The notes under the pieces: generated by a model
Databases searched by the model: none
Seen by the model: the letters and a program-made list of their open reading frames with translations, nothing else
Told to the model about the DNA's origin: nothing
Made by a program: the position numbers and the translations under genes
Part shown: piece by piece, positions 1-64,000 of the stretch
Position numbering within the stretch: the first letter of the stretch is position 1
Layout: each line of letters starts with the position of its first letter
Assembly (NCBI RefSeq): GCF_014698065.1
Contig: NZ_JACJSI010000003.1
Span: 1-64,000, forward strand
Length of the DNA stretch: 64,000 nt
Source of the DNA: Nostoc flagelliforme FACHB-838
GTDB taxonomy: Bacteria > Cyanobacteriota > Cyanobacteriia > Cyanobacteriales > Nostocaceae
Direction of reading: 5' to 3'

Positions 1-372
1 CGACCAACCATAGCCTTCATCAGTATCAAGATGAATATGAGCTTCATCGATGTAAATCAGCATCTGTCCGTGTTGAAGGGCATCATCGAGTAAACTCTTG
101 AGGGTTAAGAGAAATTCAGCACGCTTTTTGGAATTTGCCGATTTGAGTAGTTTACGGGCTTTTTTCCAAGACAATCCTAGTCGCTTGAGGGTCTTGCCAA
201 CGGTGTCGCGACAGCAATTAATATTGAATTGGGCTTTGATCCATGAGACTAAACGCTTTAAGGTCCAACGGGGTTTAGGTTGCTCTTGACGCTGTTGGGG
301 CGGAGTTGCTGCTAATTTCAAGGCATCCTTGATCTGCTGATCTAATGCTTGTTCTATCTCTATAGATAAAGG
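1..372 (-). CDS. IS630-family transposase, DDE part (partial, runs off the left edge)
   Basis: Reading the minus strand from about 372 to 1 gives an open frame that starts PPLSIEIEQ or PLSIEIEQ and ends at the window edge in YIDEAHIHLDTDEGYGWS. That last stretch is the first catalytic Asp region of an IS630/Tc1-type DDE transposase. The middle (KPRWTLKRL, then GLSWKKARKLLKSA) is the linker and winged-helix part typical of the family. It lies one frame away from the upstream helix-turn-helix ORF, and the switch falls in a run of seven C (minus strand). The rest of the catalytic domain and the far inverted repeat are outside the window. The family call is secure; whether the element is active cannot be seen. 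Confidence 0.8.
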
Positions 373-644
373 GGGGGATGCCCACCGCTACGTTGGTAAA
401 CTAGTGTCTGTGGACCGACTTCATTGTAACGATGCACCCATTCCATTATTGTTTGTGCGTTACGCCCTGTTTCCCGTCCCACTTGAGTTGCACTTTTGCC
501 ACCACTAATCTCGTAAAGTGCCATAAACCGCTCACGACTACGGGGATGCGTTGCTCTTAGCGCCTTTTCTCTCAATACTTCTGCACTTTCACCCCAACGA
601 AGAAAGTCAATTTTCAACATTCTTGTACAAACCTCAATCACCAC
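360..644 (-). CDS. IS630-family transposase, N-terminal helix-turn-helix ORF
   Basis: This 94-residue ORF carries the DNA-binding half of an IS630-type transposase: a homeodomain-like helix-turn-helix (SATQVGRETGRNAQTIMEWV, residues about 50 to 69) followed by the conserved linker GPQTLVYQRSGGHPP. Translation stops at TAG (360-362) just after the C7 run at 371-377. The DDE part continues in the -1 frame from the same run, so the two halves are probably one transposase joined by frameshifting, or a frameshifted pseudogene. The true start may be the internal Met of MLKIDFLRW rather than the first Met. No terminal inverted repeat could be fixed in 645 to 776. Confidence 0.8.
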   Translation of the reverse strand: MVIEVCTRMLKIDFLRWGESAEVLREKALRATHPRSRERFMALYEISGGKSATQVGRETGRNAQTIMEWVHRYNEVGPQTLVYQRSGGHPPLYL

Positions 645-776
645 TCCTAAAACTTAGGATAGTCCCATGCGTGACAAAACTCCAGCTTTCAAAATGGACG
701 AGGTTTAAGCTACTTTTAACTTCAAGAGATCTAGATGAGGTGATGGGACTCAAACAAAGGTAAAACAGATTTTCTA

Positions 777-2561
777 ATGATGAGTAGCTCAGAAGAGAAC
801 GAACTCCCAGCATCTTGGGCTATTGCACGAATAGCTGATGTGACAATACCAGTAGAGAAGATTAATCCTGAGAGTGAGCCAGACAAACCCTTTATTTATA
901 TAGATATATCAGGCATAGATAATCAAACTAACCGAATTGATCAGGTTAAAACTTATCAAGGCTCTGATGCTCCATCAAGGGCAAGACAACTTGTTAAATA
1001 TGGAGATACTCTTTTTTCAACTGTCAGAACATACTTAAAGAACATTGCACTAATCCCAAAAAAATTTGATAACCAAGTTGCATCAACAGGTTTCTCAGTT
1101 TTAAGGGCATCAAGGTTTATAAACAATGTTTATTTGTTCTTTTATACGTTAAGCAGTACCTTTTTGCAAGGATTAGAGGCTTTTCAACGAGGTGTAAGCT
1201 ATCCTGCTGTGAGGGATAGCGATATTAGAAACCAATCTATACCAATTGCTCCACTTAATGAACAAAACCGTATTGTTGCAAAAATTGAGGAACTTTTTTC
1301 TGAGCTTGATAAAGGTGTTGAATACCTAAAAACTGCTCAGGAGCAACTCAAGGTATATCGTCAGTCGGTGTTGAAATATGCTTTTGAAGGCAAACTTACT
1401 AAGCAGTGGCGCGAAGCTTATGCTGACCAATTAGAAACGGCTAATCAACTGCTAGAGCGTATCCAACAGGAGCGTGAAAGCCTCTATCAACAGCAGCTAA
1501 ATGAGTGGGAAGAATCGACTAAAATTTGGGAAGAAAATGGCAAGGAGGGTAAAAAGCCTGGTAAGCCTCAAACGCCCTTGAATATTTCTTCCTTAACTGA
1601 AGAAGAATTATTGAATTTACCGGATTTACCAGAGACATGGTGTTGGATTAAATTCTCCGTCTTATCTGAAAGGATTCAAATTGGACCATTCGGTTCTTTG
1701 TTACATAGATCTGACTATGTTAGTAACCAAGTACCAATCGTAAATCCAGTTCATATTAGAAATCAGAAAATTGAGCCAGATTGGAGTTTGACAGTTACCG
1801 AAAAAAAGGTAAACGAACTCTCCAATTACATTATGTATCCTGGAGACATTGTCATGGGACGAAGAGGCGAAATGGGTCGATGTGCAGTTATAACCGACAA
1901 AGAAAGAGGTTTCTTGTGTGGTTCAGGAAGTCTTTTTATCAGACTATTATCCGGCATCAATCCAATTTTCTATTGCTATTTATTAGGTTCGCAAAGGTTA
2001 AAGAATTATTTGTCAAACCAAAGTGTTGGAACTACGATGCAGAACCTTAACCAAGAAATTATTCATAATCTTCCTGTTCCTCTATGTAGCCCTATCGAAA
2101 TCCAAAAAATTATTGAAGAAGTTGACAGAAGGACGGCCTTAATAACTGAGGTAGAGAATCTTATAGAAAAGAATCTTCTATCATCTGAAATTTTGAAGCA
2201 AAGTATACTCAAAAAGGCTTTTTCTGGGCAACTAGTACCACAAGGTTCAGGAGATGAAAATGCAGCAGTGTTACTTGAAAGAATCAGAGAGGCTAGAAGG
2301 CATCAAGAAGAACATCAAGTTCCTGTACCTAAACCAAGAAAACAAGTTGCTATGAAGAAAGATTTGTCAATTATTGAAGTATTACAAGAGCTGAATGGTT
2401 TGGCAACAGCACAGGATGTGTGGCGACGCTCTAAACACCAAGAAGATATAGAGGGCTTTTATGCGGAACTTAAAAAGCAGATAAACAATGGGATTATTGA
2501 AGAAGTAGAAGAATTGAGAGAAGAAAAAAAATCCTATTTAAGACTAAGAAATGGGAATTGA
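777..2561 (+). CDS. hsdS: Type I restriction enzyme specificity subunit HsdS
   Basis: HsdS chooses the bipartite DNA target of a type I restriction-modification complex (HsdM2S, or R2M2S). The 594 residues show two target recognition domains, one from about residue 8 (ELPASWAIARIADVTIP) and one from about 285 (LPETWCWIKFSVLSER). Each is followed by a coiled-coil repeat of the HsdS type (NEQNRIVAKIEELFSELDKG, and later EIQKIIEEVDRRT with KQSILKKAFSGQLVPQ). A tail of about 80 residues (KKDLSIIEVLQELNGLATAQ onward) looks like a small winged-helix extension. Two Met codons lie in tandem at 777 and 780. The 3' end overlaps the next gene by 11 bases, so translation is probably coupled. No hsdR is present and hsdM is truncated, so the restriction enzyme is incomplete here. 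Confidence 0.9.
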   Translation: MMSSSEENELPASWAIARIADVTIPVEKINPESEPDKPFIYIDISGIDNQTNRIDQVKTYQGSDAPSRARQLVKYGDTLFSTVRTYLKNIALIPKKFDNQVASTGFSVLRASRFINNVYLFFYTLSSTFLQGLEAFQRGVSYPAVRDSDIRNQSIPIAPLNEQNRIVAKIEELFSELDKGVEYLKTAQEQLKVYRQSVLKYAFEGKLTKQWREAYADQLETANQLLERIQQERESLYQQQLNEWEESTKIWEENGKEGKKPGKPQTPLNISSLTEEELLNLPDLPETWCWIKFSVLSERIQIGPFGSLLHRSDYVSNQVPIVNPVHIRNQKIEPDWSLTVTEKKVNELSNYIMYPGDIVMGRRGEMGRCAVITDKERGFLCGSGSLFIRLLSGINPIFYCYLLGSQRLKNYLSNQSVGTTMQNLNQEIIHNLPVPLCSPIEIQKIIEEVDRRTALITEVENLIEKNLLSSEILKQSILKKAFSGQLVPQGSGDENAAVLLERIREARRHQEEHQVPVPKPRKQVAMKKDLSIIEVLQELNGLATAQDVWRRSKHQEDIEGFYAELKKQINNGIIEEVEELREEKKSYLRLRNGN

Positions 2562-4092
2562 TAAAGTTTATATAGAAAATTTCAAGAATCTCATCGAGTT
2601 TGAGATCGATCTGGCAGAAGGTTTTATGGAAACTGTGCTTCTTGGTCAGAACGCTACAGGCAAATCAAACCTAATTGAAGCGTTGGTTTTAATATTTAAA
2701 TATCTAGATCTTGAGGGAATGCCAAGCTTTTCATACAAAATTGAATATGTTTGTCGGGGTCACAAAGTAAAAATAGAGTTCGATACTAAACGTAGTTTCT
2801 ACATAGATGACAATAAAATCACGATAAAAGATTTCTATGCCAGAAAGAATGAGTATTTGCCCAAATATGTATTCACCTATTATTCCGGTGTCAGCAACAG
2901 ATTGGAAGAACATTTTAATGATCATCAGAAGAAATTCTATGACAAAATTATCAAGCCTAGTGTTGATGCCGCAGAAATTGAAGATCTGCGTAAACTCTTT
3001 TACGTTCGTCTGATTCATAGCTACTTTGTCCTTTTAGCTTTTTTCTCTTTCGAGGATGACGAATCAAGCCAGTTTTTAAGGAAGTATCTTGATATTGACG
3101 ATTTAGAAAGTATTCTATTTGTTTTAAAAGACCCTGAATGGAAAGGTAATGATGACCCAAGATTTTGGGGCGCTACTGGTTTGGTTAAAGATTTTTTAGA
3201 TAAGGTTTGGAATTATTCAACAGCACCTATTTATTATATTGACAAATATTCTCTGGACTTTAGAAAACAAATAGATCAACCAAGACTCTATCTTTATGTT
3301 AGTGATAAAAACAAGCTTAAAGAAATTGCTAAGTTCTATACAAGTAATACTGAATTCTTTAAAGCACTAGAAAGCACCTATATTTCAAATTTGATTCAGG
3401 AAATTAAGGTAAAAGTCAAAAAGCGAAATATCCGAGGTGAATTGACTTTTAGGGACTTGAGTGAAGGGGAACAGCAATTACTTACAGTTTTAGGCTTGTT
3501 GAAATTCACTAAGGATGAAGAGTCACTAATTTTGCTAGATGAACCAGATACTCATCTTAATCCTTTATGGAAATGGCAATACTTAAAGTTATTACAGGAG
3601 GTCGTTCAAAAGCATGAAACAACACAAATAATTCTGAATACTCATGATCCTTTAGTCATTGGAAGTATGACCAAAGAACAAGTAAGGATTTTCAGAAAAG
3701 ATGAGGACACTGGACGAACAATCGTATTTGAACCTGAAACCGATCCAAAGGGTTTAGGTGTAGCTGGCATTTTAACTAGTGAGTTGTTTGGTCTCCCTAC
3801 AACTTTAGATGAAGAAACACAAAGAGCCTTGGATCATAAGCATAGATTAACTGCTAAGCAACAGCAAGGAGGATTAAGCAGTGAAGAGAGGAAAGAATTA
3901 GATGAGGCTCTCCAGACATTAGAGGGATTAGGGTTTACAAGAACATTTAGAGATCCTCTTTACCAAAAGTTTGTAACTGCTTGGCATCGACAAGAAAGAT
4001 TTCAGAAACCTACTCTCACACTAGAAGATTTGAAAGAACAGAATGAGCTTGCACTATCTCTCCTTAACGAAATTATGGAGGCAGAACAGTGA
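2551..4092 (+). CDS. AAA/ABC-type ATPase, Septu PtuA-like
   Basis: This is an OLD/RecF-like ATPase of 513 residues. The Walker A motif is GQNATGKS (residues 32 to 39), the ABC signature is LSEGEQQ (303 to 309), Walker B is LILLDEPDTHLNP (326 to 338) and the H-loop is NTHD (363 to 366). The start overlaps hsdS and the stop overlaps the GTG of the following HNH gene, which indicates one tightly coupled operon. ATPases of this type paired with a small HNH protein form the Septu (PtuA-PtuB) anti-phage system, and similar pairs also accompany some retrons. The Septu link is an inference from architecture and neighbour; RloA-like proteins of type I restriction loci are the main alternative. Confidence 0.78.
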   Translation: MGIDKVYIENFKNLIEFEIDLAEGFMETVLLGQNATGKSNLIEALVLIFKYLDLEGMPSFSYKIEYVCRGHKVKIEFDTKRSFYIDDNKITIKDFYARKNEYLPKYVFTYYSGVSNRLEEHFNDHQKKFYDKIIKPSVDAAEIEDLRKLFYVRLIHSYFVLLAFFSFEDDESSQFLRKYLDIDDLESILFVLKDPEWKGNDDPRFWGATGLVKDFLDKVWNYSTAPIYYIDKYSLDFRKQIDQPRLYLYVSDKNKLKEIAKFYTSNTEFFKALESTYISNLIQEIKVKVKKRNIRGELTFRDLSEGEQQLLTVLGLLKFTKDEESLILLDEPDTHLNPLWKWQYLKLLQEVVQKHETTQIILNTHDPLVIGSMTKEQVRIFRKDEDTGRTIVFEPETDPKGLGVAGILTSELFGLPTTLDEETQRALDHKHRLTAKQQQGGLSSEERKELDEALQTLEGLGFTRTFRDPLYQKFVTAWHRQERFQKPTLTLEDLKEQNELALSLLNEIMEAEQ

Positions 4093-4910
4093 GGCATATC
4101 CCTCTAAAAGAAAATCCTCCTCCTAGTAGATTAAGAAAATGGCTAACTAAAGCTGAAAACTTAACCCAAGCTCTCATCTCTGAAACCGATTCTGCAAAGC
4201 GCAGGGAAATTATTGAGAGCAATAGTGAGGTTTGGAGAAATAAAGCTCTTAAAAAATATTTTATGCAATTATCTGATGGTAAATGTTGGTATTCAGAAGC
4301 TAGAGAGGTTTATTCTCATTACCACGTTGACCATTTCAGACCAAAGAGTGAAGCTTTAGATTTAAATGGAAAAGACCAAGGCGGTTATTGGTGGCTTGCA
4401 TTTGATTGGACAAATTATCGAATCTGTGGAAGTGTTGGCAATACGAAAAAAGGAGCAAAATTTCATGTCAAGAGAAATAAAGCAAGCTGCCATACGGATT
4501 TATGTGAAGATGAAATAGTTTGCTTTCTTGATCCAACAGATGAAGACGACACACTCAAACTCACTTTTGATAAAACTGGAACTATCAAGCCCTCATCAGT
4601 GGACGAAAATGACTGGGATTACGAAAGAGCCAAGTATACAATTGAGAATTTAGACTTGAATTATGAGCCTTTGAAGGAAGCAAGAAAGGATTTATGGGAT
4701 ACATGTGAATCCAAGCTTAATGAACTTCAGCATTTAATGAAGGAATATAACAAAAATCCATCTGCATCAAAAAAGGGGCAGATTCAATCCAAGCTAGAAG
4801 AATTAAGAACGCTGACAAAGCCAAAATCAGAATTCTCTGTGGTTGCAATTAAATGCTTATTGTCTTCAGATATTGAATGGGTTCAAAAGTTAGCGCTGAC
4901 AGCAGCTTGA
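4089..4910 (+). CDS. HNH endonuclease, Septu PtuB-like
   Basis: This 273-residue protein has an HNH/beta-beta-alpha-metal core: HVDH (residues 79 to 82), then WWLAFDWTNYRICG with Asn109 in the place of the family's middle Asn, followed by a basic segment. A zinc-knuckle Cys is seen in KCWYSEA, but the second Cys of the usual CxxC is Ser or absent. The gene starts with GTG inside the stop of the ATPase gene (GTGA overlap), so the two are almost certainly co-translated. Small HNH partners of this kind are the nuclease PtuB in Septu, where the ATPase PtuA regulates cleavage. The intact catalytic residues suggest an active enzyme; the system name is inferred. Confidence 0.75.
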   Translation: MRHIPLKENPPPSRLRKWLTKAENLTQALISETDSAKRREIIESNSEVWRNKALKKYFMQLSDGKCWYSEAREVYSHYHVDHFRPKSEALDLNGKDQGGYWWLAFDWTNYRICGSVGNTKKGAKFHVKRNKASCHTDLCEDEIVCFLDPTDEDDTLKLTFDKTGTIKPSSVDENDWDYERAKYTIENLDLNYEPLKEARKDLWDTCESKLNELQHLMKEYNKNPSASKKGQIQSKLEELRTLTKPKSEFSVVAIKCLLSSDIEWVQKLALTAA

Positions 4911-4921
4911 GGCAATAAATT

Positions 4922-5509
4922 ATGTCCACCTCTCAATCAATCGTTGCCAAAGTTTGGAATTTCTGTAACATCTTGCGTGATGCAGGAGTCAGCTATGGAG
5001 ACTATCTGGAACAACTCACCTTCCTGATTTTCCTGAAAATGGCGGATGAATACGCCAAACCACCTCATAATCGTGATCTAGGAATTCCTGCTGAATACAC
5101 CTGGCAAAGCCTAAAAGCTAAACGTGGCGATCAGCTTGAGGTTCACTACATCAAGTTGCTCCGTGAACTAGGCAAAAAGAAGGGAATGTTGGGCAAAATC
5201 TTCATCAAAGCCCAAAACAAAATTCAAGATCCAGCGATGTTGTCTCGTGTCATTGAGATGATCGACAACGAAGACTGGGTATCTATGAGTGCCGATGTTA
5301 AAGGCGACATTTATGAAGGCTTGCTAGAAAAAAAGCTTTCTGATACTCCCCCATCCCCCCAAACAGCAACCGACAGCGATCGCAACATCCATCCTCCCAC
5401 AATGCAGGCATTTTCAAAGGTGCTTGACAATTGGGATACTTCGCTAGGTGGAAAGGAAATTCCGTTGCTTACAGGGAAGATCCTAATGACAACCTTGAGA
5501 GTATTCTAA
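4922..5509 (+). pseudogene. hsdM: hsdM, N-terminal fragment fused to antisense tniQ relic
   Basis: Residues 1 to about 138 are the N-terminal helical domain of a type I DNA methyltransferase (YGDYLEQLTFLIFLKMADE, then DVKGDIYEGLLEKK). At about 5,330 to 5,340 the similarity stops, just before the expected GxGxYFTPR region. The rest of the frame (from about LSDTPPSPQ to LRVF) is antisense read-through of a relic tniQ gene on the other strand. The SAM-binding motif and the NPPY catalytic motif are therefore missing, and the protein cannot methylate DNA. It begins 12 bases after the HNH gene, so it was the fourth gene of the hsdS operon. A recombination or deletion event removed its 3' part and any hsdR beyond it. 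Confidence 0.85.
5336..5447 (-). pseudogene. tniQ: Relic of a second tniQ gene (3' end only)
   Basis: Read on the minus strand from about 5,447 to 5,336, this stretch encodes AKYPNCQAPLKMPALWEDG, then a CCDRC zinc knuckle, then an EYQK ending. Intact TniQ (7,988 to 8,521) has AKCPNCEAPLKMPALWEDR, CCHRC and AYQK at the same place. DNA similarity is clear between 5,336-5,447 and about 8,024-8,144 and stops abruptly on both sides. The relic is diverged (one zinc Cys is now Tyr), so it is not a fresh copy of the neighbour. It has the same orientation as the intact gene. The left flank is broken hsdM and the right flank is a 5'-truncated ATPase gene, so both borders are rearrangement junctions. 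Confidence 0.88.
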
Positions 5510-6027
5510 ATTACCTTGACGAGCAATGGCTTGGACGTGGTTGGGTAGACATTAACCAAACTCTTAAGGATGAAATTATCCAGAACGCTCTTGAAATCTA
5601 TAGCAATGCTTTTGAACACGGGCTATCGGATATCGGTGTATTCACTTGTGGACAGCGTTATCCTAACTTAAATAAACTAAAGCTGACTGTGATTGACTTT
5701 GGCGTTGGCATTCCAGCTAATGTGCGCCACTTCCTTCAAGACAGTCAGAAATTAGCTGAAGAAACCTTACGTTGGGCATTTCAACGTGGTAAGACAACCC
5801 GACCCAGTAGAATATGCGGAGGTACTGGACTGGATTCACTAAAAAAATTTGTAAAGAGTAAACAGGGTAAAATAGAGATCTACAGCCATGACGCTTACGG
5901 TTTAATTGACGAAACTCAAGAGATTTACCAAAGCGCACCCACCTTCTTTGAGGGAACTTTAATAAATATCACTATTAAATGCGACGTAAATCACCATAAC
6001 TTTACAGAAAATGAAGTATTATTTTAG
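5449..6027 (+). pseudogene. GHKL-type ATP-binding protein, 5'-truncated
   Basis: The frame contains a complete GHKL (histidine-kinase-like) ATPase fold without a kinase dimerisation domain: N-box EIYSNAFEHG, G1 box VIDFGVGIPANVR, and G2 box CGGTGLDSLKKFV. Upstream of about codon 7 the sequence belongs to the tniQ relic, and no ATG or GTG precedes the N-box in frame; the only possible start is a TTG inside the relic at 5,431. The original N-terminal part (often about 80 to 100 residues in such proteins) has probably been lost. It precedes a DUF4325 STAS-like gene by 30 bases, the usual pairing for this ATPase type. Residual function is uncertain. Confidence 0.75.
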
Positions 6028-6057
6028 TACAAAGGTTCTAATAGAGGTTTTAGAGCC

Positions 6058-6402
6058 ATGAAATACAAAGTCTATGAGCTAATTGGCGAAAACTGCATGA
6101 GCCAGCAGGCCGGGCAACAAATCTATGATTTAATTTATCCTCAACTGCAAGCAGGAAAGTTAGTAGAGCTAGACTTTGCTGACGTAAGAAGATTTTTGTC
6201 CGTGTTTTTCAACATTGCCATTGGTCAGTTATTGCGCGATATCAAAGCTGAAGACCTAGATCGACTTCTAGTTGTATCTAACCTCAGTCCTCTTGGTCAA
6301 CAGACCTACGATAATGTGATTGAAAATGCTTTGCGTTATTACTCAGATGAGCAATATCGTGAAGCCGTAGATGAGATGGTTCTTGAACAATCTGCCTGTT
6401 AG
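6058..6402 (+). CDS. STAS-like domain protein (DUF4325)
   Basis: This 114-residue protein has the alternating strand/helix pattern of the STAS-like DUF4325 family: a short N-terminal strand, the phrase LVELDFADVRRFLSVFFNIAIGQLL, and a second strand LDRLLVVSNLSPLGQQTYDNVIENA. STAS proteins bind GHKL ATPases in partner-switching modules such as SpoIIAA/SpoIIAB, and the ATPase gene lies directly upstream. The downstream PIN-domain gene starts 2 bases after this stop, so the three are one transcription unit. A role as the regulatory partner of the ATPase or PIN protein is inference. The family call rests on sequence pattern and gene pairing only. Confidence 0.65.
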   Translation: MKYKVYELIGENCMSQQAGQQIYDLIYPQLQAGKLVELDFADVRRFLSVFFNIAIGQLLRDIKAEDLDRLLVVSNLSPLGQQTYDNVIENALRYYSDEQYREAVDEMVLEQSAC

Positions 6403-6404
6403 TC

Positions 6405-7019
6405 ATGTCAGTTAACTACACCGTAAAGGCAGATGTCATTGACATCACGACTGATTCCCCCCAAAAGGGGGATATTTTTTTGGTTGATACGAATGTCTGG
6501 TACTGGCTGACGTATCCTCCAGCAAGTTTGTCTTTAACTACGTATCAAAGCACCTATTCAAACTACATTACAGATACTTTTACAGCAGGTGCTACCCTTT
6601 GCTGCTCTGGTTTATCGCTGGCTGAATTAGCCCATATTATTGAAAGAGAAGAAAAAAAGCTATCATGTTACAGTTCTAGCAGAATTAACAATAAAGAATA
6701 CCGCCATAACTACCCTTCAGAACGTGCTAGGGTTGTTTCCTTAGTAAAAGCAGCATGGAATCAAGTCAAGAACACCTTTGCTCTTCAAATTAGTGTCAAA
6801 CTCGATGAAGACACTGTAGATAATGCTTTAACTCAGTTCACTACTCAGTGTTTGGATGGTTATGACCTGTTTATTCTTGAATCTATGAAACAAGAATCAG
6901 TAAACAAGATTATTACTGATGATGGCGATTATGTGACAGTGCCAGGAATTCAGGTATATACAGCTAATCCAGGAGCGATCGCCGCAGCTAGAAATCAAGG
7001 CAAACTTATAACTAGATAA
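6405..7019 (+). CDS. PIN-domain protein (putative RNase)
   Basis: The 204 residues begin, after a short leader, with a PIN-type first strand and acidic residue, DIFLVDTNVWYW (Asp28). Other likely metal-binding acids are Glu74 (SLAELAHIIE), Asp150 or Asp153 (CLDGYDLFILESM) and Asp171/Asp172/Asp174 (IITDDGDY). This is the four-acid layout of PIN ribonucleases. The gene follows the STAS-like gene by 2 bases, so it is translated with it. PIN proteins usually act as toxins or RNA-processing nucleases, and here the partners are a GHKL ATPase and a STAS-like protein instead of a classic antitoxin. No VapB-like partner is adjacent on this strand. Confidence 0.72.
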   Translation: MSVNYTVKADVIDITTDSPQKGDIFLVDTNVWYWLTYPPASLSLTTYQSTYSNYITDTFTAGATLCCSGLSLAELAHIIEREEKKLSCYSSSRINNKEYRHNYPSERARVVSLVKAAWNQVKNTFALQISVKLDEDTVDNALTQFTTQCLDGYDLFILESMKQESVNKIITDDGDYVTVPGIQVYTANPGAIAAARNQGKLITR

Positions 7020-7128
7020 GCATTGTCCTAAAAAATCGCCAGCAATTACACAGTTGTTACTCGCCTCTTCAAATCCGACTGGGTACGGTGTAGTACGATG
7101 TGCGATCGCTTCGTTAACAAATTACGAA

Positions 7129-7290
7129 TTATTTTGGTGGAATTTTCCCGTCATTCTGAGCTTGTTTAATCGCTCGTTTCACAATTAACACCGCCATTTG
7201 AGATAAAGAACGCTCCTCTGCATCAGCCAAAAATTGCAGGGCTTCTTTGTCTTCTTCTTCCATATAAAGAGTTACAGTTACTTTTCCCAT
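7129..7290 (-). CDS. Small ribbon-helix-helix (CopG-like) protein
   Basis: A 53-codon gene reads MGKVTVTLYMEEEDKEALQF, then LADAEERSLSQMAVLIVKRA and a short polar tail. The N-terminal strand with alternating residues followed by two helices is the pattern of ribbon-helix-helix DNA-binding proteins, often antitoxins or plasmid/transposon regulators. It lies 18 bases downstream of the truncated ImmA/IrrE-like gene on the same strand and converges on the PIN gene. A codon-by-codon reading from ATG at 7,290 to TAA at 7,129 shows no break. It could regulate the cargo genes, but its DNA target is unknown. Confidence 0.6.
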   Translation of the reverse strand: MGKVTVTLYMEEEDKEALQFLADAEERSLSQMAVLIVKRAIKQAQNDGKIPPK

Positions 7291-7308
7291 TTCATTATCA
7301 TAAGCGAT

Positions 7309-7764
7309 TTAGTGTGTTTTTACTTTAAACACATTAAAACACATCAGAATAGCATCAAGGTCTATGTAAGAATTATTTTTCAGGATAAAATTCCGAATTT
7401 CAAATGCATTTGTTGCCATATCTGTAAAAGGTCTTTTACAGGCATACGTAACCATCTCAGCTACGCGAGTAGCTAGCCCTTGAGCAACAATTAATCGGCT
7501 CTCATCAGAATTTTTTTGTATCTTCTTAAATTTAGGGCGAATTACTTGCTTAAAAGTAATAGGAGCATCAGGATCAAGAACTGATGCCATATCTAGCCCT
7601 AAACGTTTAGCAATACGTCCTGCCGCTTCTAAAACAGCTACAGGATTATTTTCAAGTTCTGCATCCCACCATTCAGGTAAGGCTTTTTCTTGAATAAACT
7701 TTGGCTGTAATCCCACTTTTGATAAGCGTTTATACAGCATTGGCATTTCAAGGGTTTTATTCAT
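7309..7764 (-). CDS. ImmA/IrrE-associated regulator-type protein, C-terminally truncated
   Basis: The 151 residues resemble the N-terminal domain of a protein family found next to toxin or nuclease genes: LYKRLSKVGLQPKFIQEKAL, then PEWWDAELENNPVAVLEAAG. In related proteins this domain precedes an ImmA/IrrE-like metallopeptidase with an HExxH motif. Here the frame ends before any such motif, and the last 20 residues look non-homologous (FNVFKVKTH), so the 3' part appears lost. It lies 223 bases downstream of tniQ on the same strand, at the start of the CAST cargo. Family assignment is by recalled pattern and is moderate; function is unknown. Confidence 0.5.
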   Translation of the reverse strand: MNKTLEMPMLYKRLSKVGLQPKFIQEKALPEWWDAELENNPVAVLEAAGRIAKRLGLDMASVLDPDAPITFKQVIRPKFKKIQKNSDESRLIVAQGLATRVAEMVTYACKRPFTDMATNAFEIRNFILKNNSYIDLDAILMCFNVFKVKTH

Positions 7765-7987
7765 AATTTCCCTCCTCTGCCTATTCTCAATATGTGACCC
7801 CTTGTTGTAAATTACAAAAAAATTAATATAACGACGTTATCTATATAGTGACACCATTATGCCACGATGAAAATTGCCTTGACATTGAGTATGCAAATAT
7901 ACAGCAAAAAGAACCAGAGTTTTAAACAGACTATTTTTTTATTATAGTACATTTGTACTTAAGCTATACAGCTATCACTACTAATAA
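7765..7987. other. AT-rich spacer between tniQ and first cargo gene
   Basis: There is no coding frame and no CRISPR-like repeat in this gap. It contains AT-rich tracts (7,815 to 7,855 and 7,925 to 7,970) and a short near-palindrome TACATTTGTAC near 7,949. In V-K elements the cas12k cassette is not expected here if the cargo separates it from tniQ. Confidence 0.5.
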
Positions 7988-8521
7988 TCAAGAATCAGCA
8001 TTTAAGCTTCTCAAGTTAATAACAGGCTTCTGATACGCTGCCATTTCCGCAAATGGTCTTCGACACCTATGACAGCACCTATCCTCCCACAGCGCAGGCA
8101 TTTTGAGAGGAGCTTCACAATTTGGACACTTCGCTAAAAGCTTGAGTTCGTGGCGATCGCACTTCCACACCGACTTATACTGCCACTCAATTTGGTGACA
8201 AGGTGCTTCAGCATAACAAGCCCCACACAAGCGAATTGGCTCATGCTGCATTCCCACTCCAGCAGGTGGTAACATCTGGGCTAACCTTTGAGCATCCACT
8301 TCTACCACAGATGCGATCGCTTCCAATTCTTGCTGACTAGGGCGAGGATTAAAATGAAATCTTTCCCAACGTGCCATTACAGCACCAATTCCTGCCAAAC
8401 TACCCAATCCACTTGCGGATAAATGGTTGGCACGTCTGAACCTGCCAAGAAAGTGGCTCAGACTTTCCCCTTCATAGGGTTGAATCAAGAATAGCCAAGG
8501 CTCAATATTTGTTGCTGCCAT
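7988..8521 (-). CDS. tniQ: TniQ, type V-K CAST target-adaptor protein
   Basis: TniQ is the TnsD-related adaptor that links the Cas12k-guide complex to TnsC in type V-K CASTs. The 177 residues carry the TniQ N-terminal core (PYEGESLSHFLGRFRRANHL), a helical region (HFNPRPSQQELEAIASVVEV) and paired zinc knuckles (CGACYAEAPCH, CDRH, CPNC, CCHRC). From memory it is close to the 167-residue ShCAST TniQ but has about ten extra C-terminal residues (VINLRSLNADS), which suggests a shifted stop. The start ATG overlaps the tnsC stop (TAATG), so translation is coupled. A diverged relic of a second tniQ lies at 5,336 to 5,447. Confidence 0.95.
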   Translation of the reverse strand: MAATNIEPWLFLIQPYEGESLSHFLGRFRRANHLSASGLGSLAGIGAVMARWERFHFNPRPSQQELEAIASVVEVDAQRLAQMLPPAGVGMQHEPIRLCGACYAEAPCHQIEWQYKSVWKCDRHELKLLAKCPNCEAPLKMPALWEDRCCHRCRRPFAEMAAYQKPVINLRSLNADS

Positions 8522-9351
8522 TATTTGTACTCCCTAGCTGCTTCCTGTAAAACAGCCTTGTCAATCTTCTTCAATCCTCTTGATAAAGAACGGATTGCTG
8601 CTTCCCTAAGAATTTCATCTAACCGCCCAATGTAACCTTCTGTTGCCGAAATAAGAATTCCGAGCATAGCTTTGCTGATTAGATTAGACGGAACAGGTAG
8701 CTTCAAAATATTATCTTCCCAAGCTTTTACTGTCTTTTTAAAATCATCTCCTGACAACTTCTCAAAACGATGACAAGCCCGAAAGCGATTGTAAACTTGC
8801 TCATCTCGCTTCATCACCGCATCCAAACGATCTGTACCCACCAAGACAACAGCAATTCCTAACTTGTCATAAATATCACGCACATCAGCAAATGTTTCTG
8901 ACTTCAAGCGGTCAGCCTCGTCAATAATTAGCATTTCTACTCCATATCCTTTGAGTACTTCCATCGCTCTTCCACGAAAATCTGATACAGTCCCCTTTGT
9001 TGCCCGAAAATTCAGGTACTCAATAATCTCTTTGAACAAATCTTTAGAAGTACATTTTTGATTGGGTTCAATATAAACCACAGGAACAATTGGAGGTCTT
9101 CCAATTTCTTTCAATGGTTTATGTCTTAATCTATACGCATCACAAGCAACTGTCTTGCCAGTTCGTGATTCCCCCACAACTCTACAGGACTGCCTTGCCT
9201 TGCGTTTGCCATCCAACCACTCATGGAGCTTTTTTACTTGTTCTAGCGGCACAATGCTTTTACTTCTAAGACGAGCAATTTCAGCTTGTAACCACTCATC
9301 GTCTAGTTTTACCCCACCTAACTGCTGGGCGATCGCTTGAGCATCTGTCAT
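8521..9351 (-). CDS. tnsC: TnsC, AAA+ ATPase of type V-K CAST
   Basis: TnsC forms ATP-dependent filaments on DNA and connects target recognition (Cas12k/TniQ) to the TnsB transposase. The 276-residue length equals my recollection of ShCAST TnsC, and the two sequences are largely alignable from memory. Walker A is GESRTGKT (residues 60 to 67), Walker B is MLIIDEADR (Asp144, Glu145), and the sensor region VVLVGTDRLDAV follows. The C-terminal segment SRGLKKIDKAVLQEAAREYK is the conserved end. The gene starts three bases after tnsB stops and overlaps tniQ by one base. No truncation or damaged motif is seen, so it should be functional. Confidence 0.96.
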   Translation of the reverse strand: MTDAQAIAQQLGGVKLDDEWLQAEIARLRSKSIVPLEQVKKLHEWLDGKRKARQSCRVVGESRTGKTVACDAYRLRHKPLKEIGRPPIVPVVYIEPNQKCTSKDLFKEIIEYLNFRATKGTVSDFRGRAMEVLKGYGVEMLIIDEADRLKSETFADVRDIYDKLGIAVVLVGTDRLDAVMKRDEQVYNRFRACHRFEKLSGDDFKKTVKAWEDNILKLPVPSNLISKAMLGILISATEGYIGRLDEILREAAIRSLSRGLKKIDKAVLQEAAREYK

Positions 9352-9354
9352 TTT

Positions 9355-11109
9355 TTACAACCCATATTCTTCACGAAGTTGTTCATAGTCCCACACCTCA
9401 ATGTCTTCGTATTGAGAGTGAACCGTTTCTGTAGATTCCACTTCATCTGGTTCAATTATTTCCGAAGGCAAGGATTCTGTTTTACTTTCATCAACCGCAG
9501 CAGATCGCAAAACAGCCTGTTCCAATTTTTGACGCTCTTTACGACTTTTCTTGCTAGCCACAAGAGCATCACGGTCAACAACTTCTTGCAATAATGATTG
9601 GTTACTGATAGTTTTCCCTGCGTTACGGAGTCTGCGACTTGCTGCCTCAGCCTCATCTAATGCCAGCTGCTCTGTCTCCAAACCTTGAGCGTGAGCGCGA
9701 GTTAAAAATACTTCCTGATTTTTCTCTTGGCGATAAACCAAAATTGTTGTAATGTCTCTGGGATCAAACCTTAAGTTGACAGTTTCTCCGGCATAACCTG
9801 CCAGATATTCTCCTCGATACATCAAGTTCTGGAACTGCAAGCAACCACCTCTTTGTACAGTGCGCCGTGATTGCTTCATTAAACAGATATCCAAATCTCG
9901 TTCTGGTATTGGTACTGGTACTGTAGGCAAACCTGCTTCCCAACGTTCAAAGCGAGTTTGGTCGCCCATTCGCGCATCAATACTTTGGTTGTAACGATCT
10001 ACGATGTAACGTACAAGTAACTGTTCTAGTTCTCGCAAAGTAAGTCTTGCGTCTTTCTCCGCATCTTCTGGGCGTTCTTGTACATTAGATCCGGTGTATC
10101 CAGGAAGCGTGGAAAATAGTTGGTCATTTAATGTTTTGAAAGGACGTTCCACTACTCCACCTTCAGAAGGGCGATCGCGTAAGTGACAGACAAACCCTAA
10201 TTGCGCTCCAATCTGGCTCAAGTGGTTAGAGCGAAAGTCTTTACCGCCATCAGTATAAAAATGTTCTGGCTTACCATAGCTTCCCCACTCACAATGCAGC
10301 TTGTACTCGAAACCGTACTGTTTGGGTAGAATTGCATGGCGTAACGCTAATGCTACTACCTCAGAACTGGGTGGATCAAAGCCCAATTTGATACCCATGA
10401 TGCAACGAGAGTAAGTATCAATTACTGTTGTTAGCCAGGGACGACTTAGTAATTCACCATGTTGATCCACGAGCAACACATCTACGCGGGTATGGTCACA
10501 TTGCCAAACATGGTTACTGTAATCAACAGATAAGTCTTTTCCTTCACGAGTTTTAACTGAAAGCGTTGTCCCTCTCCATCCAGGGCTACGAATACTCTTA
10601 GTTTTTTCTTGTTTTTCCAAGATGGGCGCTAATACCCGTAACACGGTTTTGTAATTGGGCGGCTTAGAGTCCTTTAATTCACGGGCTTTAGCCTCGACTC
10701 TGAGAGCAACTTGTTTAGGGGTCATACGTTTACTACCCTTGTTACCCTCGTTGTAGGTTTTGGTAATGAATTTTTCCCAAAACTCACCAATGCGATGTTT
10801 TCCTTTATCAGCCCTACCTGTTTGAGCGAGTCCGACTAAACCATCTTGTTCCCACTTTTTCACCAATCTTTGTACCGTTCGCAACGATACACCTAGTTTC
10901 TCTGCTGCTTCCCGCAACTTTTGTCCATAAGTTGTGCGATCGCAGGGTTCCAGTAAACTTTGGATTACCTCTAGCCTTACTTGTGCTTCCTCTGATAGTT
11001 GTGTGGCAATTACATTCTTCTCAAGAGTTGTAGCACTTTCTCCTAGTAAGCCTTCCATAGGAATTGCCGAGGGATGAACAGCTAAATCAGGATTTTGCTG
11101 ACTGTTCAT
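9355..11109 (-). CDS. tnsB: TnsB, DDE transposase of type V-K CAST
   Basis: TnsB is the DDE recombinase that binds the transposon ends and joins them to the target; V-K CASTs lack TnsA, so they tend to form cointegrates. The 584 residues match the ShCAST TnsB length and most of its sequence as I recall it. The order is a helix-turn-helix at about 55 to 95 (EAAEKLGVSLRTVQRLVKKW), the RNase H-fold core with catalytic Asp205 (QCDHTRVD), Asp287 (YTDGGKDF) and Glu321 (GGVVERPF), a Mu-type beta-barrel, and the acidic C-terminal tail that contacts TnsC. The start lies 262 bp inside the transposon end, with TnsB sites between, so autoregulation is plausible. Confidence 0.97.
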   Translation of the reverse strand: MNSQQNPDLAVHPSAIPMEGLLGESATTLEKNVIATQLSEEAQVRLEVIQSLLEPCDRTTYGQKLREAAEKLGVSLRTVQRLVKKWEQDGLVGLAQTGRADKGKHRIGEFWEKFITKTYNEGNKGSKRMTPKQVALRVEAKARELKDSKPPNYKTVLRVLAPILEKQEKTKSIRSPGWRGTTLSVKTREGKDLSVDYSNHVWQCDHTRVDVLLVDQHGELLSRPWLTTVIDTYSRCIMGIKLGFDPPSSEVVALALRHAILPKQYGFEYKLHCEWGSYGKPEHFYTDGGKDFRSNHLSQIGAQLGFVCHLRDRPSEGGVVERPFKTLNDQLFSTLPGYTGSNVQERPEDAEKDARLTLRELEQLLVRYIVDRYNQSIDARMGDQTRFERWEAGLPTVPVPIPERDLDICLMKQSRRTVQRGGCLQFQNLMYRGEYLAGYAGETVNLRFDPRDITTILVYRQEKNQEVFLTRAHAQGLETEQLALDEAEAASRRLRNAGKTISNQSLLQEVVDRDALVASKKSRKERQKLEQAVLRSAAVDESKTESLPSEIIEPDEVESTETVHSQYEDIEVWDYEQLREEYGL

Positions 11110-11161
11110 AATGCAAAGCTTTTTTATAAAAACATATTGTTATTCTACTTAAACAGAAAGC

Positions 11162-11371
11162 GACAGTCAATTTGTCATTATGAAAATACACAAAAGCTTT
11201 TTTATCTCTGGTGAAGCGACAGCTAATTTGTCACTATTACCCAAAATGACAGCTAATCTGTCACTGTCAAGATGTTATCCTAATACTACTAAAACGCTGT
11301 AACCTATACCGAGCAAGATTTTAATGGATGACATTAATTTGTCTCGACGACAGATAATTAGTCACTGTACA
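11162..11371 (-). repeat. CAST left end: terminal repeat and TnsB-binding sites
   Basis: The end of the transposon is marked by TGTACA at 11,366-11,371. The minus strand then begins TGTACAGTGACTAATTATCT, matching my recollection of the ShCAST left end apart from single bases. Five copies of a TnsB-type motif (GACAG/T, AT-rich centre, TGTC/AGTC) lie at about 11,162-11,180, 11,218-11,236, 11,248-11,266, 11,330-11,343 and 11,349-11,371. The outer two are 19 bp apart; the inner three are more widely and unevenly spaced. The likely 5-bp target duplication on this side is TTTGT at 11,372-11,376; its partner is outside the window. The repeats probably also cover the tnsB promoter. Confidence 0.92.
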
Positions 11372-11447
11372 TTTGTGATTGCTATGAACTCACTGCGATG
11401 GAATCAAGCCTGCATAAACGGAACCTATGATAGGCATCACCTTAGCT

Positions 11448-12842
11448 TTAACTTCGCTTTAATTTCAAAGCCTCAGCAGCTGATACACCCTCACCCTGAC
11501 TGCCAAAATACCACAAAGCTGTAGCAGCCTCAGCACGAGTTACTGGTTTTTTGGGTTGAAACAGAGTCGTATAACCAAACACCCGCCGAATATTTGACTG
11601 TTCGCCATTCTGGTAATCAGCTAACACTGCTCTTAAAGCCTTGGGGTCAATTCGCGCTGCATCTTGGAAACCCCAAGTTTGTTTGACCGCATCTAAGTTA
11701 GCAGAGGGTAAAGCTTGGCGAGTATCTAAGGGTAATTTCCACAACAGTAACTGTTCTCGCGTTAGGGGTGCATCAGGACGAAACAAAACGACTGTAGAAT
11801 CTCCAGACAAAGGACTAGGAATTAACCCAGCTTCGGCTAATCCCTGAATTGCTGGAAAATCAGGGTCTTTTGCAGACACATCAGTAAAAGCTGATTGAGT
11901 ACTTTCTGATGCCAAGCGAATTTGTTTAGCTGGATTGTTGGCATACATGGCATTGTTGGCAGCAATTAGCCAACGGGCATATTCTCGATGTGTAACGATT
12001 TTATTGGGTTCAAACTGGTTCGCTGTGGTAGTAGAGTTGCTCTTAATTGCCTTTGGCTCTAAAGACAAAACACCTAAGGCAGCCAAATCTTGAATTTGTT
12101 GCCGCCATTCTTGCGGAGCCTTATTTAGATCGTTGAATACCTGAGATTCAGGTGTGGCTGTAGGGGTTGTTTGGTTATTAGCTGTGCTTGGTGGCTGTGC
12201 TGCCAAGTTTGCAGGCGCTACTGGGCCAATGAACTCTAAATCTCCTGGTTGAGGAACGGCGTTAGTCGTTTCGTTAGGATTTGTAGTTGGGATAGATTGT
12301 GCCGTTGCAATACTATTCGGTACGTAATCAATCAGTAATTCAGTGGCAATCTGGGGTTGATTGGGTGTGGCGTTAGTAACTGGTTTAGGCTGAATGAAAA
12401 TCTTTAAAAGCAAATCGTTACGACGTGCCTCAAAAGCACCTCCGGCATCATCTGTTGGCTGTTGCAAAATCTGCCAGTTATTCGCTTGAAACTGGCTGCG
12501 ATAAAAGCTAGCAATAAAGTTACTGGGGTCAGAACTCAACCAACGAGTTGAGATTCTGTTTTCTGAGCCGCTAGCAGGTGTAACTTCCTGTAGTTTGGCA
12601 TTGGAATATAAAGGGATATCTTTGGGAAAATCAGCTGGTAACTCAACTGTTGATTCGTTTTGCTGTGCTTGCAGTTGGTTACTCTGAGATTCTCCAAAGA
12701 CAACTGGATTGCTTTGCAGTTTCGGATCTGCCGCCAATGATTGCTCAAGGTTTTTGGCGACTGGACTGTTAGCACAGGCTGTTAAGGAAGTGAGTAGAAC
12801 AGCCCAAATTAGAAATACAGATGGACGTTTGCAGGGAAGCAC
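11448..12842 (-). CDS. SLH-domain lipoprotein
   Basis: The 464 residues begin with a lipoprotein signal ending in LTSLTAC (lipobox, Cys at about 23), followed by a low-complexity Asn/Gln/Pro-rich linker. A domain at about 70 to 170 (ELPADFPKDIPLYSNAKLQE) resembles those of other cyanobacterial envelope lipoproteins. The C-terminal half carries two or three S-layer-homology repeats (FTDVSAKDPDFPAIQGLAEAG, and the terminal PKKPVTRAEAATALWYFGSQ). SLH repeats anchor proteins to the peptidoglycan-linked polymer beneath the outer membrane. It lies just outside the CAST: its stop codon is 77 bp from the transposon end, so insertion left the coding frame intact. Confidence 0.85.
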   Translation of the reverse strand: MLPCKRPSVFLIWAVLLTSLTACANSPVAKNLEQSLAADPKLQSNPVVFGESQSNQLQAQQNESTVELPADFPKDIPLYSNAKLQEVTPASGSENRISTRWLSSDPSNFIASFYRSQFQANNWQILQQPTDDAGGAFEARRNDLLLKIFIQPKPVTNATPNQPQIATELLIDYVPNSIATAQSIPTTNPNETTNAVPQPGDLEFIGPVAPANLAAQPPSTANNQTTPTATPESQVFNDLNKAPQEWRQQIQDLAALGVLSLEPKAIKSNSTTTANQFEPNKIVTHREYARWLIAANNAMYANNPAKQIRLASESTQSAFTDVSAKDPDFPAIQGLAEAGLIPSPLSGDSTVVLFRPDAPLTREQLLLWKLPLDTRQALPSANLDAVKQTWGFQDAARIDPKALRAVLADYQNGEQSNIRRVFGYTTLFQPKKPVTRAEAATALWYFGSQGEGVSAAEALKLKRS

Positions 12843-14354
12843 AGGAAATCACAAATTGAGTTTCAATTCCTACCCTAGCGCAGACTGTTCATTAAATGGG
12901 ATTGGGGGCTGGGAACTCTGGGGATTAGTAAAGAAAAAGCAGGCAAGTTGGGGAGAATCTAATACTTGTGGGTTAAGGGGAAAAGGGGAAGGGGAAAGAA
13001 AAAACCTTTACCCTTTAACCTTTTCCCTAAATCCAATGCCGAGTTAAAAATACTTAACCGAGTAGTATTGGGGGAGAATCGAATCTTGCCTCCGCTTCTT
13101 TGTATCACCAAAAGACATTACCGACTCACGGTGTCTTCTTCGTAAATGTCTCTGTTGGTGAAGATAATATTTTAAAAAATGAGTAAACGGTAGCAGAAGC
13201 TACCGTATTGTCTTTGTTTTACAGCCATTAGGTTTTTATAATTCCCATGCTTATTTATAGACTTCCCTAAAATTCTGGCAAACTAACATTTTTGGAAAAA
13301 AAATATAAATAAATCTGGAATTGTTGCTATACAATAGTTTCAGGATTTCGTTGCTTTAAGCTAGTACTCCACCACAGGGATTACTATCTGCGATCGCCAA
13401 GCGACTGAAGTGATAGACTAAGATTAAAGCCCTCCTTAGCCTCACCCAATGAGGGGAATAAATCAAGTTCGCTAACACTAGCTTAAAATCGATTTTAGAA
13501 ATTATTCATCTGACGATGGTAAGCTGAGTAAGGCAATAGCTGGAAAATGCCAGTGTTAAGCATTTCCAGGAACTTAGCGTAAGTTCGTTATTCTTGGCGA
13601 CTGTAGTCATAGGTAAAGCAGTCAAGTGTCACAGCAGTTTCCCTCGTATCTGTAATTTGATTTTCTGGGGAAAGTGTTGCTTGTGCAACCTCGAAAGCAG
13701 TAAGTGCTTCCCCTAAAAGTGCGTAGTTTACCGCCGTAGGCATCGCCTCTATGTTATCCAAAGCTTTCTTTCGGGCAACTCATCCCCTGTTCATCTGGGA
13801 TAGGGCAACGGTTCTTTTAGAAGGCTGGGCACAGGGTATGCTTTAAGTTATAAAGGGGCAGTATAAAGTCAGCTATGGCTGTTTTCCCAGTCCTACTAAT
13901 CATTGGGTAGGGGCAAAAAAGACACTTCATCCAATGCACTGGCGGTTGAGAAAACTCTCTACAAACTTGGTCTGAACAGTTAACAGCTTCCTGATAGATT
14001 AGATACAATTAGCATCTACGTTTGCTTAGGCGTAGACATCGCTTATTCAAAACGAGTACTCGAATTGAAATGGTGCTGCACTAGGCGATTTGACATAGTA
14101 TTTAGACCTTTTACCTGCTGGCTCTGGCAAAAATTTTTGATTCAGGGCAAATTAAGACTTATATTCAAGAGCAAAGGTGTTTTTTGGAGATTAAGTTCAC
14201 CAAAAGGAGGCAAAAGGCTGAAAAAGATATGTCTGATGTCAAAAACGCAGATCGGATAAGAGTATGAAAATCTAAAATAGATATTAAATCGAAGAAAAAA
14301 CAACGATCATCAACAACCGTCAGTCAATTTTACTTTCTGTAAAGCGTCACCGGG
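12843..14354. other. 1.5-kb intergenic region with several predicted hairpins
   Basis: No convincing gene is seen. By eye it holds a long imperfect hairpin at 13,103-13,165, a clean stem-loop at 13,187-13,206, an inverted repeat (TTTAAGCTAGT at about 13,354-13,364 against ACTAGCTTAAA at about 13,479-13,489) enclosing about 115 bp, and further short stems up to 13,760. Short cyanobacterial repeats (GCCGTAGGCATCGCC near 13,733) also occur. The segment 13,345-13,760 looks structured enough to be an RNA, but it does not match RNase P RNA, tmRNA or 6S RNA as I recall them. Confidence 0.5.
13187..13206 (+). terminator. Stem-loop, possible terminator
   Basis: ACGGTAGC and GCTACCGT pair perfectly around the loop AGAA. 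A moderately T-rich stretch (ATTGTCTTTGTTTTA) follows on the plus strand. No gene ends just upstream, so it may terminate a small RNA. Confidence 0.4.
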
Positions 14355-15569
14355 TTGTTACCAGTGCTGAAACACGATTACATGCAAGTTTCCCAGGATC
14401 AGCCTATTTATTCTGAGGCTCCACTCCAGCTGTTACTGTTTGTCGATGGGCGTCCTAAGTCCCGCCAACAGGTGCAGCGAATACGCGCTTACTTAAAAGA
14501 ATTGCAGGCTGAGTATAGTTTTGAACTCCAAACTATTGATGTAGGACAACAACCTTACTTAGCAGAACACTTTAAATTGATCGCAACGCCAGCTTTAATC
14601 AAAATCCATCCCGAACCACGACAGATTTTAGCTGGGAGTAATATCATAGCGCAATTGAAAAACTGGTGGCCTCGCTGGCAAGCGGCTGTAGATGCCTACT
14701 TAAAATTACAGGAAGATTTACAAGAACGGATAGACGATAGTGCTAGGGCAATATCACCCAAATCAACTATCCGTTCAGTTGCTGTTTCTGCTGAACTCAT
14801 CCGACTCTCAGACGAAATTTTTCGCTTGAAGCAGGAAAAAGATAACCTCCAAGAGCAGCTACAGTTTAAAGATCGGGTGATTGGAATCCTAGCGCACGAT
14901 CTTCGCAATCCGCTAACTGCTGCCGCGATCGCCATCGAAACTCTCCAATCTAACTACAATTTAGAGACAGGCCAATTCCAGCGCCTCAAACCGTCCATGA
15001 CGGCGCATCTATTAAAACAAGCCCGTAATCAAACTAAAATCATTGATCGGATGATTACCGACCTCTTGCAGGTGGGTCGTGGCAAAGATACAGAATTTCG
15101 CATCATACCACAAAAAGTACAACTAGGTAAACTGTGCTTAGAGGTACTAGAAGAATTATGCGATCGCTACACCGCCAAATCCCAAAATGTAGAAACAGAT
15201 ATTCCTAATGATTTACCTTATGTATATGCTGACCCAGAACGCATCCGTCAAGTGGTAGTGAATCTGTTAGATAATGCCATCAAATACACCCCAGAAGGTG
15301 GCAAAATTAGCGTTGCCGGATTGCATCGTACTACCCAAAAAGTTCAGTTTAGTATTGGCGATACTGGGCCTGGTATTCCTGTAGAGAATCGCGATCGCAT
15401 TTTTGAAAACCACTTCCGCCTGCAACGGGATGAAGGTAAAGAAGGTTACGGGATTGGTCTTTGTTTATGCCAACGCATCATCCTGGCACACTATGGCCAA
15501 ATTTGGGTGGACTCTGCCCCCAATAACGGAGCATGGTTTCACTTCACACTACCAGTTTATCCTTCTTAA
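14355..15569 (+). CDS. sasA: SasA, KaiC-interacting sensor histidine kinase
   Basis: SasA reads the KaiABC clock and phosphorylates the regulator RpaA, driving circadian gene expression. The 404 residues start with a KaiB-like thioredoxin-fold domain (about 20 to 105: [40 protein letters not shown]). A linker and HisKA domain follow, with His181 in [11 protein letters not shown], then a GHKL ATPase (N-box [15 protein letters not shown]1 GDTGPGIP, G2 GYGIGLCL). The first codon may be either the one at 14,355 or the Met of [10 protein letters not shown] at 14,382. No kai or rpaA gene is adjacent, which is usual. Confidence 0.93.
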
Positions 15570-15628
15570 GTAATAGACATAGGGCATTAGAGCTTGGTCA
15601 TTCCCAACTGACTAATGACTAATGACAA

Positions 15629-16702
15629 TTAAGGACTTGAGATAAAGCGATCGCGCCCTCCAGCTTTTGCTTGATAAAGTGCTTTATCTGCCATGACAAT
15701 CAAATCTGAAGGTGAGGATTCCCAAGTGGGGACAACAGTTGCCACGCCCATACTAAGGGTAACGTGCTGACTCACCAGAGATCCGTCATGAACAATTTGC
15801 AAATCTTTGACTCCCGCTTGTATCATAGCGGCAACATGAAGTGCGCCAGATGCAGGGGTGTATGGCATAATCACAGCAAATTCTTCGCCACCGTAACGCG
15901 CTACTAAATCCTGATGTTTTTGTGCCTTAAGGCTTAAGACAGCACCCACCTTTTGCAAACAGACATCCCCCGCTGGATGCCCATATCTATCGTTATAAAA
16001 TTTAAAAAAGTCGATATCACACAAAATCATTGATAGGGGAGATCCCTCTTGTACGAGATTAATCCACTGAGTATTGAGATAATCGTCAAAGCGCCGACGA
16101 TTAGCCAACTCAGTTAAGCCATCTACATTGGCAAGGTGATGCAAAGCTTGGTTTGCCGCCTCTAACTGTTTGTATACTTGCGCTTGCTGTAGCAGTCGGC
16201 GCAATCGCTGGCGCAATACAGGCCAGTGAATTGGCTTCGTCACATAATCAGTCGCCCCTGCCTCAAAAGCACGGTTTACGGATTCTTCATCGTCCAAGCA
16301 TGTGATCATCAAGATGGGGGTGCGCTCCCATATCTTGGATATAACCGTATTTTTTAAGGCAGAATCAGTATCAAATGTTGAAAGTGCTGATATCAAATTA
16401 TTCCTGGCAATTTGGAGCAGGTGCTTACAGCAGGTAAAGCCATCCATCACAGGCATTACAGCATCTAGCAAGACTACATCCGGTTTGATAGTCTCGTAAG
16501 CATCTAAACATTGTTTACCATCATTGACCTCGACCACTCGATAACCTTCTTGTTCCATCGCTTTACGCAACAACACTCGGATGGTCTTGTCATCATCAGC
16601 CACTAGAATCAGTGGCGGTTGTTTAGTAGAAAGAGGAAATGAGCTTATGCCTGACATGAGTTGCCTTCCACTTGCAGAACTATCCTGAAAAAGGCTGTGC
16701 AA
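15629..16702 (-). CDS. Response regulator with GGDEF diguanylate cyclase domain
   Basis: This 357-residue protein has a receiver domain (LILVADDDKTIRVLL; phospho-acceptor Asp80 in VVLLDAVMPVMDG) and a GGDEF domain with active-site GGEEF at 271 to 275. The receiver carries an unusual insertion of about 25 residues (NNLISALSTFDTDSALKN) before the fourth strand. The inhibitory I-site RxxD is degenerate (KHQD), which may weaken product inhibition. It should make cyclic di-GMP from two GTP when phosphorylated. The start may be the internal Met17 (MSGISSFPLS). The partner kinase is not obvious; sasA is convergent and need not be related. Confidence 0.9.
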   Translation of the reverse strand: MHSLFQDSSASGRQLMSGISSFPLSTKQPPLILVADDDKTIRVLLRKAMEQEGYRVVEVNDGKQCLDAYETIKPDVVLLDAVMPVMDGFTCCKHLLQIARNNLISALSTFDTDSALKNTVISKIWERTPILMITCLDDEESVNRAFEAGATDYVTKPIHWPVLRQRLRRLLQQAQVYKQLEAANQALHHLANVDGLTELANRRRFDDYLNTQWINLVQEGSPLSMILCDIDFFKFYNDRYGHPAGDVCLQKVGAVLSLKAQKHQDLVARYGGEEFAVIMPYTPASGALHVAAMIQAGVKDLQIVHDGSLVSQHVTLSMGVATVVPTWESSPSDLIVMADKALYQAKAGGRDRFISSP

Positions 16703-17450
16703 CTTGATCGCATGGAGGCGATCGCTCTTTTCATCAATGCCAGGATTTGCGGCAAAGGTTTATCTGGCTTCACAATCAACCGTTTTTTGACAATGGACTG
16801 CTCAATGTTTTTGACCCAAGCAAGCGGTATATAACTAAGTTGCATAGACAATCTATAATTGGAACACGAAGGCAATTGTTACCTTTTTGTTCGGCTACGG
16901 TTGTGAGAGGAAATGTTACTTTTATATTTCCCCATTGTTATAGTCAAATTGCGATTTTTTTGAGAATTGCAAATACACGCCTTAATTATTTATTTTTGTA
17001 GTTAGTTCATAAACCTAGTGATACAGGGCAGAGCCATTGCCAAAGTGCGCTTAGAAAATAGCTAATACTAAATTTTAATATCACCTGACTTAAATTTATT
17101 TAGCTTATTTAGCAGGGGTTGCGGAGGTTTAGTATAATTACACAAGACTAAGATTAAGTTTGACTCTCCAATGAGTATAGGTTAATAAAATAAGTAAAAA
17201 TTTTTATTTAATTAGATTCAGTGCATCTAATACAGTTTGGTGGCAATCCAGGTATCATCTCAATTCACTAAATAAGGGGCTTAAGCTCATTTTAAAGCTG
17301 GGCAAACTTCCATCACAGTGTATTAGATAAATAAAAATAAGTTGTATTTCTGGAAAGATAGCAATTTAGTAGCTAAGATTAGATGAATACAGCCAGAAAT
17401 AAGTTCTTACAAAAAAATCAAACCCTGTTTACATTCACAAAATCTTCAAT
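16703..17450. other. Intergenic region, no gene seen
   Basis: About 750 bp between the diguanylate cyclase gene and crr7. A short minus-strand frame at 16,645-16,875 has mixed composition and no recognisable motif. The rest is AT-rich, with no clear terminator, RNA or repeat. Confidence 0.4.
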
Positions 17451-17711
17451 ATGCCAGACTCATTAATGTATCAGCAGGATAACTTCGTTGTTTTAGAAAC
17501 AAATCAACCAGAACAATTTCTGACACCATCAGAGTTATTAGAAAAGCTCAAAACAAATCTCCAACAACTCATAATTGAAGATTTGCCACCGGACTTGCAA
17601 AAGTTTGATACTGTGGAAGCTCAAGCACAATATTTACTCGACACTAGCTGCGAATTAGATATTGGTACTGGGCAATATTTACAGTGGTATGCAGTTCGTT
17701 TAGAAAAATAA
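17451..17711 (+). CDS. CRR7-family protein (NDH-1 associated)
   Basis: This 86-residue protein (YQQDNFVVLETNQPEQFLT, then DTVEAQAQYLLDTSCELDIG and YLQWYAVRLEK) matches the conserved cyanobacterial and plant chlororespiratory reduction 7 family as I recall it. In plants CRR7 is needed for assembly or stability of the chloroplast NDH complex; in cyanobacteria a role with NDH-1 is assumed. It has no membrane segment or signal. The gene stands alone, flanked by long intergenic regions. The start MPDSLMYQQDN is in the usual position for the family. Confidence 0.75.
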   Translation: MPDSLMYQQDNFVVLETNQPEQFLTPSELLEKLKTNLQQLIIEDLPPDLQKFDTVEAQAQYLLDTSCELDIGTGQYLQWYAVRLEK

Positions 17712-17884
17712 CTTTTTGGTTAGTGGTTAAGAGAATCCCAAAAAATAAATCATTAATAGATAGTTAGTGAGCTAGAATGCCATTTACTTAAACAAAACTT
17801 GCTGCCCAGAACCCCGACTTCTTCAAGAATTCAGGGTTCTGAATCGTGCATAAAGGCATGGAATTTGGATAACAAAAATTATTG

Positions 17885-18454
17885 TTATTGACTACTGACT
17901 AAGGACTCTTTTGGAGTATTTATCAGCGCTAGCTCAATTGTATTTTCAGATGGCTGCGTTATTTGAATCTCCAATCCAGGGCCAAAATAATTGGTCATTT
18001 TCTCCTGCTTTTTTTGCCATATATCAATTGGTATTAATGGTGAATCAAATTCTAAAATTAGAGCATAGCTCCCATTAACTTCTGTTTCTCGCAACCCTGT
18101 GACTATTGGTCGTTCTTGATCTGTGGGACTCAAACCTAGAAAAGAAAGTGTTGTATCTAGATGAGCATCTTGACCATAGCAATATCGGGTGATATCGTTG
18201 CGAATTTTGTTTTGAGTATCAGTTGCTTGCTGCTCGCGCAGTATCAACGCTGACGGGGACGTAGGTTGGGTAAATGGTACTGGCTTCAGTTCATTAGCTT
18301 TCAGCGCCAGTCCTCCCAACAATAGAGGAATCCCGTAAAAAAATCCGACAAGATTAAGTGTGGCATTATTAACAGCATAGGCGACGAAGCCAATGATGGT
18401 TAATATACTGCCTATAGTTAAACCGAGTGTTCCTAAAGAGATTTGGCGTAGCAT
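17885..18454 (-). CDS. DUF2854 family membrane protein
   Basis: The 189 residues begin with two transmembrane helices (LGTLGLTIGSILTIIGFVAY and LVGFFYGIPLLLGGLALKAN), followed by a soluble domain (TRYCYGQDAHLDTTLSFLGL, ETEVNGSYALILEFDSPLIP). This is the layout of the DUF2854 family, which is conserved in cyanobacteria and plastids and has no established function that I know of. A short linker with Pro and Ser separates the two parts. No operon partner is visible. Confidence 0.75.
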   Translation of the reverse strand: MLRQISLGTLGLTIGSILTIIGFVAYAVNNATLNLVGFFYGIPLLLGGLALKANELKPVPFTQPTSPSALILREQQATDTQNKIRNDITRYCYGQDAHLDTTLSFLGLSPTDQERPIVTGLRETEVNGSYALILEFDSPLIPIDIWQKKQEKMTNYFGPGLEIQITQPSENTIELALINTPKESLVSSQ

Positions 18455-18741
18455 GAGCTTAAATTAGTATAAAGTCTGAATACAGTTTTATTATCATCGG
18501 CTATGAGTAACAAATTAGGGAAGAACATCTTTCCCATCTGCATAGTATTCAACTAACTCAAAATTTCCTGGTCAAGACTGACACAAAGAGAAATCATGAA
18601 CTACTGACTTTCTTAAGTTCAAAACTTGAGAACTTTTTCCTTAAAAGGGGGTTGGGAGATCACAAGCTTATGGAATAATGTTAAAGGATTTGTGTGTACA
18701 CCGTAGTCCCACAAGCACTTAGGGGAGACACTAAGGGCGTA

Positions 18742-18888
18742 TATAGCAATCCTAAATCATTTGTAAACCTATTTGATTCTTCTCTTGGCGATCCTCTCTA
18801 AAGAGACGCTGCGGGTTCAGGTAGTGTCTCGTTAGAGAAAGCGGCTTGACGGTTCGATAATTTTCACAACTCAAATAGGATTGCTATA
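18742..18888. mobile_element. MITE-like element with 13-bp inverted termini
   Basis: TATAGCAATCCTA (18,742-18,754) and TAGGATTGCTATA (18,876-18,888) are perfect inverted repeats bounding 147 bp with no coding capacity. The termini start and end with TA, the target of IS630/Tc1-type transposases. The inside contains short palindromic stretches (CTCTCTAAAGAGA near 18,793). Elements with this terminus are, from memory, common in Nostocales. Confidence 0.75.
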
Positions 18889-18955
18889 GTGCCCCATAAT
18901 GTCTGATTTTGAGTTAACTTTAAATTTAAAGGTAGTTAAAGATAGGAAAAAAATA

Positions 18956-19129
18956 ATGGATTTACAGACTATAAAAGAACGAATTACCGCAGTTCAAGGT
19001 AAACGTGAGTACCTCTTAGGTTTACTGGAACAACCAAACCTAGGAACTCTGAGAATTGATGTTAATCAGGCTTTAGAAGAACTGGATGAGTTAATTGATG
19101 AATTTAGACGCACGATTCCCGTAGAGTAA
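18956..19129 (+). CDS. Conserved small cyanobacterial protein
   Basis: From ATG at 18,956 the gene encodes 57 residues: MDLQTIKERITAVQGKREYL, then LGLLEQPNLGTLRIDVNQAL and an acidic end (ELDELIDEFRRTIPVE). The start is chosen because GGAAAAAA lies just upstream. The frame opens earlier (18,899) but that part is Lys-rich and looks non-coding. The sequence suggests a helical hairpin with no signal or metal site. Function unknown. The left side abuts the MITE, so the promoter may have been changed by it. Confidence 0.6.
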   Translation: MDLQTIKERITAVQGKREYLLGLLEQPNLGTLRIDVNQALEELDELIDEFRRTIPVE

Positions 19130-19258
19130 AAATTATCAAAAATTGCGTCGGTTAACCGTTAACTTCAGGTTATACCGACGCTTTTCAAGTACTATCATGC
19201 CTTTAAATCCCCATAATTTAACTAAGCCTGAGTTGGCAAAGCAACATAGCTGTATTAT

Positions 19259-19675
19259 TTATCCTGCAATTGAATTATCTCCTGCACGCTGACCTAACTG
19301 CCTAACTAAGGCAACAAGTTCGCTTGTAGGTACATCTTTTTTGCAAACGTCATCAAAGCTATATACTGTCTTTGTGCCCTGAAAGTTTATATCTTCCACT
19401 GAGGAGTAAGCAAGAATCTGGGTGTTGGGAGATATAGCTTTAATCTGACTAGACGCACTCCAGCCGTCCATAACTGGCATTTGTAAATCTAATATAATCA
19501 CGTCAGGATGGCAACGTTTAACCATTTCTATAGCTTCTTCACCATTACTGGCTAAACCTACTACTTGAATATTCTCCTGGCAAGAAAAAACCAATTGTAA
19601 GGTTAAACGAGTCAGTTCGTGGTCATCAACTACTAGAACACGCAAGGTAGAAAGCTCACAGGATAACATTAACAT
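19259..19675 (-). CDS. Receiver-only response regulator, NarL-type
   Basis: The 138 residues form a single receiver domain: VLVVDDHELTRLTLQLVF, phospho-acceptor Asp in DVIILDLQMPVMDGW (about residue 62), the switch Ser in ILAYSS and Lys in VCKKDVP. The start of the fold (VDDHELTR) is typical of NarL/FixJ regulators, but the LuxR-type helix-turn-helix is missing and the protein ends after the last receiver helix. It may therefore work by protein contact. The first Met could be either of the two in MLMLSCEL. No kinase gene is adjacent. Confidence 0.85.
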   Translation of the reverse strand: MLMLSCELSTLRVLVVDDHELTRLTLQLVFSCQENIQVVGLASNGEEAIEMVKRCHPDVIILDLQMPVMDGWSASSQIKAISPNTQILAYSSVEDINFQGTKTVYSFDDVCKKDVPTSELVALVRQLGQRAGDNSIAG

Positions 19676-20224
19676 TGAGGGGAAAAACGAAATTATTTAG
19701 ATAGCCTCTATAGTTTATGAGAACAAGAGCCAGCAATAACTCTATCCTATGGTTGAATAACTTGTGTTAATCCATAACAAATAACCAAAGGATGTTTGTA
19801 AAGTATCAAGTTGCATAAAGACCGCTTCCTAACCTCCGTTAAAAAGGAAGGAATCAGAATCCAATTACCCAATTTATCGGCGGATTTAGGAGAATATACA
19901 AGCCTTTGATACATCACAAACAATTTTTCAAACATCTTCACCTAGCTCGACTTTATCCCAAATTCATAACTTGGTTTTCTTTATCCTGCAAAACCCTGAC
20001 TTTTTGGCAAATACTTTTTCCACTTTAAATCCTGGGTACTGGGAAAGAGTCTTTTTCTTAATTTGCTTGTGGTTTAAATCCCCAGTCCCCAATTCCCAGT
20101 TCAAGGTATAAGGGACTTCCAGTTAAAAAAATATCCAATTTAGGGGCGCAAGGCCTTGCGCCCCTACAAATCTAGAAATAATTTGGGATACTTTATTTTT
20201 TGCAAGTCCCTAAGTAACTTATTT
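19676..20224. other. Intergenic region holding a MITE
   Basis: About 550 bp between a response regulator gene and ppk1. Apart from the element at 20,111-20,211 it contains a low-complexity tract of the CCCCAGTCCCCAATTCCCAGT type, common between cyanobacterial genes. No gene is supported. Confidence 0.5.
20111..20211. mobile_element. MITE-like palindromic element
   Basis: AGGGACTT (20,111) and AAGTCCCT (20,204-20,211) are inverted termini, and the similarity continues imperfectly inward. The centre is a perfect 24-bp palindrome, AGGGGCGCAAGG with CCTTGCGCCCCT, at 20,142-20,165. The whole 101 bp can fold into one long hairpin. Directly downstream of the ppk1 stop it may also end ppk1 transcription. 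Confidence 0.7.
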
Positions 20225-22405
20225 TTAATCAATCAAGTTTGAGGCTACACCAGTTGAGCGTAATGCCATATTTATAAGAATTTTTTGTGAATTAGCTTCT
20301 GGAGAATGATCATAAGGATGCCTTTGAATGTAAGTACCATCGGCTTGTAATTCCCAAGCTTGGCGATTATCTGCGAGCATAATTCCCATAATTTCTTGCA
20401 AATCTTTGGCAATATCAGGGTCTTTCACTGGGGTAATTACTTCGACTCGGCGATCTAAGTTGCGGCGCATCCAGTCGGCACTGCCAATATAGATTTCTTC
20501 TTGTGTATTGTTATGAAAATAATAAATCCGAGAGTGTTCTAAAAAGCGACCGACAATGCTGATTATGCGAATATTTTCACTAATGTCTTTGAGTCCGGGA
20601 CGCAAACAACAAACGCCTCTAATAATTAAGTCGATTTGCACTCCAGCGCGGGAAGCTTCATATAAAGTGGTGATAATTTGTGGATCGACTAGGGAATTCA
20701 TTTTGGCAACAATGCGTCCAGAAAATCCATTTTGAACATTTTCGATTTCGCGGTGAATTAGTGCCAAAAAGCGATCGCGCATATTCACAGGCGCAACCAG
20801 CAACTCTCTATAAGACTTTTGCAGCGAGTATCCTGTCAAGAAATTAAATAAATCTGTGATGTCAGCACCCAATTCTTCACGGCAACTAAACAATCCCAAA
20901 TCTGTATACAGTCGTGCTGTTTTGGGGTTATAATTACCAGTGCCAATATGGACGTAACGACGTATCCGGTCTTTTTCGCGCCGTACCACCATGACGGTTT
21001 TACTATGGGTTTTCAACCCTACTAAACCATAGACAACATGCACTCCAACTCTTTCTAGTCGTTTTGCCCAGTAAATATTGTTCTCCTCATCAAATCGCGC
21101 CTTTAATTCCACCAACACAGATACTTGCTTGCCATTTTCAGCTGCGGCAATTAAGGCGTTGACTATGGGTGAGTCGCCAGAAGTCCGGTAAAGGGTCATC
21201 TTGATGGCTAACACATTCGGATCGTAAGCAGCATGGGTAATAAAGCGCACTACTGTAGCCGAAAAGGATTGATAAGGATGGTGTACTAGCAAATCCTTTT
21301 CCCGAATTACAGCAAAAAAGTCTTTTCCTTCGTCTGTCTCTAGCGCATCTGGGTCTAAACTGGGTTCTCTCAACCTTTGCAGGCGTAATGGTACAACAGA
21401 TTGGCGTGGTGGATCTTTGAGTTCCGGCAATGGCAGGGACATAAAATACATTAAATCCCGCAGTCCCAAAAGACCATCTACCTCGTAAACATCACTTTCT
21501 GTTAATTCCAAATCTTGCAATAATCGCGATCGCACTATTTCAGGAGTCTGGGATTGAATTTCTAGCCGGACTGGACTTCCACCCAGCCGCCGTTTTCGCA
21601 ATTCCTGTTCGATCGCTAACAACAAATCATCTGCTTCATCTTCTTCTAAGACCAAATCGGCATCACGGGTAATGCGGAACGGATGATATTCTTGAATATT
21701 CATCCCTGGAAATAGAGATTCCAAGTTATGAGCGATCGCTTGTTCTAAAGGTATCCCAGTCCAGTGGGCAGGTTTTTCGCTATTTTGATCTCCCAACTCA
21801 GGCGGTATCGGTAAAAATCGTGGCAGAACGCTGGGGACTTTAACTCTGGCAAAAAATTCTTCTTCCGTGTCTGGATTTTTGACGACAACAGCCAGATTCA
21901 GACTGAGATTAGAAATAAAAGGAAAGGGATGACTAGGATCAACAGCCAAAGGAGTCAAAACTGGAAAGACTTGTTCTTCAAAATAGCTGTTGAGATGAGT
22001 TCGTTGTTTTTGATTCAAATCTATGTAATCGAGAATATGGATGCCGTGATTTGCTAGTAGGGGACGAAGTACTTGCTCAAAATGCTGATGTTGTTTCTGA
22101 ACGTGAGGAGTAAGGTTAGACATAATATCGTCTAACTGTTGTTGTGGTGTCCGACCATCAGGAGTTAACAGGCTAACTTTTGCCTCTACTTGTTGCTTTA
22201 AACCAGCAACCCGCACCATAAAGAACTCATCTAAATTAGAGTTAAATATTCCCAAAAACTTGAGGCGTTCGAGAAGAGGGGTGCGATCGTCACAGGCTTC
22301 ATGTAACACCCTGGCATTAAATTCTAACCAGCTTAACTCTCGGTTAAGATAATACTGCGGATCGCTGAGATTGATAGGAGTAGAGCTTTTCTTAGATTTT
22401 GCCAT
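20225..22405 (-). CDS. ppk1: Polyphosphate kinase Ppk1
   Basis: Ppk1 reversibly builds inorganic polyphosphate from ATP. The 726 residues have the four-domain layout: N-terminal (YLNRELSWLEFNARVLHEA), head (HPFPFISNLSLNLAVVVKN) and two phospholipase-D-like catalytic domains. The catalytic part includes YVHIGTGNYNPKTARLYTDL with its conserved His and LEHSRIYYFHN with the second His. Arg and Lys residues for phosphate binding are present (VLVELKARFDEENNI). Length is normal. It stands alone; the usual partner ppx is not nearby. Confidence 0.96.
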   Translation of the reverse strand: MAKSKKSSTPINLSDPQYYLNRELSWLEFNARVLHEACDDRTPLLERLKFLGIFNSNLDEFFMVRVAGLKQQVEAKVSLLTPDGRTPQQQLDDIMSNLTPHVQKQHQHFEQVLRPLLANHGIHILDYIDLNQKQRTHLNSYFEEQVFPVLTPLAVDPSHPFPFISNLSLNLAVVVKNPDTEEEFFARVKVPSVLPRFLPIPPELGDQNSEKPAHWTGIPLEQAIAHNLESLFPGMNIQEYHPFRITRDADLVLEEDEADDLLLAIEQELRKRRLGGSPVRLEIQSQTPEIVRSRLLQDLELTESDVYEVDGLLGLRDLMYFMSLPLPELKDPPRQSVVPLRLQRLREPSLDPDALETDEGKDFFAVIREKDLLVHHPYQSFSATVVRFITHAAYDPNVLAIKMTLYRTSGDSPIVNALIAAAENGKQVSVLVELKARFDEENNIYWAKRLERVGVHVVYGLVGLKTHSKTVMVVRREKDRIRRYVHIGTGNYNPKTARLYTDLGLFSCREELGADITDLFNFLTGYSLQKSYRELLVAPVNMRDRFLALIHREIENVQNGFSGRIVAKMNSLVDPQIITTLYEASRAGVQIDLIIRGVCCLRPGLKDISENIRIISIVGRFLEHSRIYYFHNNTQEEIYIGSADWMRRNLDRRVEVITPVKDPDIAKDLQEIMGIMLADNRQAWELQADGTYIQRHPYDHSPEANSQKILINMALRSTGVASNLID

Positions 22406-23032
22406 AATGACCTAAGGACAGGCAGATGTGGCCCATTAAACTGGGGGACAATAAATATAGTAAGTTAAATGGGGCTTGAGCGTGACGCTAAGGGAACAGT
22501 TAGTCATAGCTACGTTTTATAGCTGCTTTTTATTGTGTGGAATGGAATATTGGTCTTTTGTAGGGTAGCACCGCTGTGCTACCCTACAACGTTATCTTTA
22601 AGAATTCAAATCATTGCTTAAAAAATATTACTGATGAAGATGCACTCAAGATTTAGCAAAGATATGACGTGGCTAATTTGGAAAAGTTATGAGTAATTAT
22701 TAAGCGCAGTTTACACATAATTTTGGTATGAAAGTTAGTCTAAAGCCGTACATTTAGTAATTGTTAGATGTAGTTTTCCACAATACAAGCTTTAGTAAGC
22801 ATTAGCACAACTACTATACAGACATTGATTAGGCAGAAGCTTTGCTGTATTTCTTCTTTGATTAAGATTTTGATGTTAACACTCAGCTTTACACACACAA
22901 TTTTTGCTACTAAATTTTTTAATTTATCACCACAAATATTTTGAAAAATTTCAGCATTATTACTGAGATATTTATGGAAAGCAATAGTTATATTTAAAAC
23001 ACAAAGATGAATACACAAGGAGCTTGTGAATC
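22406..23032. other. Intergenic region with palindromic repeat
   Basis: About 630 bp, AT-rich towards the right. The only structure seen is the 30-bp palindrome at 22,559-22,588. A minus-strand frame at 22,764-23,018 is Ile/Cys-rich and does not look like a gene. The promoter of the secreted-protein gene at 23,033 should lie in the last 200 bp; its ribosome site AAGGAG is at about 23,019. Confidence 0.45.
22559..22588. repeat. Interspersed palindrome, 30 bp
   Basis: TGTAGGGTAGCA and TGCTACCCTACA pair around a short centre. Such TAGGGTAGCA-type palindromes are scattered through Nostocales genomes. No T-tract follows, so a terminator role is uncertain. Confidence 0.6.
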
Positions 23033-23443
23033 ATGAAACTATCTACAATTATCAAAAGCAGTGTTTGCCTATTAGGTTTGGTTGGTGTTAGTAATTTCTT
23101 TGCAGCACCTGCAAAAGCAGATCAAGCTGCTGCTCGTGGTGCTGTTACAGTAGTTAGACCATCAGGTTCTTCTGTTAGCGTCAGTGGTGAGTTGGTTGCG
23201 CCCAGTGGTACACAATTCGCTGGCCCATTAACGATTACACCTACAAGTAGTGGTGTTGCTGGTGGAAACGATGAAGGTGTAGCAACTCTCGTAGTAGATG
23301 CAGGTGCACTTGAAGCATCTACCTCAACTAGTGCTGGTACAATTGAAGCTGCGATCGCACTAACAATTACTGAAGGAACTTTTGCTGAGGTTCAAGACGT
23401 AGCAGCTCTAGTTAGAGCTGCTAGTTCTGGCGGTATGGAATAA
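23033..23443 (+). CDS. Small secreted protein, paralogue A
   Basis: The 136 residues begin with a clear Sec signal peptide (SSVCLLGLVGVSNFFAAPAKA, cleavage after AKA). The mature part opens DQAAARGAVTVVRPSG, then SVSVSGELVAPSG and LTITPTSSGVAGG, and is rich in Ala, Ser, Thr and Val with no Cys, which suggests a beta-rich surface protein. A strong ribosome site (AAGGAG) precedes the ATG. A paralogue lies 626 bp downstream on the same strand and shares the motifs RGAV, SVSGEL and LTITPT. The function is not recognised. The gene for a 976-residue outer-membrane-type protein converges on the pair. Confidence 0.75.
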   Translation: MKLSTIIKSSVCLLGLVGVSNFFAAPAKADQAAARGAVTVVRPSGSSVSVSGELVAPSGTQFAGPLTITPTSSGVAGGNDEGVATLVVDAGALEASTSTSAGTIEAAIALTITEGTFAEVQDVAALVRAASSGGME

Positions 23444-24068
23444 GATTCATTGCTAGCTAACAGAAAATTACGATAGTGTAAAAACACATCAGCTTTTAGT
23501 TTAGAAGTTTTCACACTTTGCGTTGATTTTCAATGTCTTTTTGGCTTTGGTTTGAGAAAGCATTGCCAGCATTAGAGATAAAATCATTTTGCATCCCCAA
23601 GCTGGGCATTTGCATCAAAATACTTGGTAATACACAGATCAATTACTTGACTCACTCTACTTTACCTATATTCATAGTTTTGATGCAGGATAAGGTAGAA
23701 AGGGAGATGTAACAAATTTAATAAAAAATACAGCCCCTTGAATGTATTTGAGGGGCGGTATTTCCAAACTTATTCACAATATTACCATATAAACCCGGTT
23801 TCTTTTAGAAATCGGGCTTTTAATGTTGGTTTAAATAGATACTTCATTAAATCTTCTTAATTAGACAAGAGGCAAGAGGCAAAAGACAATAGGTAAAAAC
23901 TAGAAAGCAATAGGAGCAAGGTAATAACGCAATAACTACTCTTGCCTTTTGCGCTTTGCCTTTTGCCTTTCTTAACTAAGTGTCAATCCTTATACCAAAT
24001 TTTAGTAGTCTAGGAATCAAATTTTCTGGGAAGTGACCGCTATATTGCTCATGCCAACCTAAAAGAGT
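23444..24068. other. Intergenic region between secreted paralogues
   Basis: About 625 bp. It holds two hairpins (23,733-23,756 and 23,794-23,821) and low-complexity stretches such as GGCAAGAGGCAAAAGACAAT and GCGCTTTGCCTTTTGCC near 23,870-23,970. No gene is seen. Confidence 0.5.
23794..23821 (+). terminator. Rho-independent-type terminator
   Basis: CCCGGTTTCT and AGAAATCGGG form a 10-bp stem with one mismatch around TTTT/A, followed by CTTTTAAT. The stem fits a terminator for upstream plus-strand transcription, though it is 350 bp past the nearest stop. A second hairpin (GCCCCTTG...GAGGGGC, 23,733-23,756) precedes it. Confidence 0.5.
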
Positions 24069-24530
24069 ATGAGGAATAAATTAAATATGTATAGCGTGTT
24101 TTGCCAACTACCTGTAACGTTCAAAAGAAGCATTTATTTGCTGGGTTTTATCAGTTTTAGTAATTTTATTGCAGCTCCAGTATCTGCACAAGAAGCTGTA
24201 GCGCGTGGTGCTGTTTCTATAGTTTCGCCTTCTGGTGCTTATCAAAGTGTTAGTGGTGAACTGTTTTTGCCTGTTAATAATAATGTTTTAAATTCCGGCA
24301 TAAGCACGACTCTAACAATCACACCTACTTTCACAAATATTGGAGCAACTAATGAAAGAATAACTTCATTATCTCTCACGGTAGGAACAGCTACAGAAGT
24401 AATATCAAACAATAACAATTCACTGTTGAATCAAAATCTAGAAACAGTTAATAATTTAACATCAATCCCTAATACAGCATCTCTGATTGAGACAACTAAT
24501 GACACTAATGCTTTGGGGGCTTTAGAGTAG
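24069..24530 (+). CDS. Small secreted protein, paralogue B
   Basis: The 153 residues start with a signal peptide (SIYLLGFISFSNFIAAPVSA, then QEAVARGA). The mature part repeats the features of paralogue A: VARGAVSIVSPSG, QSVSGELFLP, and TLTITPTFTN. It is richer in Asn (NNNNSLLNQN) and has a different C-terminal end. Which early Met is used (24,069 or the Met at 24,087) is unclear. Function unknown; the shared motif pattern suggests a family of exported structural or adhesive proteins. It converges with the large outer-membrane-type gene, leaving a 268-bp gap. Confidence 0.7.
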   Translation: MRNKLNMYSVFCQLPVTFKRSIYLLGFISFSNFIAAPVSAQEAVARGAVSIVSPSGAYQSVSGELFLPVNNNVLNSGISTTLTITPTFTNIGATNERITSLSLTVGTATEVISNNNNSLLNQNLETVNNLTSIPNTASLIETTNDTNALGALE

Positions 24531-24798
24531 TTAAAAACTATATTAATATTACGGCTGCATCTACAAAGATTAGGAATTTTGAGACAATAGACAAGAAGTT
24601 TTAAGCTTCTAATTTTTTGATCAGAGAAATAATCACTCTAGTTTAGTTTTTGGAGATATTGAAGAATTAATATAGATATCTGAAAAAATACATATAGGAC
24701 ATTTAATTTTGAAATATACGTAGGTCGTGTTATGCCGTAAGCTAACGCACCGTAAACAATTCATTCAAGGTGTGTTGCGCTATATGTACTTTCTATCT

Positions 24799-27729
24799 TT
24801 AAAATCGATAACCACCTTTAATTTGCATATCAAACCCATTTTCACCAGTACCGATTAGAGACTCTAAAAAAACATTATTATCTGGAAAGTGATGTCTAAA
24901 AATTAATCCGTAATTTATGCCAGATACTCGGCTATTTAAACCCACATTTTTGGTAGCGTAATTTTTAATATAAGCGCCAAGAGATAAATTTGTGCCGAGT
25001 TTTTGTAAACCCTTTAATTCATAGAAAAAGTTTTCGCCGAGTTCTAGGTTTGTATTAATATTTAAGCCTGTGCTAGTACTGAGTTCACCACTAAACAAGC
25101 CTAAAAACTCACCATTGCTATTTTCTTGAATATAAGCGATCGCAGGCGCTAAAGAAAAGCTTAAATATTTTTGTTGACGATTAAAGTAATAACTTAAGAT
25201 AGTGGAGAAAGGATTATTAACGTTTGATGCACTATTCCAGTTAATTTGTAATGACGGTACGTGAGTATTAACAGCTACTGGCTTTTTATTTGAATCTAAC
25301 TGGACATGAGTTTTAATCTGGTTAACCAAAGCACTAACATATATGCCTACAGATGGTTCTGGTAATCCTAAATTATTATTAGAAACTCCTGGCGCTGATT
25401 TAGCATCTACATTAAACCAAGTTCCTAAGCTAGCACTATAGTTTAAGTCACCGCTGGAACCAGCAGCTAATAATTCGACTGATGGTAAAGAAAGATAACC
25501 ATTAAAACTGTTAAAACTCACACCTATGAGATCAACTCTGGTGAGTTCAAAATAATCGAATGCCAAATCAAATGTTCGGACTGAAAGTGGCACTATAGTA
25601 TTATCTGCCGAACTAAATTTTTGTACAAATTGTCTGCCTTCGGTATTAGTTAAAATAACTTCAACAGCACTAGATTCATTAACGGGATTAATGTCTGTAT
25701 TATTCAAAGGAATTTGATTTCCTATGAAAGTCAAAGGCCCAAATCTTTCATTAGAAAGTCGAAGGGTTGAAAAGAACGTATCACCTGGATCTAAAAGTTC
25801 AATATCTTGTTGTAAAAATTGAACAGCGCGTTTGTGGTTTCCTGTTCTCAGCGTCAAAATACTAGAATTATTGGGAGTAATTTTACTCTCAATTGTCATA
25901 TTTCCTGATACTTGTTCTAGGTTACTTGCTGCATTAAAGTAAGCTAAAGTACGATTAAGTCTGTTATTAATTTGTCTTCTTTGATTTGGTGTAGACTTTG
26001 TATTTAATTCAGCAAAGGTTTCTCCGTTTTTAAATCTTTCTCGCGCTTCTACTAAACTTTCATCAATATTATCTATTTTAACGAATTTAAAAATTCCACC
26101 TAATGCCAGTCCTAGAGTAGAATTAACTGTTTGTATGCCATCAATACTAAATTCACTAAAATTAGCTGTAATTGAGAATCCCGGACTAGCAAAAACATTA
26201 GAATAACTGGCACTAATTTTCTCTGGGTCGTATTGAACAATGGTGCGGTTATGAGGATAGCTAGTATATAACCTGTGCCAATCAGAAGTTTTCTTTGTTT
26301 GGGATAAAACTTCAAATTCGGGGTCTCTTTTGCCGAAAGACACCCAAAATAAAGAATTTAAATAACTTAAGTCTCTTTCAGTTTCTGTGAGGTAAGGATT
26401 GATTGCTATATTCAATAAATCAAAATTATCAAATCTACCTCGCTGGGCAATCTTAACACCTGGTAATGAAGAAACAGGAGCAGTAAAACCAAAACCTTCA
26501 CCTGTTAAGATATCGCCCCAAAAAATACCAGCCGCTTCTAGGGCAGAATTAGGAATAATTTCGCCTACTTGGAGTTGAACATTACCTCCATCTAATAGCG
26601 GCTTCATATCCGTAGTCGGAAAGGCTTGCAAAATTTGAGGAGTATTAGTGGCATCTAATAAATCAAATAAAGCTTCGCCACCTTGATTACTTAAAGTCGA
26701 ACCACTACCAAGATTTAGGGTAGGATTTCTCAAAATTGTGACATTAGGATCTTCAGGATTAACTCCGCTATTAATTATCACTCTACCAGCAGGTACTCCT
26801 TCAGGATTAGTTACTTGTCCTGCTATAGAAACTATAGAAAAATTATCAACACCAACTTCGCCGATTAATTTATCAAAATTCACAGGTAAAGTATTAAGAG
26901 ATTGTAAACCCCAAAATCCTTGAGTTGATGTCATGTTTTGGGTACTATAATTCTCAGAAGCTCTACCTTGGTAAAGAATGCCCGCTTGTGTACCTTTTGT
27001 CTCAATTACTAATCTATTGTTATCAAGAACCCAGTAAAACTGTTCAGATTCAGGAAATTTCCCATAGGTAAATTTCTCAATAATCTGATTATCTCCAGAA
27101 AATCTGATACTTAAATCTGTATCTATATAATTTTCGTCTTTGTTTGGTTTAAATAATTGAGGTTTAAAAGTCAGGTTATCTGTTGGATTAGTTATCCAAG
27201 GATACCTGCTGGCACTGTTAGTCAGAGCGTCAATAATTATTTTCTTCTGGATTACTTGTTGTTGTTTTTTTATCCGACGTAGTTTTTGTATTAGTATTCG
27301 TTGCTGAAGTGTATGTGGTTTTGGTTGATTTGAATTTGATGGTTTATTTGTATCTAATTCAGGTTTTTCTTCATCTTCTTCCGGTGGTTTAGGTGGTTTA
27401 TCTTTATATTCTTCAATTGGGATAACGTCAGCTATGATGAATTTGCGTAACTGTTTTGGCTTCTCCAAGTTTGAGCTAGCATTTTTTAAAGCTTGCTTTG
27501 ATAGTGCTTTGTTTCGGGAGTTATCTATTTTGTCGGACTTTTTAACAGCGATTAAATCAATATTATTTTGACTTTTGACATTCAAGGCGATCGCAGATAA
27601 TTCAAAAAATACAATTTTGGATAAAATTGCTGAAGACAACAAACACATTCCAACAAGTTTTGCATTTTCTTGGAATTTTTTTAGAAAATTATTGATACTT
27701 TTCTGATTTGACTTTTTCAAGGTTTTCAC
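24799..27729 (-). CDS. Large outer-membrane-type protein of unknown function
   Basis: The 976 residues begin with a long basic leader and one hydrophobic segment (LVGMCLLSSAILSKIVFFEL), followed by a Pro/Glu-rich linker (KPPKPPEEDEEKPELD) and a basic coiled stretch (RRIKKQQQVIQKK). The large central region is beta-rich. The C-terminal 300 residues alternate polar and aromatic residues and end in Phe (DMQIKGGYRF), which is the signature of an outer-membrane beta-barrel. I do not recognise the family. The length and barrel suggest an export or adhesion role, possibly for the two small secreted proteins encoded next door, which is inference from position only. Confidence 0.7.
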   Translation of the reverse strand: MKTLKKSNQKSINNFLKKFQENAKLVGMCLLSSAILSKIVFFELSAIALNVKSQNNIDLIAVKKSDKIDNSRNKALSKQALKNASSNLEKPKQLRKFIIADVIPIEEYKDKPPKPPEEDEEKPELDTNKPSNSNQPKPHTLQQRILIQKLRRIKKQQQVIQKKIIIDALTNSASRYPWITNPTDNLTFKPQLFKPNKDENYIDTDLSIRFSGDNQIIEKFTYGKFPESEQFYWVLDNNRLVIETKGTQAGILYQGRASENYSTQNMTSTQGFWGLQSLNTLPVNFDKLIGEVGVDNFSIVSIAGQVTNPEGVPAGRVIINSGVNPEDPNVTILRNPTLNLGSGSTLSNQGGEALFDLLDATNTPQILQAFPTTDMKPLLDGGNVQLQVGEIIPNSALEAAGIFWGDILTGEGFGFTAPVSSLPGVKIAQRGRFDNFDLLNIAINPYLTETERDLSYLNSLFWVSFGKRDPEFEVLSQTKKTSDWHRLYTSYPHNRTIVQYDPEKISASYSNVFASPGFSITANFSEFSIDGIQTVNSTLGLALGGIFKFVKIDNIDESLVEARERFKNGETFAELNTKSTPNQRRQINNRLNRTLAYFNAASNLEQVSGNMTIESKITPNNSSILTLRTGNHKRAVQFLQQDIELLDPGDTFFSTLRLSNERFGPLTFIGNQIPLNNTDINPVNESSAVEVILTNTEGRQFVQKFSSADNTIVPLSVRTFDLAFDYFELTRVDLIGVSFNSFNGYLSLPSVELLAAGSSGDLNYSASLGTWFNVDAKSAPGVSNNNLGLPEPSVGIYVSALVNQIKTHVQLDSNKKPVAVNTHVPSLQINWNSASNVNNPFSTILSYYFNRQQKYLSFSLAPAIAYIQENSNGEFLGLFSGELSTSTGLNINTNLELGENFFYELKGLQKLGTNLSLGAYIKNYATKNVGLNSRVSGINYGLIFRHHFPDNNVFLESLIGTGENGFDMQIKGGYRF

Positions 27730-28583
27730 AATAAAAATATTTAGCCTTGGCTAAAATGAAACTTAATCATTCTTTAATACTTAAAATTCGGATTTATTGT
27801 TAATTTCCTTGATTCGATGGATTCAACAGTGTTTGAATGAATATAGATAGTCAAAAAAAGTTTTATTTCTTGTGCTGGCTGTAAAGAATAAAATAGGATT
27901 AAGCAGATTTACTGCAACAAGAGTGTAATTCTTGAGCAAAAGTTCAACCTCAGCAAAATCACCACAACTGAAAAATTGAGCTATTTTTTAGCCGTATAAA
28001 TACGTAATGTAAGGATATTGACTTAAAAAAATAGACTAAAAAAACATATTTCAGGCTACTCGCCGCCGTCTGGCAATTTCGTACACTGCCCTATTACTAC
28101 TACTGTTTGCTAGTAAAGTTTATTTATATGTCCCAGTACACTGATTGAGCGAATTGACGATACCTTAACCATGTAGGGGAAATAGTAAAGCGATGTCTCA
28201 CAACTAGCCTCTATGCATCTATGCTGATGCGAATAAATTTCACATTAATAATGTAGAAGCCAGTTTTAGTGAGAATACCGACAAAGTAGATGATGATCGC
28301 ATCTATCTAGAATGGTTTAGTCCGACTGCTAAATCTCTTATGTCTAATAACTAAACCTAATCATGCACAGTAAATAATATCAGTCCTAAACTTGTCTACA
28401 CTAGGATTAGTGCGATGTCTAGGACGAGCTACGCCTACGCAATAACCTTGTAGCGTATTTAACAAACTTTTCTGAACAGCCAAAGGTGAAGAAACGACTA
28501 AAATTCTTAAAAAAGATTCAGCTCTTCTTAAGATAGCCATGCTGCTGACTGGATATCACACTTAAATTTATTAAAAAAAGTTA
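27730..28583. other. Intergenic region with a relic ORF
   Basis: About 850 bp. The first half is AT-rich with no signal recognised. A protein-like relic frame lies at 28,208-28,354, and short Nostocales repeats (GACGAGCTACGCCTACGC near 28,423) follow. Promoters for the divergent flanking genes should be at the two edges but cannot be pinned down. Confidence 0.45.
28208..28354 (+). pseudogene. Relic C-terminal coding fragment
   Basis: Between the TAG ending at 28,207 and the TAA at 28,352-28,354 the frame reads YADANKFHINNVEASFSENT and then DDDRIYLEWFSPTAKSLM. Composition and codon use look like real protein. There is no start codon or upstream continuation. The family is not recognised. It is probably the remains of a deleted gene. 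Confidence 0.4.
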
Positions 28584-31142
28584 ATGAAAGCTAGACATAT
28601 TGATACAGAAGTGGCGAGGTTAGAAGCGCTCCGCCAGTATCAAATTCTTGACACAGAACCCGAAGAAGCTTATGACAATCTTGCTCAGTTAGCAGCCTTT
28701 ATTTGTGGCACTTCCATATCCTTGGTAAATTTCATTGATGAAAACCGTCAATGGTTTAAGGCAAAAGTTGGTTTAGATGTATCAGAAATGCCCCGGTGTG
28801 TTGGGTTATCTTATCTTTGCCAAGAGCAGCGTGGTGTTGTGGTGGTTCCTGATACCCTAGCTGATGAAAAGTTGGCAAATAATCCAGTTGTGACTGGCTA
28901 TCCATATATACGGTTTTATGCGGGTGTTCCCTTAATTACCCCAAAGGGAGATATGCTGGGAACTCTATGTGTAATTGACCAAGTTCCCAAAGAATTGAGC
29001 CAAAAACAAGTGGAGGCGCTTGTAGCTCTGAGTCGTTTGGTAATCGACCAACTAGAACTCAGACGTCGTGTAACTGAGGTAGCTCAAATTACCGAGAAAT
29101 TAGTGGCCCATGAGCAAGCAGCCCACGCTCAATCTGAAGCCGCCAGAACCCGCATTGCTAATTTGCTTGAAAGCATCACTGATGGGTTTTTTGCCTTAGA
29201 TAAAAAATGGCGATTTACTTATGTTAATGGTCAAGCAGAAAGGCTGTTGCAAACATCCCAGAACCAGCTTTTGGGTAAAAACATCTGGGAGGTGTTTCCA
29301 GAAATTATCGGTACAACATTCTATCGTGAGTATCAGAGGGCAATATTAGAGCAGGTAAGTGTCGAATTTGAGGAGTTTTATCCACTACTAAATTGCTGGC
29401 TTCAAGTCCACGCTTATCCAGCAAAAGACGGCTTGTCTGTTTATTTTCAAGACATTACTGAACGACGGAAAACAGCAGAAGCACTACGAGAAAGTGAAGA
29501 ACGTTGGCAATTAGCATTACATGGTAATAATGATGGTATTTGGGATTGGAACCTCAAGACTAATGAAGTGTTCTTCTCAACTCGATGGAAGGAAATGCTC
29601 GGCTATAAAGACCACGAGGTTTCCAACCGTTGGGATGAATGGACAAAACGAATCCATGCCGATGAGCGAGAAGGGGTGCTTCAAGCCTTTCAAGACCACT
29701 TTGCCAAGAAAACACCATTTTACGTCTGTGAATATCGAGTCCAGTGCCAAGACGGCAGCTATAAATGGATTCTAGATCGAGGACAGGCACTTTGGGACGC
29801 ATTGGGTGATATAGTGCGGATGGTGGGTTCTTATACTGATATCACAGATCGCAAGCGGGCAGATAAAGAATTAAAACAGCAAAATCTGCGATCGCAATTA
29901 TTTGCAGAAATAACCCTGAAAATTCGAGAATCTTTACAAATAGATGAGATTCTTAAAACCACGGTGACAGAGGTACAACAAGTACTACAAGCTGACCGTG
30001 TGTTAATTTTTCGACTAGAGGCTGACGGTTCAGGAACAGTGGTGCAAGAAGCAGTATTGCCTGGTTGGCCCGTAATTTTAGGAAAAAATCTTTTTGACTC
30101 CTGCTTTAAAGAACAATATATAGAGAGATATCGCCAGGGAAGAGTCAGTGCCCTTGAAGATATTGAAGCTGCTCATATCCATCCATGCCATCGAGAATTT
30201 CTTCAGCAGTTTGCTGTCAGAGCTAATCTGGTAGTGCCGATTCTTGTCAGAGAAGGCATTTGGGGCTTGTTGTTGGCTCATCAGTGTGCCGCACCTCGAC
30301 AGTGGAATCAGTTTGAGATGGATTTGTTACAGCAATTAGCTAACCAAATTGGGATTGCTTTATCTCAAGCGCAACTATTAGAAAAAGAAACCAAGCAAAG
30401 TCAGGAACTTATTCGTTCTAATGCTGAATTAGAACAGTTTGCCTACGTGGCCTCCCATGACTTGCAAGAACCGTTGCGGATGGTGACTAGTTATTTACAG
30501 TTATTAGAGCGGAGATACAAAAATCAACTGGATGCCAATGCAGACCAATTTATCAACTACGCAGTAGATGGGGCACGGCGGATGCAGACCCTAATCAACG
30601 ATTTGTTGAACTATTCCCGCGTCAGTAGCCGGGGACAGCCTTTTGTGCTTGTTGATTGTAATGCTGTTTTAGCGCAGGTGCTTGCTAATCTGCAAATTGC
30701 GATCGCAGATACAAAGGCAGTTATCACTTATGATGCTTTACCTCAAGTGATGGCTGATGCTACCCAATTTACACAAGTATTTCAGAATTTGATCGCCAAC
30801 GCAATCAAATTTTGCCGTCATCAACAGCCACGAATTCACATTGGGGTAAGTAAGGGAGATGTAGATATAAATAGAAAAAATTTAAATTTTATCCCCTCGG
30901 AGGATGAATGGCTGTTCTCAGTACGTGATAATGGGATTGGTTTGGAATCCCAATATACTGAACGTATTTTTATAATCTTCCAGCGCTTGCACGGTAGAGA
31001 AAAGTATCCAGGTACTGGAATTGGTCTGGCAATTTGTAAGAAAATTATAGAACGCCACGGCGGCCATATCTGGGTTGAATCGAAACTTGGTCAAGGATCA
31101 ACTTTCTACTTCACAATTCCAGAGAGAGCAATAAAGCAATAG
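28584..31142 (+). CDS. Sensor histidine kinase with candidate cyanobacteriochrome GAF domain
   Basis: The 852 residues run GAF (about 10 to 160), PAS (190 to 295), PAS (305 to 425), GAF (430 to 600), HisKA (His625 in YVASHDLQEPL, phytochrome type) and GHKL ATPase (NLIANAIKF, DNGIGLE, GTGIGLAI). The second GAF has Cys535-His536 in HPCHREFL, at the position of the bilin-attaching Cys of cyanobacteriochromes, and DSCF at 505-508, matching the DXCF motif of dual-Cys types. It may therefore sense blue/green light. The receiver gene follows with a one-base overlap, so the two form an operon. Bilin binding is inferred; related non-photoactive GAFs exist. Confidence 0.88.
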   Translation: MKARHIDTEVARLEALRQYQILDTEPEEAYDNLAQLAAFICGTSISLVNFIDENRQWFKAKVGLDVSEMPRCVGLSYLCQEQRGVVVVPDTLADEKLANNPVVTGYPYIRFYAGVPLITPKGDMLGTLCVIDQVPKELSQKQVEALVALSRLVIDQLELRRRVTEVAQITEKLVAHEQAAHAQSEAARTRIANLLESITDGFFALDKKWRFTYVNGQAERLLQTSQNQLLGKNIWEVFPEIIGTTFYREYQRAILEQVSVEFEEFYPLLNCWLQVHAYPAKDGLSVYFQDITERRKTAEALRESEERWQLALHGNNDGIWDWNLKTNEVFFSTRWKEMLGYKDHEVSNRWDEWTKRIHADEREGVLQAFQDHFAKKTPFYVCEYRVQCQDGSYKWILDRGQALWDALGDIVRMVGSYTDITDRKRADKELKQQNLRSQLFAEITLKIRESLQIDEILKTTVTEVQQVLQADRVLIFRLEADGSGTVVQEAVLPGWPVILGKNLFDSCFKEQYIERYRQGRVSALEDIEAAHIHPCHREFLQQFAVRANLVVPILVREGIWGLLLAHQCAAPRQWNQFEMDLLQQLANQIGIALSQAQLLEKETKQSQELIRSNAELEQFAYVASHDLQEPLRMVTSYLQLLERRYKNQLDANADQFINYAVDGARRMQTLINDLLNYSRVSSRGQPFVLVDCNAVLAQVLANLQIAIADTKAVITYDALPQVMADATQFTQVFQNLIANAIKFCRHQQPRIHIGVSKGDVDINRKNLNFIPSEDEWLFSVRDNGIGLESQYTERIFIIFQRLHGREKYPGTGIGLAICKKIIERHGGHIWVESKLGQGSTFYFTIPERAIKQ

Positions 31143-31588
31143 TGAGCACCATAACAGCGATTATGCCTATTGAGGTTTTGTTAGTAGAGGATAATCCTGG
31201 TGATGCCCAACTTACACGCATCGCCCTGGAAGATAGCAAAATCTCGATTCACTTGAACGTAGTGGAAGATGGTGTAGAGGCAATGGCTTTCTTGCGAAAA
31301 CAGGGAAAATATGCTAAAGTACCTCATCCAGATATTTTACTACTCGATTTTAACCTCCCTAGAAAAGACGGGCGAGAAGTATTAGCAGAAATTAAAGGAG
31401 ATGAAAACCTCAAACGAATTCCTGTAGTGGTTTTGACGACTTCCCAAGCTGAAGAAGACATCCTCAAAGCCTATAACCTTTCTGCCAACTGTTATATAAC
31501 TAAGCCAGTAGATTTCGATCAATTCGTTAAAATTGTCCAATCAATAGAAAATTTTTGGTTTGCAATTGTAAAACTGCCACCGGAGTAA
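31142..31588 (+). CDS. Rcp1-like response regulator
   Basis: The 148 residues are a single receiver of the phytochrome-partner (Rcp1) type: EVLLVEDNPGDAQLTRIALE, phospho-acceptor in DILLLDFNLPRKDG, Thr in VVVLTTSQAEEDI and Lys in YITKPVDFDQF. There is no output domain. It starts with GTG overlapping the kinase stop by one base; an internal ATG at 31,163 is the alternative. The next kinase gene starts at its stop (TAATG). Such receivers pass the phosphate from a phytochrome-like kinase to a hybrid kinase or phosphotransferase. Confidence 0.9.
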   Translation: MSTITAIMPIEVLLVEDNPGDAQLTRIALEDSKISIHLNVVEDGVEAMAFLRKQGKYAKVPHPDILLLDFNLPRKDGREVLAEIKGDENLKRIPVVVLTTSQAEEDILKAYNLSANCYITKPVDFDQFVKIVQSIENFWFAIVKLPPE

Positions 31589-33894
31589 TGGAAATGGCAG
31601 GTGAAAATATAAAAGTCTTATTAGTAGAAGACAACCCTGGTGATGTCTTGTTGTTACAAGAGTTATTCAAGGAAGTTACCACAGTCGTAGTTGATCTGAT
31701 GCCCGTTGAGCGGCTTTCTGAAGCACTCAACTACCTAAAAAATGAAATTTTTGATGTGATTTTGTTAGACCTCTCGCTGCCAGATAGCCAGGGATTACAA
31801 ACTTTTATCATCGCTCACAATCAGGCAAAAGCAACTCCAATCATTGTGCTGACGGGTATGAATGATGAAACTTTGGCAACTAGAGCAATGCAACAAGGAG
31901 CGCAGGATTATTTGGTGAAAGGGCAAGTAACTGGCGACTTGCTGGTGCGATCTATGCGTTATGCCATCGAACGCCAACAGGCAGACAACGCACTGCGGCA
32001 GAGTGAGGAGCGATTTCGGGTTGCTCTCAAAAATTCCCCAATTTTTGTCTACAACCAGGATAGAGATTTGCGGTACACCTGGGTTTACAATCCCCCATCT
32101 GGATTAACAGTTGAGAAAATATTGGGTAAACAAGACTTAGATATCATCCCAATAGAAGATGCTCAACGTCTGATTATAATCAAACGTGGAGTGCTGACGA
32201 CAGGTGTAGGAACGCGAGAGGAAGTATCAATTACCATCAAAGATACAACCCGATATTACGATTTAACTGTCGAGCCATTGCGGAATGAAACCCAAGAAAT
32301 TGTCGGGGTGACATGCGCCAGTATAGATATTAGCGAACGACAGGCTGCGTTACGCGAACGGCAAGCCGCGCTATGCGAACGCAAGCTAGCTGAAGAAAAA
32401 ATCCGCGAACAAGCAGCGTTACTAGACGTGACGACAGATGCCATTTGCGTGCGAGATTTAAACAATGAAATTATCTTCTGGAACAAAGGCGCAGAAACAC
32501 TTTACGGTTGGAAAGCGACAGAAGCTTACGGCAAAAATGCTAATGAGCTTTTGTATGACGAATTTTCACCAGAAATCGAAGCGGCTCTTTTACAAGTTGT
32601 TAGTAAAGGAAAGTGGCAGGGAGAGTTAAATAAACTTACCAAAACTGATAAGGAAATTCTTGTTGCTAGTCGCTGGAGTCTGGTATGCGATGAACAAGGG
32701 AAACCCAAATCAATTCTTACCGTTGACACAGATATTACTGAGAAAAAACATTTAGAAGCCCAATTATTTCGCGCTCAACGTTTGGAAAGTATTGGTACTT
32801 TAGCTAGTGGCATTGCTCACGACCTCAACAACATTTTGACACCGATTTTAGCAGGAGCGCAACTGCTACCACTCAAATTTCCCGATGCAGATGAGCGAAC
32901 TCGCCATCTACTAGAAATTCTGGAAATCAACGCTAGACGGGGCGCTGATTTAGTTAGACAAGTGCTGTCCTTTGCGCGGGGTGTAGAAGGTAAGCGCATC
33001 ACTTTGCAGCTCAGACATATAATTGTGGAAGTCGCCAAGATTCTGAAAGAGACATTTCCCAAATCCATAGAAATCAGCACTGATGTACCGCAGGATTTGT
33101 GGATGGTTTCTGGAGATAGTACCCAGCTGCATCAAGTACTAATGAACCTCTGCGTTAACGCCCGCGATGCTATGCCTAATGGCGGTACTTTGAGTATCTC
33201 TGCCGAAAATCTGTTGATTGACGAAAATTATGCACGGATGAACCTGGAAGCCAAAGAGGGGCCTTATATAGTGATTACTGTCTCCGATACTGGAGTTGGG
33301 ATTCCTAAAGAAATGCTAGATAGAATTTTCGAGCCATTCTTTACTACAAAAGATGTAGGACAAGGTACAGGTTTAGGGCTTTCCACAGTACTGGGGATAA
33401 TTAAAAGTCATAAAGGTTTTGTAAACGTCTATAGTGAACCGGGAAGTGGCACTAGCTTTAAGGTTTACTTGCCAGCCGTGGAGGGAATGGAAACACTCAG
33501 CCCTGAAGATTTGCCACCACAGACAGGACATGGAGAATTGATTTTACTTGTGGATGATGAAGTTGCCATTCAAGAGATTACGAGAACATCCCTCGAAGAT
33601 CACAATTACAAAATATTAGTTGCCAGTGATGGCATTGAAGCGATCGCGCTGTACGCTAAAAATAGGGAAAAAATTAGTGCCGTACTAATGGATATTATGC
33701 TGCCCTCGCTGGATGGTTTAATTGCCATCCGTACCCTGCAAAAAATCAACCCCCAAGTCAGAATTATTGCCAGTAGTGGGCTGATGTCTGACAATAAGCT
33801 CAGTGCAGTAGCTGCTATTGGTGTGAATACGTTTTTGTCGAAGCCTTATACTGTCAACGAATTATTGCTTTCTTTACAAAAAGTCTTATCGTAA
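31588..33894 (+). CDS. Hybrid histidine kinase, REC-PAS-PAS-HisKA-HATPase-REC
   Basis: Translation most likely starts at ATG 31,588, which overlaps the previous stop (TAATG) and has CGGAG just upstream; the frame itself opens at 31,555. The order is a receiver (KVLLVEDNPGDVLLLQEL, Asp in VILLDLSLPDSQG), two PAS domains, a HisKA domain (GIAHDLNNILTP), a GHKL ATPase (NLCVNARDAMPNGG, SDTGVGIP, GTGLGLSTVLG) and a second receiver (LILLVDDEVAIQEI, Asp in AVLMDIMLPSLDG). A short duplicated stretch (RQAALRERQAALCERKLAEE) joins the PAS domains. The last gene of the light/redox-type phosphorelay operon. Confidence 0.9.
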   Translation: MEMAGENIKVLLVEDNPGDVLLLQELFKEVTTVVVDLMPVERLSEALNYLKNEIFDVILLDLSLPDSQGLQTFIIAHNQAKATPIIVLTGMNDETLATRAMQQGAQDYLVKGQVTGDLLVRSMRYAIERQQADNALRQSEERFRVALKNSPIFVYNQDRDLRYTWVYNPPSGLTVEKILGKQDLDIIPIEDAQRLIIIKRGVLTTGVGTREEVSITIKDTTRYYDLTVEPLRNETQEIVGVTCASIDISERQAALRERQAALCERKLAEEKIREQAALLDVTTDAICVRDLNNEIIFWNKGAETLYGWKATEAYGKNANELLYDEFSPEIEAALLQVVSKGKWQGELNKLTKTDKEILVASRWSLVCDEQGKPKSILTVDTDITEKKHLEAQLFRAQRLESIGTLASGIAHDLNNILTPILAGAQLLPLKFPDADERTRHLLEILEINARRGADLVRQVLSFARGVEGKRITLQLRHIIVEVAKILKETFPKSIEISTDVPQDLWMVSGDSTQLHQVLMNLCVNARDAMPNGGTLSISAENLLIDENYARMNLEAKEGPYIVITVSDTGVGIPKEMLDRIFEPFFTTKDVGQGTGLGLSTVLGIIKSHKGFVNVYSEPGSGTSFKVYLPAVEGMETLSPEDLPPQTGHGELILLVDDEVAIQEITRTSLEDHNYKILVASDGIEAIALYAKNREKISAVLMDIMLPSLDGLIAIRTLQKINPQVRIIASSGLMSDNKLSAVAAIGVNTFLSKPYTVNELLLSLQKVLS

Positions 33895-34099
33895 GTCAAC
33901 CAATTACGTAAATATGCTGTAAAGTGTGAGTAACAAAACGCTGCTTTATTGACCTGGGTGCAAATTGCCTGGATTTGATATGATTGAGCATCGCATTGGT
34001 TAAGGCACTTCTCTTACCGATACTAGGAACTAGGCATTTGGAAGAGTTTTCCTAACCCAATACCCAATCCCCAATGCCCAATGCCCAACTCCTTATACT

Positions 34100-35011
34100 A
34101 TGCCTCGGTTTCTTAGGTTAATCATTAATATAGTAGTCTTAAGTGCATTGTTAGTTATATCACAGCAAGTTTGGGCGCAAGATTGGCGTCCGGTTCGCGG
34201 TGGTATCCCTTTCGGTATCAGTGGTATGGCTTTGATAGAGCAACAAAGCAATTCCTTAGATTTTCTGATAGCCCATGACAACAAACAAAAAAACCAAGGT
34301 CGTTTAGCAATCATCAGCATTAAGGGTAAAAACCAACTTGAATATTTCCCATTAAGCTGGCCAAATAACATAGAATTGCCCATCGACTTAGAAGCTTTAA
34401 CATCTGTCCCAGAAAAAACAAAGTTCTCTTTTATAGGTTTAACCAGTTCTGGAAAAGCTTATTATATCCGTTTAGAACCTGCCAATAAGACTATCTCTAT
34501 TATCAAGGAATTCAATTTACCAGGAATTATTCAAGGAAATAATTTTGAAGCATTTGGATTGCAAAATATAGACGGTAAATTAGTTACAATTTGGGGACAT
34601 CGCGGTGAAGGAGAACAACTAGCAACTATTTTTTGGGGAATATTTGATTTAGCTAAATATGAAATTACTCTCGCAGGTTCTGCCAATCTGAAAGTACCAT
34701 TTCCATCTGGCAATGTTCGTCATATTTCAGATATTAAGGTAGACCCCGTAGGAATTGTATATATTACCTCAGCAAGTGATGCTGGAGATGATGGGCCATT
34801 TCAGTCAGCTGTGTATGTCGCTGGTTACTTGGGATTTCGTGGCAACAAAATTGCATGGCGGCAAAATTCTCAACTTGTTCCCCTTTACCGCTCTGATTAC
34901 CACAAAATTGAAGGTATGGAACTTGTTCCCGGTGCAGAAGGCGGTGTGATAGTGGGCACAGATGATGAAAATTTGGGTTCCTATGTATACATTGTAGGTG
35001 GAAATAGCTAA
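34100..35011 (+). CDS. Exported protein of unknown function
   Basis: The 303 residues start with a signal peptide (IINIVVLSALLVISQQVWA, cleavage before QDWRP). The mature part has repeated beta-strand patterns with motifs such as GISGMALIEQQ, LTSVPEKTKFSFIGLTSSG and HISDIKVDPVGIVYITSASD, suggesting a beta-propeller-like fold. The C-terminal GMELVPGAEGGVIVGTDDE is also propeller-like. I do not recognise the exact family. The nearest genes are a kinase operon upstream and ychF downstream on the other strand; no functional link is seen. Confidence 0.7.
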   Translation: MPRFLRLIINIVVLSALLVISQQVWAQDWRPVRGGIPFGISGMALIEQQSNSLDFLIAHDNKQKNQGRLAIISIKGKNQLEYFPLSWPNNIELPIDLEALTSVPEKTKFSFIGLTSSGKAYYIRLEPANKTISIIKEFNLPGIIQGNNFEAFGLQNIDGKLVTIWGHRGEGEQLATIFWGIFDLAKYEITLAGSANLKVPFPSGNVRHISDIKVDPVGIVYITSASDAGDDGPFQSAVYVAGYLGFRGNKIAWRQNSQLVPLYRSDYHKIEGMELVPGAEGGVIVGTDDENLGSYVYIVGGNS

Positions 35012-35343
35012 ACGGTATTGTCGAATATTTCGGGAGCGTATGATGCGCAATGCCTGCGGCGGGCTACGCCTAAGCATTTCTACCTTGACCTTGGAACGAT
35101 TAGAAGTATTAGGCTTGGCGCTACTAGATTTTTCATCAATGGCAGACCTCACAACTTGGCTGGAGCAAGAGGAGGCATCATAATTCTGAGAATTGCTGGT
35201 TTATTTGCGATCGCCTAGCATAATATGCACATACTTAAATTATTGTCAAGTTATTTAGTCCGATGCCTACGGTGGGCAAAGCCTACGCAAATTAGTATAA
35301 GTTGACCATTATCTTATCGATAACGGTCACTGATTAATTACCC
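35012..35343. repeat. Intergenic region with short interspersed repeats
   Basis: Between the exported-protein gene and ychF lie copies of the GC-rich Nostocales repeat type: TGCCTGCGGCGGGCTACGCC at about 35,052 and a variant GATGCCTACGGTGGGCAAAG near 35,263. A short near-palindrome (TTATCTTATCGATAACGGT) is at 35,311. The two small plus-strand frames here are read-through of the repeats and not genes. Confidence 0.6.
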
Positions 35344-36435
35344 CTACACATTAAATCGGAACAACATTACATCCCCTTCTTGCACAACATACTCTTTCCC
35401 TTCACTGCGAACCAACCCTTTCTCCTTCGCAGCATTCATTGAACCAGTTGTTACCAAGTCTTTATAAGCAACAGTTTCAGCGCGAATAAATCCCCGTTCA
35501 AAATCACTGTGGATTACACCAGCAGCTTGAGGTGCAGACATTCCCGCATTAATTGTCCAAGCGCGGGTTTCTTTAGGCCCACAAGTGAAATATGTCCGCA
35601 AACCTAAAAGCGTGTAAGTTGCCCGAATCAACGATTTCAAACCGCCTTCTTCCACACCTAAAGACGCGAGGAAATCAGCTTTATCTTCCTCTGGTAATTC
35701 CACTAACTCAGCTTCAACTTGAGCCGAAACTATCACAACTTGAGCATTTTCTGTCGCTGCAATTTGCCGTACTGTTTCCACAAAATGATTACCAGTTGCC
35801 AATTCATCTTCAGATACATTCGCGGCGTAGATAATCGGTTTATAAGTGAGCAGTTCTAATCCTTTAATAATTTCTGTTTCTTCTTCATTCAAGCTTACCT
35901 GACGCACCGATTTACCTTCATTTAAAGCCGCAGCTAATTTTTCTAAGACTGTGATTTCAAACTGTGCATCTTTGCTGGTACGAGCTAGTTTACGAGTACG
36001 GTCAATTCGCCGCTCAATTTGTGCTAAATCTGATAAACCCAGTTCTATATTAATGATTTCAATATCTCGCGCTGGATCAACAGAACCAGCAACGTGGATA
36101 ATATCGTCATTTTCAAAACAACGTACCACATGGACGATCGCATCAACTTCCCGGATGTGGGACAGGAATTGATTCCCTAGTCCCTCACCCTGACTAGCAC
36201 CTTTAACTAAACCGGCGATATCTACAAATTCAACCCGCGCCGGGATAATTTGTGCTGAACTGGCAATTTTAGCAAGAACATTTAACCGTTCATCCGGTAC
36301 TGCGACAACGCCGACATTCGGTTCAATCGTGCAAAAAGGGAAGTTAGCTGCTTCAGCTTTGGCATTAGCAACTACAGCATTAAATAAAGTAGATTTTCCG
36401 ACGTTGGGAAGTCCGACAATTCCGGCTCTTAGCAT
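35344..36435 (-). CDS. ychF: YchF/OLA1-type ATPase
   Basis: YchF is an Obg-related P-loop protein that prefers ATP and associates with ribosomes. The 363 residues have G1 GLPNVGKST (residues 8 to 16), G3 DIAGLVKGAS, a coiled-coil insert at about 130 to 200 (IERRIDRTRKLARTSKDAQF) and the C-terminal TGS domain (GPKETRAWTINAGMSAPQAA, ending EGDVMLFRFNV). The length is normal. A small Pro-rich ORF precedes it by 45 bp on the same strand. Confidence 0.96.
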   Translation of the reverse strand: MLRAGIVGLPNVGKSTLFNAVVANAKAEAANFPFCTIEPNVGVVAVPDERLNVLAKIASSAQIIPARVEFVDIAGLVKGASQGEGLGNQFLSHIREVDAIVHVVRCFENDDIIHVAGSVDPARDIEIINIELGLSDLAQIERRIDRTRKLARTSKDAQFEITVLEKLAAALNEGKSVRQVSLNEEETEIIKGLELLTYKPIIYAANVSEDELATGNHFVETVRQIAATENAQVVIVSAQVEAELVELPEEDKADFLASLGVEEGGLKSLIRATYTLLGLRTYFTCGPKETRAWTINAGMSAPQAAGVIHSDFERGFIRAETVAYKDLVTTGSMNAAKEKGLVRSEGKEYVVQEGDVMLFRFNV

Positions 36436-36480
36436 TTTGGATTTTAGATTTGAGATTTTGGATTACATTACCAAGGTAAT

Positions 36481-36708
36481 CTAAACAGGTTCCGGTATGG
36501 TTTGGGGAATTGGCCCTGGAACCGTCTGAGGAATGGGAGCAGGTACTGGTTCTGGTACAGGCCCCGGTAACGGTTGAGGAATCGCTGGCCCCGGTACAGG
36601 TTCAGGACTAGGTAGCGGATTCGGCTCAGGATTGGGACTAGGTAGCGGACTCGGCCCAGGAGTAGGAATTTGTGGTTCAGGTATAGAAATCGCAGTCGGA
36701 TTAAACAT
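36481..36708 (-). CDS. Proline-rich repeat peptide
   Basis: From ATG at 36,708 the frame reads 75 residues made almost entirely of PEP and PxP units (IPEPQIPTPGPSPLPSPNPE, then PVPGPAIPQPLPGPVPEP). Such a sequence would form a polyproline-type rod. The signal or function is unknown. It might be a real small protein, as the repeats are kept in frame, but any Pro/Gly-rich tandem repeat would give this. It precedes ychF in the same direction. Confidence 0.4.
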   Translation of the reverse strand: MFNPTAISIPEPQIPTPGPSPLPSPNPEPNPLPSPEPVPGPAIPQPLPGPVPEPVPAPIPQTVPGPIPQTIPEPV

Positions 36709-36887
36709 GATAAATCCAAATTAAATTATTCAACCTCCCCACGCTAGATGACAACCTCATCTGTTGACATCTCCCCAAATAGCTATACCCACGAACACAT
36801 CCTTTAATAATTTACCTCTCTCCTCATTCTCCGCGCCCCTCTGCGCTTCCCTCCGCGCCCCTTTGCGTTTAAACTCTAATCCTTAAA

Positions 36888-37124
36888 CTACTCCTCCTTC
36901 ACCTTTTCCACCACCTCTGGCACTGGCTCGTAACCACCTGGATGAAACGGATGACACCGCAAAATCCGCCGAGTTGCCATCCAGCTACCACGCAACACTC
37001 CAAATCGCTCAATAGCTTCAATAGCATACATTGAACAAGTTGGTTGAAAGCGACAAGTCGGGAGAAACAACGGCGAGATAAACATTCGGTAGCCCCGAAT
37101 TAGCCAAATAAATAATAATTTCAT
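36888..37124 (-). CDS. yidD: YidD membrane-protein insertion factor
   Basis: The 78 residues match the YidD (DUF37) family: [40 protein letters not shown] and [19 protein letters not shown]. Three conserved Cys (TCRFQPTC and RC) are present. It is thought to help the Oxa1/YidC insertase integrate proteins in the cytoplasmic membrane. In other bacteria it lies between rnpA and yidC; here it stands alone, which is common in cyanobacteria. Divergent from the phytol-kinase-type gene. Confidence 0.93.
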
Positions 37125-37185
37125 TGCAGCTACCTAAATCTTATAAATTAGTAACAGAGGTAAAAATTTTCACTTTGTTGCATCT

Positions 37186-37887
37186 TTGTTAATTACATTT
37201 TCTGACTTCACCTCAATTCCGGTTTTATGGCTGCAAATTGCGATAGCTGCAATTTGGGTGTTACTCATCCTCCTGATTGCATGGGTGGTAAACCGCTTTG
37301 CCGACAAGCCAGAAATCGTGCGGAAGATAGTTCATATAGGCACTGGTAATGTGATTTTAATCGCTTGGTGGCTAGATATTCCCGCCAGTGTAGGGATTAC
37401 AGCTTCTATTTTAGCGAGTGCAATTACCTTATTATCCTACCGATTACCAATTCTTCCTGGTATTAATAGCGTTGGCCGCCAAAGTTTAGGGACATTTTTT
37501 TACTCTGTCAGTTTCGGTATTTTAGTTGCCTGGTTCTGGTATTTACAACAACCCCAGTACGCAGCACTAGGAATTTTGGTGATGACTTGGGGAGATGGAT
37601 TAGCAGCCCTAATTGGGCAACGCTTTGGTAAACATAAGTATAAAGTTTTTGGGACAGAAAAAAGTTGGGAAGGCTCCCTAACTATGATGCTCGTTAGCTA
37701 TGTTGTTAGTAGTTTGATTTTAGTTGGAACTCAAGGAAACAGTTGGCAAACTTGGACAGTATCACTGTTAGTAGCAGTTATAGCTACTGGTTTAGAAGCT
37801 GTTTCATTTTTGGGTATTGACAATTTGACAGTTCCCTTGGGCAGTGCAGCCCTTGCCTTCTTTTTAAGTCAGTTAGTTTTGAGTTAG
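37186..37887 (+). CDS. Phytol/dolichol kinase-type membrane protein
   Basis: The 233 residues span six to seven transmembrane helices and contain the motif EIVRKIVHIGTGNVILIAWW and VMTWGDGLAALIGQRFGKH, followed by GTEKSWEGSL. These are the signature sequences of the VTE5/DAG kinase-like family (phytol kinase, CTP-dependent), which salvages phytol from chlorophyll for tocopherol. The chosen start is TTG at 37,186; an alternative nearby start is possible, as no clear ribosome site is seen. Substrate specificity cannot be read from the sequence. Confidence 0.82.
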   Translation: MLITFSDFTSIPVLWLQIAIAAIWVLLILLIAWVVNRFADKPEIVRKIVHIGTGNVILIAWWLDIPASVGITASILASAITLLSYRLPILPGINSVGRQSLGTFFYSVSFGILVAWFWYLQQPQYAALGILVMTWGDGLAALIGQRFGKHKYKVFGTEKSWEGSLTMMLVSYVVSSLILVGTQGNSWQTWTVSLLVAVIATGLEAVSFLGIDNLTVPLGSAALAFFLSQLVLS

Positions 37888-37948
37888 TAATTGCCTTGAG
37901 TACTATTGCTAACGCTCTTTTATTACTCTGAAAAAATCAAATATTTAT

Positions 37949-38024
37949 AGGTTGGGTTGAACATTCGTATTACCCAACAAAATCAAGGATTCTTGGTGTT
38001 GGGTTTCCTTACTCAACCCAACCT
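37949..38024. repeat. Inverted repeat element GGTTGGGTT
   Basis: AGGTTGGGTTGA (37,949) and TCAACCCAACCT (ending 38,024) bound 76 bp that also contain internal TGTTGGGTTTCC. A related copy (TTGGGTTTCCTTACGTTAAC) is at 62,640-62,664. This is a small dispersed repeat, and the stem may terminate transcription of the preceding gene. Confidence 0.6.
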
Positions 38025-38065
38025 ACTTATTAATAATACCCAAACCATAATTGAGGAATAGAGTT

Positions 38066-38587
38066 ATGGAGATGGTTGGTTCCGGGGAAGAGATTACTGG
38101 AGAAGAATTGCTCAGACGCTATGCTGCTGGGGAAAGGAATTTTCCCTTGATTCGTATTGAGGACATGGAGTGTGTTTTGGAGGGAGCTGACCTCAGAGGA
38201 ATTAATCTGATGGGGTCTCACTTGCACCATGCTCCGTGGTGGAGTATTGATTTGAGCGGAGCCTGTCTGCTTGCCACTGACTTTGCTGGTACCTGGATGA
38301 ATGGAACTGACTTGAGTGACGCTGATTTGACTGGTGCTTGTTTGCGGGGAACTAACTTGACTAACGCTAATTTGAGTAATTGCATTTTGAAGGGAGCTAA
38401 CTTGAGAGAAGCTATCTTGTGGAATGCTAATTTGAGAGGTGCTGTTTTGGATGGTGCTATTTTGGCTAATGCTAAATTTACTGGTGCTAAATATTTCACT
38501 ATTAATCAGTACATGACGGGTATTTTGTTCTGGAATACTACTATGCCCGATGGAACTGTTATCGAAGGCCCCACTTACATTAACTGA
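38066..38587 (+). CDS. Pentapeptide-repeat protein
   Basis: From ATG 38,066 (ribosome site TGAGGAATAG) the 173 residues begin with a short N-terminal domain (GEEITGEELLRRYAAGERNF). About fifteen A(D/N)LxG-type pentapeptides follow: GADLRGINLMGSHLHHA, SGACLLATDFAGTWMNGTDL, SDADLTGACLRGTNLTNANL and so on. The repeats form a right-handed quadrilateral helix. The function is unknown; in cyanobacteria they are common and mostly cytoplasmic. The frame opens at 38,051 with TTG, but the ATG is better placed. Confidence 0.88.
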   Translation: MEMVGSGEEITGEELLRRYAAGERNFPLIRIEDMECVLEGADLRGINLMGSHLHHAPWWSIDLSGACLLATDFAGTWMNGTDLSDADLTGACLRGTNLTNANLSNCILKGANLREAILWNANLRGAVLDGAILANAKFTGAKYFTINQYMTGILFWNTTMPDGTVIEGPTYIN

Positions 38588-38715
38588 CTCAGGTGTGATT
38601 TCCGTTTCAGCCATTAAAGGAGCTGAAATAACGTTGAGCCAATTTACAATGTCTGAAACTAATCTTTTTGATTATATTCAATACCACCCATTACGTGAAA
38701 ATTGAGCCGAGTCTA

Positions 38716-39615
38716 TTACCGCGATCGCTCCAAAATCCAATCGAGTAAAATCGGATTGACTAACTCCGGTGCTTCATCCTGCGGACAATGCCCCACTCCC
38801 TCTAAAGGAATAAACTTCTCTACTTGCGGAAAGTTAGCTAATTCTCTCCCTAACTTAATTGGTTCCCACGGATCAGCCGTTCCCCACAAGATAATTGCCG
38901 GACAGGGTAACAGTGGCAAAAGGTCTTCAGGTAATGGCCCCGTAGAATAAGAAGTAAAAGCGAGAAACACAGCACCAGCCCCCACATCACTTGCTGGTGA
39001 AGTGAGAATATCTACCAACTCATCTGTCACCATCTCAGCATTCGAGTATGCTTGCAGCAGAATTTTCCGCACCGTTTTCGGTTTGGCGAGTTGATTGAAA
39101 AAGAAATCGCCAACTGGTTTGATAGATAACAGGCGTTGCAGTACAGGCGCGCCATAACGACGAGAGAAAGGTAAAGTTACCCGTTTGCGATCGTGCAACA
39201 GCCGTAAAGAACAGTTGAGCAAAGCAACTCCCAAGGCAATATCTGGGTTACTTACCGCTGCTTGCATGGCTACAATACAGCCAATAGAATTTCCGACTAA
39301 AAAAGCTGGCTCACCGACAACTTCACGGCAAAAATCTGCGATTTGCTGTCCCCAGGTTTCTAGTGTGTAGGCAATTTTTTCACCAGGTTGAGGTTTTGCA
39401 GAAGCGCCAAAACCAATCAAATCGATTGCATAAACACGGCAACTTTGTGCTAGTACGGGAATATTTTTCCGCCAGTGCCACCAAGAAGCGCCAAATCCAT
39501 GTACCAGGACAACAGCTGGCCCAGTGGTTCCTTGGGTTTGATAGCAGATCGGAAAATCTTGCCAAATCCAGGTTTTTGTAGAGTTAAGTGCTGTTTTTGA
39601 ACTTGAGCTTGTCAT
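38716..39615 (-). CDS. Alpha/beta hydrolase
   Basis: The 299 residues have the hydrolase fold with oxyanion-hole HGFGASWWHW, nucleophile elbow GNSIG, acid in ILWGTADPWEP and catalytic His in GVGHCPQDEAPE. The order and spacing are those of the epoxide hydrolase/haloalkane dehalogenase-like group. The substrate is unknown; close relatives in cyanobacteria and plastids act on pheophytin or carotenoid-related compounds, but nothing here fixes that. The gene lies convergent to the pentapeptide-repeat gene. Confidence 0.88.
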   Translation of the reverse strand: MTSSSSKTALNSTKTWIWQDFPICYQTQGTTGPAVVLVHGFGASWWHWRKNIPVLAQSCRVYAIDLIGFGASAKPQPGEKIAYTLETWGQQIADFCREVVGEPAFLVGNSIGCIVAMQAAVSNPDIALGVALLNCSLRLLHDRKRVTLPFSRRYGAPVLQRLLSIKPVGDFFFNQLAKPKTVRKILLQAYSNAEMVTDELVDILTSPASDVGAGAVFLAFTSYSTGPLPEDLLPLLPCPAIILWGTADPWEPIKLGRELANFPQVEKFIPLEGVGHCPQDEAPELVNPILLDWILERSR

Positions 39616-40083
39616 GGTAAATTTGATTAAAGCAAGGCTAGAAGACTTTTAGTAGCAAGGCACAAGTAAAATTGTTTTTAATTGGAATAAAATTTATCAG
39701 ATTTTTAAAATAAAGCCTTTGCTATGGTGATAGCTTATACATATACCACGAAAGCTTCTCGGCTGATAACACTAGCATCAAGCTGATAGTTTTATCCACT
39801 ATAGAGAGTTTTAATTTGGTTGATATAGCTAATTCACTCACAACTGAGATTATGTCAGTATTATGAATCATAAGTTTTGTAATGTGAGTAATATTTTGGC
39901 TATTTTTTAGATGTAAGCGAATTAGCATCAGTGCGAGATTCAGTAGTTTCACAATTTACGATCGCAAATTTGGTCTATAAGATTGGCGGATATGAGGCAT
40001 CGGCTAAGGGGTGGTTTGCAACTGGAAACTGACGCTGAATTTAATAATATTTTTCTTGTTCCTAGTTCTGCGGGCCAGAAATA
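39616..40083. other. Intergenic region, no gene seen
   Basis: About 470 bp. The minus-strand frame at 39,722-39,952 is Leu/Ile-rich without motifs and is unlikely to be real. No repeat or RNA is recognised. Confidence 0.4.
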
Positions 40084-40638
40084 ATGAATCTACTAGAAAC
40101 AATTGATACTCCCGTTGGGAGCTATGCACCAGATTTTGAACTGCCAGGAATTGATGGTCAAGTACACCATCTCAGGCGTTATCTTGAGAAGTTCCGAGCA
40201 GTGGGCGTTATTTCTCTATGTAACCACTGTCCTTATGTAGAGTGGTATTTAGGCAGGCTAAAAAACATTCAAGCCGAATTTGCCCCAAAAGGCTTCACAC
40301 TAATTGGACTGAATGGTAGTAATGTTGATCGCGACACTAGGTCAAGCTTTGAAAATATGAAAGCTTTTGCCCTGCATCATCAGTTGAATTTCCCCTACCT
40401 GTGGGACTCAACTCAAGATGTGACCGATAGTTTCGGGGCGACAAAAACACCAACAGCCTTTTTAATAGATAGTAATGGTATAGTACGCTACAAAGGTAAA
40501 ATAGATAATCATCCCCAAGATGCATCATCAATGGGAGAAGATTATTTGAGAACTGCGATCGCTTCTTTGTTTCTTGGCAAAGAAATAGATATACCACAAA
40601 CAGAAGCGATAGGTACTACATTGATTTGGCGTAACTAG
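40084..40638 (+). CDS. Thioredoxin-fold (AhpC/TSA-like) protein
   Basis: The 184 residues have a thioredoxin/peroxiredoxin fold: [16 protein letters not shown], then [14 protein letters not shown] with CxxC at Cys46 and Cys49, and [20 protein letters not shown] with the cis-Pro. The CNHC active site is unlike classic thioredoxin (CGPC) and typical of a redoxin family of unknown partner. It may reduce disulfides or act in peroxide defence. It is followed by pyrH. Confidence 0.85.
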
Positions 40639-40709
40639 ACATAGATAGTCCCTGTAACTGCTATCTTAAATTGGAGGCAATTGCAACTTTTTTGATAAAG
40701 CGGAACTTC

Positions 40710-41438
40710 ATGGGAACGAATTACCGACGGGTTTTACTCAAACTGAGCGGTGAAGCCTTAATGGGCAACATGGGCTATGGCATTGATCCCGAAGTGGTCA
40801 AAGGCATAGCACAAGAATTAGCAGAGGTGATAGCCACTGGCACTCAAATCGCCATAGTTGTTGGCGGCGGCAATATTTTTCGTGGCGTCAAAGCAGCGTC
40901 GGCAGGGATGGACAGGGCAACCGCTGACTATATTGGGATGATTGCCACGGTAATGAATGCCATGACGCTGCAAGATTCGCTAGAACGCATAGGAGTACAG
41001 ACGCGGGTGCAAACCGCGATCGCTATGCAAGAATTAGCAGAACCATATATTCGTCGTCGTGCCATCCGTCATCTTGAAAAAGGGCGGGTGGTAATTTTTG
41101 GTGCCGGTTCTGGAAATCCCTTCTTTACTACAGATACTACTGCGGCATTAAGAGCCGCAGAAATTGATGCAGAAGTGATTTTCAAAGCCACCAAAGTAGA
41201 TGGAGTGTATGATGCCGATCCTCATATTTATCCAGACGCCAAGCGTTACAATAGCCTTACCTACGCGCACGTTTTAGCCAAAGATTTGCGGGTGATGGAT
41301 AGTACTGCGATCGCCTTGTGTAAAGAAAATAATATCCCAATTCTGGTATTTGACTTAACGGTGCGAGGTAACATCCACCGAGCAGTCTTGGGAGAATCCA
41401 TCGGCACCCTTGTGGGAGGTTCTTGTGATATTAGCTGA
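40710..41438 (+). CDS. pyrH: UMP kinase PyrH
   Basis: PyrH phosphorylates UMP to UDP. From ATG 40,710 the protein has 242 residues, the usual size: [45 protein letters not shown] and [20 protein letters not shown], with the C-terminal [11 protein letters not shown]. An upstream TTG frame extension to 40,671 adds unconserved residues. The frr gene starts inside its 3' end (14 bp overlap), so the two are co-transcribed, as in most bacteria. Confidence 0.97.
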
Positions 41439-41973
41439 CGCGAAAAGTAAAATGCAAAGTTCTGTTGAATCAACTCAACGAGCTTTTAACACGATTCGTA
41501 CTGGCCGCGCCAATGCGAGTCTATTAGATAAGGTATTGGTGGACTATTATGGTTCGCCCACACCCTTGAAATCACTGGCAAATATTAGCACGCCAGATGC
41601 CTCGACAATTCTGATTCAGCCTTATGAGCGTAACACCCTAAACATCGTTGAGAAGGCTATTTCCCTCTCGGATGTGGGTTTAACACCCAGTAACGACGGT
41701 TCTGTAATTCGGCTTAATATTCCGCCTTTAACGAGTGATCGGCGTAAAGAATTTGTCAAAATGGCATCTAAATATGCTGAAGAGGGTCGTGTTGCTATTC
41801 GCAACATCCGCCGCGATGCCATAGACGCGATTCGCAAACAGGAGAAAGCCTCTGAAATCTCCAAAGATGAATCGAAAGATCAACAAGATAGCTTGCAAAA
41901 ACTGACAAACGAATACACTGCCAAAATAGACTCACTCTTGGCAGAAAAAGAAAAAGACATCTCGACTGTTTAA
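41425..41973 (+). CDS. frr: Ribosome recycling factor Frr
   Basis: RRF splits post-termination ribosomes with EF-G. Start at GTG 41,425 gives the standard 182 residues, preceded by a strong ribosome site GGGAGGT (41,414-41,420). The sequence has the two-domain RRF layout: [40 protein letters not shown] and the C-terminal [19 protein letters not shown]. It overlaps pyrH by 14 bp and is followed by a hairpin terminator. Confidence 0.97.
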
Positions 41974-41992
41974 GGTCTGAAGTCTGAAGCAT

Positions 41993-42040
41993 AAAGGCTG
42001 AAGGATGATAGAAAAATTCTTCAGCCTTTATTATTTCTTT
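41993..42040 (+). terminator. Terminator after frr
   Basis: AAAGGCTGAAG (41,993-42,003) pairs with CTTCAGCCTTT (42,019-42,029), then ATTATTTCTTTGG follows. It lies 20 bp after the frr stop and ends the pyrH-frr unit. Confidence 0.75.
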
Positions 42041-42110
42041 GGTTTTTAACAAAAATTGATCAACTATCTCAATAGAAAATAAACTAATTGAGGAGCAAAA
42101 ATTCAACCTT

Positions 42111-43232
42111 ATGTACGACTGCATCATCGTCGGCGCTGGGCCAGCTGGTGGAACAGCTGCATATCATTTAGCCAAACAAGGTCGCTCAGTATTAGTTTTA
42201 GAAAAAGAATCCCTGCCAAGATATAAACCTTGTGGCGGTGGTGTATCTCCAGCGATCGCTCAATGGTTTGACTTTGATTTTAGCCCAGTGATTTCTGTAA
42301 AAGCCGACTCCCTTCGCTTTACCTGGAATTTGGGCGACCCTGTAGAAGCAAAAATCGCAACAAAAGAACCAGTTTGGATGGTGCGACGAGATACTTTTGA
42401 CCATTTCCTCGTGCAGCAAGGGCAAAAGCAAGGGGCTGAACTACGAGATAATACGGAAGTAACGGGTATTGAGTTTCAAAGCGATTATTGGCAAGTTAAC
42501 ACAGTTAATGGCCCAGTTACAGGTCACTACTTAATCGCGGCTGATGGTGTCAAAGGGCCAATGGCAAAATGGCTAGGCTTCAAAGACCGTAAACGTCGTT
42601 TAGCAGGAGCTTTAGAGGCAGAAGTTGCCGCAGAGGTCAAGGATAAATCTACAATTCACTTCGAGTTTGGCTTGGTGAAAAACGGCTACATTTGGAACTT
42701 TCCGAAGGCGGACGGCTATTCCATTGGTGTTGGTACATTTGTCGGCGGCAAACCCCAGGATTTTAAGAAAATTTTAGATGAGTACGCGCGATCGTTTAAT
42801 GTAGATATCAAAACTGGTAAGCAGTATGGTTATCCCCTTTGCTTATGGGATGGCAACCAAAACTTGCATACCCAAAATGCGGTTTTAGCTGGGGAAGCTG
42901 CTTGTATAGTTGATCCGATGACAGCAGAAGGCATTCGTCCGTCAATTTTTAGCGGTTTGATGGCAGCAGGAGCCATTAATGAGGCACTTTCTGGTGATAC
43001 CAACGCTTTAGAAAAATATAGCGAAGCCATTATTGAAGAATGGGGTACAGAAATGGCTTGGGCGCAAAAATTAGGTGGAGCATTTTATCGCTTTCCAGGC
43101 ATTGGCTACAAAGTTGGTGTTAAACGCCCCTCCGGTGCGAAAATCATGGGTAAGATTCTGTGCGGAGAACTGCGCTATGGCGACGTTGTCGGTCGTGCCC
43201 TCAAACGTTTAATTCCTGGTTTTGGGGCTTGA
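42111..43232 (+). CDS. Geranylgeranyl reductase family FAD-dependent oxidoreductase
   Basis: The 373 residues begin with the Rossmann FAD motif IIVGAGPAGGTAAYHLAKQG and the family signature LEKESLPRYKPCGGGVSP, then the second FAD motif GEAACIVDPMTAEGIRPSIF. This places it with ChlP/geranylgeranyl reductases that saturate isoprenoid chains. ChlP proper is about 405 residues; this one is shorter and may act on another isoprenoid (menaquinone, lipid or carotenoid). It follows frr with a 137-bp gap that includes the terminator. Confidence 0.85.
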   Translation: MYDCIIVGAGPAGGTAAYHLAKQGRSVLVLEKESLPRYKPCGGGVSPAIAQWFDFDFSPVISVKADSLRFTWNLGDPVEAKIATKEPVWMVRRDTFDHFLVQQGQKQGAELRDNTEVTGIEFQSDYWQVNTVNGPVTGHYLIAADGVKGPMAKWLGFKDRKRRLAGALEAEVAAEVKDKSTIHFEFGLVKNGYIWNFPKADGYSIGVGTFVGGKPQDFKKILDEYARSFNVDIKTGKQYGYPLCLWDGNQNLHTQNAVLAGEAACIVDPMTAEGIRPSIFSGLMAAGAINEALSGDTNALEKYSEAIIEEWGTEMAWAQKLGGAFYRFPGIGYKVGVKRPSGAKIMGKILCGELRYGDVVGRALKRLIPGFGA

Positions 43233-43286
43233 GCAACTTGTTAAAGTAAGCAAATTTCTGCCGCAGTACACTAGATATTTTTCAAT

Positions 43287-43712
43287 ATGGCAATTTACTT
43301 GACCAAACGGCTATCTGTATTCGCTAATATTCTTGCTCTTGTCCTCTTCATGCCGGGAATTGCCTTAGCTGCACCCGTTCAAATCAATACTACTTCTGGT
43401 GTTGTTTTCGCCCAAATTACCAAAACTGCAAACTACTCCACCTCGTCGGAGATTAATCTGACTCCCCTACAACGGCAAGAACTCCAGGCTGTGCGTCAGA
43501 GAAGAAATAGAGAAATTGAGGCAATCTTAAACACATCGCAACGTGCCCAACTTAATCACAATGTCCGCGCTGGTAATAATATCAATCAAGCCCTAGAAAA
43601 AGTGCATTTGCAGCCAGAACAGCAAGATTTTGTAAAGGCGATCGTGCAATTTACTAACTTGAAAATGAAAGCAATTTCATCTAGGCATTCGCTGAAAATA
43701 GTACAAAAATAA
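43287..43712 (+). CDS. Exported Spy/CpxP-like (LTxxQ) protein
   Basis: The 141 residues start with a signal peptide (ILALVLFMPGIALA, cleavage before APVQ). The mature part is helical with NLTPLQRQELQAVRQRRN, the LTxxQ-type motif, and a second helix pair (VHLQPEQQDFVKAIVQFTNL). This resembles periplasmic chaperones of the Spy/CpxP group. The assignment is moderate, as only one clear motif is present. It is 54 bp after the reductase gene on the same strand. Confidence 0.6.
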   Translation: MAIYLTKRLSVFANILALVLFMPGIALAAPVQINTTSGVVFAQITKTANYSTSSEINLTPLQRQELQAVRQRRNREIEAILNTSQRAQLNHNVRAGNNINQALEKVHLQPEQQDFVKAIVQFTNLKMKAISSRHSLKIVQK

Positions 43713-43887
43713 AGGTTTTACTTGGGAGTAAAATTTTTAGCCTTTGTCAGAGAAGATATGAATAATATTTTCTCTGATAGCCTTTTGGATAAAATGCGAT
43801 CGCTTGTTCGGACTTTTTCTTCTAGGCATCTCACCTACTATTGCTCAAGACGCACAACGTGGAATCAATATATCCATTTATAAACCG

Positions 43888-46800
43888 TTAGGTAGCCAAA
43901 GTCAGATCAATTTTAAAAACGATGTCGTTGTAGTCTCTATCGCCGCCGCCAAACAAATCTTCAAAGCCAAAGGTATTGTTGCCGAGTAGGCGAATGTGGT
44001 CAACCCTGTCGGGATTTGCTCCTAAGAACCCAAAGTAAGCCAGTGGGACTTTTCCTTCAGTTCCCTGAGTCGTTTGGTTCGAGGAATTTGACGATAAAAA
44101 TTGCTCCCTAGTGCCGTTAGAAATAATATAGGGCGAATAGATAGCACCAGTATTTAACCGTTCTAAGCCCAACGCGCTTCGACTATTTCCTAGTTCAGAG
44201 TTAAGCACAGACTGCCGAAGCGCAACTTCTGCATAGCTTGCATCATTTGGGGTAAGTTCAGCACCTGTCGACTCATCGATAATCGTACCCTGTTCATCTT
44301 GAACTTCATATAGACCAATAGTGTTGTCATAGGCAGCTTCACTAGCAATATTAAAGTTAAAGTCAACAAACTGGTTTGTTTGGCCACGTAAGTCGATGAG
44401 TTCCAACTGTTGGGTCTGTTGGAGCTGTGTTCCTACAGGCAGATTTTTATCTGTTGTGGCTCGTGCTGTTAGCACGATGTTGTTGAAGCTCTGACTACTC
44501 GATTGATCTCGCCAACCCAAGGTGTAACTTCCATCAGGTGAGGTTAATACTTCTAAGTAATCAATACTATTGGGATTAGCTGAGGGTGAATTTAGTAAAA
44601 CAGGTGAAGACGTCCTTCCAGCCGCGATGTCAGCTTGCACTCCAGAGGCAGTGCCATTCTGCACTAAGTAAAGCCCTAAGATTGTTCCCGCTTCAAAGCT
44701 TAAGTTACGCTCAAGTTGCGTATCGCCGAGTAAACTAGTGGTATCTGGGAGTACTGAGAAAATCGGTTGTGCATTCTCAAGCGCAGCTTCCAGATAACCC
44801 TCAGTACCAGGTGTTATGTCATCAATGGTTCCTTGAGCGTCATCAACAACAAAAACCCCAATTTCGTTGATGAAACTCGTGTTAATTGAGTTAAGCCCAA
44901 ATCCTAATACGACATCTTCTCCAGATGAACCTTGTACAGTAAAAAAATCGTTGGGGTTTAGAACTAAAGACGGTGTGATTGCGCTACCAAATCCAGTATC
45001 AGTTTCTGCATCTTTAACGTTGACACTAACAGTCGAGGTAGGCAGATTAATTAAATTGCTCAGAGTTGGATCTGTCAGAGCAATACTGATATTGCTGGTT
45101 TCTTCATCATCTTCATCAATACCATCAGCAAACCCTATGATATTGACACTGGTAGTTGGGGTTCCAGCATTGAGTACGACAGTAGTCTCAACCCCAGCGC
45201 CGTTACCCAGGTCAAGGTCATCTCCAGGATCTAAGGTGAGTGAAACGTCAGCGACTCCAGTCGGCAAATTAGCAGGCAGGGTGATGTTCAAGCTTGCACT
45301 AGTCCCGCCTTCTGTGACTTCTAACTGGGTTGGGCTGATGCTGATTTCAGGAAGTGCTAACTGCAAGGCATCGGTAACCGCAACCGGAACACTGGTGATG
45401 GGCAGATTAATCAGACTGCTCAAAGTTGGATTTGTCAGAGCAATGCTGATATTGCTGGTTTCCAAGCCACCTTCATTAATACCATCAGCAATTGCTGCGA
45501 TATTGACAGTGTTTGTTCCAGCATTGAGGACAACAGTCGTCGCAACTCCAGCCCCGCTACCCAAGTCAAGGTCATCTCCAGGAGTTAAGGTGAGTGAGAC
45601 ATTACCGATAGTAGTGGGCAGATTCGCAGGCAGGGCGATGCTTAGGCTTGTACTCCCACCTTCTGTGAGTGCTAACTGAGTTGGAGTAATGCTGATTTGG
45701 GGAAGTGTCGGCAATAGATCGGTAACCGCAACCGGAACACTGGTGATGGGCAGATTAATCAGACTGCTCAAAGTTGGATTTGTCAGAGCAATGCTGATAT
45801 TGCTGGTTTCCAAGCCACCTTCATTAATACCATCAGCAATTGCTGCGATATTGACAGTGTTTGTTCCAGCATTGAGGACAACAGTCGTCGCAACTCCAGC
45901 CCCGCTACCCAAGTCAAGGTCATCTCCAGGAGTTAAGGTGAGTGAGACATTACCGATAGTAGTGGGCAGATTCGCAGGCAGGGCGATGCTTAGGCTTGTA
46001 CTCCCACCTTCTGTGAGTGCTAACTGAGTTGGAGTAATGCTGATTTGGGGAAGTGCTACCGGATCGCTGATACTAACAGTAGTCGTGACAGGAGGCAGCT
46101 GGGATATGATAGCAGGCAGCAGGGACAGAAGGGGGCTATTACTTGCAATTGTGGTTACAATTGTACCAGTATGATTGCCTTCAGTAATACCATCATTAAC
46201 GGCCAGGACAGGAACATTTTGGATGGCTGTAGCTGCGCTACCAGAAGCAATCGTGACGTTAACCGGATTGCCTGCTCCATTTCCTAAGTTAAGCTGATTA
46301 TCGGGATCTAATGTAATTATGGCGTTAGCTGGCGTGGGGATGGGGAGGCCTGTGAGGGGGTCAGTAAGGTTAATGCCCACCTGTAAGTTTACTGGAACAC
46401 CCCCTTCTGTGACAGCGATGACTGTTGGGCCGATAGAAATAACCAACACGGATGTGTAAGCTTCTCTAACAGCCTCTGTAAATGCTAAAGGAGCTTCAAT
46501 GCTGCCGATTGTGAATTCTAGTTTCCAATCTCCTCCTTTTTGAGCACTGCCGATGCGGTTAGCAGACGCTGCGATATTCGCTCCGGTTTGCTGGTGAAGT
46601 TGTGTCAAAAAGGTTGCCCCAACTTCTCCAAAAGCAACGTTACAACCGTAGAGAAATATAGGAGCAGAGGCAAGGAAATTTGACCAAGTTTGGAGTTCTT
46701 TTGAATAGAGGTCTAAGTTTTCCAGACTGAGGTGAGTGTTACCTAAGGCTAAACAACCTGGTGAACCGTGACAGATAATATGCAGCGCCGAAACAGGTTG

Positions 46801-47028
46801 TTGAGCAAGCAGTTCTGTAATTTGCTCAATACTATCCCGTTTGAGGTCAAGAATGAAAACATTTGCTCCTTCCTGAACTCCTGCTGCCAGCATTTGATAG
46901 TCTTCAACCTTGGGGTCAATGACTACCAACATCGGTGCTGAATTTTGTGGTTGGCTGAAATAACTATTCTGAGTTGGAAAATTTTTGAAAGTGCTGGCGT
47001 TACTGCGGGATTGAATAAGGTTTTTCAT
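43888..47028 (-). CDS. DUF4347/Calx-beta-like repeat/DUF4114 surface protein
   Basis: The 1,046 residues have an N-terminal DUF4347 domain (about 33 to 190) with ALHIICHGSPG (His87) and IFLYGCNVAFG (Cys129), the His/Cys layout of caspase-fold peptidases. Then four to five Calx-beta-like repeats of about 116 residues follow (TEGGSTSLSIALPANLPTTI). The C-terminal domain (FGFEDLFGGGDRDYNDIVFK) is DUF4114, an acidic calcium-type module. Two central repeats are nearly identical at DNA level. No signal peptide is seen at the N-terminus; type I export is possible. Function is unknown. Confidence 0.85.
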   Translation of the reverse strand: MKNLIQSRSNASTFKNFPTQNSYFSQPQNSAPMLVVIDPKVEDYQMLAAGVQEGANVFILDLKRDSIEQITELLAQQPVSALHIICHGSPGCLALGNTHLSLENLDLYSKELQTWSNFLASAPIFLYGCNVAFGEVGATFLTQLHQQTGANIAASANRIGSAQKGGDWKLEFTIGSIEAPLAFTEAVREAYTSVLVISIGPTVIAVTEGGVPVNLQVGINLTDPLTGLPIPTPANAIITLDPDNQLNLGNGAGNPVNVTIASGSAATAIQNVPVLAVNDGITEGNHTGTIVTTIASNSPLLSLLPAIISQLPPVTTTVSISDPVALPQISITPTQLALTEGGSTSLSIALPANLPTTIGNVSLTLTPGDDLDLGSGAGVATTVVLNAGTNTVNIAAIADGINEGGLETSNISIALTNPTLSSLINLPITSVPVAVTDLLPTLPQISITPTQLALTEGGSTSLSIALPANLPTTIGNVSLTLTPGDDLDLGSGAGVATTVVLNAGTNTVNIAAIADGINEGGLETSNISIALTNPTLSSLINLPITSVPVAVTDALQLALPEISISPTQLEVTEGGTSASLNITLPANLPTGVADVSLTLDPGDDLDLGNGAGVETTVVLNAGTPTTSVNIIGFADGIDEDDEETSNISIALTDPTLSNLINLPTSTVSVNVKDAETDTGFGSAITPSLVLNPNDFFTVQGSSGEDVVLGFGLNSINTSFINEIGVFVVDDAQGTIDDITPGTEGYLEAALENAQPIFSVLPDTTSLLGDTQLERNLSFEAGTILGLYLVQNGTASGVQADIAAGRTSSPVLLNSPSANPNSIDYLEVLTSPDGSYTLGWRDQSSSQSFNNIVLTARATTDKNLPVGTQLQQTQQLELIDLRGQTNQFVDFNFNIASEAAYDNTIGLYEVQDEQGTIIDESTGAELTPNDASYAEVALRQSVLNSELGNSRSALGLERLNTGAIYSPYIISNGTREQFLSSNSSNQTTQGTEGKVPLAYFGFLGANPDRVDHIRLLGNNTFGFEDLFGGGDRDYNDIVFKIDLTLAT
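45372..46056. repeat. Two near-identical 348-bp tandem repeats
   Basis: The segment beginning GGTAACCGCAACCGGAACAC occurs at 45,373 and again at 45,721. About 335 bp match almost base for base within the Calx-beta-like repeats of the DUF4347 protein. The period of 348 bp is 116 codons, so the copy number can change without frameshift. This indicates recent duplication or gene conversion. Confidence 0.9.
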
Positions 47029-47668
47029 ATTCTTAGTTGGCTTTGATTGGTGAAAAATCTTCCGTCTTGTAACTTGAAACCATCATGCGGAATCTGCGAA
47101 TTCCTAACTAAGGTTAAAGATTTTTAATTTATACGTAACCAGTAAATACTATGAAAAGAGACTAAAAATTAAATCTTTCCATAGTAAAAACACTGAATAA
47201 AATTTTTCTTTAGTTAGATTATTTCTTAAACCTTTCACGCCGACCTACATAATCGATAAACTCTAGCTTTTTTATTAATTTCAAGAAAGTATTTTATAAA
47301 TCTAGTTCCCTCATTTAAGACAAGCGCTCGCAATAAACTATTTTTAATACGTAATTATACTTAAATATAATATTTGTTCGATAGTAGAAAATTTAGCTTC
47401 CCAGTAATATTATTTAAGTAGTACGCAGATTTGGACTCGTGTTTCACTACTAAGAGAACGGTCAAAAACTGCTTTGTGAACAATAACTTTTACTAAAGTG
47501 TGATAAATTTGCTGTGGATATTTGCGTGTTATTCAACACTTAATACTTGATGGAGAATTTTTGGTGTGTTTGATGCCGATACCAAATCTGAAGTTTGTAA
47601 AGATTGCAGATAATCGCCCACTTGATTGCAGCATCTATAATTAATGTTGCCCTATTTAGTTCGTTACC
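47029..47668. other. Intergenic region, no gene seen
   Basis: About 640 AT-rich bp between the divergently transcribed DUF4347 and lysS genes. Both promoters should be here. No repeat, RNA or riboswitch is recognised. Confidence 0.4.
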
Positions 47669-49207
47669 ATGTCGGAAGAAGATATCCGGGCCGCAAGGCT
47701 GGAAAAAGTAGAACAACTCAAGCAGCTAGGGACTAATCCCTACGCCTATCGTTGGGAATCTACCCATCATGCAGCGCAGTTGCAAGAAAAGTTTGCCGAT
47801 TTAGCCAGTGGTGAAGAAGTTGATTTAGAAGTTGCCATAGCCGGACGCATTATGGCGCGTCGCGTTTTTGGTAAACTGGCTTTCTTCACCTTGCAAGATG
47901 AAACTGGCACAATTCAGCTTTATTTGGATAAAAATCGCATCCAAGAAAGCATGGCAGATATTGATGCTGATGCCTTCAATCACTTAAAACAACTCACAGA
48001 TGCAGGCGACATCCTGGGAGTCAAAGGTACTATTAAACGGACTGAAAAGGGCGAGTTATCTGTCTACGTTAAACAATATACTATCCTCACTAAATCCCTG
48101 TTACCGCTACCCGACAAGTGGCATGGATTAACGGATGTTGCCAAGCGCTACCGTCAGCGCTACGTTGACTTGATTGTTAACCCGGAAGTGCGACAAACTT
48201 TCCGCCGTCGCGCCCAAATTACTGCTGGTATTCGCCGTTATTTAGAAGAACGAGATTTTCTGGAAATTGAAACACCAGTTTTGCAAAGTGAGACTGGGGG
48301 TGCAGATGCGCGTCCATTTATCACTTACCACAACACCTTAGAAATGGAGTTGTATCTGAGAATTGCCACAGAACTTCATCTCAAGCGGTTGATTGTGGGT
48401 GGTTTTGAAAAGGTGTTTGAATTGGGGCGGGTTTTCCGTAATGAGGGAATTTCGACTCGACACAATCCTGAATTTACGACAATTGAAATTTACCAAGCCT
48501 ACGCCGACTACAACGATATGATGGCGCTGACTGAGGGGATTATTACCACTGTGGCCCAAGACGTACTCGGCACATTGCAAATCACCTACCAAGAGGAACC
48601 TATAGATTTAACACCACCTTGGAGGAGAGTGACAATGCACGATTTAGTTAAAGAATTTACTGGCTTAGATTTCAATTCTTTCCAAACATTGGAAGAAGCA
48701 AAAACAGCAAGTAAAAATGCTAGTATTCCTGGTGTAGATGAAGCAAAATCAATTGGGAAGTTACTGAATTTAGCTTTTGAAGAGAAAGTAGAAGCTAATT
48801 TAATTCAACCTACCTTTGTAATTGATTACCCAGTAGAAATTTCGCCTCTAGCAAAACCCCACCGTTCTCAACCTGGTTTGGTGGAAAGATTTGAGTTATT
48901 TATCGTAGGGCGAGAAACTGGGAACAGCTTCTCAGAACTTACCGATCCCATCGATCAAAGAGAACGCCTAGAAGCCCAAGCTGAAAGAAAAGCTGCTGGC
49001 GACTTAGAAGCCCAAGGTGTAGATGAAGACTTTTTGACAGCCCTTGAATACGGTATGCCGCCTACAGGTGGTTTAGGGATTGGGATTGATCGGTTGGTAA
49101 TGTTATTAACTGATTGTGCCAGTATTCGGGATGCGATCGCCTTTCCCTTACTCAAGCCAGAAAAATCAGAATCATCCCCAGATGAAGCCAGTAGTAACAA
49201 TTCGTAA
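47669..49207 (+). CDS. lysS: Lysyl-tRNA synthetase
   Basis: LysS charges tRNA-Lys. The 512 residues begin with an OB-fold anticodon-binding domain ([20 protein letters not shown]). The class II catalytic core follows, with motif 2 ([20 protein letters not shown]) and motif 3 ([16 protein letters not shown]). The C-terminal tail is short and acidic ([14 protein letters not shown]). The length is normal and nothing odd is seen. It converges with purF. Confidence 0.97.
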
Positions 49208-49271
49208 TTGAACTAGGGATTGGGTACGGGGGAAGATTTTAACCCTTCCTCCTCATCTCCCTAATCCCCCA

Positions 49272-49309
49272 ATCCTTATACCACCACTTTATCCTTATAC
49301 CACCACTTT
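49272..49309. repeat. 19-bp tandem duplication at the purF stop codon
   Basis: ATCCTTATACCACCACTTT occurs twice in tandem (49,272-49,290 and 49,291-49,309). The second copy covers the last purF codons (KVVV and stop), the first lies just beyond. It looks like a recent slippage event without effect on the protein. Confidence 0.85.
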
Positions 49310-50794
49310 TTCTAAGATCAGCTTAGAACGTTTCACTTGCTCAGGAATCGTCACGGGATAATCTCCGGTGAAGCAGGCAGAACAGAAACTATTGGTGTCT
49401 TCTCGTGTCGCTTCTAGCATTCCTTCCCAACTCAGATAGGCAAGACTGTCTACTTCCAGTTGCTTGGCAATTTCTGCTACTGACTTGGTAGCAGCAATTA
49501 GCTGATCCTGAGAATCAGTATCAATGCCATAGAAGCAGGGATGAGTTACAGGCGGAGAAGAAATTCGCATGTGTACCTCTATCGCACCTGCGTCACGCAA
49601 GGTTTTGACTAGTTTACGGCTGGTAGTACCCCGTACAATCGAGTCATCTACAATAATTACTCGTTTACCTACTAGCACATCTTTGAGGGGGTTGAGTTTC
49701 ATCCGCAGACCCGATTCCCGCATGGTTTGGGTTGGTTGAATGAAGGTTCGTCCAACATAGCGATTTTTAATCAGTCCTTCGCCGTAAGTGACACCAGACG
49801 CTTGGGAAAATCCAATAGCAGCAGGTATACCAGAATCAGGGACACCAAAAACAATATCGGCATCTACAAAAGATTCTTTAGCTAGCTGGTGTCCTAATCG
49901 CATTCGATAGCTGTACAAACTCTCGTTGTGCATAACGCTATCAGGGCGGGCAAAGTAAATCATTTCAAAAATACACAATTTCCGCTCAGATTTTTGACTC
50001 CAATGATAAGAAGCTAAACCTTCTTCAGTAATCCAAACTAATTCACCTGGTTCTACGTCTCGCAGGTATTCGGCTCCAATGATGTCTAAACCACAAGTCT
50101 CGGAAGCCAAAACGTAACGGACTGGATTACCAGCCAAAGTGCCGATTACTAAGGGGCGGATTCCATTGGGGTCGCGGACACCCATAACGCCGACAGGAGT
50201 GCCAATAACTAAACTAAAGGCTCCTTGGCAACGTTGAAATGCCTGAATTCCACCTTCTAGCCAATCAGCGCCCGTATCTATGGCTTCTGCGATCGCAAAA
50301 GCGATCATTTCTGAGTCTGTTGTTGTAACTAAGTTACATTTTTTCTCAAGCAACTCTTGACGTAGTTGCACCATATTGACTAAATTGCCATTATGTGCAA
50401 GCGCTATTGAACCTAAGCGAGTTTCTAGTACTGCGGGTTGAGCATTAACTTTGCGGCTAGAACCTGTGGTGGAATAACGAGTGTGACCAACAGCAAGGCT
50501 ACCGGGCAATTGATCCAAGACGGATTCATTGAAAACTTGAGACACCAAGCCCATATCTTTGTGGAGATGTACTTGTGTCCCCTCAAAGGTGGCAATACCA
50601 GCTGATTCTTGACCCCGATGCTGGAGGGCATACAATCCAAAGTAGGTCAGTTTAGCAACGTTTTCTCCTGGTGCGTAGATGCCAAAAACACCACAAGCTT
50701 CTTCTGGCTTATCAGGCCGATTTTCATGACTATTTATTGGGTTGTTGGTTTGGTCGGGGTATTCATCCGAAGTGACAGAATGAATAGAAATCAT
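49295..50794 (-). CDS. purF: Amidophosphoribosyltransferase PurF
   Basis: PurF makes phosphoribosylamine from PRPP and glutamine, the first step of purine synthesis. The 499 residues have a short propeptide, the catalytic Cys34 (EEACGVFGIY), and the Ntn glutaminase core (LQHRGQESAGIA, HTRYSTTGSS). The phosphoribosyltransferase domain has its PRPP loop VIIVDDSIVRGTTSRK, and C-terminal Cys residues (SFCSACFTGDYP) fit a 4Fe-4S-type enzyme. It is downstream of purL in the same direction, and the two form a purine cluster. Confidence 0.96.
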   Translation of the reverse strand: MISIHSVTSDEYPDQTNNPINSHENRPDKPEEACGVFGIYAPGENVAKLTYFGLYALQHRGQESAGIATFEGTQVHLHKDMGLVSQVFNESVLDQLPGSLAVGHTRYSTTGSSRKVNAQPAVLETRLGSIALAHNGNLVNMVQLRQELLEKKCNLVTTTDSEMIAFAIAEAIDTGADWLEGGIQAFQRCQGAFSLVIGTPVGVMGVRDPNGIRPLVIGTLAGNPVRYVLASETCGLDIIGAEYLRDVEPGELVWITEEGLASYHWSQKSERKLCIFEMIYFARPDSVMHNESLYSYRMRLGHQLAKESFVDADIVFGVPDSGIPAAIGFSQASGVTYGEGLIKNRYVGRTFIQPTQTMRESGLRMKLNPLKDVLVGKRVIIVDDSIVRGTTSRKLVKTLRDAGAIEVHMRISSPPVTHPCFYGIDTDSQDQLIAATKSVAEIAKQLEVDSLAYLSWEGMLEATREDTNSFCSACFTGDYPVTIPEQVKRSKLILEKVVV

Positions 50795-50985
50795 GCTAGC
50801 TTTGCTCCTGGTGGGGGGGTCAAGTCACTGGGATTATGTCTATAGATAGTTGTAGGTTTCTTAATAAATCTTTAACCATCCATTAAAACAGTACCCTAAT
50901 TTTGCTCAGAGGCGCTAATAAAAGAGTGAGAAGTTAGAAGTTATGCTTTCTATCTCTAACTCCTCACTTTCAATTCCTAACTTCT

Positions 50986-53358
50986 TTAACTGGGACTATT
51001 GGTATGCATGGTGAGACGTCTGGCGATCGCATGGGAATAGTGATCGCTCATATCTTCGATCCTAACTTTGATTAAGGTTTGGTTATCAGTGGTGAAAACC
51101 CCCAAACCCGTCTCAAAACTTCCAACCGTACCCAGTTTTTGCCACTCTTGGCCTAAATGTTCCTGTAAATATGATTCCCAAATTCCTTGCTGTGCTGATG
51201 TTACAGAAACTAAAATTCTGGCACCACCTTCGGCAAACAACACCTCGTCAAGGCGGTTTAACTGTGTTGGTGCTATTTCTAAATTAATTTCAGCACCAAG
51301 ATTACCAGCAAGACAACATTCGGCTATGGCGATCGCTACTCCCCCCTCAGCAGAATCGTGAGCTGAATGTACCCAACCATTACGAATTCCTTCACGACAA
51401 ACTTTCTGGACGCGGCGTTCTAAGTCAAAATCTACCCGTGGTGGTTTTCCGGCAACAGTCCCGTGGATCGTGGCTAAATATTCAGATGCTCCCAAACTGA
51501 TTTGGGATGCTAGAGGCAATCCGAGAAGATAAATCACATCGCCGGATGCTTGCCAACCTTGACCACAAATTTTGCTTATATCGGGAATCAAGCCCACCAT
51601 ACCCACTACTGGGGTGGGATAAATAGGTTGTGGGATGCCCTCAGGATCAAGGGTTTCATTGTATAAAGAAACGTTTCCGCCCGTGACTGGTGTCGCTAAT
51701 TCTCGGCAACCTTCTGCCAAACCGCGACAAGCTTCTGCCAATTGCCAGTAACCAATGGGTTTTTCTGGAGAGCCAAAATTCAGGTTATCCGTTACCGCCA
51801 GAGGTTCTGCACCCACACAGCTAAGATTACGTGCAGCTTCTGCCACCACTGCCTTAGCTCCCTCGTAAGGGTCAAGATAAACATAACGAGGATTGCAATC
51901 TACTGTTGCCGCCACTCCTGATTTTGGATTGGGAATTTGAGATTTTAGATTGGGGATTTCTTCAAGGGGGCGCAAACGGATAACAGCCGCATCTGCGCCA
52001 CCTGGCAGCATTACTGTATTATTTTGTACTTGATGGTCATACTGACTATATACCCAATTTTTAGAAGCGATCGTGGGTGTATCGAGCAAAGTTAAGAGAA
52101 TATCATTCCAACTTTGCAGTTCTCCTTGAAGTTCTATTCCAGCAGTTGTAGAAGGAGGTAAGGAATCAGCAGTCCATTCCCAAGCTTTTTTCGCATACTC
52201 TGGTGGTTCTGTCAATAGCTCCCGATTATATAGTGGCGTATTCTCCGCCAAAGCCTCAGCGGGAATTTCTGCTGCTACTTCACCCTGAAAGAGAATCCGC
52301 ACAATAGGTTCAGCGATGACTGTACCAGCAACAACGGCTTGAAGCCCCCAACGGTGAAAAATGTCGATTAATTCCTGCTCACGCCCCTTGTGTGCAACGA
52401 ATAGCATTCGTTCTTGAGATTCCGAAAGCAGATATTCATAGGGAACCATCCCCGTTTCTCTGACGGGAATTTTATCTAAATCTAGTTCAATTCCCACACC
52501 ACCTTTTGCCGCCATCTCTGAGGTAGAACAGGTGATCCCGGCTGCTCCCATATCTTGGGCGGCGACAACTGCACCCGTCTTAAACGCCTCTAGACAAGCT
52601 TCAATTAACGACTTTTCCAAAAAGGGATCGCCCACTTGCACAGCAGGGCGATCGTCTATTGACTGATCGCTCAATTCTGCACTAGCAAAACTTGCGCCTC
52701 CCATGCCATCGCGCCCAGTGGTAGAACCAACATACAGCACGGGGTTGCCTAAGCCAGATGCTCCAGATTTAACAATTTCTGGTGTTTCCATTAATCCTAG
52801 TGCCATAACGTTCACCAGGGGATTACCAGAATAAGCAGGGTCAAAGTAAACTTCGCCGCCAACAGTGGGCACTCCCACGCAATTACCATAATGTGAAATT
52901 CCCGCCACTACGCCTTGGAACAGCCTTTGAGTTTTGACATCTTCTAAGGAACCGAAGCGCAGGGAATTTAATAGAGCAATGGGACGCGCACCCATTGTAA
53001 AAATATCTCTGAGAATACCGCCGACTCCCGTTGCTGCACCTTGAAATGGTTCTACAGCTGATGGGTGGTTGTGGGATTCAATCTTAAAAGCTAGTTGGAA
53101 TCCATCACCCAAATCTACAACACCAGCATTTTCACCAGGCCCCACGAGTATGCGGGGCCCATCGGTGGGAAATTGTTTGAGTAGAGGTCGAGAATTTTTG
53201 TAACAGCAATGCTCTGACCACATCACACCAAACATTCCCAGTTCAGCTTTGTTGGGATGACGCCCTAACCGACGGACAATTTCTGCGTATTCTTCTGGTT
53301 TAAGACCTTCGGCAGCAATTTCTTGGGGGGAAAAGAAAGCAGGAGATGTGGCGGTCAT
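50986..53358 (-). CDS. purL: Phosphoribosylformylglycinamidine synthase subunit PurL
   Basis: PurL is the ATP-dependent synthase of purine step 4, working with PurS and PurQ. From ATG 53,358 the protein has 790 residues; the frame opens five codons earlier at a TTG. Motifs include [55 protein letters not shown] and [20 protein letters not shown], and two AIRS-like domains. The length is that of the small, three-subunit type. The purF gene follows 190 bp downstream. Confidence 0.96.
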
Positions 53359-54054
53359 GGAATAATGCACCAATTGTACAGAGCATTATTCTATCGATTT
53401 ACTCACCCTGTAGGTGCAGTTATAGGATAGTTCATGGCTAGATGCTATATATCTAAACAAAATAAATTTACCTAACTAAATATATATGGCACTTTTGTAC
53501 TTCAATTTGTAATATATAAAGATTACCAAGTATAGCGATGCCTCCGGTAGGCTACATCTATGCTATTTAACCACAAGCGTAGCCTAGCACTAACAATCAG
53601 CAGTATTAATACTTAATAGTATGTACAATACTGGTAATTATTATTAAATTATTTTATACTACAGATGAAGTATAAAATATGGGTTTTACAAAATTAAAGG
53701 TAGATTGTATTTAACCCTGAATGACTAGTATTTATACCGACAAAAAGAAGTAATAATTTTTTTTCATTGCAACGTCCATAGATCATTTCCAGATTATGGA
53801 AATAGCTATCAGCTTGTCAGACGATCCGTTAGTGGAATACTGAAGAAATTTTACAGATGCGATCGCACCTGTGGAATGTGGGTTTAATGCCCTGGAATCT
53901 AATTAATTTATTGGAACTTGATTGGGCTTAAGTGACTGCTACAACAGCAGACTCAATGGCTTTTGAACAAAAGATGTCAGGAATTTTTTTGAGATACTGC
54001 TCATCCAAATGAGTAAACCAACCGTACTAAATCTAAATTAAGAGGATTTTGATC
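53359..54054. other. Intergenic region with short repeats
   Basis: About 700 bp. It has interspersed repeats around 53,535-53,590 (CGATGCCTCCGGTAGGCTAC, CACAAGCGTAGCCTAGC) and otherwise AT-rich DNA. The ribosome site AAGAGGAT at 54,040 precedes the next gene. No gene is supported. Confidence 0.5.
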
Positions 54055-55953
54055 ATGGTTAGACTTACCATCCCACCCAATTTCATTGGTACCCCCGGTT
54101 CCGACAGTTTAGTTGGGGAAGAGTTAAATGCATTTGTGGCAATTGGTATTGATATTTTAACTGGAGGTTTGATTTGTACACGCTCAGGAAAGGACACCAT
54201 CATCGGCACTGGTAGCGGCGACAATGGCGACGACGATGGCCGCAAGGATGGCCGCGAAGGCGGTGCTGGGACAGGCATTAGCAACAGTGGCAGTCTAAAT
54301 GCTGGGAACGGAAACGACACGATTAGCGGCACTGGTACTGGCGGCAATGGGGGTATCTTTGATTTTACGATTGAATTTGCGATCCCTGGTGGCGGCGGTG
54401 CTGGAACAGGCATTAGCAACAGTGGCAGTCTGAATGCAGGGGACGGACAAGACACGATTACCGGTACTGGTACTGGTGGCAACGGCGGTCCTATTGCCGT
54501 TAATCGGGATTCTGATGCCGGGGACGGTGGAACTGGGATAGGTATTAGCAATAGTGGCAGTTTGAATACAGGGGACGGACAAGACACGATTACCGGTACT
54601 AGTACTGGCGGCAACGGCCGCCCTATGTACGATCGTGGCAGCGACGGCGGTACTGGAACAGGTATTAGCAATAGTGGCAGTTTGAATACAGGGGGCGGAA
54701 AAGACACGATCACTGGTACTGGTACTGGCGGTAACGGCGACTATGGTAGGTATGGCGGCGGCAACAGTGGAACTGGCACAGGCATCAGCAACAATGGCAG
54801 TCTAAATCCAGAGGATGGAAATGACACTATTATTGGTATCGGTACTGGCGGTAAAGGCGGTTCTACTTCCACCGCCACCGCTGGCACAGGTGGCACTGGG
54901 ACAGGTATCAGCAACAGTGGCACTCTGAATGCTGGGGATGGAGAAGATACTATTACTGGCACTGGTACTGGTGGTAGGGGCGGTAACGCCGTATTTCCTG
55001 GCGACGGCGGTACTGGAATCGGTATTACCAACAGTGGTAGTCTGAATGCCGGAGACGGAAAAGACACTATTACTGGCACTGGTAATGGCAGCAACGGTAC
55101 TGGCGGCAGCTTTGATTTAGGTAATGGCGGTATTGGGATCGGCATCGCTAATAGTGGCAGTCTGAATGTAGGGAACGGAAAAGATACCATTATCGGCAAG
55201 GGTACTGGTGGCAATGGTGCGCCTAGTGATGAAATAGGCCCCACACCTGCCAACGGCGGTAGTGGGACAGGCATTAGCAACAGTGGCAAACTGGATACCA
55301 GAGATGGAGAAGACACGATTATTGGCACGGGCACTGGCAGCAAGGGCAGCATCGGTACTTACCGTGACGGCAACGCTGGTGCTGGAACGGGTATCCAGAA
55401 CACTAAAGATGGCATCATCACTACAGGATGGGGCAACGACGCAATTACGGGTTATGGGAACAGTTCAGGAATAAACGCCACTGCCTATGGCATCTTCAAC
55501 GACGGAGTTATTGATACCGATAATGGTTGTGATATCCTTACCGGACAGGCTACAGCAACAATTGGTGGTACTGCCTATGGCATTTATGGGCAAGGAATCA
55601 TCAACACAGGCAATGGCAATGACAAAGTTATCGCCACCAGCATCCTAGATGGAGTTCAACAGAAAGTCTCCATCGGTGGCGGGATTAACATTGCTCTGGG
55701 CACTGGGGATGATTACTTCAAAGGATTCGGTGCTGCAACTGTTGATGGCGGTCAAGGTTTTGACATCCTGGATCTTGGAGCTTTCAATCGCTCTGAACTC
55801 TTTGTATCTGGTATTATTTCGGGCAATACCCTTAATGCCAACATCACTTTTAACAACAATGGAAGCTCCATTAGCTTCTCTACGACTGGCTTTGAGAAAT
55901 TTATCTTTGCAGATAGCTCTTTCAGCTACGGGGCTTTGGCAAACGGGGCATAG
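54055..55953 (+). CDS. Glycine-rich repeat protein (RTX-like)
   Basis: From ATG 54,055 the 632 residues begin with a short leader (VRLTIPPNFIGTPGSDSLVG). About ten repeats of 35 to 45 residues follow, each of the form GTGISNSGSLNAGDGKDTI then TGTGTGGNGG (54,250-55,420). The GDGKDTI units resemble RTX-type GGxGxD calcium nonapeptides but are less regular. The C-terminal 180 residues (TGNGNDKVIATSILDGVQQK to SSFSYGALANGA) look like the end of a large RTX-like protein with a type I export signal. No protease or lipase domain is present. Function unknown. Confidence 0.8.
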   Translation: MVRLTIPPNFIGTPGSDSLVGEELNAFVAIGIDILTGGLICTRSGKDTIIGTGSGDNGDDDGRKDGREGGAGTGISNSGSLNAGNGNDTISGTGTGGNGGIFDFTIEFAIPGGGGAGTGISNSGSLNAGDGQDTITGTGTGGNGGPIAVNRDSDAGDGGTGIGISNSGSLNTGDGQDTITGTSTGGNGRPMYDRGSDGGTGTGISNSGSLNTGGGKDTITGTGTGGNGDYGRYGGGNSGTGTGISNNGSLNPEDGNDTIIGIGTGGKGGSTSTATAGTGGTGTGISNSGTLNAGDGEDTITGTGTGGRGGNAVFPGDGGTGIGITNSGSLNAGDGKDTITGTGNGSNGTGGSFDLGNGGIGIGIANSGSLNVGNGKDTIIGKGTGGNGAPSDEIGPTPANGGSGTGISNSGKLDTRDGEDTIIGTGTGSKGSIGTYRDGNAGAGTGIQNTKDGIITTGWGNDAITGYGNSSGINATAYGIFNDGVIDTDNGCDILTGQATATIGGTAYGIYGQGIINTGNGNDKVIATSILDGVQQKVSIGGGINIALGTGDDYFKGFGAATVDGGQGFDILDLGAFNRSELFVSGIISGNTLNANITFNNNGSSISFSTTGFEKFIFADSSFSYGALANGA

Positions 55954-56492
55954 GTTTGTTAATTCCTCTATCTCGTGTTTTCAACCCTGAGTGTCTAATT
56001 GGTGTCCTTTGCTTTTAAGCTGAAAAAGAATCTATTAACGTATATCTTCTTAACTCTAAATTTGCATATATTTACTGTTCCTCAGAGATTATTCGGGTAT
56101 ATGCAGTTTAGATGTAACAATCAAGTGACGAGAATCACACATAATCTATGATTAGGATCGTCTCCCTCATCTCGCTAACTAGGCATAATTAATGACAACT
56201 GAACTCTAGCCGAGTCATTAATAGGGAACACACTTAATTGCCGACAGCCTTAATCAAGGACTGTCGGTTTTTTGTATCTATATGTCCCTTTAAGCAATGA
56301 CTAATGCCCTATGCCCATACCCATAAAATCTCCCCACAGTTGGTTGGTAACTTGACAGAGATTTTGCCACAGCCACTACCAAATATGGGGAAGGTATGAT
56401 CAAATTGGGGATCTTATGCCATCGAGTGCTAATATTTTGCACTCACTCTAGTAGACCAGAAGTATATTCCTAGAACCAGCACACACTTTGTA
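55954..56492. other. Intergenic region
   Basis: About 540 bp. A hairpin (GCCGACAGCCTTAATCAAGG with CTGTCGGTTTTTTGT) at about 56,238-56,276 is a good terminator candidate for the repeat-protein gene. The rest shows nothing recognised. No gene. Confidence 0.5.
56238..56276 (+). terminator. Rho-independent terminator
   Basis: CCGACAG (about 56,239) pairs with CTGTCGG (about 56,262) with a T-run (TTTTTTGT) directly after. This fits the plus-strand repeat-protein gene, 285 bp past its stop. Confidence 0.6.
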
Positions 56493-56978
56493 TTAAGACA
56501 TCGCTTGAATGATGTAATCAAAGTAAGGTGCCGCTTCAGCAGCGTCTTCCGTACTCAATAAGCTAAGGGAAGCTGTTTTGAGGGAATTGATCGCTTCTAC
56601 CATTCCAGGCACGGGAACACCCAACGAATTGTACATTTCCCGCACACCAATCAAACCGATTTTTTCAATTGGCTCTTTGTCACCAGCAAGAACACCATAG
56701 GTAATTAGGCGTAAGTACCAGCCAAAATCACGGATACATAGAGAGCGTTGGCGTTCTCCGTAAGCATTACCTCCAGGGGAGATAAAGTCAGGACGCTTTT
56801 GCCAAAGTTGTTTGGTTGCTTCCTGAACTATCTTTTTTTCGTTTTCGGCTAAGGTAGACGCAATCCGCGTCCGTTGTACGCCGGTTTGCAAAAAGTCTTT
56901 GATATTTTTAAGTTCGCCACTGCTGGGATAACGCAGTTCGTCGTCAGCTTTGAGAATAACTTGGCTAATTACAGTCAT
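56493..56978 (-). CDS. apcD: Allophycocyanin alpha-B, ApcD
   Basis: ApcD is the terminal emitter of the phycobilisome core that passes energy to photosystem I. From ATG 56,978 it has 161 residues, the family size. The chromophore Cys is in [20 protein letters not shown], and [30 protein letters not shown] and the end [13 protein letters not shown] are all conserved. The frame opens five codons earlier with GTG, but the ATG fits the family. It stands alone, as apcD does in most cyanobacteria. Confidence 0.95.
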
Positions 56979-57165
56979 GATGATTGAAATCACCTGAAAT
57001 ATTATCTGTTAGTTTAGCGAGTTGGAGGTACACAAGTGAAGGGATCGGAGCTAGTTATGTATTGAATTTATCTGTTTGGGGGAGTGAGGACTGTAGAGTG
57101 GAGACAAAGAAAGTGTTTTCCTAATGCCCCATGCCCAATAACAAATGACAAATGACAAACGACAA

Positions 57166-58572
57166 ATGACTAAAATAATTTGGCAACAGGGTGAATTAAT
57201 TGAAGTTACGATCGCTAACCTGAGTGATACAGGTGATGGTGTGGGACGCGCTGATGAGCGTGTAGTGTTTGTCCCAGATACTGTCCCAGGCGATCGCGCC
57301 ATTGTCCGCTTGGTACACGTTAAACCAAAATACGGTCACGGTAAGCTCCAAGAGCTATTGTCACCATCTCCTCACCGTATCCGACCTAGTTGTATTGTGG
57401 CGGATAAGTGCGGTGGTTGCCAGTGGCAGCATATTAATTATGATTACCAGCTAGTAGCCAAGCAAAATCAAGTTATCCAAGCTTTGGAACGGATTGGCGG
57501 TTTTGTCCAACCACCAGTAGATCCGGTACTCGCCGCCGCTTCTGCTTTAGGCTACCGTAATAAATCTACATATCCTCTGGGTATATCGGCAACAGGACAG
57601 GTACAAGCTGGTTACTACCAAAAAGGTAGTCACCAATTAATTAATTTAAATCAATGTCCAGTCCAAGATTCACGATTAAATCCCTTACTTGCCGAAGTTA
57701 AGCAGGATATCCAACAACGGGGTTGGCGAATCTATGACGAACAGCGCCATCTTGGACAAATTCGCCATCTTGGTTTACGCATTGGTCGACACACTGGAGA
57801 AATGTTGCTGACTTTGGTGGTAAAGGACTGGAATTTATCAGGAATTGAAACTCAAGCACAGGAATGGTTAAAGCGTTATCCGCAGTTAGTGGGAGTGTCG
57901 CTCAACCGCAATAGCGATCGCACAAATGCTATCTTTGGATCAGAAACTCGTTGCATCGCTGGAGTCCCACACCTGCGTGAAAATTTTGCTGGACTGGAAT
58001 TTCAAATGCGCCCAGATACATTTTTCCAAGTGTATACAGAAACAGCAGAGGCACTATTGCAGGTAATTCAATCAGAACTCAATCTTCAAGGGCATGAGTT
58101 GCTAGTTGATGCCTACTGTGGTATTGGGACTTTAACTTTACCCCTTGCCAAAAAAGTACGGATTGCTACAGGATTAGAAGTGCAACCAGCAGCAGTGGAA
58201 GAAGCTATTTTGAATGCCCACCGGAACGGAATTGATAATGTGACTTTCCTTGTCGGAGCAGTAGAGAAATTGCTTCCCAAAATGGGCACAATACCAGAAG
58301 TAGTAATACTCGATCCGCCACGAAAGGGGTGCGATCGCGCAGTCATCGACACTTTACGGCAATTGAAACCATCTCGGATTGTTTACGTCAGCTGTAAAGT
58401 AGCTACCCTAGCCCGTGACCTGAAATTGCTTTGTCAAGATGGGCAATATACCATTACACGGGTACAACCTGCTGATTTTTTCCCTCAAACTGCTCATGTT
58501 GAAGCTGCTGCCTTTCTTGTGCTATCACATTTGGACAAGGATAGTAATTCCTTTACAAAAACTGAAATTTGA
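57166..58572 (+). CDS. rlmD: RNA 5-methyluridine methyltransferase, RlmD/TrmA family
   Basis: This SAM-dependent enzyme makes m5U in 23S rRNA (or tRNA). From ATG 57,166 it has 468 residues; the frame opens 21 bp earlier in a run of ATGACAAAT repeats typical of intergenic sequence. A TRAM domain (IWQQGELIEVTIANLSDTGD) comes first. The 4Fe-4S Cys cluster (CIVADKCGGCQWQH) follows, then the SAM-binding motif (VDAYCGIGTLTLPLA), DPPRKGCDRAVI and the catalytic VSCKVATLARDL. Cys motifs fit RlmD rather than the shorter TrmA. The exact site methylated cannot be seen. Confidence 0.88.
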   Translation: MTKIIWQQGELIEVTIANLSDTGDGVGRADERVVFVPDTVPGDRAIVRLVHVKPKYGHGKLQELLSPSPHRIRPSCIVADKCGGCQWQHINYDYQLVAKQNQVIQALERIGGFVQPPVDPVLAAASALGYRNKSTYPLGISATGQVQAGYYQKGSHQLINLNQCPVQDSRLNPLLAEVKQDIQQRGWRIYDEQRHLGQIRHLGLRIGRHTGEMLLTLVVKDWNLSGIETQAQEWLKRYPQLVGVSLNRNSDRTNAIFGSETRCIAGVPHLRENFAGLEFQMRPDTFFQVYTETAEALLQVIQSELNLQGHELLVDAYCGIGTLTLPLAKKVRIATGLEVQPAAVEEAILNAHRNGIDNVTFLVGAVEKLLPKMGTIPEVVILDPPRKGCDRAVIDTLRQLKPSRIVYVSCKVATLARDLKLLCQDGQYTITRVQPADFFPQTAHVEAAAFLVLSHLDKDSNSFTKTEI

Positions 58573-58963
58573 AATTTTTAGTTTAGTGCATACTAAAGAT
58601 GCTAAAATTGAATTAAGCCAAAAATAAAAATCTCTTTTGTTTAAATAAATTCAAGTTGCATAGGTTATTAAAAATATGAAGTAGATTGGGTGAATTATAA
58701 ATCGGCAACTAACTAGAGAATGCGAATACTCTCTCAAATTACCAGCATATTTTTAATTTGCTGACATCATTATCAAACTTATTCCAGCCGATATATGTTT
58801 AAACAATCCCAACTCATGCTTATAAAGCCAATGCTCCCTAGCATTTTCAAAATTTAGTTTTAAAGACGCAAGTTTGAAGGCAGCATGACCACCTCAAGTT
58901 TTATCAGGGTGACTGTAATAGCAAACTGATGTCTAGCTAACTGAAAGCTATGGGGTTTCTCTT
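58573..58963. other. Intergenic region, no gene seen
   Basis: About 390 AT-rich bp between the methyltransferase and the anti-sigma factor genes. No repeat, hairpin or small gene is supported. Confidence 0.4.
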
Positions 58964-59413
58964 GTGATTACTATTTCACTCCGTCCAGTTGGACGTTATT
59001 GGGGCACTATTAGTTTTGCCTCAACCCTCTACCTTTGTCCGATATTAGATTTATTGTTGGCAGAAATTCCAGCAAAATTACAAGCAGAACTGCGTCTAGG
59101 ACTTCAAGAAGCCCTAGTCAATGCAGCTAAACATGGCAATAATCTTGATCCTAGTAAAACAGTTGTAGTCCGTTTTTCCTTAATAGATAATCAATATTGG
59201 TGGATAATCTCAGACCAAGGTAACGGCTTTACTCCTTCATCTACTAATGAAGAAGAACCAACAGACTATCTCCCGCCAGATGAGTCAGAAAGTGGTCGTG
59301 GTTTATGTCTTCTGCACCAAATTTTTGATCAGGTAGAGTGGAACCGCAAAGGCACAGAATTGAGGCTTTGTAAACAAATGGAAGCTCGGCGGGGATTATC
59401 TCTGCGGCGGTAA
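58964..59413 (+). CDS. RsbW-like anti-sigma regulatory factor (GHKL ATPase)
   Basis: The 149 residues form a lone GHKL ATPase: LGLQEALVNAAKHGNN (N-box), ISDQGNGFTP (G1) and ESGRGLCLLHQIFDQ (G2). Start is GTG at 58,964. Proteins like this act as serine kinases and anti-sigma factors in partner switching (RsbW, SpoIIAB). No anti-anti-sigma or PP2C gene is adjacent, so the partner is elsewhere. It has no signal or membrane segment. Confidence 0.85.
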   Translation: MITISLRPVGRYWGTISFASTLYLCPILDLLLAEIPAKLQAELRLGLQEALVNAAKHGNNLDPSKTVVVRFSLIDNQYWWIISDQGNGFTPSSTNEEEPTDYLPPDESESGRGLCLLHQIFDQVEWNRKGTELRLCKQMEARRGLSLRR

Positions 59414-59469
59414 GTTAATGAGGAGTGAGAGTTAGAAGTTTTAAATTCTTAACTCCTAACTCCTAGCTC

Positions 59470-59745
59470 CTACTTTCCGTGAGTCGGACAGGGAGGGGCA
59501 GAAATAGAGCGATCTAACCAACCAATTGCCTGTTCTAATCTAGCTTGAGCTTCTTGTGGCTGATTCTTTAAAAGATACACAATAGCTGCTGCCACTTGTT
59601 CATTAGCGCGGGAATTGCGGTTAGACTTGAGGCGATGCCAATCGTTAGGGGAAATGCTCAGTCTTTCCATGAGGGCTTGAGCAAGTTCTAGAGTACTAAG
59701 TTCATTCAGTTGACTGGTTTTCGGCAGCTGGGTAGATTGGGACAT
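59470..59745 (-). CDS. Conserved cyanobacterial protein
   Basis: From the Met at 59,745 (MSQSTQLPKTSQLNELSTLE) the product has 91 residues: a helical protein with LAQALMERLSISPNDWHRLK, then EQVAAAIVYLLKNQPQEAQA. It has no signal or metal site. Cyanobacterial DUF6439-type proteins look like this to me, at modest confidence. Function unknown. The gene is divergent from the coiled-coil gene. Confidence 0.6.
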   Translation of the reverse strand: MSQSTQLPKTSQLNELSTLELAQALMERLSISPNDWHRLKSNRNSRANEQVAAAIVYLLKNQPQEAQARLEQAIGWLDRSISAPPCPTHGK

Positions 59746-59789
59746 AACTATTGGCACATTTGCATTTACTTCTACTTTACTACTTGTAA

Positions 59790-60152
59790 ATGAAGCCGCC
59801 TAAACAATCACAGCCATCAGCAGAAAATCCCGAACCAGATTTTGAACAAGAACTAGAGGAAGTAGAGCGATCGCTCCTATCCTTAAAAGAACGTTACGAT
59901 CAAGTGCAACGCGATCGCCAACAACAGGCACAATGGCAACAGCGCCGCGATCAACTAAAGCACAATAAATCTCAGACACCAGATATCAAAGCAGAGTTAC
60001 GGCAGATTCAACAGCAGTTGGAAAGGCTAGAAGTGAACTTAGAAAGCCAGTTATTTTCTTGGCGTAGCCTCAAAAAACCTTTCTGGCAAGTCGTCCGCTT
60101 TGGTGGAATGGGCGTTATCATAGGCTGGATATTAAAGTCTTATGCTGGATAA
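59790..60152 (+). CDS. Coiled-coil protein with C-terminal membrane anchor
   Basis: The 120 residues have a long charged coiled coil (EQELEEVERSLLSLKERYDQ, then ELRQIQQQLERLEVNLESQL) and a single C-terminal hydrophobic segment (VVRFGGMGVIIGWILKSYAG). The orientation is probably tail-anchored, with the coiled coil in the cytoplasm. I do not recognise a function. It ends 100 bp before asnS. Confidence 0.7.
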   Translation: MKPPKQSQPSAENPEPDFEQELEEVERSLLSLKERYDQVQRDRQQQAQWQQRRDQLKHNKSQTPDIKAELRQIQQQLERLEVNLESQLFSWRSLKKPFWQVVRFGGMGVIIGWILKSYAG

Positions 60153-60254
60153 ATCCAATTTTGGATTTTAGATTTTGGATTTTGGATTGGGTTAAAGAGT
60201 TAAGATTCTTTAATATCTGTATTCCTTACGTTGACGAAATACAAGTTGTAAAAT

Positions 60255-61646
60255 ATGGCAAATCGACGGATTGCAGAAATATTGCGAAGTGGTCAACCTG
60301 ATGATTCCCTCCAAGTGCAAGGCTGGGTGCGGACAAAACGCGAGTCCAAAGGGTTTGCTTTTATTGAAGTCAATGACGGCTCATCACTAGCTAATTTGCA
60401 AGTCGTCATCAATCAGGATTTGCCAGATTACGAAGCTATATTGAAAAAACTGAATACAGGTGCTGCTGTTGAGGCTACAGGGGTACTAGTGGCTTCTCTT
60501 GGTAAAGGACAGCGAATTGAGTTGAAAGCCGAGACAGTGAAAGTCTACGGTGAAGCTGATCCCGATACATATCCCCTGCAAAAGAAACGCCATTCCTTTG
60601 AGTTTCTGCGAACCATTGGACATTTGCGATCGCGTACTAATTCATTTGGTGCAGTTTTCCGCGTCAGAAATGCTTGTTCGACAGCAATTCACCAATTCTT
60701 CCAAGAAAGAGGCTTTTTGTGGGTACACACACCCATTATTACCGCTAGCGATTGCGAAGGCGCAGGTGAACTGTTTAGCGTTACTAGTTTAGATTTAAAG
60801 AATATTCCGCGCACAGAAAACCAAGCAGTAGATTACAGCCAAGACTTTTTCGCTAAACCCACATATTTAACAGTTAGCGGCCAGTTGGAAGCGGAAGTGA
60901 TGGCGATGGCGTTTAGCAACGTCTACACCTTTGGCCCTACCTTCCGTGCAGAAAATTCCAACACCTCCCGCCACCTAGCAGAATTTTGGATGGTTGAGCC
61001 AGAAATGGCTTTTTGTGACTTAGAAGGCGATATGGATTTAGCTGAGGCGTTCCTCAAACACATTTTTAAATATGTGTTGGAAACTTGCCCAGAAGATATG
61101 GAATTTTTCAATGAACGCATTGATAAATCTGTGTTGGCAACAGCCGAAAATATTATTAATAATCAGTTTGAACGGTTAACTTACACAGAAGCCATCAAAC
61201 TTTTAGAAAAAGCTGATGTTAAATTTGAATATCCTGTAAGTTGGGGTTTAGATTTACAATCAGAACACGAACGTTACCTAGCTGAACAATTATTTAAAAA
61301 GCCTGCGATCGTTACAGATTATCCAGCGCAAATCAAAGCTTTTTATATGCGCTTGAACGACGATGAAAAGACCGTCCGTGCAATGGATATTCTCGCACCC
61401 AAAATTGGCGAGATTGTCGGTGGTTCTCAGCGCGAAGAACGTTTAGAAGTATTAGAACGCCGCGTGTTAGCGCAAGGATTAAAACCAGAAGATTTGTGGT
61501 GGTATCTGGATTTGCGTCGTTATGGTACTGTTCCACATGCGGGTTTTGGACTAGGTTTTGAACGACTCGTGCAATTTATGACTGGTATGGGAAATATTCG
61601 TGATGTGATTCCGTTCCCGCGTACACCACAAAGTGCTGAGTTTTAG
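60255..61646 (+). CDS. asnS: Asparaginyl-tRNA synthetase
   Basis: AsnS charges tRNA-Asn. The 463 residues have an N-terminal OB-fold ([20 protein letters not shown]), then class II motif 2 ([20 protein letters not shown]) and motif 3 ([20 protein letters not shown]). Residues specific to AsnRS rather than AspRS are in the [10 protein letters not shown] part. Length is normal. A hairpin terminator follows. Confidence 0.96.
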
Positions 61647-61723
61647 TTTGATTAAATAAATAAGGCGATTAAAAATCGCGTCTACAAAAACCAAGTCTGT
61701 CTGCGCTGACTCATAAAAACTCC

Positions 61724-61750
61724 AAAACCCGCGGATGCGGGTTTTGCTTG
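61724..61750. terminator. Bidirectional terminator
   Basis: AAAACCCGC and GCGGGTTTT form a perfect 9-bp stem around GGAT. A weak T-run follows on plus and a stronger one (GGAGTTTTTATG) on minus. It lies between asnS and the convergent Rpn-family gene. Confidence 0.65.
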
Positions 61751-61794
61751 TATAGGCACGTATTTTCTAAAGCGATTAATTAAAATTAAGGATT

Positions 61795-62583
61795 TTAAAT
61801 TTCCTCTTGTAAAACTTGAATTTGCTCAATAGATAATTCAGTAACTTGAGCAATTTGCTCTAAACTCATTCCAATTCGCAACAAATTTAAAGCCAATTTT
61901 CTTGTTGTTTCTGCTTTGCCTTTGGCTTCACCTTCTGCTTTACCTTTGGCTTCGCCTTCTTCTAGGATTTGTTGATAAATGACTGATTCGCGCATAATCT
62001 CACTCCTTAATATCTTGCTAATTACATTTTTATTTAATACTAAACCTGCTAAGATGCCACTGGCAGCAGCTATATTTCTTTGTAGCTGGCGATCACTAAT
62101 TGCTTCAACTGCTTTGGCTACTTGGGTTAATACCATTGTAGGATCGTTTGTCTGACTTAGCACGGCAAAGGGTAATAGACCTTGAATGCTCATAAACCTG
62201 TCTGTCGATTGTTCCCACAGGCGTATTACCTCAAACTGATGGTAAGTGTTATTTAATCTAAAACTATTTTCATTGACTAATTCTGAATTTGTTTTTCTCA
62301 AATAGTAATCTATTTGACGCATTTCTTTATTAGGAAAGCGGCGATAAACCCTAACTCGATAATCTAACATCCGAAAAGGGATATCTTCATCAGCATCAGT
62401 TTGAAATTCGGTATGTAGAACTAAATCATCAGATTGCAATAAGATTAATGAATCGGCGCGAATTGGTTCGCTTGATAATTCAGTAGGGCTAAGTTCTATT
62501 AATTTAATCGGTGAACCTAGTAACCATGTTGCCAAATCATCTTTGAAGTTTCCAACAATGAATTTACAGATATTGTCATACAT
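61795..62583 (-). CDS. Rpn-family (PD-(D/E)XK) nuclease-like protein
   Basis: The 262 residues match the Rpn/PDDEXK_3 transposase-like family: RADSLILLQ, then LVLHTEFQTDADEDIPFRM with the acid/acid/Gln core, followed by RVYRRFPNKEMRQIDYYLR. Near the C-terminus is a repetitive linker (EGEAKGKAEGEAKGKAE) and a helical end (LRIGMSLEQIAQVTELSIEQ). Family members in E. coli promote RecA-independent recombination. Many copies exist in cyanobacterial genomes; none is linked to transposition here. Likely mobile or horizontally spread. Confidence 0.8.
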   Translation of the reverse strand: MYDNICKFIVGNFKDDLATWLLGSPIKLIELSPTELSSEPIRADSLILLQSDDLVLHTEFQTDADEDIPFRMLDYRVRVYRRFPNKEMRQIDYYLRKTNSELVNENSFRLNNTYHQFEVIRLWEQSTDRFMSIQGLLPFAVLSQTNDPTMVLTQVAKAVEAISDRQLQRNIAAASGILAGLVLNKNVISKILRSEIMRESVIYQQILEEGEAKGKAEGEAKGKAETTRKLALNLLRIGMSLEQIAQVTELSIEQIQVLQEEI

Positions 62584-62715
62584 GGCAGCCTTAAAGAAAG
62601 GGTATCAGGTATTTTTGAGAAAAACTAAATTTATTGGTATTGGGTTTCCTTACGTTAACCCAACATAATATTACTACACCCATGTTTTAAACACTACCTA
62701 ATTACCAAGTAATTC

Positions 62716-63063
62716 TTATCTACGCCCTTCCTGTTCCTCCTCCTCAAGTTCTTTGCGTACTTCCCAATATTTTGTTACGGCTGCACTAGATTCACTCATT
62801 ATTACTAATCTGAAATCCCGATATTCCTCACCATTGCCTAAAAGAGAAATTAATTCTCTTCTTTGGGGATCATCAAGTTTAATAGACCATTTGACAAAAG
62901 CTTCAAAAATATATTTTCGTGAACCTGATACCTCATCATGAGCTACAACACACGAAGGACAAGTCTTCACAATATAAATATTATACCAGTCCTGTATATA
63001 ACTAGGACTAAATAAATTTCCATCCTTAATTTTAAACCTTGTAAAAGAGCATTGTTCACTCAA
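62716..63063 (-). CDS. Hypothetical protein
   Basis: The 115 residues have mixed composition with Cys (KTCPSCVVAHDEV, a CxxC) and a charged C-terminal helix (KYWEVRKELEEEEQEGRR). I do not recognise the family. The frame is open and codon use looks real. It lies just upstream of the Rpn-family gene on the same strand with a 132-bp gap containing a repeat of the GTTGGGTTTCC type. Confidence 0.5.
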   Translation of the reverse strand: MSEQCSFTRFKIKDGNLFSPSYIQDWYNIYIVKTCPSCVVAHDEVSGSRKYIFEAFVKWSIKLDDPQRRELISLLGNGEEYRDFRLVIMSESSAAVTKYWEVRKELEEEEQEGRR

Positions 63064-63402
63064 TATATCTTGATTTGTAATACAGTCTAAAATTGAAGTA
63101 TGGTAATAATTACCAAATAAGTGTGCTAGATAACTCTACACGCTCCTACCCATATATTTGTATCAGCTATTTAGTTAAATGGTATTAGATCACAAACGCT
63201 GTCTTAACTTAACTAGTCAAGCATTTCTTCAAACAGTTGGCGTGTTTGTGTGATTTAGTAGTGGGATTAGCATTTTTTTATTAGACTACATAGTAATTAT
63301 TGACAAGGGAGTTTATTATTTCAACCTTGGAATCTTCTTTTGTAAAGGTTTTAACGCTTCAATCTGTTAAAAAACGATTGTTATCTTTGAGAAAAAATAC
63401 TT
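63064..63402. other. Intergenic region, no gene seen
   Basis: About 340 AT-rich bp upstream of the protease gene. The promoter of the protease should lie here. No repeat or RNA is recognised. Confidence 0.4.
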
Positions 63403-64000
63403 ATGCTAAATAATGATGTTAGTAACAATGTGTTGTCAAATAAACGGCTCAATGTCACTTCAATTTCCTTATTAGATAGCTTTAATACGAAGAATGACTA
63501 TAGTCTCCAACTCAGGGGACGTAGTAGCTATAAATCAGCAGATGCTGATGTGCAGTTGTTAAATAACAGTGACTCAGAAAATAGCAGTAACGTTAATACT
63601 TTTACTACTGAAAGTTACAACTCCATTAATGGCTATGGCTTGATTAATGGGGCAGCAGCAGTGGCCAGAGCTACTGGTCAAAATACCTTTGCTGATGTTC
63701 CTGATTTGGGTGGCAATAATTGGGGAGCAGACCTCGTTAAAGCACCGGAAGTTTGGGCACAGGGGTACACAGGTAAAGGCGTTGTTGTTGCTGTTGTAGA
63801 TACTGGGGTTGATTATAACCACGAGGATTTAAGAAATAATATCTGGACAAATGCCAATGAAATTGCAGGTAACGGTATAGATGATGATGGCAATGGCTAT
63901 ATTGATGATAATTACGGTTGGAACTTCTCTGATAAAAACAACAACACCCTAGATAACAACGGTCATGGCACTCATGTTTCTGGCACGATCACAGGGGAAA
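63403..64000 (+). CDS. Subtilisin-like serine protease (S8), 5' part
   Basis: From ATG 63,403 the frame runs to the window edge (199 codons). It has an Asn/Ser-rich N-terminal part without a Sec signal peptide. Next comes [20 protein letters not shown] and the catalytic Asp in [16 protein letters not shown], then [11 protein letters not shown] with the catalytic His. The acidic segment [20 protein letters not shown] is the calcium-binding insertion of this S8 group. The Ser and any C-terminal domains are outside the window. The lack of a signal peptide suggests type I-like export. Confidence 0.92.

Follow-up and report, generated by a model that had tools for sequence, protein, structure and literature searches.

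A Further ShCAST Relative, Very Probably Complete, beside a tRNA-Thr Gene in a Nostoc-Type Cyanobacterium

Described V-K Transposons and the Present Element

ShCAST (Tn7747), from Scytonema hofmannii, is a CRISPR-associated transposon (CAST) of type V-K with an insertion spacing of 60–66 nt. V-K CASTs are not known to possess TnsA or a resolvase. According to PMC9938897, they have a tracrRNA, 37-nt repeats, an anchor spacer and a GTN PAM, all of which recur in the element described here, and their anchor site lies just outside the CRISPR-side end at a distance of 46–82 nt. In its description of AnCAST, the CvkR-containing element of Anabaena sp. PCC 7120, the same source gives a reverse regulator gene adjoining cas12k, as here, and an anchor spacer beside a truncated repeat with restriction genes as cargo, as here.

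The window, a stretch of 64,000 nucleotides from Nostoc flagelliforme FACHB-838, holds the transposition genes of such an element. Together with the start of a second contig of the same genome (C1), window positions 1–11371 very probably make up one complete ShCAST-type V-K CAST homed to tRNA-Thr(CGT) in this Nostoc-type cyanobacterium. The kind of element is already known, and this copy is one further ShCAST relative. Its order is tnsB-side end, tnsB, tnsC, tniQ, cargo, insertion sequence (IS), cvkR, cas12k, tracrRNA, CRISPR array, anchor spacer, CRISPR-side end and tRNA-Thr. PMC9938897 names the CRISPR/tRNA side the left end; by that convention the window would contain the right one.

The four core proteins align to those of ShCAST over nearly their full length at 81–96% identity. 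Set against ShCAST, whose own target and ends stand outside this comparison, the present copy has a tRNA-Thr(CGT) target and no matching flanking 5-mers; its cargo comprises HsdS, Septu-like genes and a HATPase-DUF4325-PIN set, plus an internal IS. The CAST of Nostoc foliaceum FACHB-393 (L013/L285) has TnsB and Cas12k that are each 96% identical, has the same end motif and likewise lacks a 5-bp duplication, but differs in TnsC (79%), TniQ (88%) and cargo. No tRNA was found at its anchor site. The nearest tnsB-tnsC-tniQ set is that of Nostoc sp. KVJ20 (L012; 98.6, 98.5 and 93.9% identity); no cas12k occurs in the stretch examined there, where the contig ends nearby. Plasmid neighborhoods with tnsB relatives (L009, L010, L011) also held no cas12k. 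We further noticed ~200-bp elements that form a family and whose ends resemble those of CASTs; no usable empty (uninserted) site was found for them in genomes or plasmids.

Transposition Genes and the tnsB-Side End

The tnsB side of the element comprises, with its outer flank:
11162–11371, minus strand: tnsB-side end, with terminal TGTACA at 11366–11371 and TnsB-type boxes at 11162, 11218, 11248, 11330 and 11349
9355–11109, minus strand: tnsB, DDE transposase, 584 aa, 95.7% identity to ShCAST TnsB
8521–9351, minus strand: tnsC, AAA+ regulator, 276 aa, 81.5% identity to ShTnsC
7988–8521, minus strand: tniQ, 177 aa, 89.0% identity to ShTniQ over residues 3–165
11448–12842, minus strand: SLH-domain gene outside the element, serving as the tnsB-side flank in the synteny comparison

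The initial annotation placed one end of a V-K CAST, with tnsB-tnsC-tniQ intact, at 7988–11371. This is borne out by the ORFs, the motifs, the identities to ShCAST PDB chains (TnsB 558/583, TnsC 225/276, TniQ 145/163) and the PADLOC V-K models (1091, 415 and 318 bits for TnsB, TnsC and TniQ). The minus-strand genes overlap or abut as it had reported, tniQ and tnsC sharing 1 base and tnsC and tnsB lying 3 bp apart. The catalytic motifs that it listed are all present: D205, D287 and E321 in TnsB, the Walker A and B segments in TnsC, and four zinc-ligand pairs in TniQ. It also stated that the lengths (584 and 276 residues) and the sequence agree with ShCAST; the top PDB matches are ShCAST TnsB, TnsC and TniQ. 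The last ~11 residues of TniQ do not align to the PDB chain; a relative (L015/L080) aligns across all 177. TnsB, TnsC and a short TniQ of the V-K clade thus stand in the V-K order. Family scans covering the main ORFs at window positions 1–11371 and C1:361–2829 detected no TnsA, with small ORFs partly scanned and ~324 bp of the IS outside the assembled sequence.

TnsB, TnsC and TniQ families are common to Tn5053- and Tn7-type elements, and the genes might on that ground belong to a transposon without CRISPR functions. The results refute this, and we regard it as practically out of the question: TnsB scores 1267 bits against ShCAST and at most 106 against the non-V-K chains found (106 for Tn6677, 52 for Tn7), neither TnsB nor TnsC is closest to the Tn7, Tn5053 or type I CAST groups, and Cas12k, tracrRNA, array and anchor spacer are present on the other half.

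The tnsB-side end at 11371 is real. The box pattern GACAN{2,3}AATNNGTC occurs five times in the 64 kb, always within 11162–11363, where 0.25 occurrences are expected, and at least five were reached in 0/100 shuffles. The end on C1 has three boxes against 0.09 expected (0/200 shuffles reached three), and the two ends are inverted and of the TGTACA type.

The CRISPR Half

The window has no guide module, as the initial annotation stated: the genome's own Cas12k matches lie on other contigs, and the window contains neither a tRNA nor an Rfam family that reaches its gathering score. The annotation left two outcomes, that the element continues to the left or that it has lost its guide. The first holds and the second falls. 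The contig of the window (C223) begins at window base 1, and the missing half, second end included, was found at the start of C1. There we found the IS 3′ end, cvkR, cas12k, tracrRNA, a CRISPR array, an anchor spacer and the CRISPR-side end. Among these are:
C1:895–2829: cas12k, intact, 644 aa, 80.6% identity to ShCas12k; all five PDB matches are Cas12k
C1:1–173: IS 3′ part, separated from the 5′ part by ~324 bp of unseen IS core

The tracrRNA and the array adjoin cas12k. The tracrRNA region is conserved, with 210/344 columns invariant across seven elements, and the array consists of eight CRISPR repeats and one degenerate repeat. Rfam CRISPR-DR15 matches these repeats below its gathering score only, and under a laxer Rfam threshold the tRNA alone in C1:1–6000 passes its gathering score. 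The 17-nt anchor spacer (C1:3959–3975) matches C1:4391–4407 in tRNA-Thr at 15/17 nt; the two mismatches count against the reading. The CRISPR-side end lies 66 nt from a GTT PAM in tRNA-Thr(CGT), so that spacer, PAM and distance all fall within the V-K pattern given above. A comparison of the array region with plasmids and phages gave no match, and thus no spacer targets.

Linkage of the Two Contigs

No single contig covers the whole element, and the assembly is broken up into 726 contigs, with 3.61% contamination. The halves could be two separate incomplete CASTs, the window being a guide-less tnsB-tnsC-tniQ remnant and C1 carrying the cas12k half of another element. The flanking 5-mers are unmatched, and other degraded V-K pieces exist in the genome (C1:243–260 kb, C190, C401 and C527), as this explanation would have it. 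We nevertheless judge it very improbable. C223 is broken inside a multi-copy IS, and C1 terminates in an IS of the same type, oriented to match. Plasmid AP018309.1, from a different cyanobacterium, carries the two IS pieces within a single annotated transposase region, separated by 324 bp. The IS-end match lists of the two contigs (10 matches each) share no contig. The outer flanks are neighbors in the same orientation in 15 of the 20 relative loci fetched. One relative (G011) has a decayed element at this tRNA-Thr site, in which cargo of the window is joined to cvkR and end sequence of C1. TnsB and Cas12k are each 96% identical to proteins within one N. foliaceum element, an uneven match given the 79 and 88% for its TnsC and TniQ. 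A single full-length ShCAST-type tnsB and a single cas12k of this lineage were found in the genome. The placement of cas12k in the same element is by this synteny and the IS.

Cargo and the Internal IS

Between tniQ and the contig break the window contains:
1–708, minus strand: 5′ part of the IS copy, assigned to the IS630 type by a weak N-terminal hit (27.7 bits, cut-off 100), ending at the contig break
777–2561, plus strand: HsdS, type I restriction specificity subunit
2551–4092, plus strand: PtuA-like AAA ATPase gene (Septu-type)
4089–4910, plus strand: PtuB-like gene (Septu-type)
4922–5509, plus strand: HsdM N-terminal fragment, truncated type I methyltransferase
5338–5446, minus strand: remnant of the 3′ end of a tniQ gene within the cargo, a trace of another CAST
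5431–7019, plus strand: cargo set of HATPase-like (5431–6027), DUF4325 STAS-like (6058–6402) and PIN (6405–7019) genes
7309–7764, minus strand: cargo ORF of 151 aa, starting MNKTLEM

The 151-aa ORF looks truncated, since MNKTLEM opens a longer frame in L015. A decayed copy of the HATPase-DUF4325-PIN set is present at the same tRNA-Thr site in G011. The IS copy interrupts cargo only; the machinery thus reads as intact and may be active.

Unmatched Flanks

The 5-mers just outside the two ends differ (ACAAA and AATGC), so there is no 5-bp target-site duplication and the copy is no simple insertion left as it was. Relatives retain DNA between the two junctions that is absent from this genome at that place, and the unmatched ends hint at DNA loss beside the element. 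Seven elements of this type were mapped; the 5-bp duplication is present in three and absent from four. The N. foliaceum element is without it and misses 41 bp relative to G017. Outside this count stand an internally deleted element (L077) whose flanks fit a 7-bp, not a 5-bp, repeat; a member of another V-K lineage (L028) with a partial 4-bp match; and two ends 10 kb apart on G071:C7, a pair that also includes a third end. Outer-flank similarity in six elements, a signature of inversion, amounted to matches of 25 bp or less only. We also asked whether a 109-bp copy of the SLH-gene tail on C238 could be the original flank, displaced, and rejected this, since an identity of 86% means too much divergence for a recent event; the copy is a hint at ancestral sequence only.

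By analogy with ShCAST, Cas12k with the anchor crRNA would bind the tRNA-Thr gene, TniQ and TnsC would assemble there, and TnsB would join the ends at the ShCAST spacing. Transposition would be replicative, since TnsA is lacking. After such a guided insertion, DNA on the tnsB side may have been lost with the breakpoint exactly at the transposon end, to which we give about an even chance. A broader reading, tentative and on balance doubtful, is that native V-K CASTs often settle by replicative transposition inside a single chromosome, with the CRISPR-side end keeping the position set by the guide, the tnsB-side end being joined to a second site nearby and the intervening DNA being deleted. Such an event would leave both ends exact, without a 5-bp duplication, and a stretch missing in comparison with relatives; this copy and that of N. 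foliaceum would be two cases. The scars fit such replicative, deletion-forming transposition in the native host, without proving it. Its odds are lowered by the seventh element (L020), in which the duplication is present (its CRISPR-side end reads TGTATA), and by the N. foliaceum locus, which is otherwise rearranged too.

Homologous recombination between two CASTs that once sat close together here, with the tnsB side kept from the first and the CRISPR side from the second, is compatible with a complete element, and we consider it possible though rather unlikely. It would suit the unmatched 5-mers beside two breakpoints that each coincide exactly with a transposon end, the repeated occupation of the tRNA-Thr site in relatives, the tniQ relic within the cargo and the uneven closeness to the N. 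foliaceum element (TnsB 96, TnsC 79 and TniQ 88%). Yet that one element matches both TnsB and Cas12k at 96%, and if G017 represents the ancestral state, the N. foliaceum case would need two copies 41 bp apart. V-K elements also seem to show target immunity (PMC11406308).

Implications

Such elements have inserted repeatedly next to one tRNA-Thr gene, which suggests that a homing site is shared across a genus. The element is useful as a natural variant, with a tRNA-Thr target and another Cas12k/TnsC pair. Cointegrate handling by V-K CASTs in cyanobacteria is called unknown in a 2024 review (PMC11406308), and deletion-forming transposition, if true, would bear on it. More widely, the scars could serve as genome-only evidence on V-K transposition in its own hosts.

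Transposition genes and CRISPR-side half

The initial annotation had read 7988-11371 of the window as one end of a type V-K CRISPR-associated transposon (CAST) with intact tnsB, tnsC and tniQ, and re-reading of the ORFs and motifs confirmed the positions of the three genes and their intactness. Aligned to ShCAST, all three products are near full-length relatives of their counterparts, with 558/583 (TnsB), 225/276 (TnsC) and 145/163 (TniQ) residues identical. The tnsB-side end carries five TnsB-type boxes ahead of a terminal TGTACA (11366-11371). Beyond these five, the box pattern has no further exact match anywhere in the 64-kb window.

No cas12k, tracrRNA or array had been seen in the window, and the element was supposed either to continue to the left or to have lost its guide. 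These components, and the second transposon end, were all located on another contig of the same genome, C1. Five matches were returned with the Cas12k of a relative (locus L016) as query, the best of which is intact and starts at C1 base 895.

Features of the C1 half
1-173, IS 3′ end, of the type present at window 1-708
between the IS 3′ end and cas12k, MerR-family gene in reverse orientation, in the place of cvkR
from 895, cas12k (519/644 residues identical to ShCas12k)
after cas12k, conserved tracrRNA region
CRISPR array, eight repeats and one degenerate repeat
3959-3975, anchor spacer, 17 nt
4341, CRISPR-side end TGTACA
4390-4461, tRNA-Thr(CGT) gene, beyond the CRISPR-side end

The anchor spacer matches C1 4391-4407, inside tRNA-Thr(CGT), at 15 of 17 nt. 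The PAM of this target is GTT, and 66 nt separate it from the CRISPR-side end. The passages of PMC9938897 on V-K CAST design describe a truncated repeat, a 17-nt anchor spacer, a GTN PAM, a spacing of 46-82 nt and a regulator gene running reverse to cas12k, and the C1 half matches that description. Every defining V-K CAST feature that could be tested was found, and the element is therefore a V-K CAST of an already known kind.

Other CAST pieces occur in this genome. Those at C1 242-262 kb and on contigs C190, C401 and C527 (L113-L116) belong to other V-K lineages and are partly broken; the cas12k frame of the C190 piece is open. A lone CAST end at C279 20840-20990 (L199, L306) adjoins the same non-tRNA anchor site as the CAST of Nostoc foliaceum FACHB-393, and a lone tnsB-side end lies at C725 9977 (L201, L293), with no tnsB on the contig stretch examined.

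Cargo and the joining of the two contigs

The first base of the window is the first base of its contig, C223.

Features of the window ahead of tniQ
1-708, piece of a multi-copy IS
709 to about 7987, cargo span
777-2561, hsdS
2551-4910, Septu-like ptuA/ptuB pair, between hsdS and the truncated hsdM
4922-5509, hsdM fragment
5338-5446, tniQ 3′ relic, overlapping the hsdM fragment
5431-7019, HATPase-DUF4325-PIN gene set
7309-7764, shortened ORF adjoining tniQ

The transposase start of the IS resembles IS630 weakly (27.7 bits against a cut-off of 100). The related genome G011 (L170) has a decayed copy of the HATPase-DUF4325-PIN set beside a CAST end, likewise at this tRNA-Thr gene.

The C223 and C1 halves are very probably one element; the evidence from flanks, IS and relatives joins them. 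The SLH gene next to the tnsB-side end (window 11448-12842, minus strand) adjoins the tRNA-Thr side of C1, oriented as a single element requires, in 15 of 20 fetched relative loci; four of the others stop at a contig break within 0.6-4.7 kb, and in the last (L181, 12 kb) no tRNA was found. Both contigs terminate in the same IS type, oriented as needed, and among the matches listed (ten each) no contig is common to those with the IS 5′ part and those with the 3′ part. On the Aulosira plasmid AP018309.1 both IS pieces lie 324 bp apart within one transposase region. A single N. foliaceum element has TnsB and Cas12k each 96% identical to those studied here, with TnsC only 79% and TniQ only 88%. 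A decayed element of G011, also sited at this tRNA, links window cargo to cvkR and end sequence of C1.

CAST ends at tRNA-Thr, and ~200-bp elements

A CAST-type end lies ahead of the tRNA in 7 of 15 loci with the tRNA-Thr motif. The end-to-tRNA distances in these seven are 43 bp (three loci), 44, 45, 47 and 23 bp, and 49 bp in the FACHB-838 copy. The unequal distances hint that guided insertion at the tRNA-Thr gene took place several times over; small indels could mimic some of the differences.

An end-motif search of 21 genomes (19 with a match) also returned ~200-bp sequences with CAST-like ends at both sides, such as L206 524-723 and its relatives and, in the FACHB-838 genome, C357 5015-5163 (L200), with TGTACA ends. 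With one of these as query, some match was found in 28 of 59 genomes, part of them to CAST ends only; the matches that span the element number 19, from 13 genomes. Many Nostoc-type genomes carry the elements, as do, over 80% or more of the length, 3 of 9 matching Nostoc plasmids. Ungapped, their two ends match the tnsB-side end of the FACHB-838 CAST at 36/50 and 39/50 positions and the CRISPR-side end at 27/50 and 26/50, the latter count being lowered by a one-base shift. The list of end pairs has 17 entries for 16 copies, one copy appearing twice, and in none of them do the flanking 5-mers match. The family possibly comprises miniature non-autonomous CAST relatives, yet without 5-bp duplications.

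Missing duplication and missing DNA

Tn7-type insertion produces a 5-bp duplication, as stated in the relevant passage of PMC11406308. The 5-mers flanking the FACHB-838 element, ACAAA and AATGC, are unmatched. Both ends are mapped for seven elements of its type: the duplication is present in three (L014/L287, TTAAG; L016, AAAAT; L020, TCAAC) and absent from four (the FACHB-838 element, the N. foliaceum CAST L013/L285, L018/L286 and L041).

The CRISPR-side junction in FACHB-838 looks original, since AATGC (three loci) or a one-base variant (three) stands at the corresponding place in six of the eight tRNA-Thr loci without an end, the other two being too diverged to judge. On the tnsB side the junction falls 76 bp past the SLH gene. 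The 15 relatives have further DNA here, 1.4-9.8 kb of it, separating the SLH flank from the tRNA flank or the nearest CAST remnant. ORFs were listed for six of these loci; by sequence resemblance, a gene in 6/6 is putatively SGNH-hydrolase-like and one in 5/6 putatively M42-peptidase-like. In a single nucleotide search of the FACHB-838 genome with such a stretch, the hydrolase part matched contig C238 and the peptidase part gave no match. At C238 4715-4823 (L183) the tail of the SLH gene and its downstream flank recur as an 86% copy, and the SGNH-hydrolase-like gene of the relatives' tRNA-Thr locus follows.

The junctions of L013/L285 sit 41 bp apart in the relative G017 and 723-2368 bp apart in four others. 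In L013/L285, 63 nt separate the CRISPR-side end from a GTT PAM, which adjoins sequence similar to the element's own anchor spacer. The N. foliaceum locus is rearranged in further ways, because the flank more than ~143 bp away from the CRISPR-side end (L285 1-1341, G060 contig C95) maps elsewhere in relatives, which counts against a simple history there.

From these junction comparisons, the FACHB-838 and N. foliaceum elements are therefore two cases in which the guided end is in place, the tnsB-side DNA is missing and the breakpoint is at the exact transposon end. As V-K CASTs are without TnsA and a resolvase, replicative transposition inside a single molecule would leave such a scar; so would recombination if two CAST copies had been neighbours.
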